From Pseudomonas deceptionensis (GTDB lineage: Bacteria; Pseudomonadota; Gammaproteobacteria; Pseudomonadales; Pseudomonadaceae): a stretch of DNA of 64,000 nucleotides. Position numbers and translations under genes: made by a program. Numbering within the stretch: the stretch's first letter is position 1; every line of letters begins with the position of its first letter. Below are positions 1 to 64,000 of the stretch, in pieces. The notes under the pieces are model-generated. The model did not search any database. It saw only the letters and a list, made by a program, of their open reading frames with translations, and had not been told where the DNA came from. The stretch lies in the NCBI RefSeq assembly GCF_900106095.1, contig NZ_FNUD01000002.1:2005501-2069500 (forward strand), read 5' to 3'.

Positions 1-1
1 A

Positions 2-172
2 AGCCTTGAGCCCAATCAGGTAGGGCTGCTGGCGTGGTCACTGCTCGCTTATCCCCAGTTGCACGCCGGTGGCATCCCTGGCCAGCCTGACCCTGATACC
101 CCCCAGCCGATCGAACCAGAGCCCGGTGTGCCGACACTGCCGGACGAACCGCCGCCTGCCCCGACGGCCTGA
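2..172 (+). CDS. C-terminal end of an unknown protein (truncated by window)
   Basis: An open frame runs from the window edge to a TGA at 170-172, giving 56 residues of a protein that starts outside the window. The tail is rich in proline and acidic residues (repeated P-x-P-D/E, ending PPPAPTA). I do not recognise a family. It is convergent with the ABC transporter operon and ends 14 bases from that operon's last stop. Codon use fits Pseudomonas and the frame is consistent, but without the N-terminus its reality is only likely. Confidence 0.5.
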   Translation, partial: SLEPNQVGLLAWSLLAYPQLHAGGIPGQPDPDTPQPIEPEPGVPTLPDEPPPAPTA

Positions 173-186
173 TCCGTACCGACCCC

Positions 187-951
187 TTATTTCAAGTTCC
201 CGCTCAAGAACTGGCGCAAGCGCTCGCTTTTCGGATTGTCCAGCACATCCTCAGGGGGCCCTTGCTCTTCGACCAGGCCCTGGTGAAGAAACATGACCTG
301 GCTCGACACTTTGCGCGCAAAGCTCATTTCGTGGGTCACCATGATCATGGTGCGGCCTTCCTCGGCCAGGCCTTGAATCACCCGCAACACTTCGCCCACC
401 AACTCCGGGTCGAGCGCTGAAGTGGGTTCGTCGAACAGCATGATTTGCGGTTCCATCGCCAGTGCCCGGGCAATGGCCACCCGCTGCTGCTGGCCCCCCG
501 AGAGAAAGGCCGGGTACTGGTCGGCCACACGGGCAGGCAGGCCGACCTTGTCCAGATAGCGGCGAGCGCGCTCCTCGGCGTCTTTCTTGCTGACCCCCAG
601 CACGCGACGCGGCGCCAGGGTGATGTTCTCCAGCACCGTCATGTGGCTCCACAGATTGAAGTGCTGGAACACCATTGCCAAGCGGGTGCGCAGGCGTTGC
701 AACTCGTCATCATCGGCGACCCGCATGCCGTGCTTGTCGCTGACCATGCGAATGACCTGGCCATCAAGGGTCATGGCGCCGTCGTTCGGTGTTTCGAGGA
801 AGTTGATGCAACGCAAAAAGGTGCTTTTGCCCGAGCCGCTGGCGCCGATCAGGCAAATTACATCCCCGCTTTTGGCCTTGAGAGAAACGCCTTTGAGTAC
901 TTCATTGTCGCCATAGCTTTTGTGCAGCCCTTCGACGGTGAGTTTGTACAT
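187..951 (-). CDS. ABC transporter ATP-binding protein, HisP/AotP type (polar amino acid uptake)
   Basis: This 254-residue ATPase powers import of a polar, probably basic, amino acid with the two permeases and binding protein encoded upstream in the same operon. The Walker A (GASGSGKST), signature (LSGGQQQR), Walker B (IMLFDEP) and H-loop (VTHE) motifs are all present. HisP-family ATPases are about 255 residues. The start at MYKLTVEG is preferred over an in-frame start 19 codons earlier, which lies in the gap after the deacylase gene. In P. aeruginosa the matching aotJQMOP operon continues into argR. Here nothing follows, and the next gene is convergent. The substrate is inferred. Confidence 0.93.
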   Translation of the reverse strand: MYKLTVEGLHKSYGDNEVLKGVSLKAKSGDVICLIGASGSGKSTFLRCINFLETPNDGAMTLDGQVIRMVSDKHGMRVADDDELQRLRTRLAMVFQHFNLWSHMTVLENITLAPRRVLGVSKKDAEERARRYLDKVGLPARVADQYPAFLSGGQQQRVAIARALAMEPQIMLFDEPTSALDPELVGEVLRVIQGLAEEGRTMIMVTHEMSFARKVSSQVMFLHQGLVEEQGPPEDVLDNPKSERLRQFLSGNLK

Positions 952-958
952 GCTGACC

Positions 959-2080
959 TCAAGGAGAAAGAAGATAGCCGCTGCGATAAGCGTGTTGGCC
1001 GGCAACATGGGCGATCACCATGCCGGCGGTGGCCATTCGCCGTAGTGAGCGGGCGTAGAGCAGGCCTGCGTTGGTGCAGTAAACCGGCGTGAGCCTGTCG
1101 CTGATGGGGTCAATGATCTGTGCGATCAACTGGCCCGCGTCGAGGTAGTCACCCGGTTTGGCGCAAAACACCAGCAACCCGCCGACAGGCGTCGCCACAG
1201 GCTCCACACCGGCTAAGGGGGTTGCGGGGTAGGGCAGGGGTGGGAAAGGTCTGGATTCGCCTTCAATCGCGCCAAAATTGATCAGGTAGTCAATCAGCGC
1301 CTGACAGTCGTGCCCGGCATGTTCATGGCTGACATCGCCCTGGCCGCGCAACTCCACGGTGACGGAAAAACTGCCCTGAGGGATTGCGAAGCAATGCTCG
1401 AAGCGTTGTTGCAATTGCCACCACAGCAGGGTGAAGCACTCATCGAACGATAACCCGCCCGAGTCGGTTGCCAGCAGGCTGGCTTGTGCGCCGAGGTAGC
1501 GGGCCAGCGGCTCGACCTGTGGCCAGGCCTCGGGCGTGGTGTAAAGGTGCGCCACGGCCTCGAAGTCGCAATGCAGATCCAGCACCATGTCGGCATCGCA
1601 GGCCAGCGATTGCAGGGTCAGGCGTTGCGAGTGCAGTTGCGTCGTCGGGACTTGTGCCGCCAGTGCTTCGCGCAGATGGCGCCGAATCAGCAGCAGATTG
1701 TGCGCAGCGTCGGTGTTTAATTGCCCTTCAAGCTCATCGCCGATTTGCGTACTGAGATCCAGGAAGTTGCGATTGAAGTTTTGCCCGCTTTCCAGCTCGT
1801 AACGGCCCAGCGGGATATCCATCAGCACCTGTTCCAGGCCCGCCGGATTGGCCACTGGGACCAGCACAATTTCGCTGCGCAGCCGGCCGGCCTTTTCCAG
1901 TTCGGCCAAGCGCTGCTTGAGGTGCCAGGCGACCAGCATTCCGGGCAGTTCGTCAGCGTGCAGCGAGGCCTGAATGTAGATTTTGCCCTGTGGCTGGGAA
2001 GGTCCGTAGTGGAAGCTGTGAATATGCCGTTCAGTGCCCGGAACGGGCGCCAGTAAGGGGTGGATTTGATGTCGCTGCAT
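959..2080 (-). CDS. Zinc M14-family deacylase (succinylglutamate desuccinylase/aspartoacylase family, AotO-like)
   Basis: This 373-residue protein belongs to the family of succinylglutamate desuccinylase and aspartoacylase, zinc enzymes that hydrolyse N-acyl amino acids. The metal site is visible as H41-x-x-E44 (LHADE) and a later His in DLHCDF. A glutamate in TVELRG is the likely catalytic base. It sits inside the ABC operon between the second permease and the ATPase, as AotO does in P. aeruginosa. That position suggests trimming of an acylated amino acid linked to the transported substrate, but the true substrate is unknown. There is no signal peptide, so it should be cytoplasmic. Confidence 0.85.
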   Translation of the reverse strand: MQRHQIHPLLAPVPGTERHIHSFHYGPSQPQGKIYIQASLHADELPGMLVAWHLKQRLAELEKAGRLRSEIVLVPVANPAGLEQVLMDIPLGRYELESGQNFNRNFLDLSTQIGDELEGQLNTDAAHNLLLIRRHLREALAAQVPTTQLHSQRLTLQSLACDADMVLDLHCDFEAVAHLYTTPEAWPQVEPLARYLGAQASLLATDSGGLSFDECFTLLWWQLQQRFEHCFAIPQGSFSVTVELRGQGDVSHEHAGHDCQALIDYLINFGAIEGESRPFPPLPYPATPLAGVEPVATPVGGLLVFCAKPGDYLDAGQLIAQIIDPISDRLTPVYCTNAGLLYARSLRRMATAGMVIAHVAGQHAYRSGYLLSP

Positions 2081-2089
2081 GAAGGCGTC

Positions 2090-2800
2090 CTAGTGAGCCG
2101 GGCCGAGGAAAGCCAACCAGCGGCGTTCCGCCAGCCGGAACAATCCAACCAGAATAAAGGTGACGCAGAGATAAATAACCGCTGCGATACCAAATGACTG
2201 AAACGTCAAAAAGGTAGCTGAATTGGCGTCGCGCGCCACTTTCAATACGTCTGGAATGGTTGCGGTAAATGCCACGGTAGTGGAGTGCAGCATCAGGATC
2301 ACCTCATTGCTGTAGTACGGCAATGAGCGCCGCAGCGCCGAGGGCATGATGACGTAGGTGTAGAGTTTCCAGCCACTGAGGCCATAAGCCTTGGCGGCCT
2401 CGACTTCGCCGTGGGCCATGCTGCGGATGGCACCGGCGAAAATCTCTGTGGTGTAGGCGCAGGTGTTGAGGGCAAACGCCAGAATCGTGCAGTTCATGGC
2501 GTCGCGAAAGAACGCATCCAGCACCGGTTGCGATCTGACGGCGGCAAGGCTGTAAATCCCGGTGTAGCAAATCAGCAGCTGGATATACAGCGGTGTCCCG
2601 CGGAACAGGTAGGTGTAAAACTGAACCGGCCAGCGCACCCAGCGGCTGGGCGAAACCCGCGCAATAGACAGCGGGATGGACACCACAAAGCCGATCACCA
2701 GCGAGGCTGTCAGCAGCCACAAAGTCATGGCCAGGCCGGTGATGTGATAGCCGTCGCTGTACAGAAACGGCCGCCAGTACTCCTGCAATAGCTCAATCAT
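2090..2800 (-). CDS. ABC transporter permease, HisM-type
   Basis: This 236-residue inner-membrane permease has about five hydrophobic segments and the EAA loop (GEVEAAKAYGLSGWK, near residues 130-145) that docks on the ATPase. It pairs with the upstream permease to form the membrane channel of a polar amino acid importer. Its start overlaps the stop of that permease by four bases (ATGA), a sign of translational coupling. The downstream deacylase gene starts 9 bases after its end. Length and the FRGTPLYIQLL segment match HisM/AotM proteins. Confidence 0.92.
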   Translation of the reverse strand: MIELLQEYWRPFLYSDGYHITGLAMTLWLLTASLVIGFVVSIPLSIARVSPSRWVRWPVQFYTYLFRGTPLYIQLLICYTGIYSLAAVRSQPVLDAFFRDAMNCTILAFALNTCAYTTEIFAGAIRSMAHGEVEAAKAYGLSGWKLYTYVIMPSALRRSLPYYSNEVILMLHSTTVAFTATIPDVLKVARDANSATFLTFQSFGIAAVIYLCVTFILVGLFRLAERRWLAFLGPAH

Positions 2801-3525
2801 CGCACTGCCTCCCGAGATCCCGCAGCATAGCGGCGTTCCAGCCGGCGTAACACGTAGTTGGATGCGCTGGTAATGGCCAGGTAAATAAGCGCCGCAATCA
2901 CCAGGAAATAGAACAGCTGATAGGTGCTTTTGCCCGCGTCCTGAGCGGCCTTGACCAGATCGGCCAGACCAATGATGGACACCAGCGCCGTGGCCTTGAG
3001 CATCACCATCCAGTTATTGCCAATGCCCGGCAGGGCGAAGCGCATCATCTGCGGGAAAACCACGTAGCGGAAACGCTGCCCGCGCTTGAGGCCATATGCA
3101 GTCGCCGCTTCGACTTGACCACGGGGCACCGAGAGGATCGCGCCGCGAAAGGTCTCGGTGAAATACGCACCGTAGATAAAGCCCAGGGTGATGACCCCGG
3201 CACTGAACGGATCGATCTCGATGTATTCCCACTCCATCGCATCGGTGAGGCTGGTCAGCCAGGTTTGCAGGCTGTAAAAAATCAGCAGCATCAGCACCAG
3301 ATCGGGGACGCCGCGAATCAGAGTGGTGTAGAGCTGTGCCGGGATGCGTAACAGTTTAAGGCTGGAGAGTTTGGCGCTGGCGCCGAGCAGGCCGAGCACT
3401 ACGCTCACCGCCAGCGACAGTACCGATAACTTGAGGGTCATCCAGGTGCCTTGCAGCAACAAGGGGCCGAAGCCCTGCAAGCTGAATGCAGAAAGCCCAA
3501 GGCTCTGTAAAAGGTTTTCAACCAT
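2797..3525 (-). CDS. ABC transporter permease, HisQ-type
   Basis: This 242-residue inner-membrane permease of the polar amino acid family carries the EAA loop GQVEAATAYGLKRGQ and the segment TLIRGVPDLVLMLLIFYS typical of HisQ. The start at MVENLLQ is chosen because it gives the family length. The in-frame start 12 codons upstream would run into the intergenic hairpin. It is the second gene of the operon, separated from the binding-protein gene by a terminator-like hairpin and overlapping the next permease by four bases. Confidence 0.92.
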   Translation of the reverse strand: MVENLLQSLGLSAFSLQGFGPLLLQGTWMTLKLSVLSLAVSVVLGLLGASAKLSSLKLLRIPAQLYTTLIRGVPDLVLMLLIFYSLQTWLTSLTDAMEWEYIEIDPFSAGVITLGFIYGAYFTETFRGAILSVPRGQVEAATAYGLKRGQRFRYVVFPQMMRFALPGIGNNWMVMLKATALVSIIGLADLVKAAQDAGKSTYQLFYFLVIAALIYLAITSASNYVLRRLERRYAAGSREAVR

Positions 3526-3547
3526 GACAATCGAACCTATGGCAGTC

Positions 3548-3576
3548 AAAAAGGCACCCACGCGCAGGTGGGTGCC
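3548..3576 (-). terminator. Hairpin between binding-protein and permease genes (attenuator)
   Basis: On the minus strand a 9-bp stem GGCACCCAC / GTGGGTGCC with a six-base loop is followed directly by five T. It lies between the binding-protein stop and the permease start. It probably stops part of the transcription so that the periplasmic binding protein is made in excess. Confidence 0.7.
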
Positions 3577-3582
3577 GAGGCA

Positions 3583-4365
3583 TTATTTGCCGCTGTAAAG
3601 ATTCAGATCGCCGAAGTGTTTTTTCTGGATCGTGGCGTAGGTGCCATCGTCGTGTAACGCTTTGATACCTTTGTTCAGCAAGGTCTGTAGCTCTTTGTTA
3701 CCTTTTTTGATACCGATTGCCGTTTTAGAAGGCAGCAATTCGCTGTCAACGGGCTTGCTGACTTCGTAATCAGCGCCTTGTGGCGTTTTCAAGAAGCCCA
3801 GTTCGGCTTGCAACATGTCCTGAATCGAAGCGTCGAGACGGCCTGAAATAAGGTCGGCATACACCTGATCCTGGTTGGCGTAGGCCTGGGTTTTGACGCC
3901 TGCCTTGTCCAGTACCGCCTTGGCGTAGGCTTCCTGGATGGTGCCTTGTTCGTAACCGACGGTCTTGCCTTTCAGTGACTCAGGGGTTGCGTCCAGGCCT
4001 GCCCCTTTTTTGAACACCAGCGAGGTCGGGCCGGAGAACAGCTCGCTGGAGAAGTCGATGACCTTCTCGCGGGCAGGGGTGACGGTCATGGACGAGATCA
4101 CACCGTCGAATTTGTTGGCTTTAAGCCCTGGAATGGTGCCATCAAAGTCAGATTCGACCCATTTGCACTTGACCTTCAATTCGGCGCAGATGGCATTGCC
4201 CAAGTCGATATCAAAGCCCACCAGGCTGCCATCGGCCGCCTTGGACTCAAACGGTGCATAGGACGGGTCAACGCCGAAACGCAACTCCTTATAGTCTTTG
4301 GCAAGCGCTGCGCCGGCAGCCATGCATAAAGTCAGTGCAGAGAGGGCAAGAAATGCTTTTTTCAT
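3583..4365 (-). CDS. Periplasmic basic-amino-acid binding protein (ArgT/HisJ family)
   Basis: This 260-residue substrate-binding protein captures an amino acid in the periplasm for the HisQMP-type transporter encoded downstream. A signal peptide runs to about residue 22 (AAGAALA before KDYKELRFG). Family landmarks are FGVDPSYAPFESK near the mature N-terminus, the binding loop SSMTVTPAREK with its arginine, and the acidic SGRLDASIQD segment. These resemble LAO/histidine-binding proteins, so arginine, lysine, ornithine or histidine is the likely ligand. It is first in the operon, about 75 bases downstream of a sigma-54-like promoter, and is followed by a hairpin. Confidence 0.93.
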   Translation of the reverse strand: MKKAFLALSALTLCMAAGAALAKDYKELRFGVDPSYAPFESKAADGSLVGFDIDLGNAICAELKVKCKWVESDFDGTIPGLKANKFDGVISSMTVTPAREKVIDFSSELFSGPTSLVFKKGAGLDATPESLKGKTVGYEQGTIQEAYAKAVLDKAGVKTQAYANQDQVYADLISGRLDASIQDMLQAELGFLKTPQGADYEVSKPVDSELLPSKTAIGIKKGNKELQTLLNKGIKALHDDGTYATIQKKHFGDLNLYSGK

Positions 4366-4440
4366 TATTCAATCCCTAAAACCAATGAGCGCTTGTGGCG
4401 CGTGATGACTGCTACTGGAACGCTACGACACAAGGGAAGT

Positions 4441-4456
4441 AGCAAGTTCCGAACCA
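4441..4456 (-). promoter_or_regulatory. Candidate sigma-54 (RpoN) promoter for the amino acid ABC operon
   Basis: On the minus strand TGGTTCGGAACTTGCT matches the consensus TGGCACG-N4-TTGCT at 10 of 12 defined positions with exact spacing. It ends about 75 bases before the binding-protein ATG. Nitrogen control of basic amino acid uptake operons is well known in enteric bacteria and pseudomonads. Confidence 0.6.
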
Positions 4457-4537
4457 CAGTGGGACCGGGAATGAATTAAAGGGATAAATGCGGTCAGAAG
4501 GGGGGCGAGTGCTTTAAAAAAATGCACGGTAAAACAG

Positions 4538-4556
4538 GCGCACTTAAACAGTGCGC
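4538..4556. promoter_or_regulatory. Candidate NtrC enhancer site
   Basis: Perfect six-base arms GCGCAC / GTGCGC flank TTAAACA, giving GCAC-N7-GTGC, the same arms and spacing as the NtrC sites upstream of glnA. It lies about 95 bases upstream of the sigma-54-like promoter, a normal enhancer distance. A second, reversed pair (GTGC...GCAC) is at 4509-4527. Confidence 0.5.
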
Positions 4557-4577
4557 ACAGACAAAGGGGGGAGGGCG

Positions 4578-4629
4578 AAAAACCTGCGAGAGCAGCGACG
4601 CGGAGAGCCAGGCACCCCGCGTCGCTGCT
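4578..4629 (-). terminator. Terminator after quiP
   Basis: A 13-bp stem AGCAGCGACGCGG / CCGCGTCGCTGCT begins immediately after the quiP stop on the minus strand. A short spacer and a TTTTT run at 4578-4582 follow. Confidence 0.65.
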
Positions 4630-4631
4630 GT

Positions 4632-7094
4632 TTATTTCCCCGGCATCAACGTCAACCGTGTGGTGCCATAGGTTTTGTCGAAGTTTTGAGGCTGCATAGG
4701 GAAGCTGATGTACTGGCCCTTCAGCCAAGGGTCGATACCGTCGGTGTAGTGCGGGCTGGACGGGTTGCTGGACTGGCCCGTACTGTTTTGCCCCATCATC
4801 GGTTCGACTTGCCCGAAGTCGACGATCATGCGCATCGCCGGGATCAGGGTGACGTCGAAACTTGAGCCCGCGACGTTGTAAGCCGCGGTGTTGAGCGTGG
4901 TGTGATCACCGCCTGCCATGACCGGTCCGCGAACGGTCTGGCCGCTGGCGTTGCGCCACAGGTAGTGGTGCAGCTTGCCCCATTGCCATGCCTTGTGATC
5001 AAGGCCCATCAAGCTGTCCCCGGCACTGATGGCGCTCGCCAGGCTGCGCGCCAGGATGGCCGGTTTGTCTTCTTTTTGCGGGGTACGGGTATCGTCCCAG
5101 AAGGGGCTGTCTTCGCGGCCCAGCAAGTGATCAGCCAGGGCCGAGTACGACAGGTTGCTGTTGGCGATAAATGCCTTCCAGTTGGCGCTGGTCTCGGGGC
5201 CCAGTTCATCCAGGAAGATTTGCCGGGTGCTTTCTTGCAAAAACAGCTCATACAGCGAGGCGTCTGCCGAAGTGGGGCTGAGTTTGCCGTCAAAAGCCAT
5301 CAGTCGGCCGAGTGCTTCGCGGGCTTTGGCCTGGTCTGCCACGGGCAACGCGGCAATCGCCTGCTTGAGCGGCTGCGCCATGCCGGGAGCGCTAAACATG
5401 GTTTTCAGCTTGGCCGCGAACAGTGTGGTCTGGTCGTACTGCATCGCGATCATGCTGCGAGCGTCCTGTTTGCCACTGCTGGCCAGCTGCGCAAGGCGCT
5501 CGCTGCGTTCCGGGGCCAGCCACGAGTTGGACAGTTGCATGCCGTAGCCATAGGCGGCGGTGCGCTGGTTGGCCGTACCCAGCCAGCCCTGGGCAGGGTC
5601 CTGGTCGTAGGGGTGCAGCATCGGGTCGGCGTAACCCTCCCAGTCGTAGCGGCTGTCCCAGCCCGGCGAAGGGAACAATCCCAGGCCTTCACGGCGGTTG
5701 GGGTAGAGCCCGGTCACTTGCCAGCCAATGTGGTTGGCATCGGCGTACAGCAAGTTCAGCGCGACGGCGCGGATTTCGCGGCTGGCGTCCGAGGCTTTTT
5801 CGCTGTTCTGGGCGCGGGACAGGTCGAAAAACGCATCAAGGGTTTTGTCGCCCTTCAAGTCCGGGGTTTGCAGTGCAAGCCCAAGGCTGCTGTTCAAGGC
5901 ATTGGGTGTGCCCAGGGCGCTGTTGAGCAGCGGGCCGTGGCGGGTTTCGTAAATGGCCTCACGGATGGGGCGCTGACCTTTGACAAAGAACGTCTCGTTG
6001 CGCACAGTCGCCGGTAGCCATTTTCCGTCAGCGAGGTAGTACAGGCTGTTGCCTTGGCGCTTGAGTTTTTCCAGGAACACATCCTGGTTATCCCCCATGG
6101 CCATGCTCATGCCCCACGCCACCTTGCCGTTGAACCCGGCAAAGAGTGTCGGCAAGCCCGCGATTGAAGCCCCTGCAGCCTGGTATTTGGGGGCGCGGAT
6201 CTGCACATAGCTCCACGCCGAAGGCACGCCGATGGGCTGGTGGATATCGTTGGCCAACAGGCTTTTACCGTTACGACTGCGCTGCGGGCCGATGGCCCAG
6301 TCACTCGACGCGGTGACCCCCGGCAGGCTCAGCTGCGTCACCTGCTCCAGAGCCTGGGCCACACTGCTCAAACCTTGTAGCTGACTGCCCAGGGCCAGGC
6401 CTTTGAGCTTGTCGGCTTCGGCAGTGGGCAGGGCTTCGTTGGGGTATGTCGGCATCAGCCAGGGGAGTTTGTCGGTGCCGACTTTTTGCGCCAGCACCAG
6501 CGAATTGAGCTCTTCTTGCAGATTGACCGACATTCCGAAGTTCAACAGGCTGAAAATCAGCGCTGAATCTTCCGGTTTCCAGTACTCGATTTTGTAGCTG
6601 GCCTGCGCCAGATCGGCCGGCAGCTTGTCGCGGTAGCGGAACAGGTAGGCGTTGACCCCGCGGGCATACACTTCGAAAAACTTTTTAAGGCGTGGAGATG
6701 CGCTTTTATAGAGCTCGTCCGCGGTTTTTTTCAGATTGACGGTACGCATCAACCGGTCGGTTTCCAGCGCATCGGCACCGTCCAGCTCTGCCATCCGGCC
6801 TTGGGCGAGCAAGCGTAGACGCACCATCTGGCTGATACGGTCGCCGGCGTGTACGTAGCCCAGGGTGAACAGGGCGTCATGAAAACTGCTGCTTTCGATC
6901 AGCGGCATGCCCTGGCTGTTACGACGAACCGATACGTTCTGCGCCAGCCCTTTGAGCGGCAGTACGCCGGAGGCAGGCACCAGGCTTTCAGTGGAGTGGT
7001 TGTTAATCTGGCAACCGGTCAGGCCCAGCAGGCTGACCACTGCCGCGGCAACGCCGAACCGGGGTAAAAAATGAGTAAGGGCTGGCGAGGCCAT
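4632..7094 (-). CDS. quiP: Acyl-homoserine lactone acylase QuiP (penicillin acylase family)
   Basis: This 820-residue Ntn-hydrolase precursor closely resembles P. aeruginosa QuiP as I recall it, including the N-terminus MASPA..FLPR, the [21 protein letters not shown] stretch and the [13 protein letters not shown] segment. It cleaves the amide bond of long-chain acyl-homoserine lactones in the periplasm. A signal region ends with a possible lipobox (LLGLTGCQ). Self-cleavage would expose the nucleophile Ser263 in TASSDWAIG, where QuiP of P. aeruginosa has ASNNW. The start is set by GCAGGAG seven bases upstream, and the longer in-frame start lacks a binding site. It is monocistronic, with its own terminator. 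Confidence 0.92.
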
Positions 7095-7207
7095 GGCAAA
7101 GCTCCTGCGGGGGGTAGTGTCATCGAAAGGCGCTACGTTAGTGAGGCCGATGACACCGTGCAAGCGCTATCTTGGCGTGTTGAGGCGCCTTGCGCTGCGC
7201 AACATCC

Positions 7208-7300
7208 GTAGCCGCTGCCGAAGGCTGCGGTAAGGTCCGAAGACCCTTTAAAAACATAGAGCCGCTGCGCGGCCCATCCCGGCCTGCGGCAGCGGCTACA
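7208..7300. repeat. Pseudomonas long palindromic intergenic repeat
   Basis: The ends GTAGCCGCTGCCG... and ...CGGCAGCGGCTAC are inverted copies around an internal GAGCCGCTGCGCGGC. It belongs to the same family as the elements at 32356 and 57024. It lies between the 5' ends of quiP and its upstream region and the 3' end of the glutathione transferase gene. Confidence 0.75.
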
Positions 7301-7315
7301 CACATCCTGATTGGG

Positions 7316-7957
7316 TTACTTCTGCGGGTTGATCTTGTCCACCAGCGCGTAAGCCCGTTCAGTGGCCGGACGCGCCTTGACGCGATGGAACCACACCTTT
7401 AGGGCCGGGAAATCGTCGAGGTTCTGGCCTTGCCATTCATGGGGCATGATCCACGGGTAAATCGCCATGTCGGCGATGCTGTACTCAGCCCCGGCGACAA
7501 ACGCCCGGCCTTCCAGTTGTTTGTTCAATACGCCATAAAGACGGGCCGTTTCATCGGTGTAGCGCTTCATCGCATAAGGGATTTTTTCAGGCGCGAAGCG
7601 GTTGAAGTGATGGTTTTGCCCGGCCATCGGCCCCAGGCCACCCATTTGCCAGAACAACCATTGCAGGGCCATCTGCCGGCCGCGCAGGTCTTTGGGCAGA
7701 AATTGCCCGGTTTTTTCCGCGAGGTACAGCAAGATAGCGCCCGATTCGAACAGCGACAGCGGTTCGCCGCCGTCAGCCGGGGCCTGATCGACAATGGCCG
7801 GGATGCGATTGTTCGGAGCGATCTTCAGGAAGTCAGGCGCGAACTGTTCGTTCTTGCCGATATTGATTGGATGAACCTTGTAGGGCAGGCCGGCTTCTTC
7901 CAGGAATAACGAAACTTTGTGGCCGTTGGGAGTGGTCCAGTAATAAAGATCGATCAT
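7316..7957 (-). CDS. Glutathione S-transferase, YfcG/YghU (nu-class) type
   Basis: This 213-residue cytoplasmic thioredoxin-fold enzyme starts MIDLYYWTTPNGHKVSLFLEE, which matches nu-class transferases such as E. coli YfcG. In that class the conserved TxPN segment near residues 9-12 binds glutathione and the protein often acts as a disulfide-bond reductase. The N-terminal domain contains PNNRIPAIVD (cis-Pro) and LFESGAILLYLAEK, and the helical C-terminal domain contains YSIADMAIYPWI. In P. aeruginosa a glutathione transferase gene also lies next to quiP. The substrate is unknown. Confidence 0.9.
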   Translation of the reverse strand: MIDLYYWTTPNGHKVSLFLEEAGLPYKVHPINIGKNEQFAPDFLKIAPNNRIPAIVDQAPADGGEPLSLFESGAILLYLAEKTGQFLPKDLRGRQMALQWLFWQMGGLGPMAGQNHHFNRFAPEKIPYAMKRYTDETARLYGVLNKQLEGRAFVAGAEYSIADMAIYPWIMPHEWQGQNLDDFPALKVWFHRVKARPATERAYALVDKINPQK

Positions 7958-8096
7958 GAAGGGCTCCAGAAGGGGATTTTCACGCAGCGCCTGACGCCCA
8001 TCAATGGGAGCCGTTGACTGTGGGATGTCAGTTTTACTCCCAAAAGCGCGTTGAGTGAAAGCCGGTGGATGGCTTCTCTGTGGGATTTTTCACGAA

Positions 8097-8139
8097 GCTA
8101 AAACAGAAACGCCGCACGTGCTCTAGGCAGGTGCGGCGT
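8097..8139 (-). terminator. Terminator of the SEC-C operon
   Basis: On the minus strand a stem ACGCCGCAC / GTGCGGCGT is followed by TTTCTGTTTT. It ends the four-gene operon that runs from 9873 to 8160. Confidence 0.65.
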
Positions 8140-8159
8140 GTGCAGGGCGTCCCGAGGGA

Positions 8160-8369
8160 TCAGGCGCCGTGGCACTTCTTGAATTTTTTGCTGCTGCCGC
8201 ACGGGCAAGGGTCGTTGCGGCCAACGTCTTTGAGTTCGTTGCGCACAGGCTCTTGAGGTGCATGGCCGCAATGCGGGCCATGCACATGACCGTTGTCGTG
8301 GTCATGGGTGTGACCATGATCATGATCGTGGTTGCAGTCGGGGCCATGAACGTGGGGTTGTTGGGTCAT
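8160..8369 (-). CDS. Small His-rich protein with C-terminal SEC-C zinc motif
   Basis: This 69-residue protein has two parts. Residues 5-37 are mostly His, Asp and Asn ([15 protein letters not shown], plus Cys in PDCNHD and PHCGH). The C-terminus is a SEC-C motif, [16 protein letters not shown], the zinc-binding motif first known from SecA. Both parts should bind metal. It is last in a four-gene operon, starting 7 bases after the LEA-like lipoprotein gene. No function is known; a role in metal handling or protein quality control is a guess. Confidence 0.85.
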
Positions 8370-8376
8370 TGCTCAA

Positions 8377-8862
8377 TCACTCTGGAATAAAATCGCCGGG
8401 GATTATCTCGCCTTTACGCGTCAGGTGCACGTCGTAACCGTAGAACAGGCCGGTTTCAAGGGTGCCTTCAAACCGGTAGGGGATAGGCCGGTCTGGTGAT
8501 TCAAGCAATTTGACCAGTGGGCGCACGTGTGGCCAGAGGTTGGTGCGAACCGGGATCACGAAAGTTGCATGGCTGTTGGGCTCCACACTGAACCAGTGTT
8601 CATTCTCGCCTTCAGTCAACTTAATGGTGCCCAGGTACACGGTGTAGCTCAGGCCGCGCACGGTGAGCGTCGAGTCATTGGGGTTGTCTACCCTGAAATG
8701 CAGCTTGAAGCGCTGCTCCAGCATTTTGGCCTGAACCAGCTCGACCTTCACCAGTTGTACGTCCGGGTCTTTGTCTGCCGAGCCGAACCAGGAGGCGCAC
8801 CCCGACAGCATCAGGATCGTCACCAGGGCAATTGTTTTTGTTATTTGAGCCCGAGAATCCAT
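8377..8862 (-). CDS. LEA type 2 family lipoprotein
   Basis: This 161-residue protein has an N-terminal signal and lipobox (MLSGC, Cys near residue 22), so it should be lipid-anchored in the envelope. The rest has the LEA-14/WHy-like pattern of a beta-sandwich (FRVDNPNDSTLTVRGLSYTVYLG), a family tied to desiccation and stress response in other organisms. It lies in an operon between the YchJ-like and His-rich SEC-C genes with gaps of 32 and 7 bases. The molecular role in bacteria is not established. Confidence 0.85.
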   Translation of the reverse strand: MDSRAQITKTIALVTILMLSGCASWFGSADKDPDVQLVKVELVQAKMLEQRFKLHFRVDNPNDSTLTVRGLSYTVYLGTIKLTEGENEHWFSVEPNSHATFVIPVRTNLWPHVRPLVKLLESPDRPIPYRFEGTLETGLFYGYDVHLTRKGEIIPGDFIPE

Positions 8863-8894
8863 TCCTTACTCCAGATGATCTGTATCGGTTGATC

Positions 8895-9371
8895 TTATTG
8901 ACCGAAAAAACCGGCACAGCATTTTTTGAATTTCAGGCCGCTGGAGCATGGGCAGGCATCATTGCGCCCGACTTTAAGCGGTACGGTCGGGTCGATGAAG
9001 TACCAGCGCCCGGCGCTTTGCACGAAAGATGAGCGCTCGCGGTGACTGTGCTCGCCGTTGGCGTCGTGCCAACGTGCAGTAAAGGTCACAAATGCATGTT
9101 CAGGCTGACCGCCGAACACTTCGCTGCTTTCAACCTCCAGCCCCAGCCAGGTGCTTTGTGCGCTCCAGGCGGCAATGGACTGGCGATCGAGCCCGGCTTG
9201 TTGCACCGGCAAAGTGGTTGCCACCAGATACTCGATCAGCCCGAGCACATAGGCGCTGTAACGCGAACGCATCAGCGTTTCGGCGCTTGGGGCCGGGTGC
9301 CCGTCGTGATAATGCCCGCAGCAGGCGGCCAGCAAGTTGCCGCTGCCACAGGGGCAAATGGATGTACTCAT
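8895..9371 (-). CDS. YchJ family SEC-C motif protein
   Basis: This 158-residue protein has SEC-C motifs at both ends: [15 protein letters not shown] near residues 5-20 and [15 protein letters not shown] near the C-terminus. Between them is a YchJ/NTF2-like domain ([28 protein letters not shown]). E. coli YchJ has the same layout. The start [11 protein letters not shown] follows the preceding gene by 4 bases. The longer in-frame start lies inside that gene and lacks the SEC-C-first arrangement of the family. The function is unknown and zinc binding is expected. Confidence 0.9.
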
Positions 9372-9375
9372 CGGG

Positions 9376-9873
9376 TTACCACCAATACTTGCCAAAATTT
9401 TCCGGGTTGGCCCAAAACCTGGCATTGAGCCAGTCGGGTACTTGTTTGTACTCACGCAGATCGTAAGTGAACAGCGTCAGTACCTGCTCATCCCGCTGAA
9501 AGCGTTCGTTGCTTTGCAGGGCCAGAGCAAAAAAGTCGGTTTCTTTCCAGTCACAGGCTGCCAGGTCCGCGAGCACGGCGATACGGCTGGCATTGAGGTT
9601 GCGAATCCCGCCCAGCAGTTCCAGACCTGTGCGCTTGGGCAGATGCTCAAGGCAGTCGATGATCAGAGCGAGGTCAAAACGCTGCGCAGCCAGATGCTCG
9701 GGCAGTGCACCGGGAGGCGCCTGGGCCACCAGCGCTTCGGGGTGGGCGGCCTGATAGGCGGCCAGTGCCGGGAAGCTGCTGGCGCCAACGACGAGCAGGC
9801 GTTGCGGCACATAACGATCAAGCAGCGCAGCCAGTGCTTGCTGGGGCGTGCGTGTAGAGATACCGGGCGTCAT
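9376..9873 (-). CDS. Methyltransferase-like protein of unknown function (DUF6231-like)
   Basis: This 165-residue protein has the start of a SAM-methyltransferase-type Rossmann fold ([13 protein letters not shown] near residue 25, then [15 protein letters not shown]). It is short and lacks a convincing full SAM-binding GxGxG, so it may not be an active methyltransferase. It is the first gene of the four-gene SEC-C operon and keeps close company with the YchJ gene. I regard the family name as likely and the function as unknown. Confidence 0.75.
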
Positions 9874-10019
9874 CGAAAGTCCTCAATCAGAACGTCCAAG
9901 ACTAGCGTGCGCGAGCCCCCAGGCCTAGCCCCGTGCAATCACCTTGCTGGCGCATACCCCAACCCGGGTCTTTACTTTCTGTGCATCGGCCAAATGCCGA
10001 CCCTCAGGAGAGATCCCAT

Positions 10020-10709
10020 ATGAGCATCATCAGGACAGCAGTACCTTTGATTGTTCTCACCAGCGTGTTGACGGGCTGTGCCGGTTTGCAAAAAACCGAC
10101 TGGCCAACCTGTGCCGCCGTTGGTGGTGTAGGCGGGGCGGCATTGGGTGCAATAAAAAGCTCGGCCTGGGCCGGGGGTGGTGCGGTGTTTGGCGCGGGCA
10201 TGGCGGCGGCTTACTGCTGGGTCCACGGTGATGGCGATGCGGATGGTGATGGCGTACCGGATAGCCGCGACAAGTGCCCCGATACGCCCAAAGGCGTGGA
10301 AGTGGATGCGGTGGGCTGTCCGATAGTGGCAGTGGTTGTGGTTGAAACAGTGGTGGTCAAAGAGGAGACCATCGTGGTGCGTGATGTGCACTTCGAGTTC
10401 AACTCCGCCAAATTGACCGCCGCCGACAAGGACAAACTCAATGTCATTGCCGCGCGCCTGAAAAAAGACGCCGCCAATGCCCAGCTCAAGGTGACGGGCT
10501 ACACCGACAGCGTGGGCAGCGATGCCTACAACCTCAAACTGTCCAAAGAACGTGCGCAGTCCGTGGTCGAGTACCTGATCGCCAGCGGCATCCCGCGTAA
10601 CCAGTTTGCCTCTGTGGCCGGCGCAGGCGAGTCCAGCCCGGTTGCCAGCAACCAAACGCCAGAGGGGCGCGCCCAGAATCGGCGTACCGAAATCCAGATC
10701 ATTCGTTGA
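10020..10709 (+). CDS. OmpA-family lipoprotein with TSP3-like calcium repeat
   Basis: This 229-residue outer-membrane lipoprotein has lipobox Cys20 (LTGC). A glycine-rich segment follows (GGVGGAALGAIKSSAWAGGG), then a type-3 thrombospondin-like repeat (DADGDGVPDSRDKCPDTP). The C-terminal OmpA domain binds peptidoglycan (FEFNSAKL, GYTDSVGS, LSKERAQ, GRAQNRRTEI). Such proteins tie the outer membrane to the cell wall. The start is the ATG at 10020 after AGGAGAG. The longer frame has no signal peptide. It is divergent from the methyltransferase-like gene. Confidence 0.92.
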   Translation: MSIIRTAVPLIVLTSVLTGCAGLQKTDWPTCAAVGGVGGAALGAIKSSAWAGGGAVFGAGMAAAYCWVHGDGDADGDGVPDSRDKCPDTPKGVEVDAVGCPIVAVVVVETVVVKEETIVVRDVHFEFNSAKLTAADKDKLNVIAARLKKDAANAQLKVTGYTDSVGSDAYNLKLSKERAQSVVEYLIASGIPRNQFASVAGAGESSPVASNQTPEGRAQNRRTEIQIIR

Positions 10710-10885
10710 GTCTGCCCCGGGCCCGGCCGCAAGCCTCAGGGCAGAGCGGCGCGCCCAGAACCTGAATTCGCCGCTGCTTTGATCGCCCTGGTCAAATCAG
10801 CGGCGAAACTATTTGTAATGGCCTCTGGCGTCGTGCTCCTGCAAGCCGTTAATGTGGCCTCAAAGAAAAATGCGAAGGCGGCTAT

Positions 10886-11164
10886 ATGAAGGTGCTTTGG
10901 GGGCTGGGGAAGGTATTGACGCTGATAGTTTGGGGCGTGGTACTGATCAATCTGTTCGAACCCTTGATCAACCCGTTTGATGTACTGATTAATCTTGTCG
11001 CCAGTCTGTTGCTGCTGACCCATGTGCTTGAGCTGCTGCTGTTCAAAGGCAGCCTGCAGGGCCGCCCGCATCCCTGGCGTGACCGCCTGCTGATTCTGCT
11101 GGTCGGGATCTTCCATGAGCACACCTTTGGTACCTCTTCTGAGCGAGATTCCCGTCATGCGTAA
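10886..11164 (+). CDS. DUF1145 family small membrane protein
   Basis: This 92-residue protein has two hydrophobic helices (VLWGLGKVLTLIVWGVVLINLF and LINLVASLLLLTHVLELLLF) followed by GRPHPWRDRLLILLVGIFH, the hallmark of DUF1145 proteins in gammaproteobacteria. The function is unknown. The last residues (after GIFHEH) overlap the first codons of the next gene by 8 bases in another frame. A 140-residue frame on the opposite strand is Gln-rich without a family match and is taken as a shadow. Confidence 0.8.
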   Translation: MKVLWGLGKVLTLIVWGVVLINLFEPLINPFDVLINLVASLLLLTHVLELLLFKGSLQGRPHPWRDRLLILLVGIFHEHTFGTSSERDSRHA

Positions 11165-11915
11165 GTTATGTCTGTTGGCGGTCTTGTGCAGCCCTTTGGC
11201 CCATGCCGATGTGGTGCAGGTTCAAGCCAATTCCCTGATGCGTTTGCCCGCAAACGCCAGCGTGTTGCAGCTGGAAAAACTCGATGTGGCCGACTACGGC
11301 ACCTTGTTGATTCCGGCCGGTGTCACCCAGGTCAATATCGATCAGCTGAATTTGGGCCGTGAAGCGCGTATCACCATAGTGCCGGCCGAGCGTGGCATCG
11401 AGCTGCGGGTGGCCCGTGCGGAGCTGGGCGAGGGCAGCCAGATCAACGCCCGAGGAGCCTCGGGGACGTTCGAAAAACCTGCCCGGCCAGCGCGGGATCT
11501 GACGCTGCGTATTGAGTCGTTGCAAGCCCCGAAACTGTCCATCGATGCCCGTGGCGGTACGGGGGCGCCGGGTTTTGTCGGGCTTGATGGCGGCAATGGC
11601 GACACTCCGGGTTGCACCTGGGGTGCGGCGGGCCCTGGAGCCGATGGCGACAACGGCGGTAATGGCCAGCCGGGCGCAGCAGGCGCAAAAGTACGGATTG
11701 AACTGCCGGGCAGCTACCCCGCAGAGCAAATCAGTGTGCGGGTAGATGGCGGTGCGGGGGGCAAACCGGGCGAGGCCGGGCGTCCGGGCGCAGGCGGCAA
11801 GTCCAAGGGCTGCATTGTGTACCGCACCGACGGCGGCAAATCCGGGAAACCGGGGTTGGCCGGCCAGCCGGGAGACGCGGGATCGTCAGGAGCGGTGACC
11901 CTCCAGCGGCTGTAA
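11157..11915 (+). CDS. Exported collagen-like Gly-rich protein
   Basis: This 252-residue protein has a signal peptide (MRKLCLLAVLCSPLAHA). Residues to about 125 look beta-rich with regular DVADYGTLLIPAG and ARITIVPAERG units. From about residue 130 it is Gly-rich with collagen-like G-x-y stretches (GGTGAPGFVGLDGGNGD, GKPGEAGRPGAGGK, GKPGLAGQPGDAG). Two cysteines (GCTWG and GCIVY) could pair. It should be periplasmic or on the surface. The start at 11157 gives a clean signal peptide; one 14 codons earlier does not. I know no function for it. Confidence 0.82.
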   Translation: MRKLCLLAVLCSPLAHADVVQVQANSLMRLPANASVLQLEKLDVADYGTLLIPAGVTQVNIDQLNLGREARITIVPAERGIELRVARAELGEGSQINARGASGTFEKPARPARDLTLRIESLQAPKLSIDARGGTGAPGFVGLDGGNGDTPGCTWGAAGPGADGDNGGNGQPGAAGAKVRIELPGSYPAEQISVRVDGGAGGKPGEAGRPGAGGKSKGCIVYRTDGGKSGKPGLAGQPGDAGSSGAVTLQRL

Positions 11916-11956
11916 CCTGGCGCTGTTTCAAACCTCTGTGGGAGCTGCTACCTGCT

Positions 11957-12421
11957 TCAGAATGTTGGTCGGGCCGCCGCAATGGCCACCAACACCAGCC
12001 CCACAATCAGGTTGCATCCCACCAGGCGCCGAATGCGGCCCATCACGGCCGCGCCTGCTGCCCACTCCTGAGCCTCTACGGCCTTGCGCAGTTCAGGCAA
12101 TTGCAGCGACTGAATCCGGATAAACAGCGCCACCATTACGATGTACAGCCCCATCATGATCTGCACGTAGCGCGGGGCCGTCTCAAAGCCGTTAAAGCGC
12201 ATCTGCAACAGGCCCACACCGCTTATCGGCAAAATCACCACCGCGATCCATACCCAGACAAAAAAACGCTGAAACACTTCGAGCCACAGCTTCAACCGCG
12301 CTGGGCCTTCAAGGGCCGTAATAGCGGCCGGGCGCAGGATCATCCAGGCGAAAAACATGCCGCCCACCCAGATCAGGGCGGCCAGTACATGCAGGCTGTA
12401 GGCGAGGGCAAAGGCGGTCAT
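11957..12421 (-). CDS. CopD family integral membrane protein
   Basis: This 154-residue protein has four predicted membrane helices, starting MTAFALAYSLHVLAALIWVGGMFFAWMIL. The HVLAALIWVGG motif is typical of the CopD-like domain found in copper resistance proteins and related stand-alone proteins. Copper transport is not proven for short stand-alone members. It is divergent from dinG and convergent with the collagen-like gene. Confidence 0.85.
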   Translation of the reverse strand: MTAFALAYSLHVLAALIWVGGMFFAWMILRPAAITALEGPARLKLWLEVFQRFFVWVWIAVVILPISGVGLLQMRFNGFETAPRYVQIMMGLYIVMVALFIRIQSLQLPELRKAVEAQEWAAGAAVMGRIRRLVGCNLIVGLVLVAIAAARPTF

Positions 12422-12519
12422 TGGGGTACTCCGTTCGGCGCGGGATGAATTAGCGGGGTATGATAGCGGCCATTCGAACCACTGAAAATTTATCCAGCGT
12501 TTCTTGCGCCCGAAGAACC

Positions 12520-14664
12520 ATGATTAGTAACGAACTAAAATCCCAGATCCAGGGCGCTTACTCGCGTTTTCTCGAATCCAAGAGCCTCAAACCACGTTAC
12601 GGTCAGCGTTTGATGATCGCCGAAGTGGCTAAAGTGCTGGGCGATATCGACACCGACGAAGAAAACCACCGCAGTGGAGACCCGGCTGTGGTCGCCGTTG
12701 AAGCGGGTACCGGTACTGGCAAGACCGTGGCTTATTGCCTGGCTGCCATTCCTGTGGCGAAGGCCGCGGGCAAACGGCTGGTGGTCGCCACGGCGACCGT
12801 CGCGCTGCAAGAACAGATCGTCTACAAGGACCTCCCGGACCTGATGCGCAACAGCGGGCTGAACTTCAGCTTTGCGCTGGCAAAGGGCCGTGGGCGTTAC
12901 ATGTGCCTGTCCAAACTCGACATGCTGCTGCAAGAGGGCCACGCGCAAACCGCGACGGCGCAGCTGTTCGAAGAAGAAGGCTTCAAGATCGAAGTCGATG
13001 AGGCCAGCCAGAAGTTGTTCACCAGCATGATCGAGAAGCTGGCCGGCAATAAGTGGGACGGCGACCGCGACAGCTGGCCCCAGGCACTTGAAGACCAGGA
13101 CTGGGCCCGGCTGACCACCGATCACAGCCAGTGCACCAACCGTCATTGCCCCAACTTCGGTCAGTGCGCCTTTTACAAGGCCCGCGAAGGCATGAGCAAG
13201 GTGGACGTGATCGTCACCAACCACGACATGGTGCTGGCTGACCTCGCGCTGGGCGGTGGCGCCGTGCTGCCGGACCCGCGTGACACGGTCTACGTATTCG
13301 ACGAAGGCCATCACCTGCCGGACAAGGCCATCGGCCATTTCGCCCATTACACCCGTTTGCGTTCGACGGCCGACTGGCTGGAGCAAACCGCCAAGAATCT
13401 CACCAAACTGCTTGCCCAGCACCCGTTGCCGGGTGACTTGGGGCGTTTGCTGGAGCAAGTGCCGGAGCTGGCCAAAGAGATCAAGGCCCAGCAACAGTTC
13501 ATGTTTGCGGCGTGTGAGCAAATTGCAGACTTTAAAGTAGGCGAAGAGCCAGAAGGTCGTGAGCGACCGCGCCATCGCTTTATCGGCGGCTTGATTCCCG
13601 ATCACATGCGTGAAATGGGTATCGAACTGAAAAAAGGTTTCTCGCGTCTGACGGATCTGTTCACCCGCCTGACCGAAATTCTCAAGGACGGCATGGACGG
13701 TGAGGTCAATATCGGCATCACCAGCAACCAGGCTGAGGAGTGGTATCCGCTGTTTGGCAGCTTGCTGTCCCGTGCCCAGGGCAACTGGGAGTTGTGGACC
13801 GCCTTTACCGTCGAAGACCCGCAAGACAACCCGCCAATGGCGCGCTGGCTGACCCTGGCTGAAAGCGGCTCTCTGTTTGATATTGAAGTCAACGCAAGCC
13901 CCATCCTTGCCGCTGAAATGCTGCGTCGCAACCTGTGGAACGTGGCTTATGGCGTGCTCGTCACCTCGGCCACCCTGACTGCGCTCGGCACGTTCGACCG
14001 GTTCCGCATGCGTGCGGGGCTGCCTAAAACAGCCGTCACGGCGGTGGTGCCAAGCCCCTTTCATCACGCGGATGCAGGCGTGCTGCGGGTGCCGGACCTC
14101 AAAGCCGATCCGCGTGACGCTACGGCCCACACGGCGGCAATCATTCGTGAGCTGCCTGCACTGGTTGAAGGCTCGCGGGGCACGCTGGTGCTGTTTTCAT
14201 CGCGCAAGCAAATGCAGGATGTGTTCGACGGCCTGGAGCGCGACTGGCGCAAGCAAGTGTTTATCCAGGGCAACCTGTCCAAGCAGGAGACCCTTAATAA
14301 ACACAAGGCGCGGGTTGATAGCGGGGAATCCAGCGTACTGTTCGGCCTGGCCAGTTTTGCCGAAGGCGTGGATTTACCCGGCGCCTACTGCGAACACGTA
14401 GTGATCGCCAAAATCCCGTTCTCGGTGCCCGATGATCCTGTCGAAGCGGCACTGGCCGAATGGATCGAAGCCCGGGGCGGCAATCCCTTCATGGAGATTT
14501 CGGTTCCCGACGCTTCGCTCAAGCTGGTACAGGCTTGCGGGCGCCTGCTGCGGACCGAGCAGGACCGGGGCACGATCACCTTGCTGGATCGACGCCTGGT
14601 CACCCAGCGCTATGGCAAAGCGATTCTTAACGCATTGCCGCCGTTCAGGCGCGAAATATCTTAA
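12520..14664 (+). CDS. dinG: ATP-dependent DNA helicase DinG
   Basis: This 714-residue XPD-like superfamily 2 helicase unwinds DNA 5' to 3' and resolves R-loops and other structures. Walker A is EAGTGTGKT (61-69) and the DEAH-type box is DEGHH (261-265). Four cysteines, Cys129, Cys205, Cys210 and Cys216, match the spacing of the iron-sulfur cluster ligands. Motif VI appears as QACGRLLRTEQDRG. The ATG at 12520 gives the family length; the frame 20 codons longer has no binding site. In E. coli dinG is LexA-controlled, but I see no clear SOS box here. Confidence 0.96.
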   Translation: MISNELKSQIQGAYSRFLESKSLKPRYGQRLMIAEVAKVLGDIDTDEENHRSGDPAVVAVEAGTGTGKTVAYCLAAIPVAKAAGKRLVVATATVALQEQIVYKDLPDLMRNSGLNFSFALAKGRGRYMCLSKLDMLLQEGHAQTATAQLFEEEGFKIEVDEASQKLFTSMIEKLAGNKWDGDRDSWPQALEDQDWARLTTDHSQCTNRHCPNFGQCAFYKAREGMSKVDVIVTNHDMVLADLALGGGAVLPDPRDTVYVFDEGHHLPDKAIGHFAHYTRLRSTADWLEQTAKNLTKLLAQHPLPGDLGRLLEQVPELAKEIKAQQQFMFAACEQIADFKVGEEPEGRERPRHRFIGGLIPDHMREMGIELKKGFSRLTDLFTRLTEILKDGMDGEVNIGITSNQAEEWYPLFGSLLSRAQGNWELWTAFTVEDPQDNPPMARWLTLAESGSLFDIEVNASPILAAEMLRRNLWNVAYGVLVTSATLTALGTFDRFRMRAGLPKTAVTAVVPSPFHHADAGVLRVPDLKADPRDATAHTAAIIRELPALVEGSRGTLVLFSSRKQMQDVFDGLERDWRKQVFIQGNLSKQETLNKHKARVDSGESSVLFGLASFAEGVDLPGAYCEHVVIAKIPFSVPDDPVEAALAEWIEARGGNPFMEISVPDASLKLVQACGRLLRTEQDRGTITLLDRRLVTQRYGKAILNALPPFRREIS

Positions 14665-14759
14665 GTGCAAGTCGGCGTTATCGTCGACTTTGCTGTCTAT
14701 GCTTTGACTTTCACCACCTCACAGGCCATTTTTCGGCCGTTTGGGAGAACCAGATCCAT

Positions 14760-17111
14760 ATGATTCGCCGTTCGCTTACTGCTGTTTTTGCGTTGCTGGT
14801 TACGACCCCGCTGCTGGCGGCGCCTGCCGGGCAACAAACCCTGTTCAACTTCGTACGCCCGGCCGATGTGGTGCAAGTGGTGACTGCGGATGCGAGCTTG
14901 CCGCAATACAATGCGGAGCAAACGGCCGAAGGCGAAGTGCTGCGCCGCGTGATCTTTAACCCGGCCGCGGCGCCAAGTCTGCGCATGACCCCGCAAACCG
15001 GCGTATGGGACTGGTCGCAGTCGGGGATGATGACCCTGCGCATCCAGAACGCGATGAACTGGGCCCTCACCCTGGATGTGACCGTACAAAGCAGTAACGG
15101 CAAAACCCTGACCAGCCGCGTCGACCTGCCTGCAGGCCCGGCGCAGACCCTGTTGCTGCCATTGCGCGCCAACTCGCCCCAGAGCCAGGGCATGCGGGCC
15201 GGTCCGCCGATGCCAATGACGGTCGATGGTCAGCGCATCCTGCTTGCCAGCAGTCAGGGTGAAATTGATCTGAGCCAGGTGGTGTCAGTAAGCCTGTCGA
15301 TACCCCAACCGACTGCCGCGCAAAGCATTCTGCTGGAGCGTTTTGGTGTGCAGGACGGCGAAGGCGTGATCAAGGCCGTGTATGGCTCGATCGTCGATGG
15401 CTATGGCCAGTCGACCCGTGCCAAATGGCCAGAGCGCGTTGCAAATGACGAGCAGCTCAAGGCCGCAGCAGCCAAAGAACAGCAGCAGATCAAGGGTTGG
15501 CTGGCCAGCCGTTCCGACCAGGACAAATTTGGTGGTTGGATCAAAGGCCCAGCATTTGACGCGACCGGTTTCTTTCGCACCGAAAAACGCAATGGCCGCT
15601 GGAACCTGGTCACCCCAGAAGGTCACCCGTTTTACTCGCTGGGCCTGAACGCCGTGACTGCCAATGACAGCCAGACGTATGTCGCCGGCCGCGAATGGAT
15701 GTTCAACGATTTGCCTAAAGACGGTGCCCCGCTGGCGGCCTATTACGGCACTTCGAACCATAACAACGGCAATGGCGCGTCCCAGGGGCGGGGGTTTAAC
15801 GCCGGGCGCTGGTACAACTTCTATGGTGCCAACCTGCAGCGTATCTACGGTCAGCCGTGCGCCGAGGACAAGACGGTTCCGGGCGGCGATCCTGTGATCC
15901 CGTGCGCGCCACAAACCTTTGATGCCAAAGGGTGGCAGACCCGCACCCTGGATCGCCTGCAAGCCTGGGGGTTCAACACCATCGGCAACTGGAGCGACCC
16001 TGAACTGGGCCTCAATGACCGCGTGCCTTACACCTTGCCGCTGTCGATTGTCGGCGACTACGCCAGCATCAGTACCGGCACCGATTGGTGGGGCGGCATG
16101 CCTGACCCGTTTGACCCGCGTTTTGCCATGGCCACCGAGCGCGCCGTAGCCATTGCTGCCCGCGACCATCGTGATGACCCCTGGTTGATCGGCTATTTTG
16201 CCGACAATGAACTGGCGTGGGCCGGGCCGGGTGATGATCCAAAATCCCGTTATGCACTGGCCTTCGGCACTCTGCGCATGACGACGGATGCACCGGCCAA
16301 GCGTGCATTCCTCAAGCAGTTGCGTGACAAGTACCGCAACCAGCAGGGCCTGTCCAAGGCCTGGGGTGTCGATATTCCGGCGTGGGAATTGATGGAAGAC
16401 CCGGGCTTCGAGGCGCCTATGCCTAACGCCGAGCACCCGGAAATCGAAGCCGATTACCAGTTTTTCCAGAAGGTCTTCGCCGACACCTACTTCAAGACTA
16501 TTGCCGACTCGCTGAAATGGCATGCCCCGAATCACTTGCTGCTGGGCGGGCGCTTCGCCGTCAGCACACCGGAGGCCGTAGCATCCTGTGCCAAGTACTG
16601 TGACGTGCTCAGTTTCAACTTCTACACCCTGCAACCGCAGGACGGCTATGACTTCGCCAAGCTGCGCGAGCTGGACAAACCGGTGATGATTACCGAGTTC
16701 AACTTCGGCTCCCGCGACCGTGGCCCGTTCTGGGGTGGCGTGACCGAAGTGGCTAGCGAAGAGGCCCGCGGGCCGGCCTACAGCAAGTTCCTCAAGCAGG
16801 CCGTGGCCGAGCCGTCGATTGTCGGCGTGCACTGGTTCCAGTACCTGGACCAGCCCGTCACCGGTCGCTTGCTGGATGGCGAAAACGGTCACTTCGGCAT
16901 GATTGGCATCACCGACCTGCCGTTTACCGGCTTCGTCGACAGCGTGCGCAAGGCCAACCTGCAAGCCCTCGGCCAATTGGGTCAAGAGGCTGCCAAGGCC
17001 CAGGCCGCCGCAGAAAAAACGGTCAAAGCGCCTGTGCACACCACTGACGACGGTAGCGGCGGTGGCTCTGGTGCGGGGCATGCAGGCGGTCACTCCGGTA
17101 AAGGTCACTGA
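14760..17111 (+). CDS. Exported clan GH-A glycoside hydrolase (beta-agarase/beta-galactosidase-like)
   Basis: This 783-residue protein has a signal peptide ending near residue 20 (TTPLLA). A beta-sandwich-like region covers about 25-200 and a TIM-barrel glycosidase domain about 250-740. The acid/base is likely Glu484 in ADNELAW and the nucleophile Glu646 in MITEFNFG, the NE and E pair of clan GH-A. Proteins like this are annotated as beta-agarase in several pseudomonads, but agar is an unlikely natural substrate. The C-terminus ends in a Gly/Ser/His tail. It directly follows dinG with its own ATG and a GGGAG site. Confidence 0.82.
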   Translation: MIRRSLTAVFALLVTTPLLAAPAGQQTLFNFVRPADVVQVVTADASLPQYNAEQTAEGEVLRRVIFNPAAAPSLRMTPQTGVWDWSQSGMMTLRIQNAMNWALTLDVTVQSSNGKTLTSRVDLPAGPAQTLLLPLRANSPQSQGMRAGPPMPMTVDGQRILLASSQGEIDLSQVVSVSLSIPQPTAAQSILLERFGVQDGEGVIKAVYGSIVDGYGQSTRAKWPERVANDEQLKAAAAKEQQQIKGWLASRSDQDKFGGWIKGPAFDATGFFRTEKRNGRWNLVTPEGHPFYSLGLNAVTANDSQTYVAGREWMFNDLPKDGAPLAAYYGTSNHNNGNGASQGRGFNAGRWYNFYGANLQRIYGQPCAEDKTVPGGDPVIPCAPQTFDAKGWQTRTLDRLQAWGFNTIGNWSDPELGLNDRVPYTLPLSIVGDYASISTGTDWWGGMPDPFDPRFAMATERAVAIAARDHRDDPWLIGYFADNELAWAGPGDDPKSRYALAFGTLRMTTDAPAKRAFLKQLRDKYRNQQGLSKAWGVDIPAWELMEDPGFEAPMPNAEHPEIEADYQFFQKVFADTYFKTIADSLKWHAPNHLLLGGRFAVSTPEAVASCAKYCDVLSFNFYTLQPQDGYDFAKLRELDKPVMITEFNFGSRDRGPFWGGVTEVASEEARGPAYSKFLKQAVAEPSIVGVHWFQYLDQPVTGRLLDGENGHFGMIGITDLPFTGFVDSVRKANLQALGQLGQEAAKAQAAAEKTVKAPVHTTDDGSGGGSGAGHAGGHSGKGH

Positions 17112-17222
17112 TTTGCCAAACCCGATGAGCGGCGATGTATTTCGTCGTTCAGCGGGTTTGCTTCCTTTCTAATTCCCATTTCAAAACTAAGGTCTTCCAC
17201 TCAACTGAATGGAGTCTTGGTC

Positions 17223-18368
17223 ATGGAAGCTAAAGGGAAGTGTGCAAGTGGATTTGAGGCCGTTCAGCAAGCCTTTGAGGCGATCTTTGATGACCCTCAA
17301 GAGCGTGGCGCCGGGGTTTGTGTGCAGGTCGGCGGCGAAACAGTTGTCGATTTATGGGCGGGGGTGGCGGATCTGGAGGGCAGCAAGCCCTGGAATCACG
17401 ACACTCTGGTTAACACTTATTGCTGCATCAAGCCTTTCACCGCCATTGCGGCGCTGATGCTGGTGGAAGAGGGCAAGCTGGAGCTGGATCAGACGGTTGC
17501 CCACTACTGGCCGGAGTTTTCCCAAGGTGGTAAGAAACACATCACCTTGCGACAGGTGTTGTGCCATACCTCCGGCATTCCGGCGCTGCGATTGCCTAAC
17601 CGCACGCCAATCATGTACGACTGGGATGCAATGGCTGAAGTTGTCGCAGCAGAGCCATTGTGGTGGGAGCCAGGCACCGATGTTGCCTATGGCGCCACGA
17701 CCTATGGCTGGATCGTCGGTGAGCTGATTCGCCGGGCCGATGGGCGAGACCCCTGCACCTTTATCCGCGAGCGTATTTCTGAACCCAATGCTCTGGAAGT
17801 GCATATGGGCGTTGACTCAGTGCACTTTCATCGTATTGCTGCTTTTGAGCGTGCTGACGGGAGAACAGGCGATAATTACGCACAAGACTTGCGCACAGTG
17901 ATGGTCAATGAGCCCGAGCATGTCGCGACTCTTGCGTTTACCAACCCTTCCAATGCCTCTCGACAAACAGCGGACCCTCGCTGGTGGGCCTATCGCCATC
18001 CGGGTGTGAATGGTCATGGAACTGCCCATGGTCTGGCGGGGTTTTACAGTGCGCTGATGGGCGGGCGTCTGGTGGGGCCTGAGATGCTCAAAGAGTTTAC
18101 CCGCGAGCACAGTAACGATATGGATCGCACTCTCTTGCGTCCCATGCGTTATGGCCTGGGTTGCATGATGGAGCAACCGGCTGATCCAGGAGCGTCCCAT
18201 CGCATGGGGCCAAAGGCTTTCGGGCATGTGGGGCTGGGCGGGCCGATTTCTTTTGCCGACCCTGAGCGGGAAGTGAGCTTTGGTTTCGTCACCACGACCA
18301 TGGGCAGCCATGTGCTGATGGACCCGCGGGTGCAAAAGCTTGCACCGCTGGTGTATGCCGCGCTGTAA
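17223..18368 (+). CDS. Class C beta-lactamase-like hydrolase with Cys in place of catalytic Ser
   Basis: This 381-residue protein is a paralogue of the next gene (same length, aligning without gaps at the N-terminus) in the beta-lactamase-fold esterase family VIII. The family nucleophile lies in S-x-x-K. Here the motif is C67-C68-I69-K70 in NTYCCIKPFTA, where the neighbour has S67-C-T-K70. The Cys67 codon is TGC at 17421-17423. The Tyr segment ATTYGWIVGELIRRADG and the C-terminal GHVGLGG remain. Activity could be lost or changed to a thiol chemistry. The ATG at 17223 has GGAG upstream. Confidence 0.88.
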   Translation: MEAKGKCASGFEAVQQAFEAIFDDPQERGAGVCVQVGGETVVDLWAGVADLEGSKPWNHDTLVNTYCCIKPFTAIAALMLVEEGKLELDQTVAHYWPEFSQGGKKHITLRQVLCHTSGIPALRLPNRTPIMYDWDAMAEVVAAEPLWWEPGTDVAYGATTYGWIVGELIRRADGRDPCTFIRERISEPNALEVHMGVDSVHFHRIAAFERADGRTGDNYAQDLRTVMVNEPEHVATLAFTNPSNASRQTADPRWWAYRHPGVNGHGTAHGLAGFYSALMGGRLVGPEMLKEFTREHSNDMDRTLLRPMRYGLGCMMEQPADPGASHRMGPKAFGHVGLGGPISFADPEREVSFGFVTTTMGSHVLMDPRVQKLAPLVYAAL

Positions 18369-18616
18369 ACCTGACTGTGGATGCGGGGGTGCAAAGCCCT
18401 CGTAGCAGTTGACTGGCGCAGCGAAGCTGCGTCCGGTCCGGTGCGCCACAGGCATGGCTTTTTTCACAAAAAAACTACTCCAGTACTGATACTTTGCGCG
18501 CCGGGTCATAAGTGCACAAAAATTGTGCGTCCGGAGCGCTCTGCTCTGTTTCAAAATCTTACTGGTGCTGGAACAATGCACGCCTTGTAGAGCCATGCTT
18601 GATCCAGGAGGTGCGG

Positions 18617-19762
18617 GTGCAGATTCAGGGTTTTCACGACCTTAAGTTCGAAACAGTACGCGAGGCGTTTGCCGATCTTTTCAATGATCCGCAAGAGCGC
18701 GGCGCGGCGCTGTGCATCCAGATCGGTGGCGAAACGGTACTCGACGTGTGGGCCGGTACGGCTGACAAGGACGGTGAGCAACCGTGGCACACAGACACCA
18801 TTGCCAATGTGTTTTCTTGCACCAAAACCTTTACGGCTGTAACGGCACTGCAACTGGTGGAAGAGGGCAAGCTGGAGCTCGATGCTCCGGTGGCACGCTA
18901 TTGGCCAGAGTTCGCCGCCGCAGGCAAAGAGTCCATCACGTTGCGCCAGTTGCTGAGCCATCGGGCCGGCTTGCCTGCGTTGCGCGAATTAATGCCGCCT
19001 GCTGCATTGTATGAGTGGCAGACCATGGTCGATGCGCTGGCCGCCGAAGCCCCCTGGTGGACGCCGGGCGAAGGCCATGGCTATGCGGCCATTACTTATG
19101 GCTGGCTGGTGGGCGAGCTGATTCGCCGTGCCGACGGCCACAGCGCAGGCCAATCGATCATGGCCCGCACGGCCCGGCCGTTGGGGCTGGACTTTCATGT
19201 CGGGCTGGCTGACGAAGAGTTTTACCGGGTTGCCCATATTGCCCGCAGCAAGGGCAACATGGGGGATGCGGCGGCGCAGCGCCTGTTGAAGGCGATGATG
19301 CATGAGCCAACATCCATGAGCACCCGGGCATTCGCTAACCCGCCGTCTATCATGACCAGTACCAATAAGCCGGAGTGGCGCCGGATGGAGCAGCCAGCGG
19401 CCAATGGCCATGGCAATGCCCGCAGTCTTGCCGGCTTCTATAGCGGTTTGCTGGACGGCAGCCTGCTTGAAGCCGAAATGCTGGAGCAATTGACCCGTGA
19501 ACACAGCATTGGCCAGGATAAAACCTTGCTGACGCAGACCCGCCTCGGGTTGGGCTGCATGCTGGATCAGCCGGATGTACCAAACGCGACCTATGGCCTG
19601 GGGCCCAAGGCCTTTGGTCATCCTGGCGCAGGTGGGTCGATTGGTTTTGCCGACCCGGAACGGGATGTTGCCTTCGGTTTTGTCACCAATACGCTGGGGC
19701 CTTATGTCTTGATGGATCCACGGGTGCAAAAACTGGTGGGTGTCCTGGCCAAGTGCCTCTAA
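18617..19762 (+). CDS. Beta-lactamase-fold serine hydrolase (family VIII esterase type)
   Basis: This 381-residue serine hydrolase has the nucleophile motif S67-C-T-K70 in NVFSCTKTFTA. The Tyr segment AAITYGWLVGELIRRADG and the C-terminal FGHPGAGGSIGFADP correspond to the second and third motifs of class C enzymes. Family members hydrolyse short-chain esters or lactams. A GTG start at 18617 is chosen because AGGAG sits six bases upstream and it makes the protein exactly as long as its upstream paralogue. The longer frame has no binding site. There is no signal peptide. P. aeruginosa has one such gene in this position, as I recall. Confidence 0.88.
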   Translation: MQIQGFHDLKFETVREAFADLFNDPQERGAALCIQIGGETVLDVWAGTADKDGEQPWHTDTIANVFSCTKTFTAVTALQLVEEGKLELDAPVARYWPEFAAAGKESITLRQLLSHRAGLPALRELMPPAALYEWQTMVDALAAEAPWWTPGEGHGYAAITYGWLVGELIRRADGHSAGQSIMARTARPLGLDFHVGLADEEFYRVAHIARSKGNMGDAAAQRLLKAMMHEPTSMSTRAFANPPSIMTSTNKPEWRRMEQPAANGHGNARSLAGFYSGLLDGSLLEAEMLEQLTREHSIGQDKTLLTQTRLGLGCMLDQPDVPNATYGLGPKAFGHPGAGGSIGFADPERDVAFGFVTNTLGPYVLMDPRVQKLVGVLAKCL

Positions 19763-19872
19763 TCGGGTATTTGTAGGCCGTAGGTCGGAACTCTGTAGCT
19801 TTTATGCTTTCAATACGTTTTTTTATGTGGGCTTAGTGCCTCTTTATTCTTAATTCATTGTGTGGATATTCA

Positions 19873-21015
19873 ATGTCATCTAATAAGACCCTCGCTCTGG
19901 CTCTTTGCCTGGCTATTACCGGTTGCGCACAAACTCCACAGAATGACGCGGCAGGCGGCCACAAATGGTGGCAGATGGGCTCGTCCGACCAGCCATCGGC
20001 TGCAGCGGACAAAGGTGCCGCGGCCAAGCCTGCTGACACCAAAGTAACGCCGCCTGTTGCCAAGACTGCCGCAGCCCCGGCTCCGGCCGCAACGCCAGCC
20101 TCCGCTCCTGTTGCCGCAGCCAAGGACAGCGGTTCCAGCTGGTGGCCTTTTGGCTCTGACTCGGCCAAAAAAGCCGCTCCGGCTGAAAAAGAAAAAGTGG
20201 TAGTTGCCGCTGTCGTCGCCCCAGCGGCGGCTACAGCACCTGCCAAGAACTGGTGGTGGCCGTTCGGCAGCGATGCCAAAGACACAAAAGCCGCACCGGT
20301 TGGCGTGATCCCGATGCCGGACCCAAAAATCACTCAGGCCTGGCTGGACGAGTACGAGCCGCGCCTGCGTATTGCAATCAAGGACACCAACCTGCAGTTG
20401 GAGCGTCGTGAGAACTTGCTGGTGATTGTTGCCCTGGCTGACAGCTCGTTCAAGGCGACCCGTCCTGACTTGCTGATGCCATCGATGCTTGGCCCGTTCA
20501 CCCGCGTGGCCAAAGTGGTTGAAGGCGACCCGAAAACCGCCGTGCTGGTACTGGGGCATGCTGACTCCACCGGCGCCATGGCGGCCAATACCCGCCTGAG
20601 CCTGGACCGTGCCAAATCGGTAGCTGCGATCTTCCGCATGAGTGGTTTGCAGGGCAACCGTCTGACCTTGCGCGGTATGGGTTCAGTGATGCCACGTGCA
20701 GCCAACGACAGCAACGAAGGTCGTGCGCTCAATCGCCGGGTTGAAATCCTGATGACTCCGCAGGCCACCATGGTGGCGCTGGTCAGCAAATACAGCCAGC
20801 CAGCCCTGTCGCCAGCCGAACTGCTTGCAGTCCAGCCTGCAGTCGCTCCTTCTGCTATCAAAAAGAGCGCAGCGGCACCTGCCAAGAAAGCCGTTGTAGC
20901 CAAGAAAGCAGCGCCGGCCAAAAAAGCGGCCAAACCGGCTCCAGCCAAAAAGCCAGTCGTTGCTAAAGCTGCGGCGGACAAGAAAGTGGCTGCCAACGAA
21001 CAGTCCAAGAACTGA
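19873..21015 (+). CDS. OmpA-like lipoprotein with WWPFGSD repeats and Lys/Ala-rich tail
   Basis: This 380-residue lipoprotein has lipobox Cys18 (AITGC). The N-terminal half is low complexity (Ala, Pro, Lys) with three related aromatic units: [21 protein letters not shown] and [11 protein letters not shown]. The OmpA-like peptidoglycan-binding domain covers about residues 175-300 ([35 protein letters not shown]). The last 70 residues are AKKA/PAKKA repeats like those in histone-like AlgP. Such a tail is unusual after an OmpA domain. The ATG at 19873 begins the signal peptide, and pdxH follows 23 bases downstream. Confidence 0.88.
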
Positions 21016-21038
21016 TTGATCCGGGAAAGGATTGCGTC

Positions 21039-21686
21039 ATGACTCAAGCATTGGCCGATATGCGGCGTGATTACACCCGTGACGGGCTGGCCGAGGCTCA
21101 GGCTCCGGCAGAGCCTTTCGCGCTGTTTCATCAGTGGTTCAGCGACGCAGTCAACACCGAGCAGCCTCCGGTCGAGGCCAATGCCATGACCCTGGCTACC
21201 GTGGATGCAGAGGGGCGCCCGCATTGCCGGGTGCTCTTGCTCAAAGGTCTGGATGAACAGGGTTTTACCTTTTTCACCAACTACACCAGTGCCAAAGGCC
21301 AGCAGCTGGCGGCGCGACCGTTCGCGGCCATGACGTTTTTCTGGCCAACCCTGGAGCGCCAGGTGCGCATCGAAGGGCAAGTGGTCAAGGTCACGCCGCA
21401 AGAGTCCGACGCCTACTATCAGGTTCGCCCCTTGGGCAGCCGGATCGGAGCCTGGGCCTCGCCGCAAAGCCAGGTGATTGCTGATCGTGAAGAGCTGGCC
21501 CAATTGCTCAAGGACACCGAGGCGCGCTTCAGCGACACCCAGCCGAATTGCCCGGATCACTGGGGCGGTTACCGGTTGCTGCCGCAGCGCATTGAGTTCT
21601 GGCAGGGCCGTGCGAGCCGCCTGCATGACCGCCTCAACTACCGGCGTGAAGGTGCTGACTGGGTGCGAGAACGCCTGGCGCCCTGA
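21039..21686 (+). CDS. pdxH: Pyridoxamine 5'-phosphate oxidase
   Basis: This 215-residue cytoplasmic FMN enzyme oxidises pyridoxamine or pyridoxine 5'-phosphate to pyridoxal 5'-phosphate, the last step of vitamin B6 synthesis and salvage. Family segments are clear: RRDYTRDGL at the N-terminus (PLP-binding), [33 protein letters not shown], and the C-terminal signature [17 protein letters not shown]. Length is as expected. GGAAAGG precedes the ATG. Confidence 0.97.
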
Positions 21687-21879
21687 AAACGCATCCTGCA
21701 ATGATGGCGCACCATGCAAAATTCCGGTTTCGCGCTACGCTTTGTTGATGTTTTTTAAATGGCTGACGAGTCTGTTTTTACTGTACAGATGCTGAATAAG
21801 GCCCTTTTATCCGCGCTGTACCGTGACAGGTACCTGGCAGCGGAGTTTAATGAATCCCTGATCTTTTGGAGTTGATCCT

Positions 21880-22344
21880 ATGCGTAAGTCCGTTTTGCTC
21901 GTTGCCGCTTTTTCTACCATGACTGTCCTGTTGGGCGGCTGTACTTCCAGCCTGACCGGCGACACTTACTCGCGTGACGAAGCACGACGTGTACAGACCG
22001 TTCGTATGGGCACCATCGTTGCCTTGCGTCCTGTACAAATCGAAGGCACCAAAACTCCGATCGGCGCTGCAACCGGCGCAGTTATCGGTGGTGTTGGCGG
22101 CAGCGCCATCGGTGGCGGTCGTGGCAGCATCGTGACAGCGGTTATCGGCGCAGTAGCCGGCGGCCTGCTGGGTTCGGCGGCCGAGTCGGGCCTGACCAAA
22201 ACCCAGGGTGTAGAAATCACCGTACGTGAAGACGACGGCAGCACCCGTGCCTACGTACAGCAGGTCGAGCCGAATCAGGTCTTCCGTACCGGTGAGCGCG
22301 TACGCATCATGACCGTTGACGGCACCAGCCGCGTTACCCAGTAA
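21880..22344 (+). CDS. Glycine-zipper outer membrane lipoprotein (SlyB/Pcp-like)
   Basis: This 154-residue lipoprotein has lipobox Cys21 (LLGGC). A glycine zipper spans about residues 65-105 (GAATGAVIGGVGGSAIGGG, AVIGAVAGGLLGSAAESG), followed by a small C-terminal domain (VEITVREDDGS, FRTGERVRIM). This is the layout of SlyB/Pcp lipoproteins, which stabilise the outer membrane and in enterics answer to magnesium stress. It stands alone, with a strong terminator after it and TTTTGGAGTTGATCC before the ATG. Confidence 0.9.
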   Translation: MRKSVLLVAAFSTMTVLLGGCTSSLTGDTYSRDEARRVQTVRMGTIVALRPVQIEGTKTPIGAATGAVIGGVGGSAIGGGRGSIVTAVIGAVAGGLLGSAAESGLTKTQGVEITVREDDGSTRAYVQQVEPNQVFRTGERVRIMTVDGTSRVTQ

Positions 22345-22366
22345 ATCTGGCGCAGCGCTAAAACAA

Positions 22367-22402
22367 AACCCCGGCCAGTGTGAACTGGCCGGGGTTTTTT
22401 TA
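22367..22402. terminator. Bidirectional terminator
   Basis: A stem CCCCGGCCAGT / ACTGGCCGGGG is followed by seven T on the plus strand and by TTTTGTTTT on the minus strand. It separates the glycine-zipper lipoprotein gene from the convergent PAP2 gene. Confidence 0.9.
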
Positions 22403-22418
22403 TGTGCAGCTTCACTGG

Positions 22419-23018
22419 TCAGGACGAGTGACGGAACGCCTGCTCTGCGCCTGACAGCGATATGGCGATGTGGTCCAACAGCCTTTCCGCGGTGTACTTG
22501 GGCATGCTGTTGAACGCCAGCACCACGGCCAGGCCCATCACCAGTGCAGGGCGAGGGATCTTGCCGAGGGTGTTTGGCTTGAGGCTGAACAGAAACACAC
22601 AGGCAGCAACCGAACCGATCAGTGCCCCTGCGATGGCTTCCGGCAACGGATGGATGGTATGAGCGACGTACTTGATGGCGAACCACCAGGTCGCCAGCAA
22701 CCCGGCCCCCAGCACTGGCCAGCGCAAGCGCTGATCAAGTTGCTGGCACAGCAGGTTCAGCATCACGGTGAAGACCAGGCAGGCATTCATCGCATGACCG
22801 CTGAAGACTGCAATGCCCAGGTCTTCCAGGCCAATGCCCCATCCCTTGAACAGGATCTTGCTCACACCCACGATGAGGTAGGCGCACACCAGCACGCCCA
22901 ACCACAAAAGCGCGATTTTCTTCGACGCGGCAGACCAGAGCCAGGCAGCAATGACCAACGCTGCCGGGAACATGACGGTGATGCCCGCGTACTGAACAAT
23001 CTGGAATTTATCGACCAC
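22419..23018 (-). CDS. PAP2 superfamily membrane phosphatase-like protein
   Basis: This 199-residue protein has five or six membrane helices. The second PAP2 motif is present as FSGHAMNACLVF and the third as KYVAHTIHPLPEAIAGA, where the usual R-x5-H-x3-D is altered (His followed by Pro-Glu rather than Asp). The first motif (K-x6-RP) is only vaguely visible around SKILFKGWG. Family members remove phosphate from lipid phosphates at the periplasmic face. The altered motifs make activity uncertain. Confidence 0.75.
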   Translation of the reverse strand: MVDKFQIVQYAGITVMFPAALVIAAWLWSAASKKIALLWLGVLVCAYLIVGVSKILFKGWGIGLEDLGIAVFSGHAMNACLVFTVMLNLLCQQLDQRLRWPVLGAGLLATWWFAIKYVAHTIHPLPEAIAGALIGSVAACVFLFSLKPNTLGKIPRPALVMGLAVVLAFNSMPKYTAERLLDHIAISLSGAEQAFRHSS

Positions 23019-23046
23019 GTTTCCCTCTTTTGGCGGTTTACTCGTG

Positions 23047-23081
23047 ACAAAGGCAACGCAGGTGATCTGCGTTGCCTTTGT
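23047..23081. terminator. Perfect hairpin after nhaA
   Basis: Fifteen-base perfect arms (ACAAAGGCAACGCAG and its complement) enclose a five-base loop. It lies between the nhaA stop and the start of the PAP2 gene, with only AAA/TTT at the stem base instead of a long T run. Confidence 0.55.
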
Positions 23082-23113
23082 CCGGGTCAGCCCGCTCCCG
23101 CATTACAGCAGGG

Positions 23114-24295
23114 TCACGCTATGGATTGTTTACGGCTGAAGAACAGCGTGACGCCATAGCCGATAAGTGCTGCCAGGATCGAGCCGGTCAGGATGCCCAT
23201 GCGGTCCATGCCCACATAGTCGCTACTGCCCGCCACGAACGCCAGTGAACCCACGAACAGGCTCATGGTGAAGCCGATGCCGCAGAGGATGGCAACGCCA
23301 AGGACCTGGCCCCAGTTTGCGCCTGCTGGCAGTGTGGCCATACCGGTCTTGATGGCGATCCAGGCCAGGCCGAAGACACCCACGGTTTTACCGATCAGCA
23401 AGCCTGCGGCAATGCCCATTGGCACGTGACTGACGAAACTGTGCAGGGTGATGCCCGTCAGCGATACGCCGGCATTGGCAAATGCAAACAACGGCAGGAT
23501 CGCGTAAGCCACCCACGGATGCAGCGCATGCTCGATGGTCATCAAGGGCGACGGTTCGGAGTTTTTGGTCCGCAGCGGAATACAGAACGCCAGCGTTACA
23601 CCCGCCAGCGTGGCATGCACACCGCTTTTGAGCACGCATACCCAGAGGATCAGGCCGATGATCATGTAAGGCGCAACCTTGATCACCCCCATGCGGTTCA
23701 TCGCAATCAAGGCGATCAGGCACGCCGCCGCCAGCATCAGCGATACGCCAGACAGTTCGCTGGAGTAGAACACCGCGATCACGATGATCGCCCCCAGGTC
23801 ATCGATGATCGCCAGCGTCATCAGGAACAGCTTGAGCGATACCGGCACACGCTTGCCGAGCAGAGCCAGCACCCCGAGGGCGAAGGCAATGTCGGTGGCC
23901 ATGGGGATTGCCCAGCCGTCGAGTGCATCAGGGTAGTCTTTGTTGATGTACCAGTAGATCAGCGCCGGTACCACCATGCCGCCAATGGCGGCCGCACCGG
24001 GCAGCACCACTTGCGAGGGCTTGGACAGTTGCCCTTCAAGCAGCTCGCGCTTGACCTCCAGGCCGATCAGCAGAAAGAACAAGGCCATCAGGCCATCGTT
24101 GATCCACAGCAGCGAAGGCTTGGCAATTTGCAGGGAGCCGATTTGTACCGCTACCGGCACGTCCAGAAAGGCCATGTAGTAGTGGGAAAGCGGTGAGTTA
24201 TTGATGATCAAAGCCAGAGCGGCCGCGGCAATCAACAGCAGACCGCTGGCAGCTTCCAACTGAAAGAAACGAGTGAAAGTACTACGCAGAGGCAA
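23114..24295 (-). CDS. nhaA: Na+/H+ antiporter NhaA
   Basis: This 393-residue inner-membrane antiporter expels sodium in exchange for protons and serves pH and salt homeostasis. The key aspartates are visible in [11 protein letters not shown] (equivalent of Asp133 in E. coli) and AIIDDLGAI (Asp163-Asp164). The functional lysine lies in [12 protein letters not shown]. Eleven to twelve helices and the length match the family. GAGGAG sits nine bases before the ATG. The leader upstream (24296-24400) can fold small hairpins such as GGGTGTCGCACCC, but I cannot claim a riboswitch. Confidence 0.96.
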
Positions 24296-24546
24296 GGTCG
24301 CTCTCCTCGGTTAAGTAAAGGGTGCGACACCCTAACCTGTGGGGTTAGTGGTTAAAACAAAAACTATATTCTTTTTTGTTATAAGGAGGGGTTCGTTCGT
24401 GCATCGCTCAGAAGACTAGCAGTTATGTGTCAAATTGAGTCGGTATTGTGCCTGTGGTGAGTGTAGGAAATGTCTTAGGATTGGCTGTTTTTCGCTGCAC
24501 AGCCTTGCTGTGCTTTCCTTCTTGTTGCTATCACGAGCCACCTCCC

Positions 24547-25641
24547 ATGAACCAAGACCGCCAGTGGGCCCGCGAAGCCATCCGCACGATTGAAGCGGAT
24601 TTTCAGCGTTGTGCTGACACCCATTTGATTCCTGTGTCGCTGCCGGGGTTGCCGGGTATCGAGTTGTACTTTAAGGACGAATCGAGCCACCCGACGGGGA
24701 GCCTCAAGCATCGTTTGGCGCGCTCGCTGTTTTTGTATGCCCTGTGCAATGGCTGGTTAAAGGCCGGTTCTGCCGTGATCGAAGCGTCCAGCGGTTCGAC
24801 GGCGGTATCTGAAGCCTATTTTGCCCGGCTGCTGGGTTTGCCCTTTATTGCCGTGATGCCAGCCAGCACCTCGCCCGCCAAGATTGAGCAGATTGCCTTT
24901 TATGGCGGCCAAAGCCATTTGGTGGAGGATCCGACTCAAATTCACGCCGAATCCGAGCGGCTGGCGCAGGAAACCGGCGGCCATTTTATGGATCAGTTCA
25001 CTTATGCCGAGCGGGCTACGGACTGGCGGGCCAATAACAACATTGCCGAGTCCATCTTTCAGCAACTGCGTTTTGAGCGCCACCCGGAGCCTAGCTGGCT
25101 GGTTTCCAGTCCGGGTACGGGCGGCACCACTGCCACACTGGGGCGCTATGTGCGGTATCGCCAGCACAACACCCGTGTGCTGTGTGCCGATGCCGAGCGT
25201 TCGGTGTTCTTCGAGTATTACCAGAGCGGTGATGCGGGTTTGCGCCTGGACTGTGGCTCGCGCATTGAGGGCATTGGCCGGCCGCGGGTAGAGGCTTCAT
25301 TTTTGCCGAAGGTGATCGACGCGATGGTCAAGGTGCCGGACGCCCTGTCGCTGGCGGCCATGCATTACCTGGCGCAGAGCATGGGGCGGCGGGTCGGGGG
25401 TTCCAGCGGGACCAACCTGATCGGCGCATTGATTGCGGCGCAACACATGGTTGCCAATGGCGAGTCGGGTTCGATCGTGGCGATTTTGTGTGATGGCGGC
25501 GAGCGTTATGCCACGACCTATTACGATGCGCAGTGGCTCAAGGCTCAGGGGTATGAGCTGGATGGCTTGATTGCAGCGGTCAAGGCCTGCGTGGAGCAGG
25601 GCGTGGCATTGCCGGAAGGGGTGTTGCGGGAGGGGATTTAA
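24547..25641 (+). CDS. PLP-dependent cysteine synthase-family enzyme (Cds1-like cysteine desulfhydrase)
   Basis: This 364-residue fold-type II PLP enzyme has the Schiff-base lysine probably at Lys54 in [12 protein letters not shown] and the phosphate-binding loop [14 protein letters not shown]. It is close to the CysK/CysM group. The [15 protein letters not shown] segment resembles Cds1-type L-cysteine desulfhydrases, which release sulfide, ammonia and pyruvate from cysteine. That assignment is from memory of the family and not certain. The ATG at 24547 gives the family start; the frame 33 codons longer is Cys-rich and lacks a binding site. It is divergent from nhaA. Confidence 0.85.
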
Positions 25642-25652
25642 AGCTCAAGCAA

Positions 25653-25688
25653 GCTGGCGCCCACAGGTTGATCCCTGTGGGCGCCAGC
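25653..25688. terminator. Bidirectional hairpin between convergent genes
   Basis: Perfect 15-base arms GCTGGCGCCCACAGG / CCTGTGGGCGCCAGC with a six-base loop lie exactly between the stops of the PLP enzyme and the flavoprotein genes. T runs are short, so the activity as an intrinsic terminator is likely but weak. Confidence 0.6.
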
Positions 25689-25698
25689 CGTCACGGAT

Positions 25699-27309
25699 TT
25701 ACGCTTCGATACCCAGAATGTCGCGGGCAACGGCTTCGGCAATCCGAATTCCGTCAACACCGGCCGACAGGATGCCGCCAGCGTAACCTGCGCCTTCGCC
25801 AGCCGGGAACAAGCCCTTGACGTTGAGGCTCTGCATCGACGCATCACGGGTCATGCGCAGAGGCGACGAGGTGCGGGTTTCGATACCGGTCAGGATCGCG
25901 TCATGCATCGAGAAGCCTTTGATCTGCTTCTCGAATGCCGGCAAGGCTTCACGGATGGCTTCAATGGCGTAGTCCGGCAAGGCCAGCGCCAAATCACCCA
26001 GGGACACGCCCGGCTTGTAGGACGGCTCAACGCTGCCCAGCTCGGTGGACGGTTTGCCCGCAATAAAATCGCCAACCAGTTGCGCCGGAGCCTCGTAATT
26101 GCTGCCGCCCAGCACGTACGCATGGGCTTCCAGACGTTCTTGCAGTTCGATACCGGCCAATGGCCCGCCCGGGTAGTCTTCCGGTGTGATGCCGACCACG
26201 ATGCCGGAGTTGGCATTGCGCTCGTTACGCGAATACTGGCTCATGCCGTTGGTCACAACGCGACCCGGCTCGCTGGTGGCCGCAACCACGGTGCCGCCCG
26301 GGCACATGCAGAAGCTGTACACCGAACGGCCGTTTTTGGCGTGGTGCACCAGCTTGTAATCGGCGGCACCCAGTTTCGGGTGGCCGGCGTATTTGCCCAG
26401 CCGCGCACTGTCGATCAACGACTGCGGGTGTTCGATCCGGAAACCCACCGAGAACGGTTTGGCTTCCATGTACACACCACGGTCGTGGAGCATGCGGAAC
26501 GTGTCACGGGCGCTATGGCCCAGCGCCAGGATCACGTGGCGGGAGTTGATCTGCTCGCCATCGGCCAGTACCACGCCGGTCAGTTGACCGTTGTCGATCA
26601 GCACGTCAGTCACGCGCTGCTGGAAGCGGACTTCACCGCCCAAGGCAATAATCTGCTGGCGCATGTTTTCGACCACACCGGTCAGACGGAACGTACCGAT
26701 GTGCGGCTTGCTGACGTAGAGAATCTCGTCCGGCGCACCGGCTTTGACAAACTCGTGCAGCACCTTGCGGCCGTGGTGTTTCGGGTCCTTGATCTGGCTA
26801 TAGAGCTTGCCGTCCGAGAACGTGCCTGCGCCGCCTTCGCCAAACTGCACGTTGGACTCGGGGTTGAGCACGTTTTTACGCCACAGGCCCCAGGTGTCCT
26901 TGGTGCGCTGGCGAACTTCGGTGCCGCGCTCAAGGATGATCGGCTTGAAGCCCATTTGTGCCAGCAGCAGCCCGGCGAAAATACCGCATGGACCGAAGCC
27001 GACCACAATCGGGCGGTCGTTCAAATCCTGCGGGGCCTGGCCGACAACTTTGTAGCTGACATCAGGGGCCGGATTGACGTTACGGTCATCCGCGAACTTG
27101 ACCAGCAGCGGCGCTTCATCGCGCACGCTCAGGTCGACGGTGTAGATAAAGCACAATTCGGATGATTTTTTACGTGCATCGTAGCTGCGCTTGAACAAGG
27201 TGAAGTCGAGCAGGTCATCACTGGCGATGCCCAGGCGCTGCAGAATGGCAGGGCGCAGGTCTTCTTCGGGATGGTCGATCGGCAACTTGAGTTCGGTGAT
27301 TCGTAACAT
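25699..27309 (-). CDS. NAD(P)/FAD-dependent oxidoreductase (COG2509 type)
   Basis: This 536-residue flavoprotein has an N-terminal region (MLRITELKLPIDHPEEDLR) typical of the COG2509 family, then the FAD dinucleotide fold VVGFGPCGIFAGLLLAQMG with a glutamate in IILERG. The C-terminal FAD motif is FPAGEGAGYAGGILSAGVDG. The segment CMCPGGTVVAATSEPG is also characteristic. The substrate is not known. The start at MLRITEL is four codons inside the longest frame and matches homologues as I remember them. It is transcribed towards the PLP enzyme gene. Confidence 0.9.
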   Translation of the reverse strand: MLRITELKLPIDHPEEDLRPAILQRLGIASDDLLDFTLFKRSYDARKKSSELCFIYTVDLSVRDEAPLLVKFADDRNVNPAPDVSYKVVGQAPQDLNDRPIVVGFGPCGIFAGLLLAQMGFKPIILERGTEVRQRTKDTWGLWRKNVLNPESNVQFGEGGAGTFSDGKLYSQIKDPKHHGRKVLHEFVKAGAPDEILYVSKPHIGTFRLTGVVENMRQQIIALGGEVRFQQRVTDVLIDNGQLTGVVLADGEQINSRHVILALGHSARDTFRMLHDRGVYMEAKPFSVGFRIEHPQSLIDSARLGKYAGHPKLGAADYKLVHHAKNGRSVYSFCMCPGGTVVAATSEPGRVVTNGMSQYSRNERNANSGIVVGITPEDYPGGPLAGIELQERLEAHAYVLGGSNYEAPAQLVGDFIAGKPSTELGSVEPSYKPGVSLGDLALALPDYAIEAIREALPAFEKQIKGFSMHDAILTGIETRTSSPLRMTRDASMQSLNVKGLFPAGEGAGYAGGILSAGVDGIRIAEAVARDILGIEA

Positions 27310-27416
27310 GACAGTGTCCAATATCGGGGCCAGGTAAACCCTGGCAGCCTTAACAACGGGCGATTATAAGCTGCATGGGCGCGGGACCGTCAGCAATATG
27401 CAGCAACACTCGTCGA

Positions 27417-28091
27417 TCAGTCGTTACGTGCACCGCCAAAATAGCCGCAACCGCGCTGGACCTGACCGTTGATCCGCAATTCGGCGCCCAGATGTTGCAC
27501 GCTGCCGTTGGCGCTGTCGGTGCAACGTTGCGGGGCAACCCACAGTTCGATGCGTTGATTGTTGGCTTCGGTGGACAGGGAGAAGCGGCCATCGCCGACC
27601 TGTTCTTCAACGTAAGGCAGGGCCAGGTCCGGCTGCCCCTGGCGTTTAAGCACCATGCCCTTGCCGCCGGCCTGTACTTCCCACGCCGGGCCATTGCCGT
27701 TGGCGTGAACGGTCAGTTGCTTGAAATTGGGGTCCTGGCAGGCAGTGCTGCTGCGTTCCAGGCGATAAAGCTGTTGCAACTCGACTTCGCCGTCAGTGCC
27801 GGGTGCTTTACTGGCGACAAAACTGCCGCGAATATCAGCGAACAATTTGCCCGGTGCGTCAGGCATGTACGAAGCGTCTTGTACGAGCGAGGTGTTGGCA
27901 CTGTCGCGTACCACATAGCGCTGTTGGCCGACGCACGGTTGGAACACTAGCTGGCCATTGGATGAAACCAGCTCACCCTGCAGGCGGGTCTGGCCTGCGG
28001 TGGTATCGGCGGGTTTGCTGCTGAACATCTGGCAGCCCGCAAACACGGGCAGCAGGGCGAGCAAAACTAAGGGACGGGCGACACGCATCAT
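27417..28091 (-). CDS. COG3650-type lipoprotein
   Basis: This 224-residue lipoprotein has lipobox Cys20 (LPVFAGC). The body is a beta-rich domain with paired units (GELVSSNGQLVFQPCVGQQRY and VYLGTxx-like strands). It carries several Cys residues, including STACQD, PQRCTD and the terminal GCGYFGG motif, which is characteristic of COG3650 membrane-associated proteins. The function is unknown. The first two codons are both ATG; the second is equally possible as the start. Confidence 0.82.
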   Translation of the reverse strand: MMRVARPLVLLALLPVFAGCQMFSSKPADTTAGQTRLQGELVSSNGQLVFQPCVGQQRYVVRDSANTSLVQDASYMPDAPGKLFADIRGSFVASKAPGTDGEVELQQLYRLERSSTACQDPNFKQLTVHANGNGPAWEVQAGGKGMVLKRQGQPDLALPYVEEQVGDGRFSLSTEANNQRIELWVAPQRCTDSANGSVQHLGAELRINGQVQRGCGYFGGARND

Positions 28092-28179
28092 TGGGACTCC
28101 TGACTGGTGCCGCCACGTTACTCAGGCTCGCCGTGCATCACAAGTGAATGTGGGATGGCGCCTGGCGTGTCGATGAGTC

Positions 28180-28779
28180 TTAGCCAACGTTGTAGGACTG
28201 GCCGGTTTGCAAGCCTTCCACGCTTTTGGCGTAGGCCAGCGCCACATCTGCGGCTGCAACCGGTTTGAAACCACGGAAGTACGGTGCGTATTTGTCCATG
28301 GCTTCTGCCAGCACGGTAGGGCTGACCGAGTTCACCCGCAACCCGCGTGGCAATTCAATGGCTGCCGCTTTTACAAAGCCGTCCAGTGCAGCGTTGACCA
28401 GTGCCGCCGAGCTACCGGTGCGGATCGGCTCGCGGTTGAGTACACCACTGGTGAAGGTGAACGAGGCGCCATCGTTGGCGAATTCGCGACCGATCAGCAT
28501 CAGGTTGACCTGCCCCATCAATTTGTCCTGCAAGCCCAGGGCAAAGTCTTTCTCGCTCATCTCGGCCAGCGGCACAAAGTTGACGTTGCCTGCTGCACAG
28601 ATCAGCGCGTCGAAGCGCCCGGTCTGTTCGAACAGCTTGCGAATCGATGCACTGTCGCTGATATCCACCTGAAAATCGCCGCTTTTGCGGCCAATACGCA
28701 CGATCTCATGGCGCGGTGACAACTCGCGATCAATAGCTGAACCAATGGTGCCGTTAGCGCCGATCAACAGGATTTTCAT
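28180..28779 (-). CDS. Short-chain dehydrogenase/reductase
   Basis: This 199-residue protein has an N-terminal NAD(P) fold (MKILLIGANGTIGSAI, basic RIGRKSG suggesting NADPH). The ICAAGN motif is present and AALVNAALDGFVKAAAIEL sits at the active-site helix. The usual Y-x3-K is replaced by A-x-V-N-A-A-L in this region, as in short atypical members, so catalysis is uncertain. The ATG at 28779 begins the nucleotide-binding strand. It is divergent from the LysR gene, which may regulate it. Confidence 0.88.
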   Translation of the reverse strand: MKILLIGANGTIGSAIDRELSPRHEIVRIGRKSGDFQVDISDSASIRKLFEQTGRFDALICAAGNVNFVPLAEMSEKDFALGLQDKLMGQVNLMLIGREFANDGASFTFTSGVLNREPIRTGSSAALVNAALDGFVKAAAIELPRGLRVNSVSPTVLAEAMDKYAPYFRGFKPVAAADVALAYAKSVEGLQTGQSYNVG

Positions 28780-28883
28780 GCTGTGTTCCTTCAAGGAAGA
28801 GGTGAGCGCTCAGTCTAGTAGTGGTTTTTTAGCGCGATAAGCGCACTAATAGGCAACCTTTGGTTTTCATATGGAAACAATCC

Positions 28884-29792
28884 ATGAGCGAAATGGATGA
28901 TCTGGCGGCCTTCGCGGTGTTGATCGATGCGGGCAGTTTCACCTTGGCCGCCCAGCAGTTGGGCTGCAGCAAAGGGCAGCTGTCCAAGCGCATCAGTTTG
29001 CTGGAAGACCGGTTTTCGGTGGTATTGCTGCACCGCACCACCAGGCGTTTGAGCCTGACCGCTGCTGGCGCTGCGTTATTGCCCCAGGCCCAGGCATTGG
29101 TGGTGCAAGTGGAGCGGGCACGTCAGGCATTGGCCCGGTTAAAGGACGACATGGCCGGGCCGGTGCGTATGACTGTGCCCGTGTCCTTGGGCGAAACGTT
29201 TTTTGATGCGCTGTTGCTGGAGTTTTCCCGTGAATACCCAGAGGTGCAGATTGAGCTGGAGCTCAACAACAGTTACCGCGACATGGCACGGGAGGGGTTT
29301 GATCTGGCTATCCGTTCGCAGGTCGCCAGCCACGAACGGCTGGTGGCCAAGCCCGTGCTGAACTGGCACGAAGTCACCTGCGCCAGCCCGGTCTACCTTG
29401 AGCAGCACGGTGAGCCGACCACGCCGCAGCAACTGGCCGAGCATCGCTGCCTGCTCAACAGCCATTACAGTGGCCGCGAAGAATGGCAGTACCACCGCCA
29501 GCATGAATTGCACCGGGTGCGGGTGTCGGGACCGTTTGCCAGCAACCACTACAGTTTGCTCAAAAAGGCCGCAGTGATCGGCGCCGGCATCGCCCGTTTG
29601 CCCTCGTACATGCTCAATGCCGAATTGGCCGACGGGCGTTTATGCGGGTTGTTGCGTGACTATCAAACACGCAGTAACCCGATGTATCTGGTTCATCCGT
29701 ATCAAGGCGGTTTGCCCAAGCGCACGCAGGTACTGGCGGATTACCTTGTGGGCTGGTTCCAGCGCAGTGGTGAGGCAATCAACCAGCTTTAA
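28884..29792 (+). CDS. LysR family transcriptional regulator
   Basis: This 302-residue regulator has an N-terminal helix-turn-helix (MDDLAAFAVLIDAGSFTLAA, then LSKRISLLEDRF) and a C-terminal effector-binding domain starting GPVRMTVPVSLGETFFD. It belongs to the CrgA/YhjC-like group of LysR proteins. The divergent short-chain dehydrogenase gene, whose start is 104 bases away, is the most probable target. Its stop shares the sequence TTAA with the stop of the convergent doxX gene, a four-base overlap. Confidence 0.93.
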   Translation: MSEMDDLAAFAVLIDAGSFTLAAQQLGCSKGQLSKRISLLEDRFSVVLLHRTTRRLSLTAAGAALLPQAQALVVQVERARQALARLKDDMAGPVRMTVPVSLGETFFDALLLEFSREYPEVQIELELNNSYRDMAREGFDLAIRSQVASHERLVAKPVLNWHEVTCASPVYLEQHGEPTTPQQLAEHRCLLNSHYSGREEWQYHRQHELHRVRVSGPFASNHYSLLKKAAVIGAGIARLPSYMLNAELADGRLCGLLRDYQTRSNPMYLVHPYQGGLPKRTQVLADYLVGWFQRSGEAINQL

Positions 29793-30292
29793 CGAAAACG
29801 CCGGACGATCAGATGATCAATCGACAACACGCCGGGGCCTCTGGCCATCAGGTACAACAGTATTGCTGCCCAGGTGCCGTGGGTCGGGTAGGCGTCGGGG
29901 TATACGAATAGCTGAATGGTCAGTGTCATCCCCAGCAGTGCCAGCGCCGAGAAACGTGTGGCGAACCCCAGCAGGATCAGCACGGGGAAGAAGTGCTCAC
30001 TGAAGGCCGCGGCGTGTGCGGCAACCTCGGGTGACAGCAGCGGGACTTTGTACTCCGTACTGAACAAGTACACCGCGGAGTCCGCCAGGTGGGGGATGCC
30101 GGGTTCAAAGGTGCCGCTCACCAGGTCGATGGCCAAACCTTCGACCTTGGTCTGGCCCGATTTCCAGAACACCGCCGCAATCGAAAACCGAGCGACAAAG
30201 GCTATCAGCGAGTGGGGGATGCGTTGCATCAGCCCGATCGCACCCTCAAGCCAGCGGCGGAGCAGGGATGGCGGCGCAGAGTGGGTGTTCAT
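29789..30292 (-). CDS. DoxX family membrane protein (HvfX-like), end of bufferin operon
   Basis: This 167-residue DoxX-family inner-membrane protein has four helices. Typical segments are FSIAAVFWKSGQTKVEG, FSEHFFPVLILLGFATRFSALALLGMT and GTWAAILLYLMARGPG. DoxX proteins are regular members of bufferin (HvfABCX/BufABC) operons, where their job is unclear and may involve redox or membrane delivery. Its start overlaps the bufC stop by four bases. The operon ends here, convergent with and overlapping the LysR gene. Confidence 0.88.
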   Translation of the reverse strand: MNTHSAPPSLLRRWLEGAIGLMQRIPHSLIAFVARFSIAAVFWKSGQTKVEGLAIDLVSGTFEPGIPHLADSAVYLFSTEYKVPLLSPEVAAHAAAFSEHFFPVLILLGFATRFSALALLGMTLTIQLFVYPDAYPTHGTWAAILLYLMARGPGVLSIDHLIVRRFR

Positions 30293-31062
30293 GGCGAAAC
30301 CTCGCAGCAGGGGTGAAGACCAGTGATGGCGCCATGTGCAATCAACAGCGCCAGGGCCTGGCCCAGGTCAAAATCAGGGTCGGCTTCCAGGGCATGCTCA
30401 GCGGCCGGGCCCAGGCCATTGCCGTCTTTGATCAAGCGTACAAAAGCAGCGCACCCCGAGCTCACCGCAAACACCTCCACTCGCAAACCGTGGCGCAGCA
30501 CCAAGGTGCTTTGTGGCTGACGTGGGTCAAGCCCCTGGATCTGCCCTTGGGGCTGGTGAGCCGCCCACAAGGCGGCTATGGCGTAGGGCGAATGCATGGC
30601 TGCGACGCCGGGATGCAGTTGCAGGTGCAATTGGGCCAGGCCTTGCGGGTTGTTGAGCGCCCGGGCCAGTAATTGTGGGTTCACTGCGCACACGTCTGCG
30701 GCGTGAAAGGCCTGGACACACAAGCGTTCGAGGCGGGCGATATCGGACAGATAAGGCAGGCTGTCAGCGGGTGCAAAGCCCTTGATGAAGTCAGCGAACT
30801 GGCCGCCATAGGTGCTCATGACCGGGTTGTCGGGCGGGAATTTCGCAATGAACATCTGCGCCATGGCCTGAAAAAAGGCTTCACCGACCAACTGTGAAAC
30901 CACCGGGTAGCTGGTGGCCAGTGCGTTGATCAGGCCACTTTGCACATTGTTGCGATACACAGAGAAACGGCGGCCAACGTCGCCGTTGTTGGAGGTGATT
31001 CCGTCTGGGCAGAGTGCGTTTGGATTGAGCAGCGCTGCGCAGAAATCATCGTACATTTTCAT
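30289..31062 (-). CDS. bufC: BufC/HvfC-type partner protein (DUF2063 family)
   Basis: This 257-residue protein carries the DUF2063 domain in its first 100 residues (YDDFCAALLNP, RRFSVYRNNVQSGLINAL, YPVVSQLVGEAFFQAMA, PPDNPVMSTYGGQFADFI). DUF2063 proteins accompany DUF692 enzymes and act as recognition partners that bring the precursor peptide to the enzyme. Its start overlaps the bufB stop by four bases and its stop overlaps doxX, so translation is probably coupled along the operon. The assignment is strong by neighbourhood and domain. Confidence 0.9.
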   Translation of the reverse strand: MKMYDDFCAALLNPNALCPDGITSNNGDVGRRFSVYRNNVQSGLINALATSYPVVSQLVGEAFFQAMAQMFIAKFPPDNPVMSTYGGQFADFIKGFAPADSLPYLSDIARLERLCVQAFHAADVCAVNPQLLARALNNPQGLAQLHLQLHPGVAAMHSPYAIAALWAAHQPQGQIQGLDPRQPQSTLVLRHGLRVEVFAVSSGCAAFVRLIKDGNGLGPAAEHALEADPDFDLGQALALLIAHGAITGLHPCCEVSP

Positions 31063-31940
31063 GTTTGCACCTGTGCGCGGAGCAGGCAGTCATCGGCGAG
31101 TCGGGCTTCCTGTACCAGTTCGGCAAGTGCCGGCAGGCAGTTGTCGCGTTCGATCAGGGTGGCCGTGGGGCCCAATCGATCGAGCACCTGCCGGTACAGC
31201 GTCCATACCGCCTGATCGACCGGTGCGCCGTGGTTGTCGATCAGCAGGCGTTGACCCGGGTTGACCGTGTCTTCAGCAAAGCCTGCCAGATGAAGCTCGC
31301 CAACGGCCTGCAGCGGCAAGGCATCGATGTAGGCCAAGGGGGAGCGGGCGTGGTTTACGCAGGACACGTAGACGTTGTTTACATCCAGCAAAAGGCCACA
31401 GCCGCTGCGGTTGATGACTTCGTGGATGAAGCTGGCTTCGTCGAAGTGGGCCTCGTCGAACTCGATATAAGTTGCGGGGTTTTCCAGTAGGATCTGGCGC
31501 TGCAACAGGTTTTGCACCTGGTCCACATGCGCACAAACCCGCGTTAACGTGGCAGTGTCATAACGCAATGGCAGCAGGTCATTAAGGAAAAACGGCCCGT
31601 GGGAGGACCACGCCAGATGTTCGGAAAACATCTGTGGCTGGTAGCGATTGAGCAATATGCTCAAGCGTTTCAAGTGTTCGGTATCGAGCGGCTTTTCGCC
31701 GCCAATCGACAGGCCTACCCCATGGATCGAGAGCGGGTACTGCTCGCGGATCAGGTTCAGGTAGTGGTGGAAAGGCCCACCGGCGACCATGTAGTTCTCT
31801 GCATGTACCTCAAAGAACCCGACGTCAGGCCGGGTATCGAGTACATCCCGGAAATGCTCGGCCTTGAGCCCCAGCCCCGCACGCGGCGGAAGCTGGGGCG
31901 CGCGAGGCGCGATGAGCGAAGCAGGCAGGCTGTGCATCAT
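31059..31940 (-). CDS. bufB: BufB: multinuclear iron oxidase (MNIO, DUF692) for RiPP maturation
   Basis: This 293-residue TIM-barrel protein is of the DUF692 family. Known members use two or three iron atoms to oxidise cysteines in precursor peptides. Candidate metal ligands are all present: FEVHAENY, LSIHGVGLSI, EHLAW, LLLDVNNVYV, ELHLAGF, LIDNHGAPVD and IERDNCLPAL. The expected substrate is the Cys-rich peptide encoded 20 bases upstream. The start at 31940 (two consecutive ATG codons) is chosen because the longer frame runs through the bufA gene. Copper-chelating thiooxazole products are known for homologues. Confidence 0.92.
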   Translation of the reverse strand: MMHSLPASLIAPRAPQLPPRAGLGLKAEHFRDVLDTRPDVGFFEVHAENYMVAGGPFHHYLNLIREQYPLSIHGVGLSIGGEKPLDTEHLKRLSILLNRYQPQMFSEHLAWSSHGPFFLNDLLPLRYDTATLTRVCAHVDQVQNLLQRQILLENPATYIEFDEAHFDEASFIHEVINRSGCGLLLDVNNVYVSCVNHARSPLAYIDALPLQAVGELHLAGFAEDTVNPGQRLLIDNHGAPVDQAVWTLYRQVLDRLGPTATLIERDNCLPALAELVQEARLADDCLLRAQVQT

Positions 31941-31959
31941 CAACACTCGGCTACGCGGA

Positions 31960-32262
31960 TCAGGATTTGGCAGTGAACGCTTTGAGTTGGCCAAAACCGG
32001 TCGCAGAGGTGCTGCTGGCGGTTTTATCGCAGGTGCCTTTAGGGACCAGTTTCCAGGCATTGGCCTGGTTGTCTGTCTTGGCGGTGCCTGCGCAGGTAGT
32101 GCCTGCACCTGCCGCGCAATCGTTGTGGCCCTTCATGGCAACCCCGAAGCACTTCTCCATATCGCCAGCAGCCTGGGCGGGCAGGGCGGCAATGCTCAGG
32201 GCGGAACCCAGAGCAAGTGCCAATGCAGCGGCGGACAGGGTGCGGGTAGTTATGTTGTTCAT
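31960..32262 (-). CDS. bufA: BufA: bufferin precursor peptide (DUF2282), predicted copper-binding RiPP
   Basis: This 100-residue precursor has a signal peptide ending about residue 31 (IAALPAQA). Four cysteines follow at 38, 49, 57 and 78, in the DUF2282 pattern [20 protein letters not shown] and VPKGTC. In bufferins of other proteobacteria the central cysteines are converted to copper-binding heterocycles by the DUF692 enzyme and the product is exported to the periplasm. The ATG at 32262 has GGAG seven bases upstream. The 15-codon longer frame lacks this. It is first in a four-gene operon with bufB, bufC and doxX. Confidence 0.9.
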
Positions 32263-32307
32263 GGTGATTCTCCAGATCCCGGTAGCGATTGCTGCCGGCT
32301 TACCCAA

Positions 32308-32335
32308 CTAGAGAGGCGAGATTGAAAGTTGTTAC
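32308..32335 (-). promoter_or_regulatory. Weak candidate ECF-type promoter for the bufferin operon
   Basis: On the minus strand GTAACA and CTCTAG are separated by 16 bases, about 45 bases before the bufA ATG. GTAAC-type minus-35 elements are common for ECF sigma factors, which control bufferin operons in Caulobacter. No sigma or anti-sigma gene is adjacent here, and the minus-10 match is poor. Confidence 0.2.
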
Positions 32336-32355
32336 AGCCAATTTGAATTATTTTA

Positions 32356-32498
32356 TGTAGCCGCTGAGGAGCGTAGCGAGGCTGCGATCGGTTTGGTGCG
32401 CCACTGCGACGCAGCAGTCGCAAAGCAAGATCACGCGGTCTATCAGGACATTAAGGTTTGCAGCCGATCGCAGCCTTCGTTCCTCGTCAGCGGCTACA
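32356..32498. repeat. 143-bp long-arm inverted repeat (Pseudomonas intergenic palindrome)
   Basis: The left arm 32356-32391 (TGTAGCCGCTGAGGAGCG...) and right arm 32464-32498 (...CAGCGGCTACA) are imperfect inverted copies of about 35 bases. They have the same ends as the elements at 7208 and 57024. It fills most of the gap between the bufA promoter region and the braG terminator. No gene is seen. Confidence 0.75.
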
Positions 32499-32518
32499 GA
32501 TTATGAGTCGTTTAACGA

Positions 32519-32542
32519 AAAACGGCCCCGAAGGGCCGTTTT
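32519..32542. terminator. Terminator of the bra operon
   Basis: A stem AAAACGGCCC / GGGCCGTTTT with a four-base loop gives a T-rich end in both directions. It lies 18 bases after the braG stop. Confidence 0.85.
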
Positions 32543-32559
32543 GTATGTTGCAGGCAGGT

Positions 32560-33261
32560 TTAGCCGCCCAGATACGCGTCACGCACTTTAGGATCGTTGA
32601 GCAGTTGTTCGCCGGTGCCTTGCATGACCACACGGCCGTTTTCCAGCACGTAGGCGCGGTCAGCGATTTTCAGTGCCTGGTTGGCGTTTTGTTCCACCAG
32701 AAACACCGTTACACCTTCACTTCGCAGTTGCTCGATGATGTCGAAAATCTGCTGGATGATGATCGGTGCCAGGCCCAGTGATGGCTCGTCAAGCAACAGC
32801 AGCTTGGGCTTGCTCATCAAGGCCCGGCCAATGGCGAGCATTTGCTGCTCGCCACCGGACATGGTGCCGCCGCGTTGGCTGAAACGTTCTTTCAGGCGCG
32901 GGAACAAGTGCAAAACCTTGTCCATTTGCTCTTCATACTCTTGCTTGCCGGTAAAGAAGCCGCCCATGGCGAGGTTTTCTTCCACGGTCAGGCGAGCAAA
33001 AACCCTACGGCCCTCAGGTACAACGGCGATGCTTTTGCGCATGATCTGCGCCGAGGTCAGCCCCACCAGCTCTTCGCCCAGGTAGCGGATGCTGCCGCTG
33101 TGGGCTTGCGGCGAACCGCACAGGGTCATCATCAAGGTCGATTTCCCTGCACCGTTGGCGCCGATCAGGGTAACGATTTCGCCCTGACGTACCTCGACGT
33201 TGACACCGTGCAGGGCCTGGATCTTGCCGTAAAAGGTCGAGACGTTTTCGAATTGCAGCAT
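32560..33261 (-). CDS. braG: Branched-chain amino acid ABC transporter ATPase BraG (LivF)
   Basis: This 233-residue cytoplasmic ATPase works with BraF to drive uptake of leucine, isoleucine and valine. Visible motifs are Walker A GANGAGKST, signature MSGGEQQMLAIGRAL, Walker B LLLLDEPSLGLAP and the LivF-specific FLVEQNANQAL. Length is typical. It is last in the braDEFG run, starting directly at the end of braF with no gap, and is followed by a terminator. Confidence 0.96.
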   Translation of the reverse strand: MLQFENVSTFYGKIQALHGVNVEVRQGEIVTLIGANGAGKSTLMMTLCGSPQAHSGSIRYLGEELVGLTSAQIMRKSIAVVPEGRRVFARLTVEENLAMGGFFTGKQEYEEQMDKVLHLFPRLKERFSQRGGTMSGGEQQMLAIGRALMSKPKLLLLDEPSLGLAPIIIQQIFDIIEQLRSEGVTVFLVEQNANQALKIADRAYVLENGRVVMQGTGEQLLNDPKVRDAYLGG

Positions 33262-34029
33262 TTACGCTTCCCCCAAATAGGCTTTGATCACTTCAGGGTT
33301 ATCGCGGATCTGTTCCGGCGTCCCGTCAGCCAAAGGCGTGCCCTGGTTGATCACCACGATATGGTCGGAAATGCTCATGACCAGTTTCATGTCGTGCTCA
33401 ATCAACAGCACGGTGGCGTTGTGTTCATTACGCAACACACTGATCAGCGCTTTGAGGTCTTCGGTTTCCTTGGGGTTCAGGCCAGCCGCTGGCTCGTCGA
33501 GCATAAGGATGCGCGGGCGCGTCATCATGCAACGGGCGATTTCCAGGCGTCGCTGTTGTCCGTAGGCCAGGGTTCCCGCCGGGCGGTTGGCGAACTCGGT
33601 CAGGTTGACCTTGTCCAGCCAGTACGCGGCGTAGTCCAGGGCATCACGTTCGCTTTTGCGGAATGACGGGGTTTTGAACAGCCCGGCCAGAAAGTTGGTA
33701 TTGAGGTGACGATGCTGGGCAATCAGCAGGTTCTCAACGGCCGTCATATCCTTGAACAGGCGTACGTTCTGGAAGGTGCGAACCACGCCTTTGCGCGCAA
33801 TCTCGTGGCCCGGCAAGCCTTCAATAGACTCACCGTCCAGCAGGATGCTGCCCGCAGACGGTTTGTAAAAACCGGTCAGGCAGTTGAAGACGGTGGTCTT
33901 GCCGGCGCCGTTAGGGCCGATCATCGACACCACCTGTTTTTCCTTGACGGTCAGGGCCACGCCATTCACCGCCAACAAGCCGCCAAAGCGCATGCTCAGG
34001 CCGCTGACTTTCAGTAACTCGCGGCTCAT
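33262..34029 (-). CDS. braF: Branched-chain amino acid ABC transporter ATPase BraF (LivG)
   Basis: This 255-residue ATPase has Walker [10 protein letters not shown], LivG-type [10 protein letters not shown], signature [15 protein letters not shown], Walker [14 protein letters not shown] and the H-loop [10 protein letters not shown]. It dimerises with BraG under the BraD-BraE channel. Its start overlaps the braE stop by four bases. Confidence 0.96.
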
Positions 34030-35282
34030 TTTCGCAGCTCCAGGTGAGGACGTTGCATTGGCAGCAGACCTTGCGGACGCCAGATCATCATCAGCACCAT
34101 CAGGGCACCAAACAGCAGCATCCGGTATTCGCTGAACTCACGCATCATTTCCGGCAGCAGGATCATGACCACGGCTGCCAGGATGACACCCAGTTGTGAG
34201 CCCATGCCGCCCAGTACCACGATGGCCAGAATGATCGCCGACTCAAGGAAGGTGAACGATTCCGGTGTCACCAGGCCCTGGCGCGCGGCAAAGAAGCTGC
34301 CGGCAAAACCTGCAAAGGTTGCACCCAGGGTAAAGGCTGACAGCTTGATCACAGTCGGGTTCAGGCCCAGGGCACGGCAGGCGATTTCGTCTTCGCGCAG
34401 CGCTTCCCATGCGCGGCCGATCGGCATGCGCAGCAGGCGGTTGATCACGAACAGCACCAGCAGCACCAGTACCAGCGCGATCAGGTACAGGAAAATGACC
34501 TTGTTGATCGAGTTGTAGGCGATGCCAAAGTATTCGTGAAAGGTTTGCATGCCTTCGGCAGCGGTCCTGTCGAAGCTGAGGCCGAACAGCGTTGGTTTCG
34601 GGATGTTGCTGATACCGTTTGGCCCGCCGGTGATGTCCGTCAGGTTACGCAGGAACAGGCGGATGATTTCACCGAAGCCCAGTGTCACGATGGCCAGATA
34701 GTCGCCGCGCAAGCGCAGTACCGGGAAACCGAGCACCAGGCCGAAGGAGGCTGTCATCAGGCCCGCCAGCGGCAGGCAGACCCAGAAACTCAGGCCGAAG
34801 TAATGCGAGAGCAGTGCGTAGGTGTAGGCACCCACGGCATAGAACCCTACATAACCCAGGTCCAGCAGGCCGGCCAGACCCACTACGATGTTCAGGCCCA
34901 GGCCGAGCATCACGTAGATCAGGATCAGCGTGGCAATGTCTACTGCGCCGCGCGAGCCGTAGAACGGCCAGACCAGCGCCACCATGACCAGACCGAGGAT
35001 GATCCAGCGCTGTGTGCTGGGCAGGGTCAGGAAGTTGGTGGCCTTGGTAGGCACTTTCGGCAGGCTGGGAGAGTTTTTCCAGGCCGTGCTCAATTGCTGG
35101 TTGAAAAACACGCGCACAAACATCAGCAAGGAGCAGATCGCGATCACGCTCAGGGTAAAGGTGCTGGTGTTGTGAACTTCGATGTTGATCCCGACGATAG
35201 TCAGTTTCAGACCGAGTACCGGGTAGGCTACGGCCCAGACCAACAGGGCGCTGAAGAGCGCCGACTTAAGATTCCTAGTCAT
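34026..35282 (-). CDS. braE: Branched-chain amino acid ABC transporter permease BraE (LivM)
   Basis: This 418-residue inner-membrane permease has about ten helices. An N-terminal extension holds the LivM-specific segments and the conserved core is [27 protein letters not shown], with the loop [18 protein letters not shown] that contacts the ATPases. Length is as in LivM of pseudomonads. Start and stop each overlap the neighbours by four bases, as expected in this tight operon. Confidence 0.96.
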
Positions 35283-36202
35283 ACTTTTTCAATCTCCGGA
35301 CGCCCCAGAATGCCGGTCGGACGGAACAGCAGCACCAGCACCAGCAAGCCAAAAGCCACTACGTCTTTGTACTGGTCGCCAAAGATATCGGCACCAAAGG
35401 CTTCAGCCACACCGAGTACCAGGCCACCGAGCATCGCGCCAGGAATACTGCCAATCCCGCCCAATACCGCAGCGGTGAAGGCTTTAAGGCCTACCAGGAA
35501 ACCTGCGTTAGGGTTGATCACGCCGTATTGCACGCTGATCAGTACCGCCGCAACGGCTGCCAGGGCAGCACCGATCACGAAGGTCAGCGCAATGACGTTG
35601 TTGGTGTTGATGCCCAGCAGGTTGGCCATCTTCATGTCTTCGGCGCAGGCGCGGCAGGCGCGGCCCATGCGTGAACGAGAGATGAACAGGGTCAGACCAA
35701 GCATTGCGAGGAAGGTGACGACGAAGACCACAATCTGCATGTAGGAGACGATAACTTCACTGGCGCCTCCAGGGCCAAAGGTGAAGCCGCCCGGGATCAG
35801 GTTGGGGATCGATTTGTCTTTTGAGTCTTGTGCCAGTAGCACGGTGTTTTGCAGGAAGATCGACATGCCGATGGCAGAAATCAGAGGGATCAGACGGTTA
35901 CTGCCGCGCAGTGGACGGTAGGCAACCCGTTCAATGCTATAGCCGTAAGCGCTGGTGACCACGATGCTGGCGATAAACGCGGCAGTCAGCAGCAATGGCA
36001 CGCTGTCCAGACCCATCATGGTCAGGCCGGCAATGGCGATAAACGCAATATAGGAACCAATCATGTACACCTCGCCGTGGGCGAAGTTGATCATTCCAAT
36101 AATGCCGTAAACCATCGTGTAGCCGATGGCGATCAAGGCATAGGTGCTGCCAACGTTGAGGCCGTTAACCAGCATTTGGAAGAAGTGATAGATGTCAGGC
36201 AT
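35279..36202 (-). CDS. braD: Branched-chain amino acid ABC transporter permease BraD (LivH)
   Basis: This 307-residue inner-membrane permease has eight or nine helices with the LivH core [31 protein letters not shown] and the coupling loop [19 protein letters not shown]. It forms the channel with BraE. It is separated from braC by 250 bases that hold a terminator-like hairpin, so braC can be expressed more than the rest. Confidence 0.96.
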
Positions 36203-36396
36203 TACAAAGCTCCTAAAAACCTGAGACGCATTTCACTGGTGGAGTCATTTTCAGGCCCGGGCTGTATGGGTTTTCACCCACTTTGAGCTCAGGTCTTCTG
36301 CCAGCGAACCGCTGGTGACGGTTTTAAAGATTTTCAGGTGGACAGACTTTCGGATCACGAAAGCGCGGCCCATTATCCGTGCGGCAAAGGCCCGTA

Positions 36397-36425
36397 AAAC
36401 AAAACCCACTGCTAGCGCAGTGGGC
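36397..36425 (-). terminator. Hairpin after braC (partial terminator)
   Basis: On the minus strand an 8-bp stem CCCACTGC / GCAGTGGG with loop GCTA is followed by TTTTGTTTTA. It is 28 bases after the braC stop. Read-through would serve braDEFG. Confidence 0.8.
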
Positions 36426-36452
36426 TTTGAATGTCAGGCCGCAACTTCGCTC

Positions 36453-37574
36453 TTACTGAGGGCTTACTTCAGTTTTAGGCTTGCCGAAGTGCCATTCGTA
36501 GACCACGAATTTGAAATCTTCCACGTCACCTTTGGCGTCAAACTTCAGGTTACCGGTTGGCGTTTTGTAAGTGCCTTTGTGGATAGCTTCAGCAACTTTG
36601 GCCGGGTCTTCGCTTTTGGCTTGCTCGATACCGCCGGCAATCACTTCAACCGCAGCGTATGCCGGGAACACGAATGGACCGGTAGGGTCCTGCTTTTTGG
36701 CAGCAAAGGCTTCAACCAGTGCCTTGTTGGCAGGGTCGGCGTCGAACGCTTTTGGCAAGGTAACCAGCAGGCCTTCGGAAGCACCTTGGGCGATTTGCGA
36801 GATGGACTCGTTGCCCACGCCTTCTGGGCCCATGAACTTGGCGTTCAGGCCTTTCTCTTTGGCCTGACGCAGGATCAGACCCAGCTCAGGGTGGTAGCCG
36901 CCGTAGTAGACGAAGTCAACGTTGGCTTGCTTGAGCTTGGCAATAACAGAGGAATAGTCTTTTTCACCCGCGTTGACGCCTTCAAAGACTGCGACTTTGA
37001 CGCCTTTGTCTTCCAGGGTCTTTTTAACGGCGGTGGCGATGCCTTCACCGTATTGCTGTTTGTCGTGCAGTACCGCAACGATTTTCGGTTTGACGTGATC
37101 CGCGATGTAGTTACCGGCTGCAGGGCCCTGGGCGCTGTCCAGACCGATGGTGCGGAAGATCATTTTATAACCGCGAGCGGTGATTTCCGGGCCGGTGGCG
37201 GCCGGGGTAATCATGATGATGCCTTCGTCTTCGTAGATGTCCGAAGCAGGCTGAGTGGAGCTGGAGCACAGGTGGCCGACTACAAATTTAATACCGTCAT
37301 TGACCACTTTGTTGGCAACGGCAACCGCTTGTTTCGGGTCGCAGGCGTCATCGTAGTCAACCGCTTCAAGCTTTTTGCCATCAACGCCGCCCTTGGCGTT
37401 GATTTGTTCGATGGCCATTTTTGCGCCAGCAAACTGCATGTCGCCGTACTGAGTCAGAGGCCCGGTTTTTGGACCAGCGATACCGATCTTGATGGTGTCT
37501 GCGGCAAATGAATGGCTGGCGAACCCGGCCAAAACCATAGCGGCAAACAGTTTAGTAATCTGCTTCGTAGCCAT
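36453..37574 (-). CDS. braC: Periplasmic branched-chain amino acid binding protein BraC
   Basis: This 373-residue substrate-binding protein has a signal peptide to about residue 25 (VLAGFASHSFAA). It has the LivJ/LivK fold with KIGIAGPKTGPLTQYGDMQF at the N-terminus, GVVGHLCSSSTQP-like binding loop (VVGHLCSSSTQPAS) and YAAVEVIAGGIEQAK near the C-terminus. It captures leucine, isoleucine, valine and often alanine. GGAG precedes the ATG. It is the first gene of braCDEFG. Confidence 0.96.
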   Translation of the reverse strand: MATKQITKLFAAMVLAGFASHSFAADTIKIGIAGPKTGPLTQYGDMQFAGAKMAIEQINAKGGVDGKKLEAVDYDDACDPKQAVAVANKVVNDGIKFVVGHLCSSSTQPASDIYEDEGIIMITPAATGPEITARGYKMIFRTIGLDSAQGPAAGNYIADHVKPKIVAVLHDKQQYGEGIATAVKKTLEDKGVKVAVFEGVNAGEKDYSSVIAKLKQANVDFVYYGGYHPELGLILRQAKEKGLNAKFMGPEGVGNESISQIAQGASEGLLVTLPKAFDADPANKALVEAFAAKKQDPTGPFVFPAYAAVEVIAGGIEQAKSEDPAKVAEAIHKGTYKTPTGNLKFDAKGDVEDFKFVVYEWHFGKPKTEVSPQ

Positions 37575-37942
37575 CTTTATTGGTGCTCCACTCTTCTGTT
37601 GTAATTTTTATAGTCCTGGAAGCCAAGGCAGCCGGACCGGGTCTTCTCTACTAGCGAAATTCCCGGTCAATCCCCCCTGCAACTGTACCGGTACAGTGTA
37701 GAGCGCCGCTTCGACGCTTGAATAGCGTGGTGGCGAGGGAAAAAACAGGAAATGTCGCTAAAACGTAAGAAAGAGACAGAATAGCGGCGGATCAGGCTGT
37801 TGATAGTTATCAGAATGTTGCCGAATCAACCTACCTGTCCTTGGCCTTTACCTCTTTCCCCGTCTCTGTACCTTAAAATCCAGGTTTTTCTACCGGGTGG
37901 GTGGCGTTATCATTGCGCCGATTTTTTTACCCGGTGAAATCC
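37575..37942. other. 368-base gap between divergent braC and DUF2288 genes
   Basis: The gap holds the braC leader and promoter region, a 16-base perfect palindrome (listed separately) and a low-complexity stretch before the DUF2288 gene. No coding frame with a binding site and no RNA gene is seen. It carries both divergent promoters, which I cannot place exactly. Confidence 0.6.
37682..37697. promoter_or_regulatory. Perfect palindrome, candidate operator upstream of braC
   Basis: ACTGTACCGGTACAGT is a 16-base perfect palindrome about 110 bases upstream of the braC ATG. Half-sites like CTGTACC are bound by MocR/GabR-type regulators in related bacteria, but I cannot name the regulator here. 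Confidence 0.45.
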
Positions 37943-38242
37943 ATGAATCAAGAACCTAGCACCCTCTATGCCAAGCTGCTTGGCGAGACCTCAACTATCG
38001 AATGGAAAGCCTTGCAGCCCTTCTTCGCCAAAGGCGATCTGCTGTGGGTTGAACCCGGGCTGGACTTGATCGAGGCGGCGCAGGCCGTGACTCAGGATGA
38101 TGCAGAGAAAGTCGCGGCCTGGATGGCCTCCGGCTTACTTGGCAAGATGACTGAAGCGCAGGCGCTAGACGTTCTTGAACGTGACCCGCAGCTATGGGCA
38201 GTGGTGGTTTCGCCGTGGGTAATGGTCCAGGAAAGGGCGTAA
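37943..38242 (+). CDS. DUF2288 family protein
   Basis: This 99-residue cytoplasmic protein starts MNQEPSTLYAKLLGETSTIEW and contains the DUF2288 core ALQPFFAKGDLLWVEPGLDLIEAA. The family is small and of unknown function, found in proteobacteria and cyanobacteria. The ATG at 37943 is preferred to a frame 14 codons longer, which starts in AT-rich upstream sequence without a binding site. It is followed by a strong terminator and has no operon partner. Confidence 0.85.
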   Translation: MNQEPSTLYAKLLGETSTIEWKALQPFFAKGDLLWVEPGLDLIEAAQAVTQDDAEKVAAWMASGLLGKMTEAQALDVLERDPQLWAVVVSPWVMVQERA

Positions 38243-38349
38243 AAATAACCCTTCGCACCAAACGGGCGCATTTTTTTGCACTGCTGTGAATAGCCCGGAG
38301 TGTGTAGCCCAGTAACCCGGTTTCAGGTAGTGGCAATTTGCCGTAGAGA

Positions 38350-38380
38350 AACGCCACAGTTGCTACTGTGGCGTTTTTTT
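38350..38380 (+). terminator. Terminator after the DUF2288 gene
   Basis: A stem ACGCCACAGT / ACTGTGGCGT with loop TGCT is followed by eight T. It also separates this gene from the convergent GGDEF-EAL gene, whose stop is at 38404. Confidence 0.92.
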
Positions 38381-38403
38381 GTGTCTGGAAAACGGATGCC
38401 TGC

Positions 38404-40398
38404 TTATTGGCTGACGGGAATGAACGTGGCGTGATCCGGTACGGGTACAGGGCTTTTGTTGAGCCCTTCGAGCGTTTCTTGCAGTACCTCAAAGCTCACG
38501 GGGCGGCTAATCAGGTAGCCCTGGATAAAGTCGCAACCGTACTGGTTGAGGAACTCGAATTGCTGTGTAGTTTCGACACCCTCGGTGACCACTTGCAGGT
38601 GCAGGGTGTGGGCCATGACGATAATGGCCTGGACGATCTCCATGTCCTGACTGGAGGTCGGGATGTCCTGGATAAACGAGCGGTCAATTTTCAAAGTGTT
38701 GAGCGGCAGGCGCTTGAGGTAGGCGAGGGATGAATAGCCGGTACCAAAGTCATCAATGGACAATGACACACCAAGGGTACGGATCTGGCGCAACAGTTGC
38801 GAGGTGCTGCTCAGATTGCACATCAGTGCGTTTTCCGTGACTTCCAGTTCCAGCCGGTGTGCCGCAATCCCGGATGAGCGCAGCGCGCTTTCGATTTCGT
38901 CGGCCAGCTCTACCCGCACCAGATTGCGCGCCGAACAATTCACCGCAACCCCCAGATGTTGCCATCCCTTTAACGAAAGTGCCGCGAGGTCATGGCAGGC
39001 TTTGCGCAGCACCCAATGGTCCAGCTCGGCGATAAGTCCGTTGGCCTCGGCGATGCTGATAAAACGTTCAGGACCAAGCAGACCGTGTTCGGGGTGTTGC
39101 CAGCGGACCAGTGCCTCAAGTTTGGTGACACGGCCATTCTTGAGGTCAAAGATGGGCTGGTATTGCAGGAACAGCTCCTTGTCTTCGTTCAGCGCGCTGC
39201 GCAGTTCTTCCTCTAATTGCAATTCCAGCGAGGCGCGGGTCTTGAGGTTGGAGCTGAAGAAGTTCAGGTTGTTACGCCCGCTGCCCTTGGACTGGTAAAG
39301 AGCCAGATCCGCATGCTTGAGCAGTTCAGCGCTGCTTGCGCCGTCATCCGGGAACACGCTGATGCCAATGCTGGTGGTCATCACCATTTGGCGTCCTGAC
39401 AGTTCGATGGGCTCTTTCAACTTGAGCATGATGCGCTGAGCCATGCTTTGCGCTTCATCGCGATGGTTGAGGTTGATCAAAATACAGAACTCGTCACCGC
39501 CAAAACGTGCGACGACGTCATTGTGGCTCCGGGTGGAGTGTTTGATGCGGGCGGCGATCGTCTTGAGCAACTCATCACCCGCATCGTGCCCCAGGCTGTC
39601 ATTGATGCGCTTGAAGTGATCAATGTCGAGAAACATCACGGCCAGTTTGCTGTTCCTGGCGGCGCAATCACTGAGTTTTTCCGCAAATAGCTGGTTGAAG
39701 CCGCGTCGGTTGATCAGGTTGGTCAGCGGGTCGTAATGGGCGACTTGCTGCAAGGACGCACGTGCCTGGTCGAGTTGGCTGAGCAGGGCGTTGACCCGCC
39801 TCAGGTCGTGCTCCTTGTGTTGCAGTTTCTTGTCGACCAGTGCGGCGCTGGCGCTGCTGCCAATCAACAACAGCACCACCACGGCCACCGCGAGGGCCAG
39901 TTGCCAGTGAGTGCTGCCTGAACTGTCCGCCAGTGGGTCGGTGAGCGTCGGCATGCTGGTGAGCTGAATGCTGAGCATGGCGGCTGCGGCGCCAATACAC
40001 AGAACGAGTTTCAAAAGCTGATGGCGTGAGCGCCAGTAAGTTGTGCTGTGCAGGGCTTGTACGACAGCGATGGCTGCGATCAGGGTCATGAGCAGGGCGC
40101 CAATGGCCGTACCGAGGCTGTAGCGAGGGGCAGCAGGGTGCGTGAATGCCAGGATGCAGATGAAGTGCATGGCCCAGATCCCGCTGGCCAGACAACCGAC
40201 AGCAATCCATCGCCATACGGTTTTACTGGTGGCTCTATCCGCATTGCCGGCGCGTTCAACCAGATGCAGCGTGGCCAGGCATGCCGCGAAAGCGACCAGG
40301 CCGGCGAGTAGCACGAGGTAAGGATTATGGCTGCTAAGTAATAGCAACTGGCCTTGTTCTGCAGGCTCCCCCATAAGTTGTAACCCCAGTATTTCCAT
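38404..40398 (-). CDS. Membrane GGDEF-EAL cyclic di-GMP protein with degenerate MHYT-like sensor
   Basis: This 664-residue protein has five to six N-terminal helices (to about residue 200) with one MHYT-like motif, GIWAMHFICILAF. A GGDEF domain follows (RFGGDEF intact), then an EAL domain. The EAL domain keeps its metal and catalytic signatures: KLEALVRW, LEVTENAL, IDDFGTGYSSL, LKIDRSFI and VTEGVET. The inhibitory RxxD site before GGDEF reads SHND, so product inhibition is probably lost. It resembles MucR of P. aeruginosa in layout but has a shorter sensor. Whether it makes or degrades cyclic di-GMP is not decidable from sequence. Confidence 0.9.
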   Translation of the reverse strand: MEILGLQLMGEPAEQGQLLLLSSHNPYLVLLAGLVAFAACLATLHLVERAGNADRATSKTVWRWIAVGCLASGIWAMHFICILAFTHPAAPRYSLGTAIGALLMTLIAAIAVVQALHSTTYWRSRHQLLKLVLCIGAAAAMLSIQLTSMPTLTDPLADSSGSTHWQLALAVAVVVLLLIGSSASAALVDKKLQHKEHDLRRVNALLSQLDQARASLQQVAHYDPLTNLINRRGFNQLFAEKLSDCAARNSKLAVMFLDIDHFKRINDSLGHDAGDELLKTIAARIKHSTRSHNDVVARFGGDEFCILINLNHRDEAQSMAQRIMLKLKEPIELSGRQMVMTTSIGISVFPDDGASSAELLKHADLALYQSKGSGRNNLNFFSSNLKTRASLELQLEEELRSALNEDKELFLQYQPIFDLKNGRVTKLEALVRWQHPEHGLLGPERFISIAEANGLIAELDHWVLRKACHDLAALSLKGWQHLGVAVNCSARNLVRVELADEIESALRSSGIAAHRLELEVTENALMCNLSSTSQLLRQIRTLGVSLSIDDFGTGYSSLAYLKRLPLNTLKIDRSFIQDIPTSSQDMEIVQAIIVMAHTLHLQVVTEGVETTQQFEFLNQYGCDFIQGYLISRPVSFEVLQETLEGLNKSPVPVPDHATFIPVSQ

Positions 40399-40549
40399 TG
40401 CTCGCCTCGGCGGTTCGCGCTAGTCGTCAGGTGCTAGCTTGGGGTCGAGTATAGAAGCTGGATTGGGGGGGATAAGGGTAGTGGCTAAATGATGCTAATC
40501 ATTTTGTTATCAAGAAGGGAATTTATAGTCGCAAGTGTGTATTGCGGTG

Positions 40550-40595
40550 AAAAAGGTCCTGTAATCGCCGGGGAGCGCAGCCCCGGCGATTACAG
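40550..40595 (-). terminator. Hairpin after rapA
   Basis: Perfect 15-base arms CTGTAATCGCCGGGG / CCCCGGCGATTACAG lie 6 bases after the rapA stop. On the minus strand a short spacer and five T follow. Confidence 0.7.
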
Positions 40596-40601
40596 AATGC
40601 C

Positions 40602-43448
40602 TTAACCGGCTACCAGCACACGAATGGCTTCAAGGCGCAGGGCGGCTTTTTCAAGCATGGCCAGGCTTTGTTCGCGTTGCTTGCGCAAGGCAACCAGTTC
40701 GCTGTCACGCACGCTTGGGTTGACTGCCTGCAAGGCGGTCAGGCGTGCCAGCTCTTCTTCGGTGTCTGCTGCCAGACGGCGTTGGGCTTCGGCCACGCGT
40801 TCTGCGTGACGTGGCGCGATCTTGGCTTCACCGGCGTTGATCTTCGGCGTCAACTGTTCGCGCTGGGCCTGAACGAACTTGTTGGCGCTGGCGCGGGGTA
40901 CGCTTTCCAGTTGTTCGTTCAATGTGTCGAAGGCCACGCGGGACGACAGGTCGTTACCGTTGGCATCGAGCAGGCAGCGCAGGGCCGCCGGTGGCAAGTA
41001 GCGGCCCAGTTGCAGCGAACGCGGTGCAACCACTTCACTGACGTAAATCAGCTCGAGCAGCACGGTGCCGGGCTTGAGTGCCTTGTTCTTGATCAGTGCG
41101 ACGGCGGTGTTGCCCATCGAACCAGACAATACGAGGTCCATGCCGCCTTGCACCATCGGGTGTTCCCAGGTGATGAACTGCATGTCTTCGCGCGACAGGG
41201 CCTGGTTGCGATCGTAGGTGATGGTCACGCCTTCGTCGTCGCCCAGGGGGAAGCTGGCGTCGAGCATTTTCTCGCTTGGCTTGAGGATCAGGGCGTTTTC
41301 GGAATGGTCTTCGCTGTCGATGCCAAAGGCGTTGAACAGAGTTTCCATGTAGATCGGCAGGGTGAACTGATCGTCTTGCTCAAGGATCGCTTCAACCAGC
41401 GCTTCGCCTTCGCCCGAGCCGCCGGAGTTGAGCTCCAGCAAACGGTCACGGCCGGTGTGCAGTTCTTGCTCGAGACGCTCGCGCTCAAGGCGTGCTTCGT
41501 CGATCAGTGCTTGCCACTCCTGGTCGTCGGCAGCTTCAAGCAACGGCAGCAGGCGTGGGCCGAACGTGTGTTGAAGGGCGTTGCCGGTCGGGCAGGTGTT
41601 GAGGAAGGCATTCAGCGCTTCGTGGTACCACTGGAACAGGCGCTGTTGCGGGCTGGTCTCAAGGTACGGCACGTGCAGTTCGATGATGTGCTTCTGGCCG
41701 ATACGGTCCAGACGGCCGATACGCTGCTCCAGCAGGTCCGGGTGCGACGGCAGGTCGAACAGTACCAGGTGGTGGGCAAACTGGAAGTTGCGACCTTCAC
41801 TGCCGATTTCGGAGCAGATCAGCACTTGGGCGCCGAACTCTTCATCTGCGAAGTAGGCTGCAGCACGGTCGCGCTCAAGAATGTTCATGCCTTCGTGGAA
41901 GACCGTCGCAGGAATACCGGAACGTACGCGCAGGGCGTCTTCCAGGTCCATGGCGGTTTCAGCGTGGGCGCAGATCACCAGTACTTTGGTGCGCTTGAGC
42001 ATTTTCAGCGTGTCGGTGAGCCATTCGACCCGAGGGTCGAAGCGCCACCAGCGCTCTTCATCCGTAGCGTCCGGCTGGGCCTGGAAGCTGACTTCAGGGT
42101 ACAGCTCGGCGTGTTCGCCCAGCGGCAGTTCGAGGTATTCGTCCGGGCACGGCAGCGGGTAGGCGTGCAGTTTGCGCTCCGGGAAGCCCTGGATGGCGGC
42201 GCGGGTGTTACGGAACAGCACGCGGCCGGTACCGTGGCGGTCCAGCAGCTCGCGCACCAGGCGGGCGCTTGCCTCGGCATCGCCCTCATTGACAGCGGCC
42301 AGCAGGGTGTCGCCTTCGGCTCCGAGGAAACCGTGAATGGTGTTATGGGCTTCAGGTGACAGGCGGCCCTTGTCCAGCAGCTCCTGCACGGCCTGAGCGA
42401 CCGGGCGGTAGTTCTCGCTCTCGGCGCGGAAGGCGGCCAGATCGTGGAAGCGATTCGGGTCCAGCAGGCGCAGGCGCGCAAAGTGGCTGTCCTGCCCCAA
42501 TTGCTCCGGGGTTGCGGTGAGCAGCAAAACACCCGGGATCACGCCGGCCAGTTGTTCTACCAGGCCGTATTCAGGGCTGACGTTGTCTTCGTGCCACACC
42601 AGGTGGTGCGCTTCGTCGACCACCAGCAGATCCCAGTCAGCGTCAAACAGCGCCGCCTGGGCCTTGGGGTCGTCAACCAGCCATTCCAGGGCAACCAGTG
42701 CCAGCTGGCTGTCTTCGAAGGGGTTGCTGGCGTCGCTTTCGATAAAGCGCTCTTCGTCGAACAGTGCCACTTCGAGGTTGAAGCGGCGACGCATCTCAAC
42801 CAGCCACTGGTGCTGCAGGTTTTCCGGGACCACGATCAGGACGCGGCTGGCGCGGCCACTGAGCAATTGGCGGTGGATCACCAGGCCGGCTTCGATGGTT
42901 TTACCCAGGCCTACTTCGTCAGCCAGCAAAACACGCGGCGCGATACGGTCTGCCACTTCGCGGGCGATGTGCAGTTGGTGTGCAATCGGTTGCGCACGCA
43001 CGCCACCCAGGCCCCACAGCGGCGATTGCAGCTGACGGCTGGTGTGTTCGAGGGTGTGGTAGCGCAGGGAGAACCAGGACAGCGGGTCGATTTGCCCGGC
43101 GAACAGACGGTCACTGGCCAGACGGAACTGGATAAAGTTCGACAGTTGGGTTTCTGGCAGGGTGACGGCTTCGTTATGCTCGTTAAGCCCGTGGTAGACC
43201 ATCAGGCCGTCGACATCATCGACTTCGCGCACGGTCATCTTCCAGCCTTCGAAGTGGATGATGGTGTCACCCGGCGAGAACCGAACACGCGTGAGCGGTG
43301 CGTTGCGCAGCGAATATTGGCGGGTTTCGCCAGTGGCCGGATAGAGCACGGTCAACAAGCGACCGTCCTGTGCCAGAACGGTGCCTAAACCTAGCTCTGC
43401 TTCGCTGTCACTAATCCAGCGTTGCCCCGGTTGATACTGCTGCGCCAT
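40602..43448 (-). CDS. rapA: RNA polymerase-associated ATPase RapA (HepA)
   Basis: This 948-residue SWI2/SNF2-family ATPase binds RNA polymerase and helps its recycling after termination. The N-terminal Tudor-like domains ([19 protein letters not shown]) precede the helicase core with Walker [16 protein letters not shown], the DEAH box VVDEAHHL and motif [13 protein letters not shown]. The C-terminal segment matches RapA ([20 protein letters not shown]). The start [11 protein letters not shown] is chosen by homology over a frame 24 codons longer. It is monocistronic. Confidence 0.97.
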
Positions 43449-43618
43449 GCTGCCTGACTCCCGCTTTGAAAAAGCCGAGTATATTAACGGATCAGAGGCC
43501 TCAGTCCAAAGGACTCTCATAAAAAGCTGCCCGGCTTATTAAGTAAGCCTGCGGCAGTTTTAGACGGGTGGCTCCCCTGGTCAGCCGCCGACAGCCTGAA
43601 GACAGGAGAACAAAAACC

Positions 43619-43948
43619 ATGTTGCCGTCAATCTTGCCGCTGGGCGCTGCATCCATTACCTCCGGGCAGGACCCGGTCCGACCCCGGCCGGACATTCCTG
43701 CCGTGACCGCCGCACAGGCCAGCTCCGGTGAATGTGCAATTGACCTGAAGAACCACGACACCGACCAGGCCGCGCTATTGTTACGTGAAGAGCAACAACG
43801 CCAGCATGACAAGCGCCGTCGTGAAGCCCTGGAAGACGCAGGGCAGGGGGTGCTGGAAGAGGCGCAGCACCTGGAGGCCACGGCGCCGGTTTCACCTGTG
43901 ATCGACGGGACGCAGCGTCAGGGGTTGTGGGTCGATATCAAGGTATAG
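43619..43948 (+). CDS. Small unknown protein conserved near rapA
   Basis: This 109-residue protein begins MLPSILPLGAASITSGQDPVRP and has a charged middle (LLLREEQQRQHDKRRREALEDAGQ) that could form a helix. It ends GLWVDIKV. AGGAG eight bases before the ATG supports the start. Such proteins stand next to rapA in many pseudomonads as I recall, but no function is known. It is divergent from rapA, 170 bases away. Confidence 0.75.
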   Translation: MLPSILPLGAASITSGQDPVRPRPDIPAVTAAQASSGECAIDLKNHDTDQAALLLREEQQRQHDKRRREALEDAGQGVLEEAQHLEATAPVSPVIDGTQRQGLWVDIKV

Positions 43949-44027
43949 GTCTTTTTTCTGGCCAGCGCAGCGCGTGCGTCGCATTATTGGCGCACTGAAA
44001 CACACTGACAGCGGTTTGAAACTTCTT

Positions 44028-44189
44028 ATGAGCCAAGATACCAATCTGGTTGACCTGGGCGCCGAGCGCGCCAAGCGTGTACACGACCTCAAGGAAAAAC
44101 GTTTGAACGAAGTGCGCAAAGCGTTCGAACAGGCGATGCCGTTGGCAAAAGCTGCGAAAAAGCCGAAGAAAAAACCGAAAAAGCGCTGA
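44028..44189 (+). CDS. Very small Lys-rich protein of unknown function
   Basis: This 53-residue basic protein starts MSQDTNLVDLGAERAKRVHDLKEKRLNEVRKAF and ends in a lysine tail (AKAAKKPKKKPKKR). It is probably helical and could bind nucleic acid. It lies 79 bases after the preceding small gene in the same direction. The 18-codon longer frame starts without a binding site. Codon use and the regular heptad-like charge pattern support it as real. Confidence 0.7.
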   Translation: MSQDTNLVDLGAERAKRVHDLKEKRLNEVRKAFEQAMPLAKAAKKPKKKPKKR

Positions 44190-44331
44190 CCTCCCTGGTT
44201 TTCGCTGACCTGCGTCAACTATTCCCTCCAAGTCCGGGCTGGCCGTGGATCACTATTGATCCCGGTCAAGTCCTGCACCTGCGCGTGTGGTTAATCTGGC
44301 TTCAACACACAGACACGCACAGGAGGCCGTC

Positions 44332-44442
44332 ATGTTTCTCGATAATGTGGTTATCGCCGGGGTACTTACCGTCGGCCTCATGGTTTTGTTCTTTGCCGGT
44401 CTGGGCATTTTTATCTGGAAAGACTCCCAGAAGCGCAAATAG
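44332..44442 (+). CDS. ccoM: 36-residue single-helix membrane protein, CcoM-like (cbb3 oxidase subunit)
   Basis: This small gene has a strong binding site (AGGAGG, five bases before the ATG) and encodes MFLDNVVIAGVLTVGLMVLF followed by a short rest ending WKDSQKRK. One hydrophobic helix is followed by a basic tail. It closely resembles, from memory, CcoM of P. stutzeri, a single-helix subunit that stabilises the cbb3-type cytochrome c oxidase and is encoded away from the ccoNOQP operon. It is followed by a terminator. The coding call is strong. The CcoM name is an inference needing a direct comparison. Confidence 0.72.
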   Translation: MFLDNVVIAGVLTVGLMVLFFAGLGIFIWKDSQKRK

Positions 44443-44482
44443 CGCCGAGTCTTTACGGGGTATGAGCACGCAAGGCATTTTG

Positions 44483-44507
44483 GGCGACTTCGGTCGCCTA
44501 TTTTTTT
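44483..44507 (+). terminator. Terminator after the CcoM-like gene
   Basis: A stem GGCGAC / GTCGCC with loop TTCG is followed by TATTTTTTT. It is 40 bases after the stop. Confidence 0.85.
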
Positions 44508-44540
44508 GCCTGTGTGTTTTGTCTACAGCGTGAATTCCTC

Positions 44541-44616
44541 TGTGGGAGCGAGCCGCGTGTGTTGACTGGGAAATCGCGATGTTCTTGGGGGCTTCGCGAG
44601 CAGGCTCGCTCCCACA
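44541..44616. repeat. REP-type inverted repeat
   Basis: TGTGGGAGCGAGCC at the left and GGCTCGCTCCCACA at the right are inverted copies. This is the common REP element of fluorescent pseudomonads and lies between the CcoM-like terminator and that of the phosphate transporter. Confidence 0.8.
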
Positions 44617-44632
44617 ACTTATTGCGGGATTA

Positions 44633-44668
44633 AAAAAAGGTACGGCCCGTGAGGGACGTACCTTTTTT
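44633..44668 (-). terminator. Terminator of the phosphate transporter gene
   Basis: A stem AAAAAAGGTACG / CGTACCTTTTTT begins 13 bases after the stop at 44682 on the minus strand and is T-rich on both strands. Confidence 0.85.
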
Positions 44669-44681
44669 GTGCAGCGCAGAA

Positions 44682-46154
44682 TCAGGCGAGTGCTTTGGAA
44701 GCCAGCCAGAATAGCGTTGCAGACAGTGCGATGGTGGCGGGCAAGGTCAGTACCCACGCCATCAGGATGGTCTTGATGGTGCCGCCTTGCAGGCCGCTTT
44801 TGTTGGCGACCATGGTACCCGCTACACCCGAGGACAGAATGTGCGTCGTGGATACCGGCAGTGCGAAGATGTTGGCCATGCCGATGGCAAAGGCAGTGGT
44901 GATCTGAGCTGCCATGCCCTGGGCATAGGTCATGCCTTGTTTGCCGATCTTCTCACCGATGGTTTTAACCACGCGTTTCCAGCCAACCATTGTGCCCAGG
45001 CCCAAGGCCAGCGCTACAGCCAGAATTACCCAGAACGGGGCGTATTCGGTGGTGGCCGTCAGGTCTTTGCGCAGTTTTTCGAGGTCCGCTTTTTCGCGGG
45101 AATCAAGAGCTGGCAATTTGCTGACTTTCTTCGCGGTGTCGTCCAGGCAAAGCAGGTAGCGACGGATCTCGATACGCTTTTCAGCCGGGATCGAATGGTA
45201 GTCCGCCACGCCTTTAAGCGAGGTCAACAGGGCAGCGATGGTCGGTTCGGTCTGCTGCGGGTTGCAGCTGAACTGATCCGGGAGATCGCCTTTGACACTT
45301 TTGCCCAGCGCCAGGAACTCGGCGAGCGAAGCGTTGTTACGCTCGTAGAACTGGCTCAGGTGCAAGGTGGCGTCCCGAGTACGTTCGATCTGATAGGTGG
45401 TGCTGTTCAGATCCAGAACGAAAGCGCTTGGCACGATGCCGATCAGGACCAGCATGATCAGGCCGATGCCTTTCTGGCCATCGTTGGAACCGTGAACAAA
45501 GCTCACGGCCATGGCCGAGATCACCAGAACCAGACGGTTCCAGAACGGCGGGTGCTTTTTGTCGTCCATCTTGCGGCGTTGGTCTGGCGTCTTGTGCATC
45601 TTGGACGCTGGACGCCACCACTTGAGGGCGAGCAATACCAGGCCTGCAACCAGGAAACCGGCCATTGGCGAGAACACCAGGGAGGCACCGATGTCGATAG
45701 CCTTCTGCCAGTTAACCCCATCGCTCACCGGAATTCCGCTGATCAGGGCGTTGGCCAGGCCGACACCCAGGATCGAGCCGATCAGGGTGTGTGAGCTCGA
45801 CGCGGGAATCCCGAAGTACCAGGTACCCAGGTTCCAGGTGATGGCTGCAGCAAGCAGTGAGAACACCATGGCCAGGCCATGCCCGGTGTTTACATTCACC
45901 AGAAGCTCTACTGGTAGCAGGTGGACGATGGCATATGCCACGCCGACCCCGCCCAGCAGAACGCCGAGGAAGTTGAACACACCGGAAAAGAATACCGCCA
46001 GGTGAGGCGGCATGGCTTTGGTGTAGATGACAGTCGCTACCGCGTTCGCGGTGTCATGAAAGCCGTTTATGAACTCAAACGCGAGAACAAAGGCTAGGGC
46101 GAAGAAGAGGCTGATAAGAACCCAGGCGTCCAATCCGCTTAATAGATCGATCAT
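44682..46154 (-). CDS. pitA: Low-affinity inorganic phosphate transporter, Pit family
   Basis: This 490-residue inner-membrane transporter takes up metal-phosphate with protons. The two inverted family repeats are visible: FEFINGFHDTANAVATVIYTKAM near the N-terminus and the GMANIFALPVSTTHILSSG segment near the C-terminus, with a matching GIPASSSHTLIGSILG in the first half. A large soluble loop lies around residues 255-365 and has several charged residues. Length and pattern fit E. coli PitA. It is monocistronic. I see no clear Pho box upstream. Confidence 0.94.
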   Translation of the reverse strand: MIDLLSGLDAWVLISLFFALAFVLAFEFINGFHDTANAVATVIYTKAMPPHLAVFFSGVFNFLGVLLGGVGVAYAIVHLLPVELLVNVNTGHGLAMVFSLLAAAITWNLGTWYFGIPASSSHTLIGSILGVGLANALISGIPVSDGVNWQKAIDIGASLVFSPMAGFLVAGLVLLALKWWRPASKMHKTPDQRRKMDDKKHPPFWNRLVLVISAMAVSFVHGSNDGQKGIGLIMLVLIGIVPSAFVLDLNSTTYQIERTRDATLHLSQFYERNNASLAEFLALGKSVKGDLPDQFSCNPQQTEPTIAALLTSLKGVADYHSIPAEKRIEIRRYLLCLDDTAKKVSKLPALDSREKADLEKLRKDLTATTEYAPFWVILAVALALGLGTMVGWKRVVKTIGEKIGKQGMTYAQGMAAQITTAFAIGMANIFALPVSTTHILSSGVAGTMVANKSGLQGGTIKTILMAWVLTLPATIALSATLFWLASKALA

Positions 46155-46507
46155 GAAGGTTTTCTGACACGGTCATAAAGGGGGGCGGATTATGCCAGAA
46201 AACCCCGCTAATCAATGCACTTGCTGCCCGTTGGTAACATCTATAAATGAAAAAGCTCGTAAGGAGCTTCGGGCAAATGGCGTAGGAAATACCCTTCAAG
46301 CCGCTGATACCAAAGGCTGTAAGGGTTTTTGCAGGGTGGCGAGCAAGCCCTCGTACAGGTCTGACTTGAGAGCATGAAATATCTCAAATCGGTCGTTGCG
46401 GCAGGATCGGTTCGGTCCATGCACGGCAAACAGCCTTGCACATTCATGCTGATGGCGAGGAATCAAGGGTTGTCAGCGGTTGCGCCCGCAGGTTTTCAGG
46501 CCAGAGG
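46155..46507. other. 353-base gap upstream of the phosphate transporter
   Basis: The gap lies between the pitA ATG and the stop of the 66-residue gene. It holds the pitA promoter region and a small hairpin (AAGCTC / GAGCTT at about 46252-46268). Short frames on the plus strand (46192-46377, 46374-46628) have atypical composition, and the second covers the next gene on the other strand. I see nothing convincing. Confidence 0.5.
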
Positions 46508-46708
46508 TCAGGAACCCTCAGTTTTCAGCTCTTTTTCAATTTTCTGGATTTCTTCAGAGAATGCCTGGTCGAGCAGGCTGGCACGTTTGCGCCATGGTTT
46601 ACGCTCGGGTTCGGGTCGGGCGGCGTAGGTTGTCACTTCGCCGCCGTAAACATCCTTGAAACGTTGTTCCTGACGCTCAAGTTCTGCGCGCAGTTCGTCT
46701 TTTGTCAC
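46508..46708 (-). CDS. Small conserved protein of unknown function
   Basis: This 66-residue, highly charged protein starts (GTG) with TKDELRAELERQEQRFKDVYG, followed by GEVTTYAARPEPERKPWRKR and a C-terminal helix SEEIQKIEKELK. I recall near-identical proteins from many pseudomonads. The GTG at 46708 is preferred because the longer frame (16 codons more) adds residues lacking this conservation. AGGT lies about eight bases upstream. It is likely soluble and helical. Confidence 0.75.
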   Translation of the reverse strand: MTKDELRAELERQEQRFKDVYGGEVTTYAARPEPERKPWRKRASLLDQAFSEEIQKIEKELKTEGS

Positions 46709-46771
46709 GCTATTACCTAATTGAGTTGAAATTAAACCTGGTGAACCACCGTGCACGAGGAGGTTTATTCA

Positions 46772-46885
46772 TTGTGCGAATGTCAGTCAATAAGGCAATT
46801 GCTTATGAACAAGGTCGCACTTAAACACACCACGGCATGCACGCAGCCACGTCACGAACAAACACATGAGCGTCACTGTTTATAA
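46772..46885 (+). CDS. Doubtful 37-residue Cys/His-rich frame
   Basis: A TTG start eight bases after GAGGAGG opens a frame encoding a peptide beginning MCECQSIRQLLMNKVALKH and ending HEQTHERHCL. It has four Cys and five His, a metal-binding-like composition. An internal ATG (46805) is also possible. No family is known to me, and the start is non-standard. Confidence 0.2.
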   Translation: MCECQSIRQLLMNKVALKHTTACTQPRHEQTHERHCL

Positions 46886-47351
46886 GTGTTCACCCCTCAG
46901 TGAAACTACACACGATGCACTTACCGGGGAAACGGCGAAGCCTATCGGACCCTGGATCCAATTTGCTGCGCAGGTTGGGGCTTGTGCTCTCAATCGCTTC
47001 CGATCCTCAAGGGCTGAGGCGTACCGCTACTATCGCCGAATAACTTCGCGCGCGTCAACTTCCCAGTGGGTGACGTGTAATAAATATTCGAGAGTTAACG
47101 AACCGCTTCATCGCGCAGCTCTATTAATACGGCGCAGGGTAGTTGAGCGGTCAAGTTGTATAACCGCGGTAATGGACTTGGCACAGGTACATATAAAACA
47201 GACCTTTTCTATCATTGATCCACTTGTTAGTGCACGGCGCTTGATTTTAATAAGACGAAGGCCAATGGCCATTACCCGTCGATTAGTAACTATCGTGATT
47301 CGCGATCATGTCATGCCGTATTTTTACACTGGCTACGGGCTGAGGGAGTGA

Positions 47352-47385
47352 TTGCGATTATCGATCAACGGTTCGATAATCGCCC
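47352..47385. promoter_or_regulatory. Paired PcaR-like operators at the pcaR promoter
   Basis: Two copies of a PcaR-like box lie 19 bases apart centre to centre: the reverse copy GATCGATAATCGCAA (47352-47366) and GTTCGATAATCGCCC (47371-47385). The second matches the reported P. putida box GTTCGATAATCGCAC at 14 of 15 positions. They lie 42 bases before the pcaR ATG, consistent with autoregulation. Confidence 0.75.
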
Positions 47386-47426
47386 GGCATGTCATAACTA
47401 TAAATAGCTGAAGCTGGGGGTTGGGA

Positions 47427-48269
47427 ATGAATGATCAACTGCGCAATGCCGTTGCCAGTATCGCACCGCCGATTGTAGCGTCGCCCGCCAAGCGCATTCA
47501 GGCGTTTACCGGTGATCCTGACTTTATGTCTTCCCTGGCCCGAGGCCTGGCTGTGGTGCAGGCGTTTCAGGAGCGCAAGCGGCATCTGACCATTGCCCAG
47601 ATCAGCCATCGCACCGAAATTCCGCGGGCCGCAGTGCGCCGGTGCCTGTACACCCTTATCAAGCTGGGTTATGCCACGACCGATGGCCGAACCTATTCCC
47701 TGCTGCCCAAAGTACTGACGTTGGGCCATGCCTATCTGTCGTCGACGCCGCTGGCGGTCACGGCCCAACCGTATCTGGACCGCATGAGTGAGCAATTGCA
47801 CGAGGCGTGCAACATGGCGACCCTCGAAGGTGACGACATTCTCTATATCGCCCGCTCGGCGACGACCCAGCGCCTGATTTCGGTGGACCTTTCGGTTGGT
47901 GGCCGCTTGCCGGCGTACTGCACGTCGATGGGGCGCATTTTGCTGGCGGCGCTGGATGACGTGACGCTGCACGAGTACCTGGCCCATGGCGAGTTCCAGG
48001 CCAAAACCAGCCGTACCCTGCACACCCCCGAGGCGCTTCTTGAATGCTTGCAGCAGGTGCGCGAGCAAGGTTGGTGTGTCGTCGATCAGGAGTTGGAGCA
48101 AGGGCTGCGCTCGATTGCGGTGCCGGTGTACGACGCCTCAGGGCAGGTGCTGGCAGCCCTGAACGTCAGCACCCATGCCGGGCGGGTGACGCGCACGGAG
48201 CTGGAACAGCGCTTTTTGCCGATCATGCTCAATGCCAGTCGCGAGTTGAGCACCCAGCTGTTCAGTTGA
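47427..48269 (+). CDS. pcaR: IclR-family regulator PcaR of the beta-ketoadipate pathway
   Basis: This 280-residue regulator is very similar to P. putida PcaR. It has an N-terminal winged helix-turn-helix (LTIAQISHRTEIPRAAVRR) and an IclR effector-binding domain (SVGGRLPAYCTSMGRILLAAL). It activates pca genes with beta-ketoadipate and represses itself. The ATG at 47427 is two codons inside the TTG-started frame. It has paired operator-like boxes upstream, and the same boxes stand before pcaK and pcaI. Confidence 0.95.
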   Translation: MNDQLRNAVASIAPPIVASPAKRIQAFTGDPDFMSSLARGLAVVQAFQERKRHLTIAQISHRTEIPRAAVRRCLYTLIKLGYATTDGRTYSLLPKVLTLGHAYLSSTPLAVTAQPYLDRMSEQLHEACNMATLEGDDILYIARSATTQRLISVDLSVGGRLPAYCTSMGRILLAALDDVTLHEYLAHGEFQAKTSRTLHTPEALLECLQQVREQGWCVVDQELEQGLRSIAVPVYDASGQVLAALNVSTHAGRVTRTELEQRFLPIMLNASRELSTQLFS

Positions 48270-48575
48270 TGCCTTGGCACTAAGCGTTCGATAAACGCAC
48301 AGTTAAGCGTTTATCGAATTGCGCGTTGGCAGTGCGCTGATTAATGTCGCCCACAGCGCAACCCTGCTTGCAGTCTGCTCAAGTACTTATTCAGGGCCCG
48401 CCCACAATAATAATGAAGAGGCCACATGCCATGAGCACTTCCATCTGCCTGTCTTTGACACCGTTGTTGCGCAGTCGCCCTAAGATCCTCTAATCCCCTC
48501 TGGACTTTATTTAGTGTGAGCCGCCAGCCATTGGCCGGTTTCCGTTCGCCCTGGTTTTTACCCGGAATAAAAATA
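48270..48575. other. 306-base gap between pcaR and pcaK
   Basis: The gap contains a pair of PcaR-like boxes at 48286-48320 (listed separately), then a leader of about 250 bases before pcaK. A 20-codon frame at 48431-48493 (MSTSICLSLTPLLRSRPKIL) has only a weak AGAGG site and is not counted as a gene. No terminator for pcaR is obvious, so read-through is possible. Confidence 0.55.
48286..48320. promoter_or_regulatory. Paired PcaR-like operators at the pcaK promoter
   Basis: GTTCGATAAACGCAC (48286-48300) and an inverted copy reading AATTCGATAAACGCT (48306-48320) are 20 bases apart centre to centre. The first matches the P. putida box at 14 of 15 positions. Confidence 0.75.
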
Positions 48576-49922
48576 ATGAACTCACCTCAGTCCCCTGTAG
48601 GCAACTGCCTTGATGTGCAGTCGTTTATCAACGCTCAACCGCTGTCGCGCTACCAATGGCGCGTGGTGATCCTGTGTTTCCTGATTGTGTTCCTCGATGG
48701 TCTGGACACGGCGGCTATGGGGTTTATCGCCCCGGCCCTGTCCCAGGACTGGGGGATTGACCGCGCCAGCCTCGGCCCGGTAATGAGTGCCGCGCTGATC
48801 GGCATGGTGTTCGGTGCCCTGGGCTCGGGGCCATTGGCCGACCGTTTCGGGCGCAAAGTGGTGCTGGTCGTCGCCGTGTTGGTGTTTGGCGGGTTCAGCC
48901 TGGCATCGGCCTACAGCTCCAACGTTGATCAACTGCTGGTTCTGCGCTTTTTGACGGGCCTGGGGCTGGGCGCCGGGATGCCCAATGCCACCACCTTGCT
49001 GTCGGAATACACCCCTGAGCGCCACAAGTCCTTGCTGGTGACCAGCATGTTCTGCGGCTTCAACCTGGGGATGGCGGGAGGCGGGTTTATCTCGGCCAAA
49101 CTGATCCCGATGTATGGCTGGCACAGCCTGCTGCTGATTGGCGGGGTGTTGCCGCTGATTCTGACGCTGGTTCTGGTGGCGTGGTTGCCCGAATCTGCGC
49201 GCTTTCTTGTGGTGCGCAATCGCAGCATTGCGCTGATTCGAAAAACCCTGGCTCCGATAAACCCGGCAGTGGTGGCCCAGGCGTCCAGCTTCAGCGTTCC
49301 CGAGCAGAAGACCGTCAAGGCGCGCAATGTGTTTGCGGTGATCTTCTCCGGCACCTACAGCACCGGCACCTTATTGCTGTGGCTTACCTACTTTATGGGG
49401 CTGGTGATTGTTTACCTGCTCACCAGCTGGCTGCCGACGCTGATGCGTGACAGCGGCGCGAGCATGGAGCAGGCGGCGTTTATTGGCGCCCTTTTCCAGT
49501 TCGGCGGGGTACTGAGTGCGGTAGGGGTGGGCTGGGCGATGGACCGGTTCAACCCACATAAAGTGATCGGTATTTTTTACCTGCTGGCCGGGGTGTTTGC
49601 CTACGCCGTAGGGCAGAGCCTGGGCAATATCACGGTTCTGGCGACATTGGTGCTGGTGGCCGGTATGTGTGTGAACGGTGCGCAATCGGCAATGCCGTCC
49701 CTGGCCGCACGTTTTTACCCGACCCAAGGCCGCGCCACTGGCGTGTCGTGGATGCTTGGCATTGGCCGCTTCGGCGCCATTCTGGGGGCCTGGATGGGCG
49801 CAACCCTGCTGGGGCTGGGCTGGAACTTCGAGCAAGTGCTGACCGCGCTGGTAATTCCGGCAGCTCTGGCAACGGCGGCGGTATTGATCAAGGGCATGGT
49901 CAGCCATGCGGACGCAACCTGA
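48576..49922 (+). CDS. pcaK: 4-hydroxybenzoate/protocatechuate transporter PcaK (MFS)
   Basis: This 448-residue major facilitator transporter has 12 helices and imports 4-hydroxybenzoate and protocatechuate; PcaK of P. putida also mediates chemotaxis to them. The N-terminus MNSPQSPVGNCLDVQSF and FLDGLDTAAMGFIAPAL (first helix with the conserved D-G-x-D) are typical. GPLADRFGRKVVL is the loop 2-3 signature. The ATG at 48576 matches the PcaK start; a longer frame begins with GTG and adds 20 residues. It is controlled by its own PcaR-like site. Confidence 0.94.
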   Translation: MNSPQSPVGNCLDVQSFINAQPLSRYQWRVVILCFLIVFLDGLDTAAMGFIAPALSQDWGIDRASLGPVMSAALIGMVFGALGSGPLADRFGRKVVLVVAVLVFGGFSLASAYSSNVDQLLVLRFLTGLGLGAGMPNATTLLSEYTPERHKSLLVTSMFCGFNLGMAGGGFISAKLIPMYGWHSLLLIGGVLPLILTLVLVAWLPESARFLVVRNRSIALIRKTLAPINPAVVAQASSFSVPEQKTVKARNVFAVIFSGTYSTGTLLLWLTYFMGLVIVYLLTSWLPTLMRDSGASMEQAAFIGALFQFGGVLSAVGVGWAMDRFNPHKVIGIFYLLAGVFAYAVGQSLGNITVLATLVLVAGMCVNGAQSAMPSLAARFYPTQGRATGVSWMLGIGRFGAILGAWMGATLLGLGWNFEQVLTALVIPAALATAAVLIKGMVSHADAT

Positions 49923-49937
49923 TCGTTATCGTGCTAA

Positions 49938-49978
49938 CTATGTGTTCGATTAACGAACACATAGTCGATTATCGGATT
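49938..49978. promoter_or_regulatory. Paired PcaR-like operators with long palindrome at the pcaI promoter
   Basis: GTTCGATTAACGAAC (49944-49958) is centred in a perfect inverted repeat with 11-base arms CTATGTGTTCG (49938-49964). A second box, inverted, reads AATCCGATAATCGAC (49964-49978). Spacing is again about 20 bases. They lie about 100 bases upstream of pcaI. Confidence 0.75.
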
Positions 49979-50078
49979 GTTTGGGCGAAAGCAGCGGCTT
50001 AACCTGCTGTGCATCCGGTGTCGCCAGCGCGCACCTTCTTCAACCGCAGTGGCCTACAAAAAACGGGAGCTACCCCAG

Positions 50079-50936
50079 ATGGCAGACATCATTTCGTTAC
50101 ACGACGCGGTGAAACAATTTGTGAGCGATGGTGACACCGTTGCCCTTGAAGGTTTCACCCACTTGATTCCGACTGCAGCGGGTCATGAAATCATCCGTCA
50201 GGGCAAGAAAGACCTGACCCTGGTGCGGATGACGCCTGACCTGGTCTACGACCAGTTGATCGGGGCCGGTTGTGCACGAAAGTTGATCTTCTCCTGGGGC
50301 GGGAACCCGGGCGTGGGTTCGCTGCACCGTTTGCGTGATGCCGTTGAAAGGCAGTGGCCGCAGCCGCTGGAGATCGAAGAACACAGCCACGCTGACCTGG
50401 CCAATGCCTACGTGGCCGGTGCCTCGGGCCTGCCGTTTGCCGTACTGCGCGCCTATGCCGGTTCTGACTTGCCCAAGGTCAATCCGCTGATCAAGACCGT
50501 GACGTGCCCGTTTACCGGCGAAGTGCTGGCCGCCGTGCCGGCAGTGCGCCCGGATGTCACGGTGATCCACGCACAAAAGGCCGACCGCAAGGGCAACGTG
50601 CTGTTGTGGGGCATTTTGGGGGTGCAGAAAGAGGCGGCGTTGGCGGCCAAGCGGTGCATCGTCACGGTTGAAGAAATCGTCGACGACCTGCAAGCACCCA
50701 TGAACGCCTGTGTACTGCCTACCTGGGCTTTGAGCGCGGTGTGCCATGTGCCGGGCGGTGCACACCCGTCCTACGCTCACGGCTATACCGAGCGCGATAA
50801 CGTCTTCTATCAGGCGTGGGACCCGATTGCTCGCGACCGTGAGACGTTCACTGCCTGGATCAACGAATACATCCATGGCACTGCAAATTTCAGTGAGTTT
50901 CAGGCCAAGCTGGCCCGTGCTCTGGAGGCAAAATAA
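50079..50936 (+). CDS. pcaI: Beta-ketoadipate:succinyl-CoA transferase subunit A
   Basis: This 285-residue subunit pairs with PcaJ to transfer CoA from succinyl-CoA to beta-ketoadipate. Family segments are GDTVALEGFTHLIPTAAGHEI, KLIFSWGGNPGVGSLHRLRDA and VHAQKADRKGNVLLWGI-like (VIHAQKADRKGNVLLWG). The ATG at 50079 has GGGAG upstream; a frame 34 codons longer reaches into the operator region. Its stop (TAATG) overlaps the start of pcaJ. Confidence 0.95.
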   Translation: MADIISLHDAVKQFVSDGDTVALEGFTHLIPTAAGHEIIRQGKKDLTLVRMTPDLVYDQLIGAGCARKLIFSWGGNPGVGSLHRLRDAVERQWPQPLEIEEHSHADLANAYVAGASGLPFAVLRAYAGSDLPKVNPLIKTVTCPFTGEVLAAVPAVRPDVTVIHAQKADRKGNVLLWGILGVQKEAALAAKRCIVTVEEIVDDLQAPMNACVLPTWALSAVCHVPGGAHPSYAHGYTERDNVFYQAWDPIARDRETFTAWINEYIHGTANFSEFQAKLARALEAK

Positions 50937-51715
50937 TGACTTACTCCACCAATGAAATGATGACCGTAGCCGCCGCTCGCCGTTTGAAAAACGGCTCGGT
51001 GTGTTTTGTCGGCATCGGCCTGCCTTCCAAAGCGGCCAACCTGGCGCGCCTGACCTCATCCCCTGATGTTGTGCTGATTTACGAGTCTGGCCCGATTGGC
51101 GCCAAGCCCAATGTGCTGCCGCTGTCGATTGGCGACGGTGAGCTGGCTGAAACCGCCGATACCGTGGTGTCTACCAGTGAAATCTTCCGCTACTGGCTGC
51201 AAGGCGGGCGGGTCGATGTGGGCTTTTTAGGCGCGGCCCAGGTCGACCGCTTCGGCAATATCAACACCACGGTGGTCGGTGACTATCACCAGCCAAAAGT
51301 GCGCCTGCCGGGTGCCGGTGGCGCACCGGAAATTGCCGGCTCGGCGAAAAGCGTGCTGATCATCCTCAAGCAGTCGGCCCGCTCATTTGTCGACAAACTG
51401 GATTTCATCACCTCGGTGGGGCATGGCGAAGGCGGCGACTCGCGCAAGCGTCTGGGCCTGCCAGGCGCGGGCCCGGTGGGGATCATCACCGACCTGTGCA
51501 CCATGGAACCCGAAGCGCAAACCAACGAATTCGTGGTCACGGCCCTGCACCCGGGTGTCACCCGTGAACAAGTGATCGCTGCTACCGGCTGGGCCATTCG
51601 TTTTGCCGACAACGTCGAAGAGACGGCCGCGCCAACGGACATCGAGCTCACTGCCCTGCGTGATCTGGAAGCGCGGACCGCTCTGGCCCATGGCCAGGCA
51701 CCGGGAGAAGCCTGA
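50936..51715 (+). CDS. pcaJ: Beta-ketoadipate:succinyl-CoA transferase subunit B
   Basis: This 259-residue subunit has the CoA-transferase active-site glutamate in [12 protein letters not shown] and the glycine-rich segment [16 protein letters not shown]. It forms the heterodimer with PcaI. Start and stop each share a base with the neighbouring genes (TAATG, TGATG), typical of strict coupling in the pcaIJF run. Confidence 0.96.
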
Positions 51716-52917
51716 TGCGCGAAGTCTTTATCTGTGACGCGATTCGTACACCTATTGGCCGTTTTGGCGGTGGTCTGGCAACTGTCCGTGCCGACGATCT
51801 GGCCGCCGCGCCGATCAAGGCGTTGATCGAGCGCAACCCGGGCGTGAACTGGAACGAAGTCGATGAAGTGTTCTTCGGCTGTGCCAACCAGGCTGGCGAA
51901 GACAACCGCAACGTGGCGCGCATGGCGGCGTTGTTGGCTGGACTGCCCGAGACCATTCCGGGCGTGACCCTTAACCGCCTGTGTGCCTCGGGCATGGATG
52001 CCATCGGTACGGCATTCCGGGCGATTGCCAGCGGCGAGATGGAACTGGCGATTGCCGGGGGCGTGGAGTCCATGTCGCGAGCGCCGTTCGTGATGGGCAA
52101 GGCCGATGCAGCGTTCTCGCGCACTATGAAGCTGGAAGACACCACCATCGGCTGGCGTTTTATTAACCCGCTGATGAAGGCCCAATACGGTATCGACCCG
52201 ATGCCGCAGACGGCGGACAACGTGGCGGATGATTACGGGATTTCCCGCGCCGATCAGGACGCTTTTGCCTTGCGCAGCCAGCAGCGTACTGCCGCCGCCC
52301 AAGCCGCAGGCTACTTTGCCGAAGAAATCGTACCGGTACGTATTGCCCACAAAAAAGGCGAGACCCTCGTAGAACACGATGAACACCCTCGTGCCGATAC
52401 CAGCCTGGAAACACTGGGCAAACTCAAGCCGGTCAACGGCCCGGACAAGACCGTTACCGCGGGCAATGCCTCGGGCGTGAATGACGGGGCGGCGGCGATG
52501 ATTCTGGCCTCGGCCGATGCGGTGAAACGTCATGGCCTGACCGCCCGGGCCCGGGTGCTGGGCATGGCCAGTGCCGGCGTGGCGCCGCGTGTGATGGGCA
52601 TCGGCCCGGTGCCTGCGGTTCGCAAGCTGGTGGAGCGTCTGGGTTTGGCGGTCAGCGATTTTGACGTGATTGAGCTCAACGAAGCCTTCGCCAGCCAGGG
52701 CCTGGCCGTATTGCGGGAGTTGGGCCTGGCAGACGATGCGCCCCAGGTGAACCCCAACGGCGGTGCAATTGCCCTGGGCCACCCGCTGGGCATGAGCGGG
52801 GCACGAATCGTGATGACCGCTCTGCATCAGCTGGAGAAAACCGGCGGCAAGAAAGGCCTGGCGACCATGTGTGTGGGTGTCGGGCAAGGTCTGGCATTGG
52901 CCATCGAACGGGTCTGA
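51715..52917 (+). CDS. pcaF: Beta-ketoadipyl-CoA thiolase PcaF
   Basis: This 400-residue thiolase cleaves beta-ketoadipyl-CoA to acetyl-CoA and succinyl-CoA, the last step of the pathway. The acyl-accepting Cys lies in [14 protein letters not shown]. The catalytic His is in [17 protein letters not shown] and the second Cys in [11 protein letters not shown]. The start at 51715 shares a base with the pcaJ stop. It is followed by a REP element, so transcription to pcaT may drop. Confidence 0.97.
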
Positions 52918-52936
52918 TAGCGCTCAATGCTGACTC

Positions 52937-53023
52937 TGTGGGAGCGAGCCTGCTCGCGAAGACTCCTGGTTTACTGGATAACCGCGTTGCTCTTGAGACC
53001 TTCGCGAGCGGGCTCGCTCCCAC
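52937..53023. repeat. REP-type inverted repeat between pcaF and pcaT
   Basis: TGTGGGAGCGAGCCTGCTCGCG at the left and CGCGAGCGGGCTCGCTCCCAC at the right form a long stem. It is the same REP family as the element at 44541. In an operon it could stabilise the upstream message or act as partial terminator. Confidence 0.8.
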
Positions 53024-53111
53024 GGCATCAGTCGTTCGGCTTATTGCGGTCACGGCGTCACATGTTGCAAGGTGTGTCTGACTGCAACTAAAACCTGATG
53101 AGTAAATAAAC

Positions 53112-54404
53112 ATGACAACAGAAACTCACTACACAGGAGAGGAGCGCAAAAAAAGGATTTTTGCGATTGTCGGTGCGTCCTCCGGCAACCTTGTCGAATG
53201 GTTCGACTTTTACGTTTACGCCTTCTGCGCGATCTACTTCGCACCTGCTTTCTTCCCTTCCGATGACCCCACGGTGCAGTTGCTCAACACCGCCGGCGTG
53301 TTTGCGGCCGGGTTTTTGATGCGCCCCATTGGTGGCTGGCTGTTTGGCCGGGTCGCTGATAAACACGGGCGAAAGAATTCAATGATGATCTCGGTGCTGA
53401 TGATGTGCGCCGGCTCACTGGTCATCGCCTGTTTGCCGACCTACGCCTCGATTGGCGCCTGGGCCCCGGCCTTGCTGTTGATGGCGCGCCTGTTTCAGGG
53501 GCTGTCGGTGGGGGGCGAGTACGGCACCACGGCCACCTACATGAGCGAAGTGGCACTCAAGGGGCAGCGCGGCTTCTTTGCCTCTTTCCAGTATGTGACG
53601 CTGATCGGCGGGCAACTGCTGGCGGTGCTGGTGGTGGTGATTCTTCAACAGTTCCTGTCTGAAGATGAACTGCGGGCCTGGGGCTGGCGTGTGCCGTTTG
53701 TGATTGGTGCCATTGCGGCGCTGATTTCGTTGATGCTGCGTCGCACCCTCAAAGAAACCACCAGCGCCGAAACCCGCGAGGACAAGGATGCAGGCAGCGT
53801 GAGGGCGTTGTTCCGTGACCATAAAGCGGCGTTTATTACCGTGCTGGGTTACACCGCGGGCGGTTCGTTGATTTTCTACACCTTTACCACCTATATGCAG
53901 AAGTACCTGGTGAACACGGCCGGTATGCATGCCAAAACCGCCAGTTACATCATGACCGGCGCGCTCTTTCTTTATATGTGCATGCAGCCGCTGTTCGGCA
54001 TGCTGGCGGACAAGATAGGTCGACGTAACAACATGCTCTGGTTTGGTGCGCTGGGTACGCTGTGTACCGTGCCGATCCTGCTGAGCCTGAAAACCATCAG
54101 CAGCCCTTTCCTGGCTTTTATGCTGATTACGCTGGCACTGGCGATTGTCAGCTTCTACACCTCGATCAGCGGGCTGGTTAAAGCCGAAATGTTCCCGCCT
54201 CAGGTTCGGGCGTTGGGTGTGGGCCTGGCGTATGCCGTCGCCAACGCGATCTTTGGCGGCTCGGCGGAATACGTGGCGTTGGGGCTCAAGTCGATGGGCA
54301 TGGAAAACACCTTCTACTGGTACGTGACAGTCATGATGGCCATTGCCTTCCTGTTCAGCTTCCGCTTGCCCAAGCAGCCCAAGTACCTGCACCACGATTT
54401 GTGA
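53112..54404 (+). CDS. pcaT: Dicarboxylate/alpha-ketoglutarate family transporter PcaT (MFS)
   Basis: This 430-residue major facilitator of the metabolite:H+ symporter group starts [20 protein letters not shown] and has 12 helices. The first helix region holds [14 protein letters not shown] and the loop has [13 protein letters not shown]. In P. putida PcaT imports beta-ketoadipate and adipate-type acids. GGAG-like sequence upstream is weak. It stands between the REP and pcaB, 195 bases after pcaF and 46 bases before pcaB. Confidence 0.93.
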
Positions 54405-54450
54405 TGTACCCCGCGCGCGCCGGGTGGCGCGCGCCTTCTAAGGACGGGTT

Positions 54451-55803
54451 ATGAGTAATCAGCTGTTCGATGCGTACTTTACGGCCAAGGCCATGGGCGA
54501 GGTCTTTAGCGACCATGGCCGGGTGCAGGCGATGCTCGACGTCGAATCGGCTCTGGCCCGGGCGCAGGCCCGGGTCGAGGTGATTCCTCACTCTGCGCTC
54601 GCGCCGATTACTGCTGCGTGTCGCGCTGAACTCTACGATTTCGAGGCCCTGGGCCTGGCGATCGCCAGTGCCGGTAATTCGGCGATCCCGCTGGTCAAAG
54701 CCTTGGGCAAACAGATTGCCAGCACAGCGCCCGAAGCCGAGCGTTACGTGCACCTGGGCGCCACCAGTCAGGACATCATGGACACCGGGCTGGTGCTGCA
54801 ACTGCGTGCTGCACTGGGGCTGATCGAGGCTGATCTGGTACGGCTTGCCGATGTCCTTGCGCAACAGGCCCAGCGCTATGCCACTACGCCCTTGGCCGGG
54901 CGTACCTGGTTGCAACAGGCTACGCCGGTCACGCTGGGGATGAAGATCGCCAGTTGGCTGGGCGCCGTCACCCGTAACCGCCAGCGCCTTGACGAACTGA
55001 AGCCGCGTTTGCTGTGTCTGCAATTCGGTGGAGCTTCGGGCACCCTGGCGGCCTTGGGCGATCAGGCGATGCCGGTGGCACAGGCGCTGGCCAATGAGTT
55101 GGGTCTGAATCTGCCTGAGCAACCGTGGCATACCCAGCGCGATCGTCTGGTTGAGTTCGGCGCGGTGTTGGGATTGATTGCGGGCAGCCTGGGCAAAGTG
55201 GGCCGTGATATCAGCCTGCTGATGCAGACCGAGGCCGCGGAAGTGTTTGAGCCATCGGCGCCGGGCAAGGGCGGTTCATCGACCATGCCCCACAAGCGCA
55301 ACCCGGTGGGCTCGGCGGTGTTGATCAGCGCCGCCACCCGGGTGCCGGGCTTGCTGAGCATCCTGTTCAGCGCCATGCCACAGGAGCACGAACGCAGCCT
55401 GGGCCTGTGGCACGCCGAGTGGGAAACCCTTCCCGAGATTTGCTGCGTCGTGTCCGGTGCGCTGGTTCAGGCATTGAACATTGCCCAGGGGCTGGAAGTG
55501 GACAGCGAGCGCATGGCGCGCAACCTCGACTTGACCCACGGGCTGGTGCTGGCCGAGGCAGTGAGCATTGTGTTGGCCCAGAGGGTAGGGCGCGAAACAG
55601 CCCATCATCTGCTGGAGCAGTGCTGCAAGCGTGCGGTGGCCGAACAGCGTCACTTGCGTGCGGTGCTGGGCGATGAGCCGCAGATCACCGCTCAGTTGAG
55701 TGCAGACGAACTGGATCGCTTGCTCGATCCGGCCCATTACCTTGGCCAGGCGACGACGTGGGTCGAGCGTGCGCGGGCTGAACATTTTGCGTTGGCCCTT
55801 TAA
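54451..55803 (+). CDS. pcaB: 3-Carboxy-cis,cis-muconate cycloisomerase PcaB
   Basis: This 450-residue enzyme of the fumarase/aspartase superfamily converts 3-carboxymuconate to 4-carboxymuconolactone. The family signature GKGGSSTMPHKRNPVGS is near residue 270, and HLGATSQDIMDTGLVLQ near residue 105. CTAAGGAC precedes the ATG. A GC-rich hairpin (GCGCGCGCC / GGCGCGCGC, about 54414-54436) lies just upstream. pcaD follows 11 bases after its end. Confidence 0.96.
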   Translation: MSNQLFDAYFTAKAMGEVFSDHGRVQAMLDVESALARAQARVEVIPHSALAPITAACRAELYDFEALGLAIASAGNSAIPLVKALGKQIASTAPEAERYVHLGATSQDIMDTGLVLQLRAALGLIEADLVRLADVLAQQAQRYATTPLAGRTWLQQATPVTLGMKIASWLGAVTRNRQRLDELKPRLLCLQFGGASGTLAALGDQAMPVAQALANELGLNLPEQPWHTQRDRLVEFGAVLGLIAGSLGKVGRDISLLMQTEAAEVFEPSAPGKGGSSTMPHKRNPVGSAVLISAATRVPGLLSILFSAMPQEHERSLGLWHAEWETLPEICCVVSGALVQALNIAQGLEVDSERMARNLDLTHGLVLAEAVSIVLAQRVGRETAHHLLEQCCKRAVAEQRHLRAVLGDEPQITAQLSADELDRLLDPAHYLGQATTWVERARAEHFALAL

Positions 55804-55814
55804 AGGAGAAGCTC

Positions 55815-56606
55815 GTGGGACGTGTACAACTTGCTGAAGGTGAACTCAATTACCGGCTGGACGGCCCTCAAGGTGCGCCGGTGCTGGTGCTGTCCAACTC
55901 GCTGGGGACTGATCTGGGGATGTGGGATACGCAGATCCCTGCGTTCGCCGAGCATTTCCAGGTGTTGCGTTACGACACCCGGGGGCATGGCCAGTCGCTG
56001 GTGACCGAGGGCCCGTACAGTATTGAACAGTTGGGCGGCGACGTACTGACGCTGCTGGATGCACTGAATATCGAGCGGGCGCATTTTTGCGGGCTGTCGA
56101 TGGGCGGTTTGATTGGCCAGTGGCTGGGCATCAATGCCGGTGCTCGCTTGCACAAGTTGGTGGTGTGCAACACCGCGGCCAAAATTGGCGAGCCTTCGGT
56201 GTGGAACCCGCGTATCGAAATGGTCTTGCGAGACGGCGCTCAGGCGATGGCCGGGCTGCGTGATGCATCGATTGCACGCTGGTTTACCCCGGATTATGCC
56301 GAAGCCAACCCGCAACAGGCCAAGCGCATTACCGACATGCTGGCGGCTACTTCGCCCCAGGGTTATGCCGCCAACTGCGCTGCCGTGCGCGATGCGGATT
56401 TTCGCGAGCAACTGGGCGCTATCACCGTGCCCATGCTGGTGATAGCCGGCACTGAAGATGCGGTCACGCCGCCTGTGGGCAGCCATTTCATCCAGGAACA
56501 TGTGCGTGGTGCGCAATACGCCGAGTTCCACGCCGCGCACCTGTCCAACGTGCAAGCGGGTGATGCCTTCAGCCAGTGTGTGCTGAAATTTTTGCTAGCG
56601 GCCTGA
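55815..56606 (+). CDS. pcaD: 3-Oxoadipate enol-lactonase PcaD
   Basis: This 263-residue alpha/beta hydrolase opens the enol-lactone to beta-ketoadipate. The nucleophile Ser lies in HFCGLSMGGLIGQ. The acid is in AGTEDAVTP and the His near AAHLSNVQ. A GTG start is used, with AAAGGAGAAG about five bases upstream. It is 10 bases from pcaC. The opposite strand frame is a shadow. Confidence 0.96.
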   Translation: MGRVQLAEGELNYRLDGPQGAPVLVLSNSLGTDLGMWDTQIPAFAEHFQVLRYDTRGHGQSLVTEGPYSIEQLGGDVLTLLDALNIERAHFCGLSMGGLIGQWLGINAGARLHKLVVCNTAAKIGEPSVWNPRIEMVLRDGAQAMAGLRDASIARWFTPDYAEANPQQAKRITDMLAATSPQGYAANCAAVRDADFREQLGAITVPMLVIAGTEDAVTPPVGSHFIQEHVRGAQYAEFHAAHLSNVQAGDAFSQCVLKFLLAA

Positions 56607-56616
56607 GGGATTTTTT

Positions 56617-57009
56617 GTGGACGAAAAACAACGTTACGACGAAGGCATGCAAGTACGCCGTGCAGTGCTGGGTGATGCCCATGTTGATCGCAGCCTCAAC
56701 GCCCTGACCGAATTCAACAGCGAGTTCCAGGAAATGATCACCCGCCACGCCTGGGGTGATATCTGGACCCGCCCGGGTTTGGCGCGCCATACCCGCAGCC
56801 TGATTACCATCGCGATGCTGATCGGCATGAATCGAAATGAAGAGCTCAAACTGCACCTGCGAGCGGCAGCAAACAACGGGGTGACCCGTGCCGAGATCAA
56901 GGAAGTGATCATGCAGAGCGCTATCTATTGCGGCATCCCGGCGGCCAATGCCACGTTCCACCTGGCAGAGTCGGTGTGGGATGAGTTGGGGGTTGAGTCG
57001 CGGGTTTGA
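56617..57009 (+). CDS. pcaC: 4-Carboxymuconolactone decarboxylase PcaC
   Basis: This 130-residue enzyme of the AhpD-like fold removes CO2 from 4-carboxymuconolactone to give the enol-lactone. Family segments are DEKQRYDEGMQVRRAVLGD, RHAWGDIWTRPGLARHTRSL and HLRAAANNGVTRAEIKEV, ending IYCGIPAANATFHLAE. It starts with GTG after GAGGG. It is the last gene of the cluster. The ring-opening dioxygenase genes pcaHG are not in the window. Confidence 0.96.
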   Translation: MDEKQRYDEGMQVRRAVLGDAHVDRSLNALTEFNSEFQEMITRHAWGDIWTRPGLARHTRSLITIAMLIGMNRNEELKLHLRAAANNGVTRAEIKEVIMQSAIYCGIPAANATFHLAESVWDELGVESRV

Positions 57010-57023
57010 TGCCGCCGCGATCC

Positions 57024-57130
57024 TGTAGCCGCTGCCGAGGTACGAGGCTGCGATAAGGACCGAAGGGCCTTCAAAAACCAGGGCTGCTGCGCACCCCGTC
57101 GCAGCCTCGCTGCGCTCCTCAGCGGCTACA
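57024..57130. repeat. Pseudomonas long palindromic intergenic repeat
   Basis: TGTAGCCGCTGCCGAGG at the left matches the inverted right end ...CTCAGCGGCTACA, and the middle carries GCTGCGATAAGG and CGCAGCCTCGCTGCGC. It is the same family as those at 7208 and 32356. It lies between pcaC and the terminator. Confidence 0.75.
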
Positions 57131-57145
57131 AAACGGGCAGCATAT

Positions 57146-57181
57146 AAACAACAAACCCGCCTATTGGCGGGTTTGTTGTTT
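57146..57181. terminator. Bidirectional terminator between pcaC and emhC
   Basis: A perfect 16-base stem (AAACAACAAACCCGCC and its complement) with a four-base loop is T-rich on both strands. It ends both the pca cluster and the efflux operon. Confidence 0.88.
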
Positions 57182-57193
57182 AACCGGTATGCA

Positions 57194-58645
57194 TCAAGCC
57201 TTTGGAGGCTGATCCGAAACAGGGCGATCTTGCCCGGTCTGTTCGAACCAGCCGCCACCTAATGCCTTGTACAACGTGACTTCACTGGTCAGCTGCGAAA
57301 GACGATCGGTGATCAACGATTGCTGCGCGCTGAACAACGAGCGCTGTGCATCGAGGAAGGTCAGGTTGCTGTCGATGCCAATCCGATAACGACGCTCGGC
57401 TAACCGGTAGTAATCCTGGTTGGCGTTGACGAAATCGGTTTGTGCCTGCAACTGCTGGTTGTAGGTCTGACGCGCTGCCAGGCCGTCGGAGACTTCCTGG
57501 AATGCGGTCTGGATCGTTTTCTCGTACTGGGAAACGGTGATTTCTTTCTGGATTTTCGAGTAGTCCAGGCTGGCGCGCAAAGCCCCTGCGTTAAAGATCG
57601 GCAGGTTGATTTGCGGCGAGAACAGCCAGGTGCCCGAACCGCCCTTGAACAGACCCGACAGGTCAGGGCTCAAGGTCCCGGCATTGGCCGTGAGGCTGAT
57701 GCTCGGGAAGAACGCTGCCCGTGCCGCACCGATGTTGGCGTTAGCGGCCAACAACTTGTGCTCGGCTTCCAGGATGTCCGGACGACGTTGCAGCAAGTCC
57801 GACGGCAAGCCCGCCGGTACTTCGCTCAACAGGTCGGCCGCCAGCGGTTTGGCCGCTGGCAGGGTGTCCGGGATGGCGGTGCCGAGCAACAGCGCCAGGC
57901 TGTTCTGATCTTGAGCCACCTGACGGGTGTACCTGGCCAACTGGACCTTGGCGTTTTCCACCGAGGTACGCGACTGGCTCACGTCCAGAGCCGAGGCCAC
58001 ACCCACTTCATTGCTGCGCAAGGTGAGCTTGTAGCTCTCATCGAACGTCTTGAGGGTGTCTTCGGTCAGCTTAAGCAGCTCTTTGTCAGCCTGCCAGGTC
58101 AAGTAGGCATTGGCGACACTGGCTACCAGACTGATCTGGGTGCTGCGGCGGGCTTCTTCGGTTGCAAAGTAGTTCTGCAACGCTTGGTCGCTCAGGCTGC
58201 GAACACGGCCGAACAGGTCCAACTCATACGCGCTGACCCCAAGGGTCGCCGAGTAAGTGCTGCTGATGCCCGATTCGCCGGTTTGCGACATGCGCGCCGG
58301 AGTGCGTTGACGGCTGCCACTGCCATTGGCCGAAACAGCCGGGAACAGATCGGCCCGCTGAATGCGGTACTGCGCGGCATAGGCGTCGATGTTCAGTGCA
58401 GCGACACGCAGGTCACGGTTGTTGATCAAAGCAGTCTGAATAAGCTGCTGCAGGGCCGGGTCCAGGAAAAACTGACGCCAGCCTTGTTCTGCAGCGGCCT
58501 TGTTGGCCGCCTCGGTTGGCGAGTAGGCCGGGCCTTGCGGGTACTGCGCCGCTACCGGCGCTTCAGGGCGCTGGTAGTCGGGGATCAGCGAGCAGCCGCC
58601 CAGCGTAAACGCGGCGACAGCTACTGCGAGAAGCGACTTGCTCAT
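57194..58645 (-). CDS. emhC: Outer membrane efflux channel EmhC (TtgC/OprM family)
   Basis: This 483-residue outer-membrane lipoprotein channel has lipobox Cys18 (TLGGCSLIP) and the TolC-like repeated helices with [34 protein letters not shown] and [12 protein letters not shown] are typical OprM segments. It completes a tripartite pump with EmhA and EmhB that expels hydrophobic compounds, solvents and antibiotics. Its start overlaps the emhB stop by four bases. The terminator is 13 bases downstream. Confidence 0.95.
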
Positions 58646-61600
58646 TGGCCAGCCTCTTGATTTGGAGTTTTAGTCAGGTCCACTTTTTTCTCTGAGTCTT
58701 TGTCTTTGTCCTTGCCGCGGCCAATGGAGGAGACGGCTACAAAGAACAATGGCACCCAGAACACGGCCAATACGGTTGCGGTGATCATGCCACCGATAAC
58801 ACCCGTACCAATAGCGTGCTGGCTACCCGAGCCTGCACCCGTGGAGATCGCCAGCGGAACAACACCCAGTACAAACGCCAGCGAGGTCATGATGATCGGA
58901 CGCAGACGCATGCGGCACGCCTCGATCGCGGCATCGGCCAGACTTCGTCCCTGTTCATGCAGCTCCTTGGCAAACTCGACGATCAGAATGGCGTTTTTCG
59001 ATGCCAGACCGATGGTTGTGAGCAAGCCCACCTGGAAGTACACGTCGTTGGACAACCCTCGCAGACTGGTGGCCATAAGCGCACCGATAATCCCCAGAGG
59101 CACCACCAACATGACCGCAATCGGGATCGACCAGCTTTCGTACAGAGCTGCAAGGCAGAGGAAAACCATCAGCAAGGAAATAGCGTACAGGGCAGGTGCT
59201 TGCGAACCTGACAGACGTTCCTCGTAAGACAGGCCCGTCCAGGAAATACCCACGCCTGCAGGCAGCTTTTTGGCCAGGGCTTCGACTTCAGCCATGGCTT
59301 GACCGCTGGTGTAACCCGGTGCCGGAGCGCCGAGGATTTCCATGGCTTCTACGCCGTTGTAACGCGACAGCTTGGGTGGGCCATAGATCCATTCGCCCTT
59401 GGCGAAGGCCGAAAACGGCACCATGGTTCCCTGGTCGTTGCGCACATACCACTTCTTCAGGTCTTCGGGGTTCATCCGCGAGTCAGCTTCGCCTTGCAGG
59501 AAAACCTTTTTAACCCGACCGTGATCGATGAAGTCGTTTACATAGCTGGCACCCAGGCCGATGGACAGGGTGTTGTTGATGTCCGAAATGCTGACGCCCA
59601 GGGCGCGAGCAGCTTCATCGTCAATCAGCAATTTGTACTGCGGTTCATCGTTCAGACCGTTCGGACGTACGCCCGCCAGGACCTTGCTTTGAGCGGCCAT
59701 CCCCAGGAACTGGTTACGGGCAGCCATCAGCTTCTCGTGACCGATACCGGAACGGTCTTGCAGGTAAACGTCAAAACCGGTGGCGTTACCCAGCTCCATT
59801 ACGGCAGGCGGGGCAAAGGCAAACACCATTGCATCGCGGTAGCTCGAAAATTCCTTTTGAGCCCGTGCCGCCAACGCAAATACGCTGTTTTGCGCATCAC
59901 GCTCGCCCCATGGCTTGAGCATGATAAACGCCAGGCCAGAGCTCTGACCGCGACCGGCAAAGTTGAAGCCGTTTACGGTAAACACCGAAGACACCGCGCC
60001 GGACTCTTCAGACAGCAGGTATTCGCGCATCCGGTCGACCACCTGCTGAGTGCGCTCGGCAGTGGTGCCTGCCGGGGTTTGAACCTGTGCAAACAGTACG
60101 CCCTGGTCTTCTTCCGGAAGGAAGGAGGTAGGGATACGGGTAAACAGGAACACCATGCCGACCACAATCAGGACGTAAGCCAGCAGGTACGGTGCCTTGT
60201 GACGCAGGATGCTGCCGACACCTTTTTCATAGCGTTTCACGCCATTGTCGAAGGTACGGTTGAACCAGCCGAAGAACCCGCGCTTGTTCTCACCGTGATC
60301 GCCCTTCTGGATAGGCTTGAGCATGGTGGCGCACAGGGCCGGGGTGAAGATCAGGGCAACCAGTACCGACAGGCCCATCGCCGAAACAATGGTGATCGAG
60401 AACTGACGGTAGATCACGCCCGTGGAACCGCTGAAGAACGCCATTGGCAGCAATACGGCCGACAGCACCAGCGCGATACCCACCAGAGCTCCCTGGATCT
60501 GCTCCATGGATTTCTTGGTGGCTTCTTTAGGTGGCAGTCCTTCTTCGGACATCACCCGCTCAACGTTTTCAACCACAACGATGGCATCGTCCACCAGCAA
60601 GCCGATGGCCAGAACCATACCGAACATGGTCAGGGTGTTAATGCTGAAGCCTGCTGCAGCCAGGATCCCGAAGGTACCGAGCAATACCACCGGCACGGTC
60701 ATCGTGGTGATGATGGTGGCGCGGAAGTTCTGCAGGAACAGGAACATCACCAGGAATACCAGTACTACGGCCTCGACCAGGGTATGAACTACACCTTCGA
60801 TCGATGCCGAAACCACGGGTGTGGTGTCGTAGGGGTAAACGACTTTCATGCCTTCAGGGAAGAAGGGTTCCAGGCCGTTGATGGTTTCACGCAATGCTTT
60901 TGCCGTGTCCAGGGCGTTGGAGCCCGGGGCCAGTTTGATCGCAATACCTGAAGCCGGCTTGCCGTTGAATTGCGCGCTGACGCTGTAGTTTTCACCACCC
61001 AGAGCCACATCGGCGACATCACTCAGGCGTACCTGGGAACCGTCGGTGTTGACCTTGAGCAGTATCTTCTTGAACTCTTCTGCGGTTTGCAGACGGGTTT
61101 TGCCGATGATGGTCGCGTTCAGTTCCTGACCTTGGACGGCAGGCAGGCCGCCCAGTTGCCCGGAGGACACCTGTACGTTCTGTGCTGCGATGGCAGATTT
61201 CACATCCACCGGGGTCAGGTTGTACTTGTTCAGCTTGACCGGGTCGAGCCAGATACGCATGGCGTACTGGGCACCGAACACCTGGAAGTCGCCCACACCT
61301 TCGGTACGGGAGATCGGGTCCTGCATGTTGGAGACGATGTAGTTCGACAAGTCGTCCTTGTTCATGCTGCCGTCTTCGGACACCACACCGATTACCATCA
61401 GGAAGTTTTTCACTGCCTTGGTAACGCGGATACCTTGCTGCTGAACCTCTTGAGGCAGCAGTGGGGTCGCCAGGTTGAGCTTGTTCTGCACCTGAACCTG
61501 AGCGGTGTCAGGGTCTGTGCCTTGCTCGAACGTGGCGGTGATGCTCATGCTGCCGTCGGAGTTACTTTCCGAAGACACATAGCGCAAGTGGTCAATACCG

Positions 61601-61809
61601 TTGAGCTGCTGCTCGATCACCTGAACCACGGTGTCCTGCACGGTTTGCGCCGAAGCGCCCGGGTAGGTCACGGAGATAGAAATGGCCGGTGGTGCGATGC
61701 TCGGGTACTGGTTGATCGGAAGCTTGAGGATCGATAGAGCCCCGACCAGCATGATCACCAGGGCAATTACCCAAGCGAAAATCGGACGGTCGATAAAAAA
61801 TTTCGACAT
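58642..61809 (-). CDS. emhB: RND efflux transporter EmhB (TtgB/MexB family)
   Basis: This 1055-residue proton-driven RND pump of the HAE1 type has 12 helices. The proton-relay aspartates lie in [19 protein letters not shown] in helix 4. The porter domain has [17 protein letters not shown]. Similarity to MexB, TtgB and EmhB is high throughout, so the substrates probably include aromatic hydrocarbons and antibiotics. It is the second gene of the operon, three bases after emhA and overlapping emhC. Confidence 0.97.
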
Positions 61810-61812
61810 GGT

Positions 61813-62964
61813 TTACTCCCCTTTACTGCCTGCAGCTTTGTCTGTTGCCGGGGCAGATGCCGGGGTTTCGCCTTGTGGCTTGTCCATGATCTTGACTTCA
61901 ACACCAGGCTTGATGAACTGCAGGCCGTCTGTAATCAGACGATCACCGGCGTTCAGGCCTTTTTCTACCAGCCAGTTGCTGCCCACGGTGCGCGAAGCCT
62001 GAAGCACTCGCAGCTCAACCTTGTTGTCCGGGCCCACGATCAAGGCCGTTGGCTGGCCCTTGAGGTTGTGAGTCACGCCAATTTGAGGGGCCAGGATCGC
62101 ATTGCTGTCGATACCCGCTTCCAGTTGTGCGTGAACAAACATGCCAGGCAACAGGATCTCGTCCGGGTTCGGGAACACAGCGCGCAAGGTCACGGAACCG
62201 GTGGTTTCATCAACCGACACTTCGGAGAATTCCAGGCGGCCTTCCTGTGCGTACTCACTGCCATCGGGCAGGGTCAGCTTGACCTTGGCGGCGTTTTCAC
62301 CGGCTTTCTTCAAGCGGCCATCAGCCAGATCGCGGCGCAGCTCGAGCATTTCTACCGAGGACTGGGTCACGTCAACGTAGATCGGGTCCAGTTGGGTGAT
62401 CACGGCCAATGCGTTCGCCTGGCCACTGGTTACCAGTGCGCCTTCAGTGAACAGCGAACGACCAATGCGGCCGGTCAGCGGTGCCAGAACCTTGGTGTAA
62501 CGCAGGTTGACCTGAGCGGTGTTCAGTGCGGCTTCGGCTTCAAGGCGTGCGGACTCGGCGTTGTCGTATTCCTGACGGCTTACGGCTTGCTCTGCGACCA
62601 GTTGCTTGTAGCGATCAGCCAGGGATTTGGCCGATTGCAGTGTGGCGCGTGCACTCAGTACGGCACTTTCATAGATAGCCGGGTCGATCTGGTACAGCTG
62701 CTGGCCAATTTTGACATCGCTGCCTTCTTTGAACAGACGCTTGAGAATAATGCCGTTTACCTGTGGGCGAACTTCCGCAGAGCGGTAAGACGCGGTGCGA
62801 CCTGGAAGGTCGGTCGTTAAGGTGAAAGGCTGGGTTTTCAGCGTCACGACGCCGACCTGAGGGATTTGCGGGGCAGGTGCTGCCTCTTCCTTTTTGCATC
62901 CGCTGAGCAGCGAAGCTAGGGCGATGGCAGCAACCAGAGCGGTAACAGCTGGCTTGAATTGCAT
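61813..62964 (-). CDS. emhA: Periplasmic adaptor protein EmhA (TtgA/MexA family)
   Basis: This 383-residue membrane fusion protein has a lipobox (LLSGCKKEE, Cys near residue 23) and links the pump to the channel. Lipoyl halves are VRPQVNGIILKRLFKEGSDV and TKVLAPLTGRIGRSLFTEG, flanking a coiled-coil hairpin. The start MQFKPAVTAL is 11 codons inside the longest frame and has GAGGATC upstream. It is first in the operon, 265 bases from the divergent repressor gene. Confidence 0.96.
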   Translation of the reverse strand: MQFKPAVTALVAAIALASLLSGCKKEEAAPAPQIPQVGVVTLKTQPFTLTTDLPGRTASYRSAEVRPQVNGIILKRLFKEGSDVKIGQQLYQIDPAIYESAVLSARATLQSAKSLADRYKQLVAEQAVSRQEYDNAESARLEAEAALNTAQVNLRYTKVLAPLTGRIGRSLFTEGALVTSGQANALAVITQLDPIYVDVTQSSVEMLELRRDLADGRLKKAGENAAKVKLTLPDGSEYAQEGRLEFSEVSVDETTGSVTLRAVFPNPDEILLPGMFVHAQLEAGIDSNAILAPQIGVTHNLKGQPTALIVGPDNKVELRVLQASRTVGSNWLVEKGLNAGDRLITDGLQFIKPGVEVKIMDKPQGETPASAPATDKAAGSKGE

Positions 62965-63053
62965 GAAGATCCTCGGGTCAGGCACGCGAAAGCGCACAAG
63001 AATAGTGGAAGGGTAAAGAAAGCTGTTCCGGGTGGATAAATAGCTTGCTAAGG

Positions 63054-63083
63054 AATATACTTACATTCGTGTATGTTTGTAAA
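63054..63083 (-). promoter_or_regulatory. emhA promoter overlapped by EmhR/TtgR-like operator
   Basis: On the minus strand TTTACA and TATATT are spaced by 18 bases, a good sigma-70 promoter. The spacer carries an inverted repeat (TTACAAAC...GAATGTAA, plus strand 63061-63082) that resembles the TtgR operator of P. putida. Repressor binding would cover the promoter. Confidence 0.75.
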
Positions 63084-63229
63084 TAGCGAGGGCATGTCTC
63101 GCCACGAACTGCAGAGCCCTTTTTTAAGCATGTAGTAGGCCGGGATAAGGCATAACAAACGCCACCCGATGTTGATCCGGGCGTGTGACCGAAGTTGCCC
63201 GAATCCTCCTGATTGAGGTTTTTATTGCC

Positions 63230-63886
63230 ATGGCGCGTCGTACCAAAGAAGAAGCTCTTGAGACACGGAGCAAAATCCTCGAAGCAGCTGAACAGGCCTT
63301 TTATGAGCGGGGTGTTGCGCGCACGACTCTGGCTGATATTGCCGCGTTGGCGGGTGTCACCCGTGGTGCAATTTACTGGCACTTCAGCAACAAGGCCGAG
63401 CTGGTTCAAGCCATGCTCGACAGCCTGCATGAGCCGTTGGATGAAATGGCCAAAGCCAGTGAAAGTGAGAACGAGGTTGATCCGCTCGGCTGCATGCGCC
63501 AACTGTTGATTCACTTGTTCCGCCAGGTTGCCATTGATCCAAAAACCCGGCGTATCAATGAAATTTTGTTTCATAAGTGCGAATTCACTGACGAAATGTG
63601 TGATTTACGGGCTCAGCGCCAGGTTGCGATGGTCGATTGCAACAACAGGATCGAGCTTGCCCTGAGCAATGCCATACATCGTCAACAGCTCCCCGAGACG
63701 CTTGACGTTCGCCGGGCCGCTATATCCTTGCACGCCTATATCGACGGAATACTCGGGCAATGGCTGCTGGTTCCCAATACTTTCGAGCTTTTCAAGGAGG
63801 CTGAGTCCTGGGTCGATACGGGGCTGGACATGTTGCGATTCAGCCCTGCGCTGCTAATCCGCGGCGATATTCGAAAGGGAGTCTAG
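63230..63886 (+). CDS. emhR: TetR-family efflux repressor EmhR (TtgR family)
   Basis: This 218-residue regulator has an N-terminal TetR helix-turn-helix ([20 protein letters not shown], then [26 protein letters not shown]) and a C-terminal ligand pocket. It matches TtgR and EmhR, which release the operator when antibiotics or plant phenolics bind. A few extra residues follow the usual LRFSPAL end. The ATG at 63230 lies 15 codons inside the longest frame and begins the conserved region. It is divergent from emhA. The last 114 bases of the window hold nothing recognisable. Confidence 0.94.
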
Positions 63887-64000
63887 TAGGCTCAAGGGAT
63901 AAGGCGAGTGAAGATTTTGCCTTCTTGGCCATTCGATGCCCGACGGCCTTTATATACGTCTGGTAAGCGGGTTTAAAGTTAGCGAGCTAAGTATTTTGTA

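Follow-up and report, generated by a model that had tools for sequence, protein, structure and literature searches.

Within the window, a stretch of 64,000 nucleotides of Pseudomonas deceptionensis DNA, the minus strand carries the operon bufA-bufB-bufC-doxX (29789-32262). An earlier note had proposed this operon from the letters alone, and it is real: matches to four family profiles in canonical order are far beyond chance. Specifically, bufA (31960..32262) encodes a Buf1 (DUF2282) bufferin precursor, which scores 85.9 bits against Pfam DUF2282 (cut-off 22.4) and whose translation confirms 100 residues with cysteines at positions 38, 49, 57 and 78. Residues 1-31 (32170..32262), read by eye, form a Sec-type signal peptide with a basic n-region, a hydrophobic stretch and a predicted AQA|A cleavage site at 31/32. 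The central cysteine pair (32092..32118) runs from the Cys49 codon (32118-32116) to the Cys57 codon (32094-32092), and both residues are expected to be thiooxazole sites by analogy with Buf1 bufferins, as described in the available part of PMC12452194.

Directly downstream of bufA, after a gap of 13-16 bases that depends on the bufB start chosen, lies bufB (31059..31943; alternative ATG start at 31946), which encodes an MNIO enzyme (formerly DUF692) of 294 amino acids that scores 344.1 bits on Pfam MbnB_TglH_ChrH and 376.8 on NCBIfam MNIO_BufB (cut-off 310). The claim that BufB holds all candidate metal ligands stands for N189, N190, D236 and H238, which do not vary across 43 aligned BufB sequences and represent a partial check of the full ligand set. 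Mapped by motif, not by structure, the invariant residues appear to match N175, D242 and H244 of HvfB, which the accessible text of PMC13419390 gives as essential. The MNIO gene is followed by bufC (30289..31062), encoding a DUF2063 partner protein of 257 amino acids (Pfam DUF2063, 85.7 bits; cut-off 27.2), and by doxX (29789..30292), encoding a DoxX-family membrane protein of 167 amino acids (Pfam DoxX, 57.8 bits). The proposed four-base overlaps are present between bufB and bufC (31059-31062) and between bufC and doxX (30289-30292). Among solved structures there was no match for BufC and no convincing one for BufA, and no BufA relatives were found in viral contigs.

The operon is an ordinary Pseudomonas Buf1 bufferin operon of a kind already described, one more member of a large known family. 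DUF2282 is present in 177 of 298 Pseudomonas genomes, the order bufA-bufB-bufC is kept in all 30 DUF2282 loci fetched, and 44 of the 46 precursors collected have exactly four cysteines. The earlier interpretation as a bufferin-type RiPP operon is supported by family, gene order and cysteine pattern, but neither its alleged unusualness nor its grouping with HvfABCX survives. A missing adjacent ECF sigma/anti-sigma pair is the rule in the operon's own clade (0/14 loci have an ECF there, versus 7/10 in a second clade); the ECF profile behind these counts drew on 25 loci, of which four or more (L038, L052, L054 and L061 among them) were in the wrong reading frame, and still recovered all seven ECFs, although it may have missed one. 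Nor is a lone precursor exceptional, as the clade-I loci read carry one each. The HvfABCX grouping is rejected because the precursor is Buf1-type and lacks the EGKCG repeat, and because the NCBIfam cut-offs for HvfC and HvfX are missed by a wide margin (39.8 against 142 and 36.2 against 80, respectively). The operon is likewise not of the six-cysteine Buf2 type: BufA scores 21.5 on the BufA2 family (cut-off 60), compared with 95.7 for a Pseudomonas Buf2 peptide, and a Buf2 operon is not expected in the source genome (G000), since it has a single MNIO match. The class controlled by sigma-F and NrsF does not apply either, as G000 yields no match to NrsF (PF06532) and the operon's promoter reads TGTAACA...TCTCTAG, not GTAACC-N16-CGAA.

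What looks new is this promoter, a conserved ECF-type element missed in the earlier note, which suggests that the operon is activated by a distant sigma factor whose gene, like that of its anti-sigma, lies elsewhere in the genome. The element, TGTAAC-N16-TCTCTAG (32308..32336, minus strand), stands 45 bases before the bufA start, with the -35 at 32336-32331 and the -10 region at 32314-32308, and is assigned by motif conservation. Across 298 Pseudomonas genomes, the exact motif has 113 sites, spread over 97 genomes, 16 of which have two. A bufferin gene, either Buf1 or an unlinked Buf2, lies downstream of 65 of the 66 sites read as sequence (43 Buf1 and 16 Buf2 at first, then six more Buf2), the one exception being in genome G180. 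These 66 comprise 30 sites and a further 36 picked for being away from listed DUF2282 matches, so that Buf2 is over-represented among them; for the remaining 47, coordinates alone were compared, and the start of each is 186-310 bases away from where a DUF2282 match begins. The reversed pattern also has matches, 30 in all, in 26 of the 298 genomes, and chance matches are therefore not negligible, though only one of the 66 sites read was not before a bufferin. With up to one mismatch allowed, G000 has a single site, the bufA promoter itself, versus six for the reversed control.

Among 16 clade-I loci, 11 carry the exact motif before bufA and five do not; 14 carry the core TGTAAC-N18-TC, which is absent from L003 and L020. 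The -10 had been refined from TCTCTAG to this TC core after the ECF loci of G000 showed no full motif. Across the 65 bufferin sites the spacing is fixed, the upstream tract is AT-rich (mean 75%) and the -10 region is unlike that of sigma-70. In the second clade, 15 of 17 rows carry GTAACC-N16-CGAA, which is the Caulobacter sigma-F promoter form in the available part of PMC3511200; locus L013 is among the clade-II loci with this sigma-F-type element.

The bufA promoter is likely read by an ECF that is unlinked to the operon and paired with a putative zinc-finger anti-sigma, a prediction from sequence comparison. The candidate gene, G000:C2:4352135-4352746, is overlapped at its 3' end by a gene for a 75-amino-acid zf-HC2 partner. 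The candidate with its zinc-finger partner is present in 96 of 97 motif-positive genomes versus 83 of 201 motif-negative ones. Shared ancestry confounds this comparison, since a control ECF, L046, is also enriched, if less so (89/97 versus 132/201); a second control, L057, is found in 49/97 and 41/201. Gene linkage provides further evidence. On an Azotobacter plasmid, pAcX50e, the order is bufA-bufB-bufC-doxX-ECF-zfHC2-msrP, and the candidate is the nearest of 30 sigma-like G000 loci to this ECF (142 bits; AlgU 75, SigX 52), albeit at only 40% identity. On the P. aeruginosa plasmid pPALO11 the order is KASIII-ECF-zfHC2-precursor-MNIO-DUF2063-DoxX, and the ECF is 70% identical to the candidate. 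MNIO genes also adjoin candidate-type ECFs at three further loci (L210, L213 and L227). The ECF-linked MNIO operons carry TGTAAC-N18-TC (in one case N19) before the peptide gene, and the bufA promoter matches this form found beside the zf-HC2-linked ECF class. Order-wide, the form follows the zf-HC2 gene at 11 of 30 ECF loci, about eight of them distinct once near-identical ones are considered, versus one of 30 on the antisense strand; it was not found downstream of the ECF at the other 19, and a larger upstream control area contains it in 5 of 30.

Two other candidates were ruled out: an autoregulated ECF in G000, as ECF loci L038-L067 lack the full motif, and a close G000 paralogue of the clade-II ECF, for which the best matches reach about 31% identity. 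The candidate itself may be a homologue of PA3285, a name not applied to it here. In the available part of PMC8999054, PA3285 is classed as ECF293, with predicted control by PvdS.

The most serious alternative, though an unlikely one, is that an ordinary Buf1 operon has its promoter read by another shared sigma factor, such as SigX, AlgU or another ECF, and that the zf-HC2 ECF merely co-occurs. G000 has genes that we take to be sigX, with oprF downstream, and algU. Both are core genes, for which co-occurrence with the motif would be trivial. The motif-positive genomes may also form a single lineage, the candidate occurs in the 83 motif-negative genomes mentioned, and its own locus has no promoter of the TGTAAC type in G000 or G196, the only match, in G108, lying inside the ECF gene. 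Against this, MNIO and bufC genes are absent from the 3 kb inspected at the SigX and AlgU loci, whereas the zf-HC2 ECF class repeatedly adjoins such genes. Moreover, the AlgU consensus is GAACTT-N16/17-TCTNN, not TGTAAC, in the available part of PMC7641640, which calls that of SigX "not precisely defined"; in PMC3875570, no SigX consensus could be made out among the operons under study.

It is less probable still that the product serves mainly something other than copper, guarding against oxidants or other metals or acting on competitors. The msrP gene, whose product we take to be YedY, adjoins the Azotobacter ECF pair. YedY is listed among the sigma-F genes of Caulobacter (PMC3511200, in part), and in P. 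fluorescens Pep1 is the cluster with the strongest correlation to suppression of Streptomyces scabies, which is correlation only in the available part of PMC8719888, while for the Buf1 bufferin that has been characterised the activity described is copper chelation (PMC12452194, in part). The literature on chlorite yielded nothing useful. That a housekeeping sigma acts together with an activator responding to copper (of the two-component or MerR type), TGTAAC being part of the activator box, is improbable: known copper boxes do contain TGTAAC-like half sites and the spacing permits a weak sigma-70 reading by eye, but the fixed spacing, AT-rich tract and non-sigma-70 -10 region of the 65 sites, and the sigma-F form in most clade-II rows, argue otherwise.

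As a whole, a Buf1 operon for a copper peptide under distant control by an ECF and its zf-HC2 partner is the best explanation and probably the correct one. Transcription would start from the ECF-type promoter with its TGTAAC-N18-TC core, most likely read by the distant candidate ECF, which the putative zf-HC2 anti-sigma would hold until metal or thiol-oxidising stress frees it. BufA would be made with its Sec signal, and BufB with its partner BufC would convert Cys49 and Cys57 to thiooxazoles in the cytoplasm. After export, a Cys38-Cys78 disulphide would form, and mature BufA (69 residues if cut at the predicted site) would take up excess copper in the periplasm, with DoxX as a membrane accessory. 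The calculated mass of mature BufA before modification is 6884.2 Da; each thiooxazole should lower it by about 4 Da and a disulphide by 2 Da, and related products absorb near 305 nm (PMC12668002). Buf1 chemistry and the copper role are those given for characterised relatives in the available part of PMC12452194.

A broader reading, held with slightly less confidence yet still favoured, is that Pseudomonas Buf1 and unlinked Buf2 bufferins form one regulon with a single promoter type, read by an ECF with a cytoplasmic zinc-finger anti-sigma, in trans here and in cis in linked relatives. The cis arrangement is seen in Azotobacter, on pPALO11 and at chromosomal loci whose precursors are Buf2-like or of the EGKCG/EGSCG type. 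The promoter and its candidate sigma/anti-sigma pair matter because the survey in PMC12452194, in its available part, finds Buf1 clusters, but not Buf2 clusters, to contain sigma factors and NrsF; as far as the literature was searched, no account of a switch for Buf2 and sigma-less Buf1 operons was found. If the one-regulon reading is true, MNIO peptides would have a second control system that does without NrsF, with the soluble zf-HC2 protein as a plausible cytoplasmic copper or oxidant sensor. The switch can be tested directly, as it comes down to a single named sigma factor and 29 bases of promoter.

Among known systems, the Buf1 operons (Caulobacter buf1 and the GIG operons of Cupriavidus and Legionella) share all four gene families and a four-cysteine precursor with a Sec signal. 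In Caulobacter, the bufferin locus numbers adjoin sigma-F and its DUF1109 (NrsF) regulator (PMC3511200, in part), whereas the P. deceptionensis operon has no adjacent ECF, its genome has no NrsF and its -10 region differs. HvfABCX/oxazolin systems also combine an MNIO, a DUF2063 partner and a DoxX-like protein, but with an EGKCG-repeat precursor in place of DUF2282. The Pep1 cluster of Pseudomonas fluorescens has the same set (DUF2282 peptide, DUF692, DUF2063 and DoxX), with no difference found; the available part of PMC8719888 gives it as a gene list with no promoter or regulator. Finally, pAcX50e and pPALO11 carry an ECF and zf-HC2 pair with overlapping ends, as in G000; on the plasmids the pair is linked to the MNIO operon, whereas in G000 it lies about 2.3 Mb from it.

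The operon on the minus strand comprises bufA (31960-32262), bufB (31059-31943), bufC (30289-31062) and doxX (29789-30292), which Pfam and NCBIfam assign to DUF2282, BufB-type MNIO, DUF2063 and DoxX, respectively, with ATGA overlaps joining bufB to bufC and bufC to doxX. These families, together with the four cysteines of BufA (38, 49, 57 and 78), confirm the bufferin operon proposed in the earlier note, and it is an ordinary Buf1 operon, the only DUF2282 and the only MNIO match in a search of the whole genome. Its BufB is 83% identical to that of each of the relatives P. psychrophila and P. fragi. Across Pseudomonas, DUF2282 occurs in 177 of 298 genomes, and bufA, bufB and bufC stand in order at all 30 loci fetched as the best-scoring matches of that search. 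By BufB identity to the window these loci split into clade I (12/30, 66-79%), to which the window belongs, and clade II (18/30, 44-46%); 10 of the 12 operons in clade I come after livF. Further afield, an Escherichia coli IncF plasmid, pHN32_1 (L198), carries bufABC-doxX downstream of a TetR gene, and BufB matches occur in 73 Escherichia plasmid records.

The surroundings hold further features. A LysR-type regulator gene (28860-29792, plus strand) converges on doxX and shares 4 bases with it at the stop codons, so that no space is left for a terminator; a LysR gene of the same kind occupies this place in 11 of 14 clade-I loci. Between bufA and livF lies an imperfect, REP-like inverted repeat (32345-32509) with an inner stem perfect over 13 bases, part of which recurs at 57095-57117 with 3 mismatches. 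The PhrS sRNA (44294-44508, plus strand) is matched by Rfam at full length with 179.6 bits.

The earlier note regarded the lack of an adjacent ECF sigma gene as unusual, a view that does not survive comparison: a profile built from this genome's ECF loci, whose sensitivity is imperfect because at least 4 of the 25 sequences used to seed it had been read in the wrong frame, found an ECF in none of 14 clade-I neighbourhoods (the window, L003-L005 and L068-L077), as against 7 of 10 in clade II, where it diverges from bufA. Another 20 motif-bearing loci of 14 kb each yielded no ECF, and NrsF has no match anywhere in the genome.

A promoter element, TGTAAC-N16-TCTCTAG (32336-32308, minus strand), lies 45 bases upstream of the bufA start codon. 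It is common before bufA in clade I, with a variable spacer sequence, being exact in 11 of 16 rows, with one mismatch in L003, two in L008 and 4-5 in L019, L020 and L025; the core TGTAAC-N18-TC is present in 14 of the 16 and absent from L003 and L020. In the 5.1 Mb genome the window element is the sole site with at most one mismatch (reversed control, 6 sites), and the 298 genomes contain 113 exact sites in 97 genomes (reversed control, 30 sites in 26). When 66 of the 113 were read as sequence, a Buf1 gene lay downstream of 43, a Buf2-type gene of 22 and neither of 1; the remaining 47 each have a DUF2282 match at a distance of 186-310 bases. The motif-bearing Buf2 operons occupy a different genomic place from Buf1 and are followed by a gene for a protein of about 394 aa, presumably the methyltransferase of Pep2. 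Twenty places were fetched deliberately, mostly clade-I matches without the exact motif; L187, L188, L189, L192 and L193 proved not to be clade I, and L191 has the exact motif. Among the others, the motif has one mismatch in L175, L179, L186 and L190, a spacer one base shorter in L174 and two bases longer in L178 and L180, and L177, L181 and L183 have no motif-like sequence within 170 bases. Clade II shows GTAACC-N16-CGAA in 15 of 17 rows. Three clade-II bufferin operons (L082, L085 and L028) have a LysR gene upstream; the first two lack an adjacent ECF and L028 lacks GTAACC-N16-CGAA, perhaps reflecting a change of regulator.

A candidate for the cognate sigma factor is the unlinked ECF gene L059 of the window's genome (G000, C2:4352135-4352746), overlapped by the gene for a 75-aa zf-HC2 protein. 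At E <= 1e-40 this ECF is present in 179 of 298 genomes, namely 96 of the 97 motif-positive and 83 of the 201 motif-negative ones; the sole motif-positive exception, G035, is an assembly in 530 contigs. Two control ECFs were less specific (L046, 89/97 and 132/201; L057, 49/97 and 41/201). Among the 30 genomes of the fetched DUF2282 loci, the candidate ECF occurs in 11 of 12 for clade I and 5 of 18 for clade II. Since shared ancestry could explain such co-occurrence, linkage is the stronger evidence.

Specifically, an Azotobacter chroococcum plasmid, the top-ranked plasmid match to the window BufB, carries DUF2282-DUF692-DUF2063-DoxX followed directly by ECF and zf-HC2 genes. Against 30 sigma-like loci of G000, this ECF ranks L059 first (39.7%, 142 bits), ahead of AlgU (75) and SigX (52), and the zf-HC2 proteins are 41% identical. 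P. aeruginosa plasmid pPALO11 has the order KASIII-ECF-zfHC2-hypothetical-DUF692-DUF2063-DoxX-porin, with an ECF 70% identical to L059 and a hypothetical protein that has many EGSCG motifs and no Pfam match; G000 and G196 keep KASIII-ECF-zfHC2, with MNIO and bufC-like genes absent nearby. Among 30 order-wide loci of the L059 class, an MNIO gene lies within about 1.5 kb in three (L210, L213 and L227; Pfam-confirmed in the latter two) and a DoxX gene in at least three (L215 by tblastn, L199 and L203 by Pfam). Precursors of several families accompany this class: the peptide genes at L229, L227 and L210 specify proteins rich in EGSCG or EGKCG instead of DUF2282, and the one at L213 is Buf2-like. 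On a Stutzerimonas stutzeri plasmid (L230), merA and merD of a mercury resistance operon flank an ECF gene (4914-5654) whose product is 41% identical to the Azotobacter ECF.

The window promoter fits the form TGTAAC-N18-TC, as adding the leading TC of TCTCTAG to its N16 spacer leaves N18 before TCTAG, and this form precedes the precursor or next gene at pPALO11, L227, L213, L215 and L199 and the Azotobacter bufA; L210 has N19 spacing, and the form is absent before that gene at L203. Within 750 bases starting near the end of the zf-HC2 gene, it occurs on the coding strand at 11 of 30 loci, about 8 independent cases given near-identical ones, and on the other strand at 1; in a larger upstream control area, the first 1450 bases of each locus with both strands counted, it occurs at 5 of 30.

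In the proposed mechanism, the sigma factor would be released from the zf-HC2 protein, we infer through copper displacing zinc or through thiol oxidation, thereby switching on bufABC-doxX transcription. BufB and BufC would then modify BufA, which would be exported by its signal peptide and hold copper by thiooxazoles. BufC likely helps BufB reach the active iron state, by analogy with HvfBC, whose partner is required for that state (PMC13419390). That msrP adjoins the Azotobacter ECF pair, and that YedY is among the genes listed for sigma-F (PMC3511200), hints at oxidant damage being part of this response.

Joint trans control of Buf1 and Buf2 by the ECF/zf-HC2 pair is a prediction well supported at the sequence level, and no description of a TGTAAC promoter or L059-type sigma factor for bufferins was found in the literature searched, mostly without subscription papers. 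Among known systems, Pep1 of P. fluorescens lists the same gene set (PMC8719888), which the published scheme (PMC12452194) places in Buf1, with the two central cysteines modified and a disulphide between the first and last. The clade-II element, in turn, is identical to the Caulobacter sigma-F element reported in PMC3511200.
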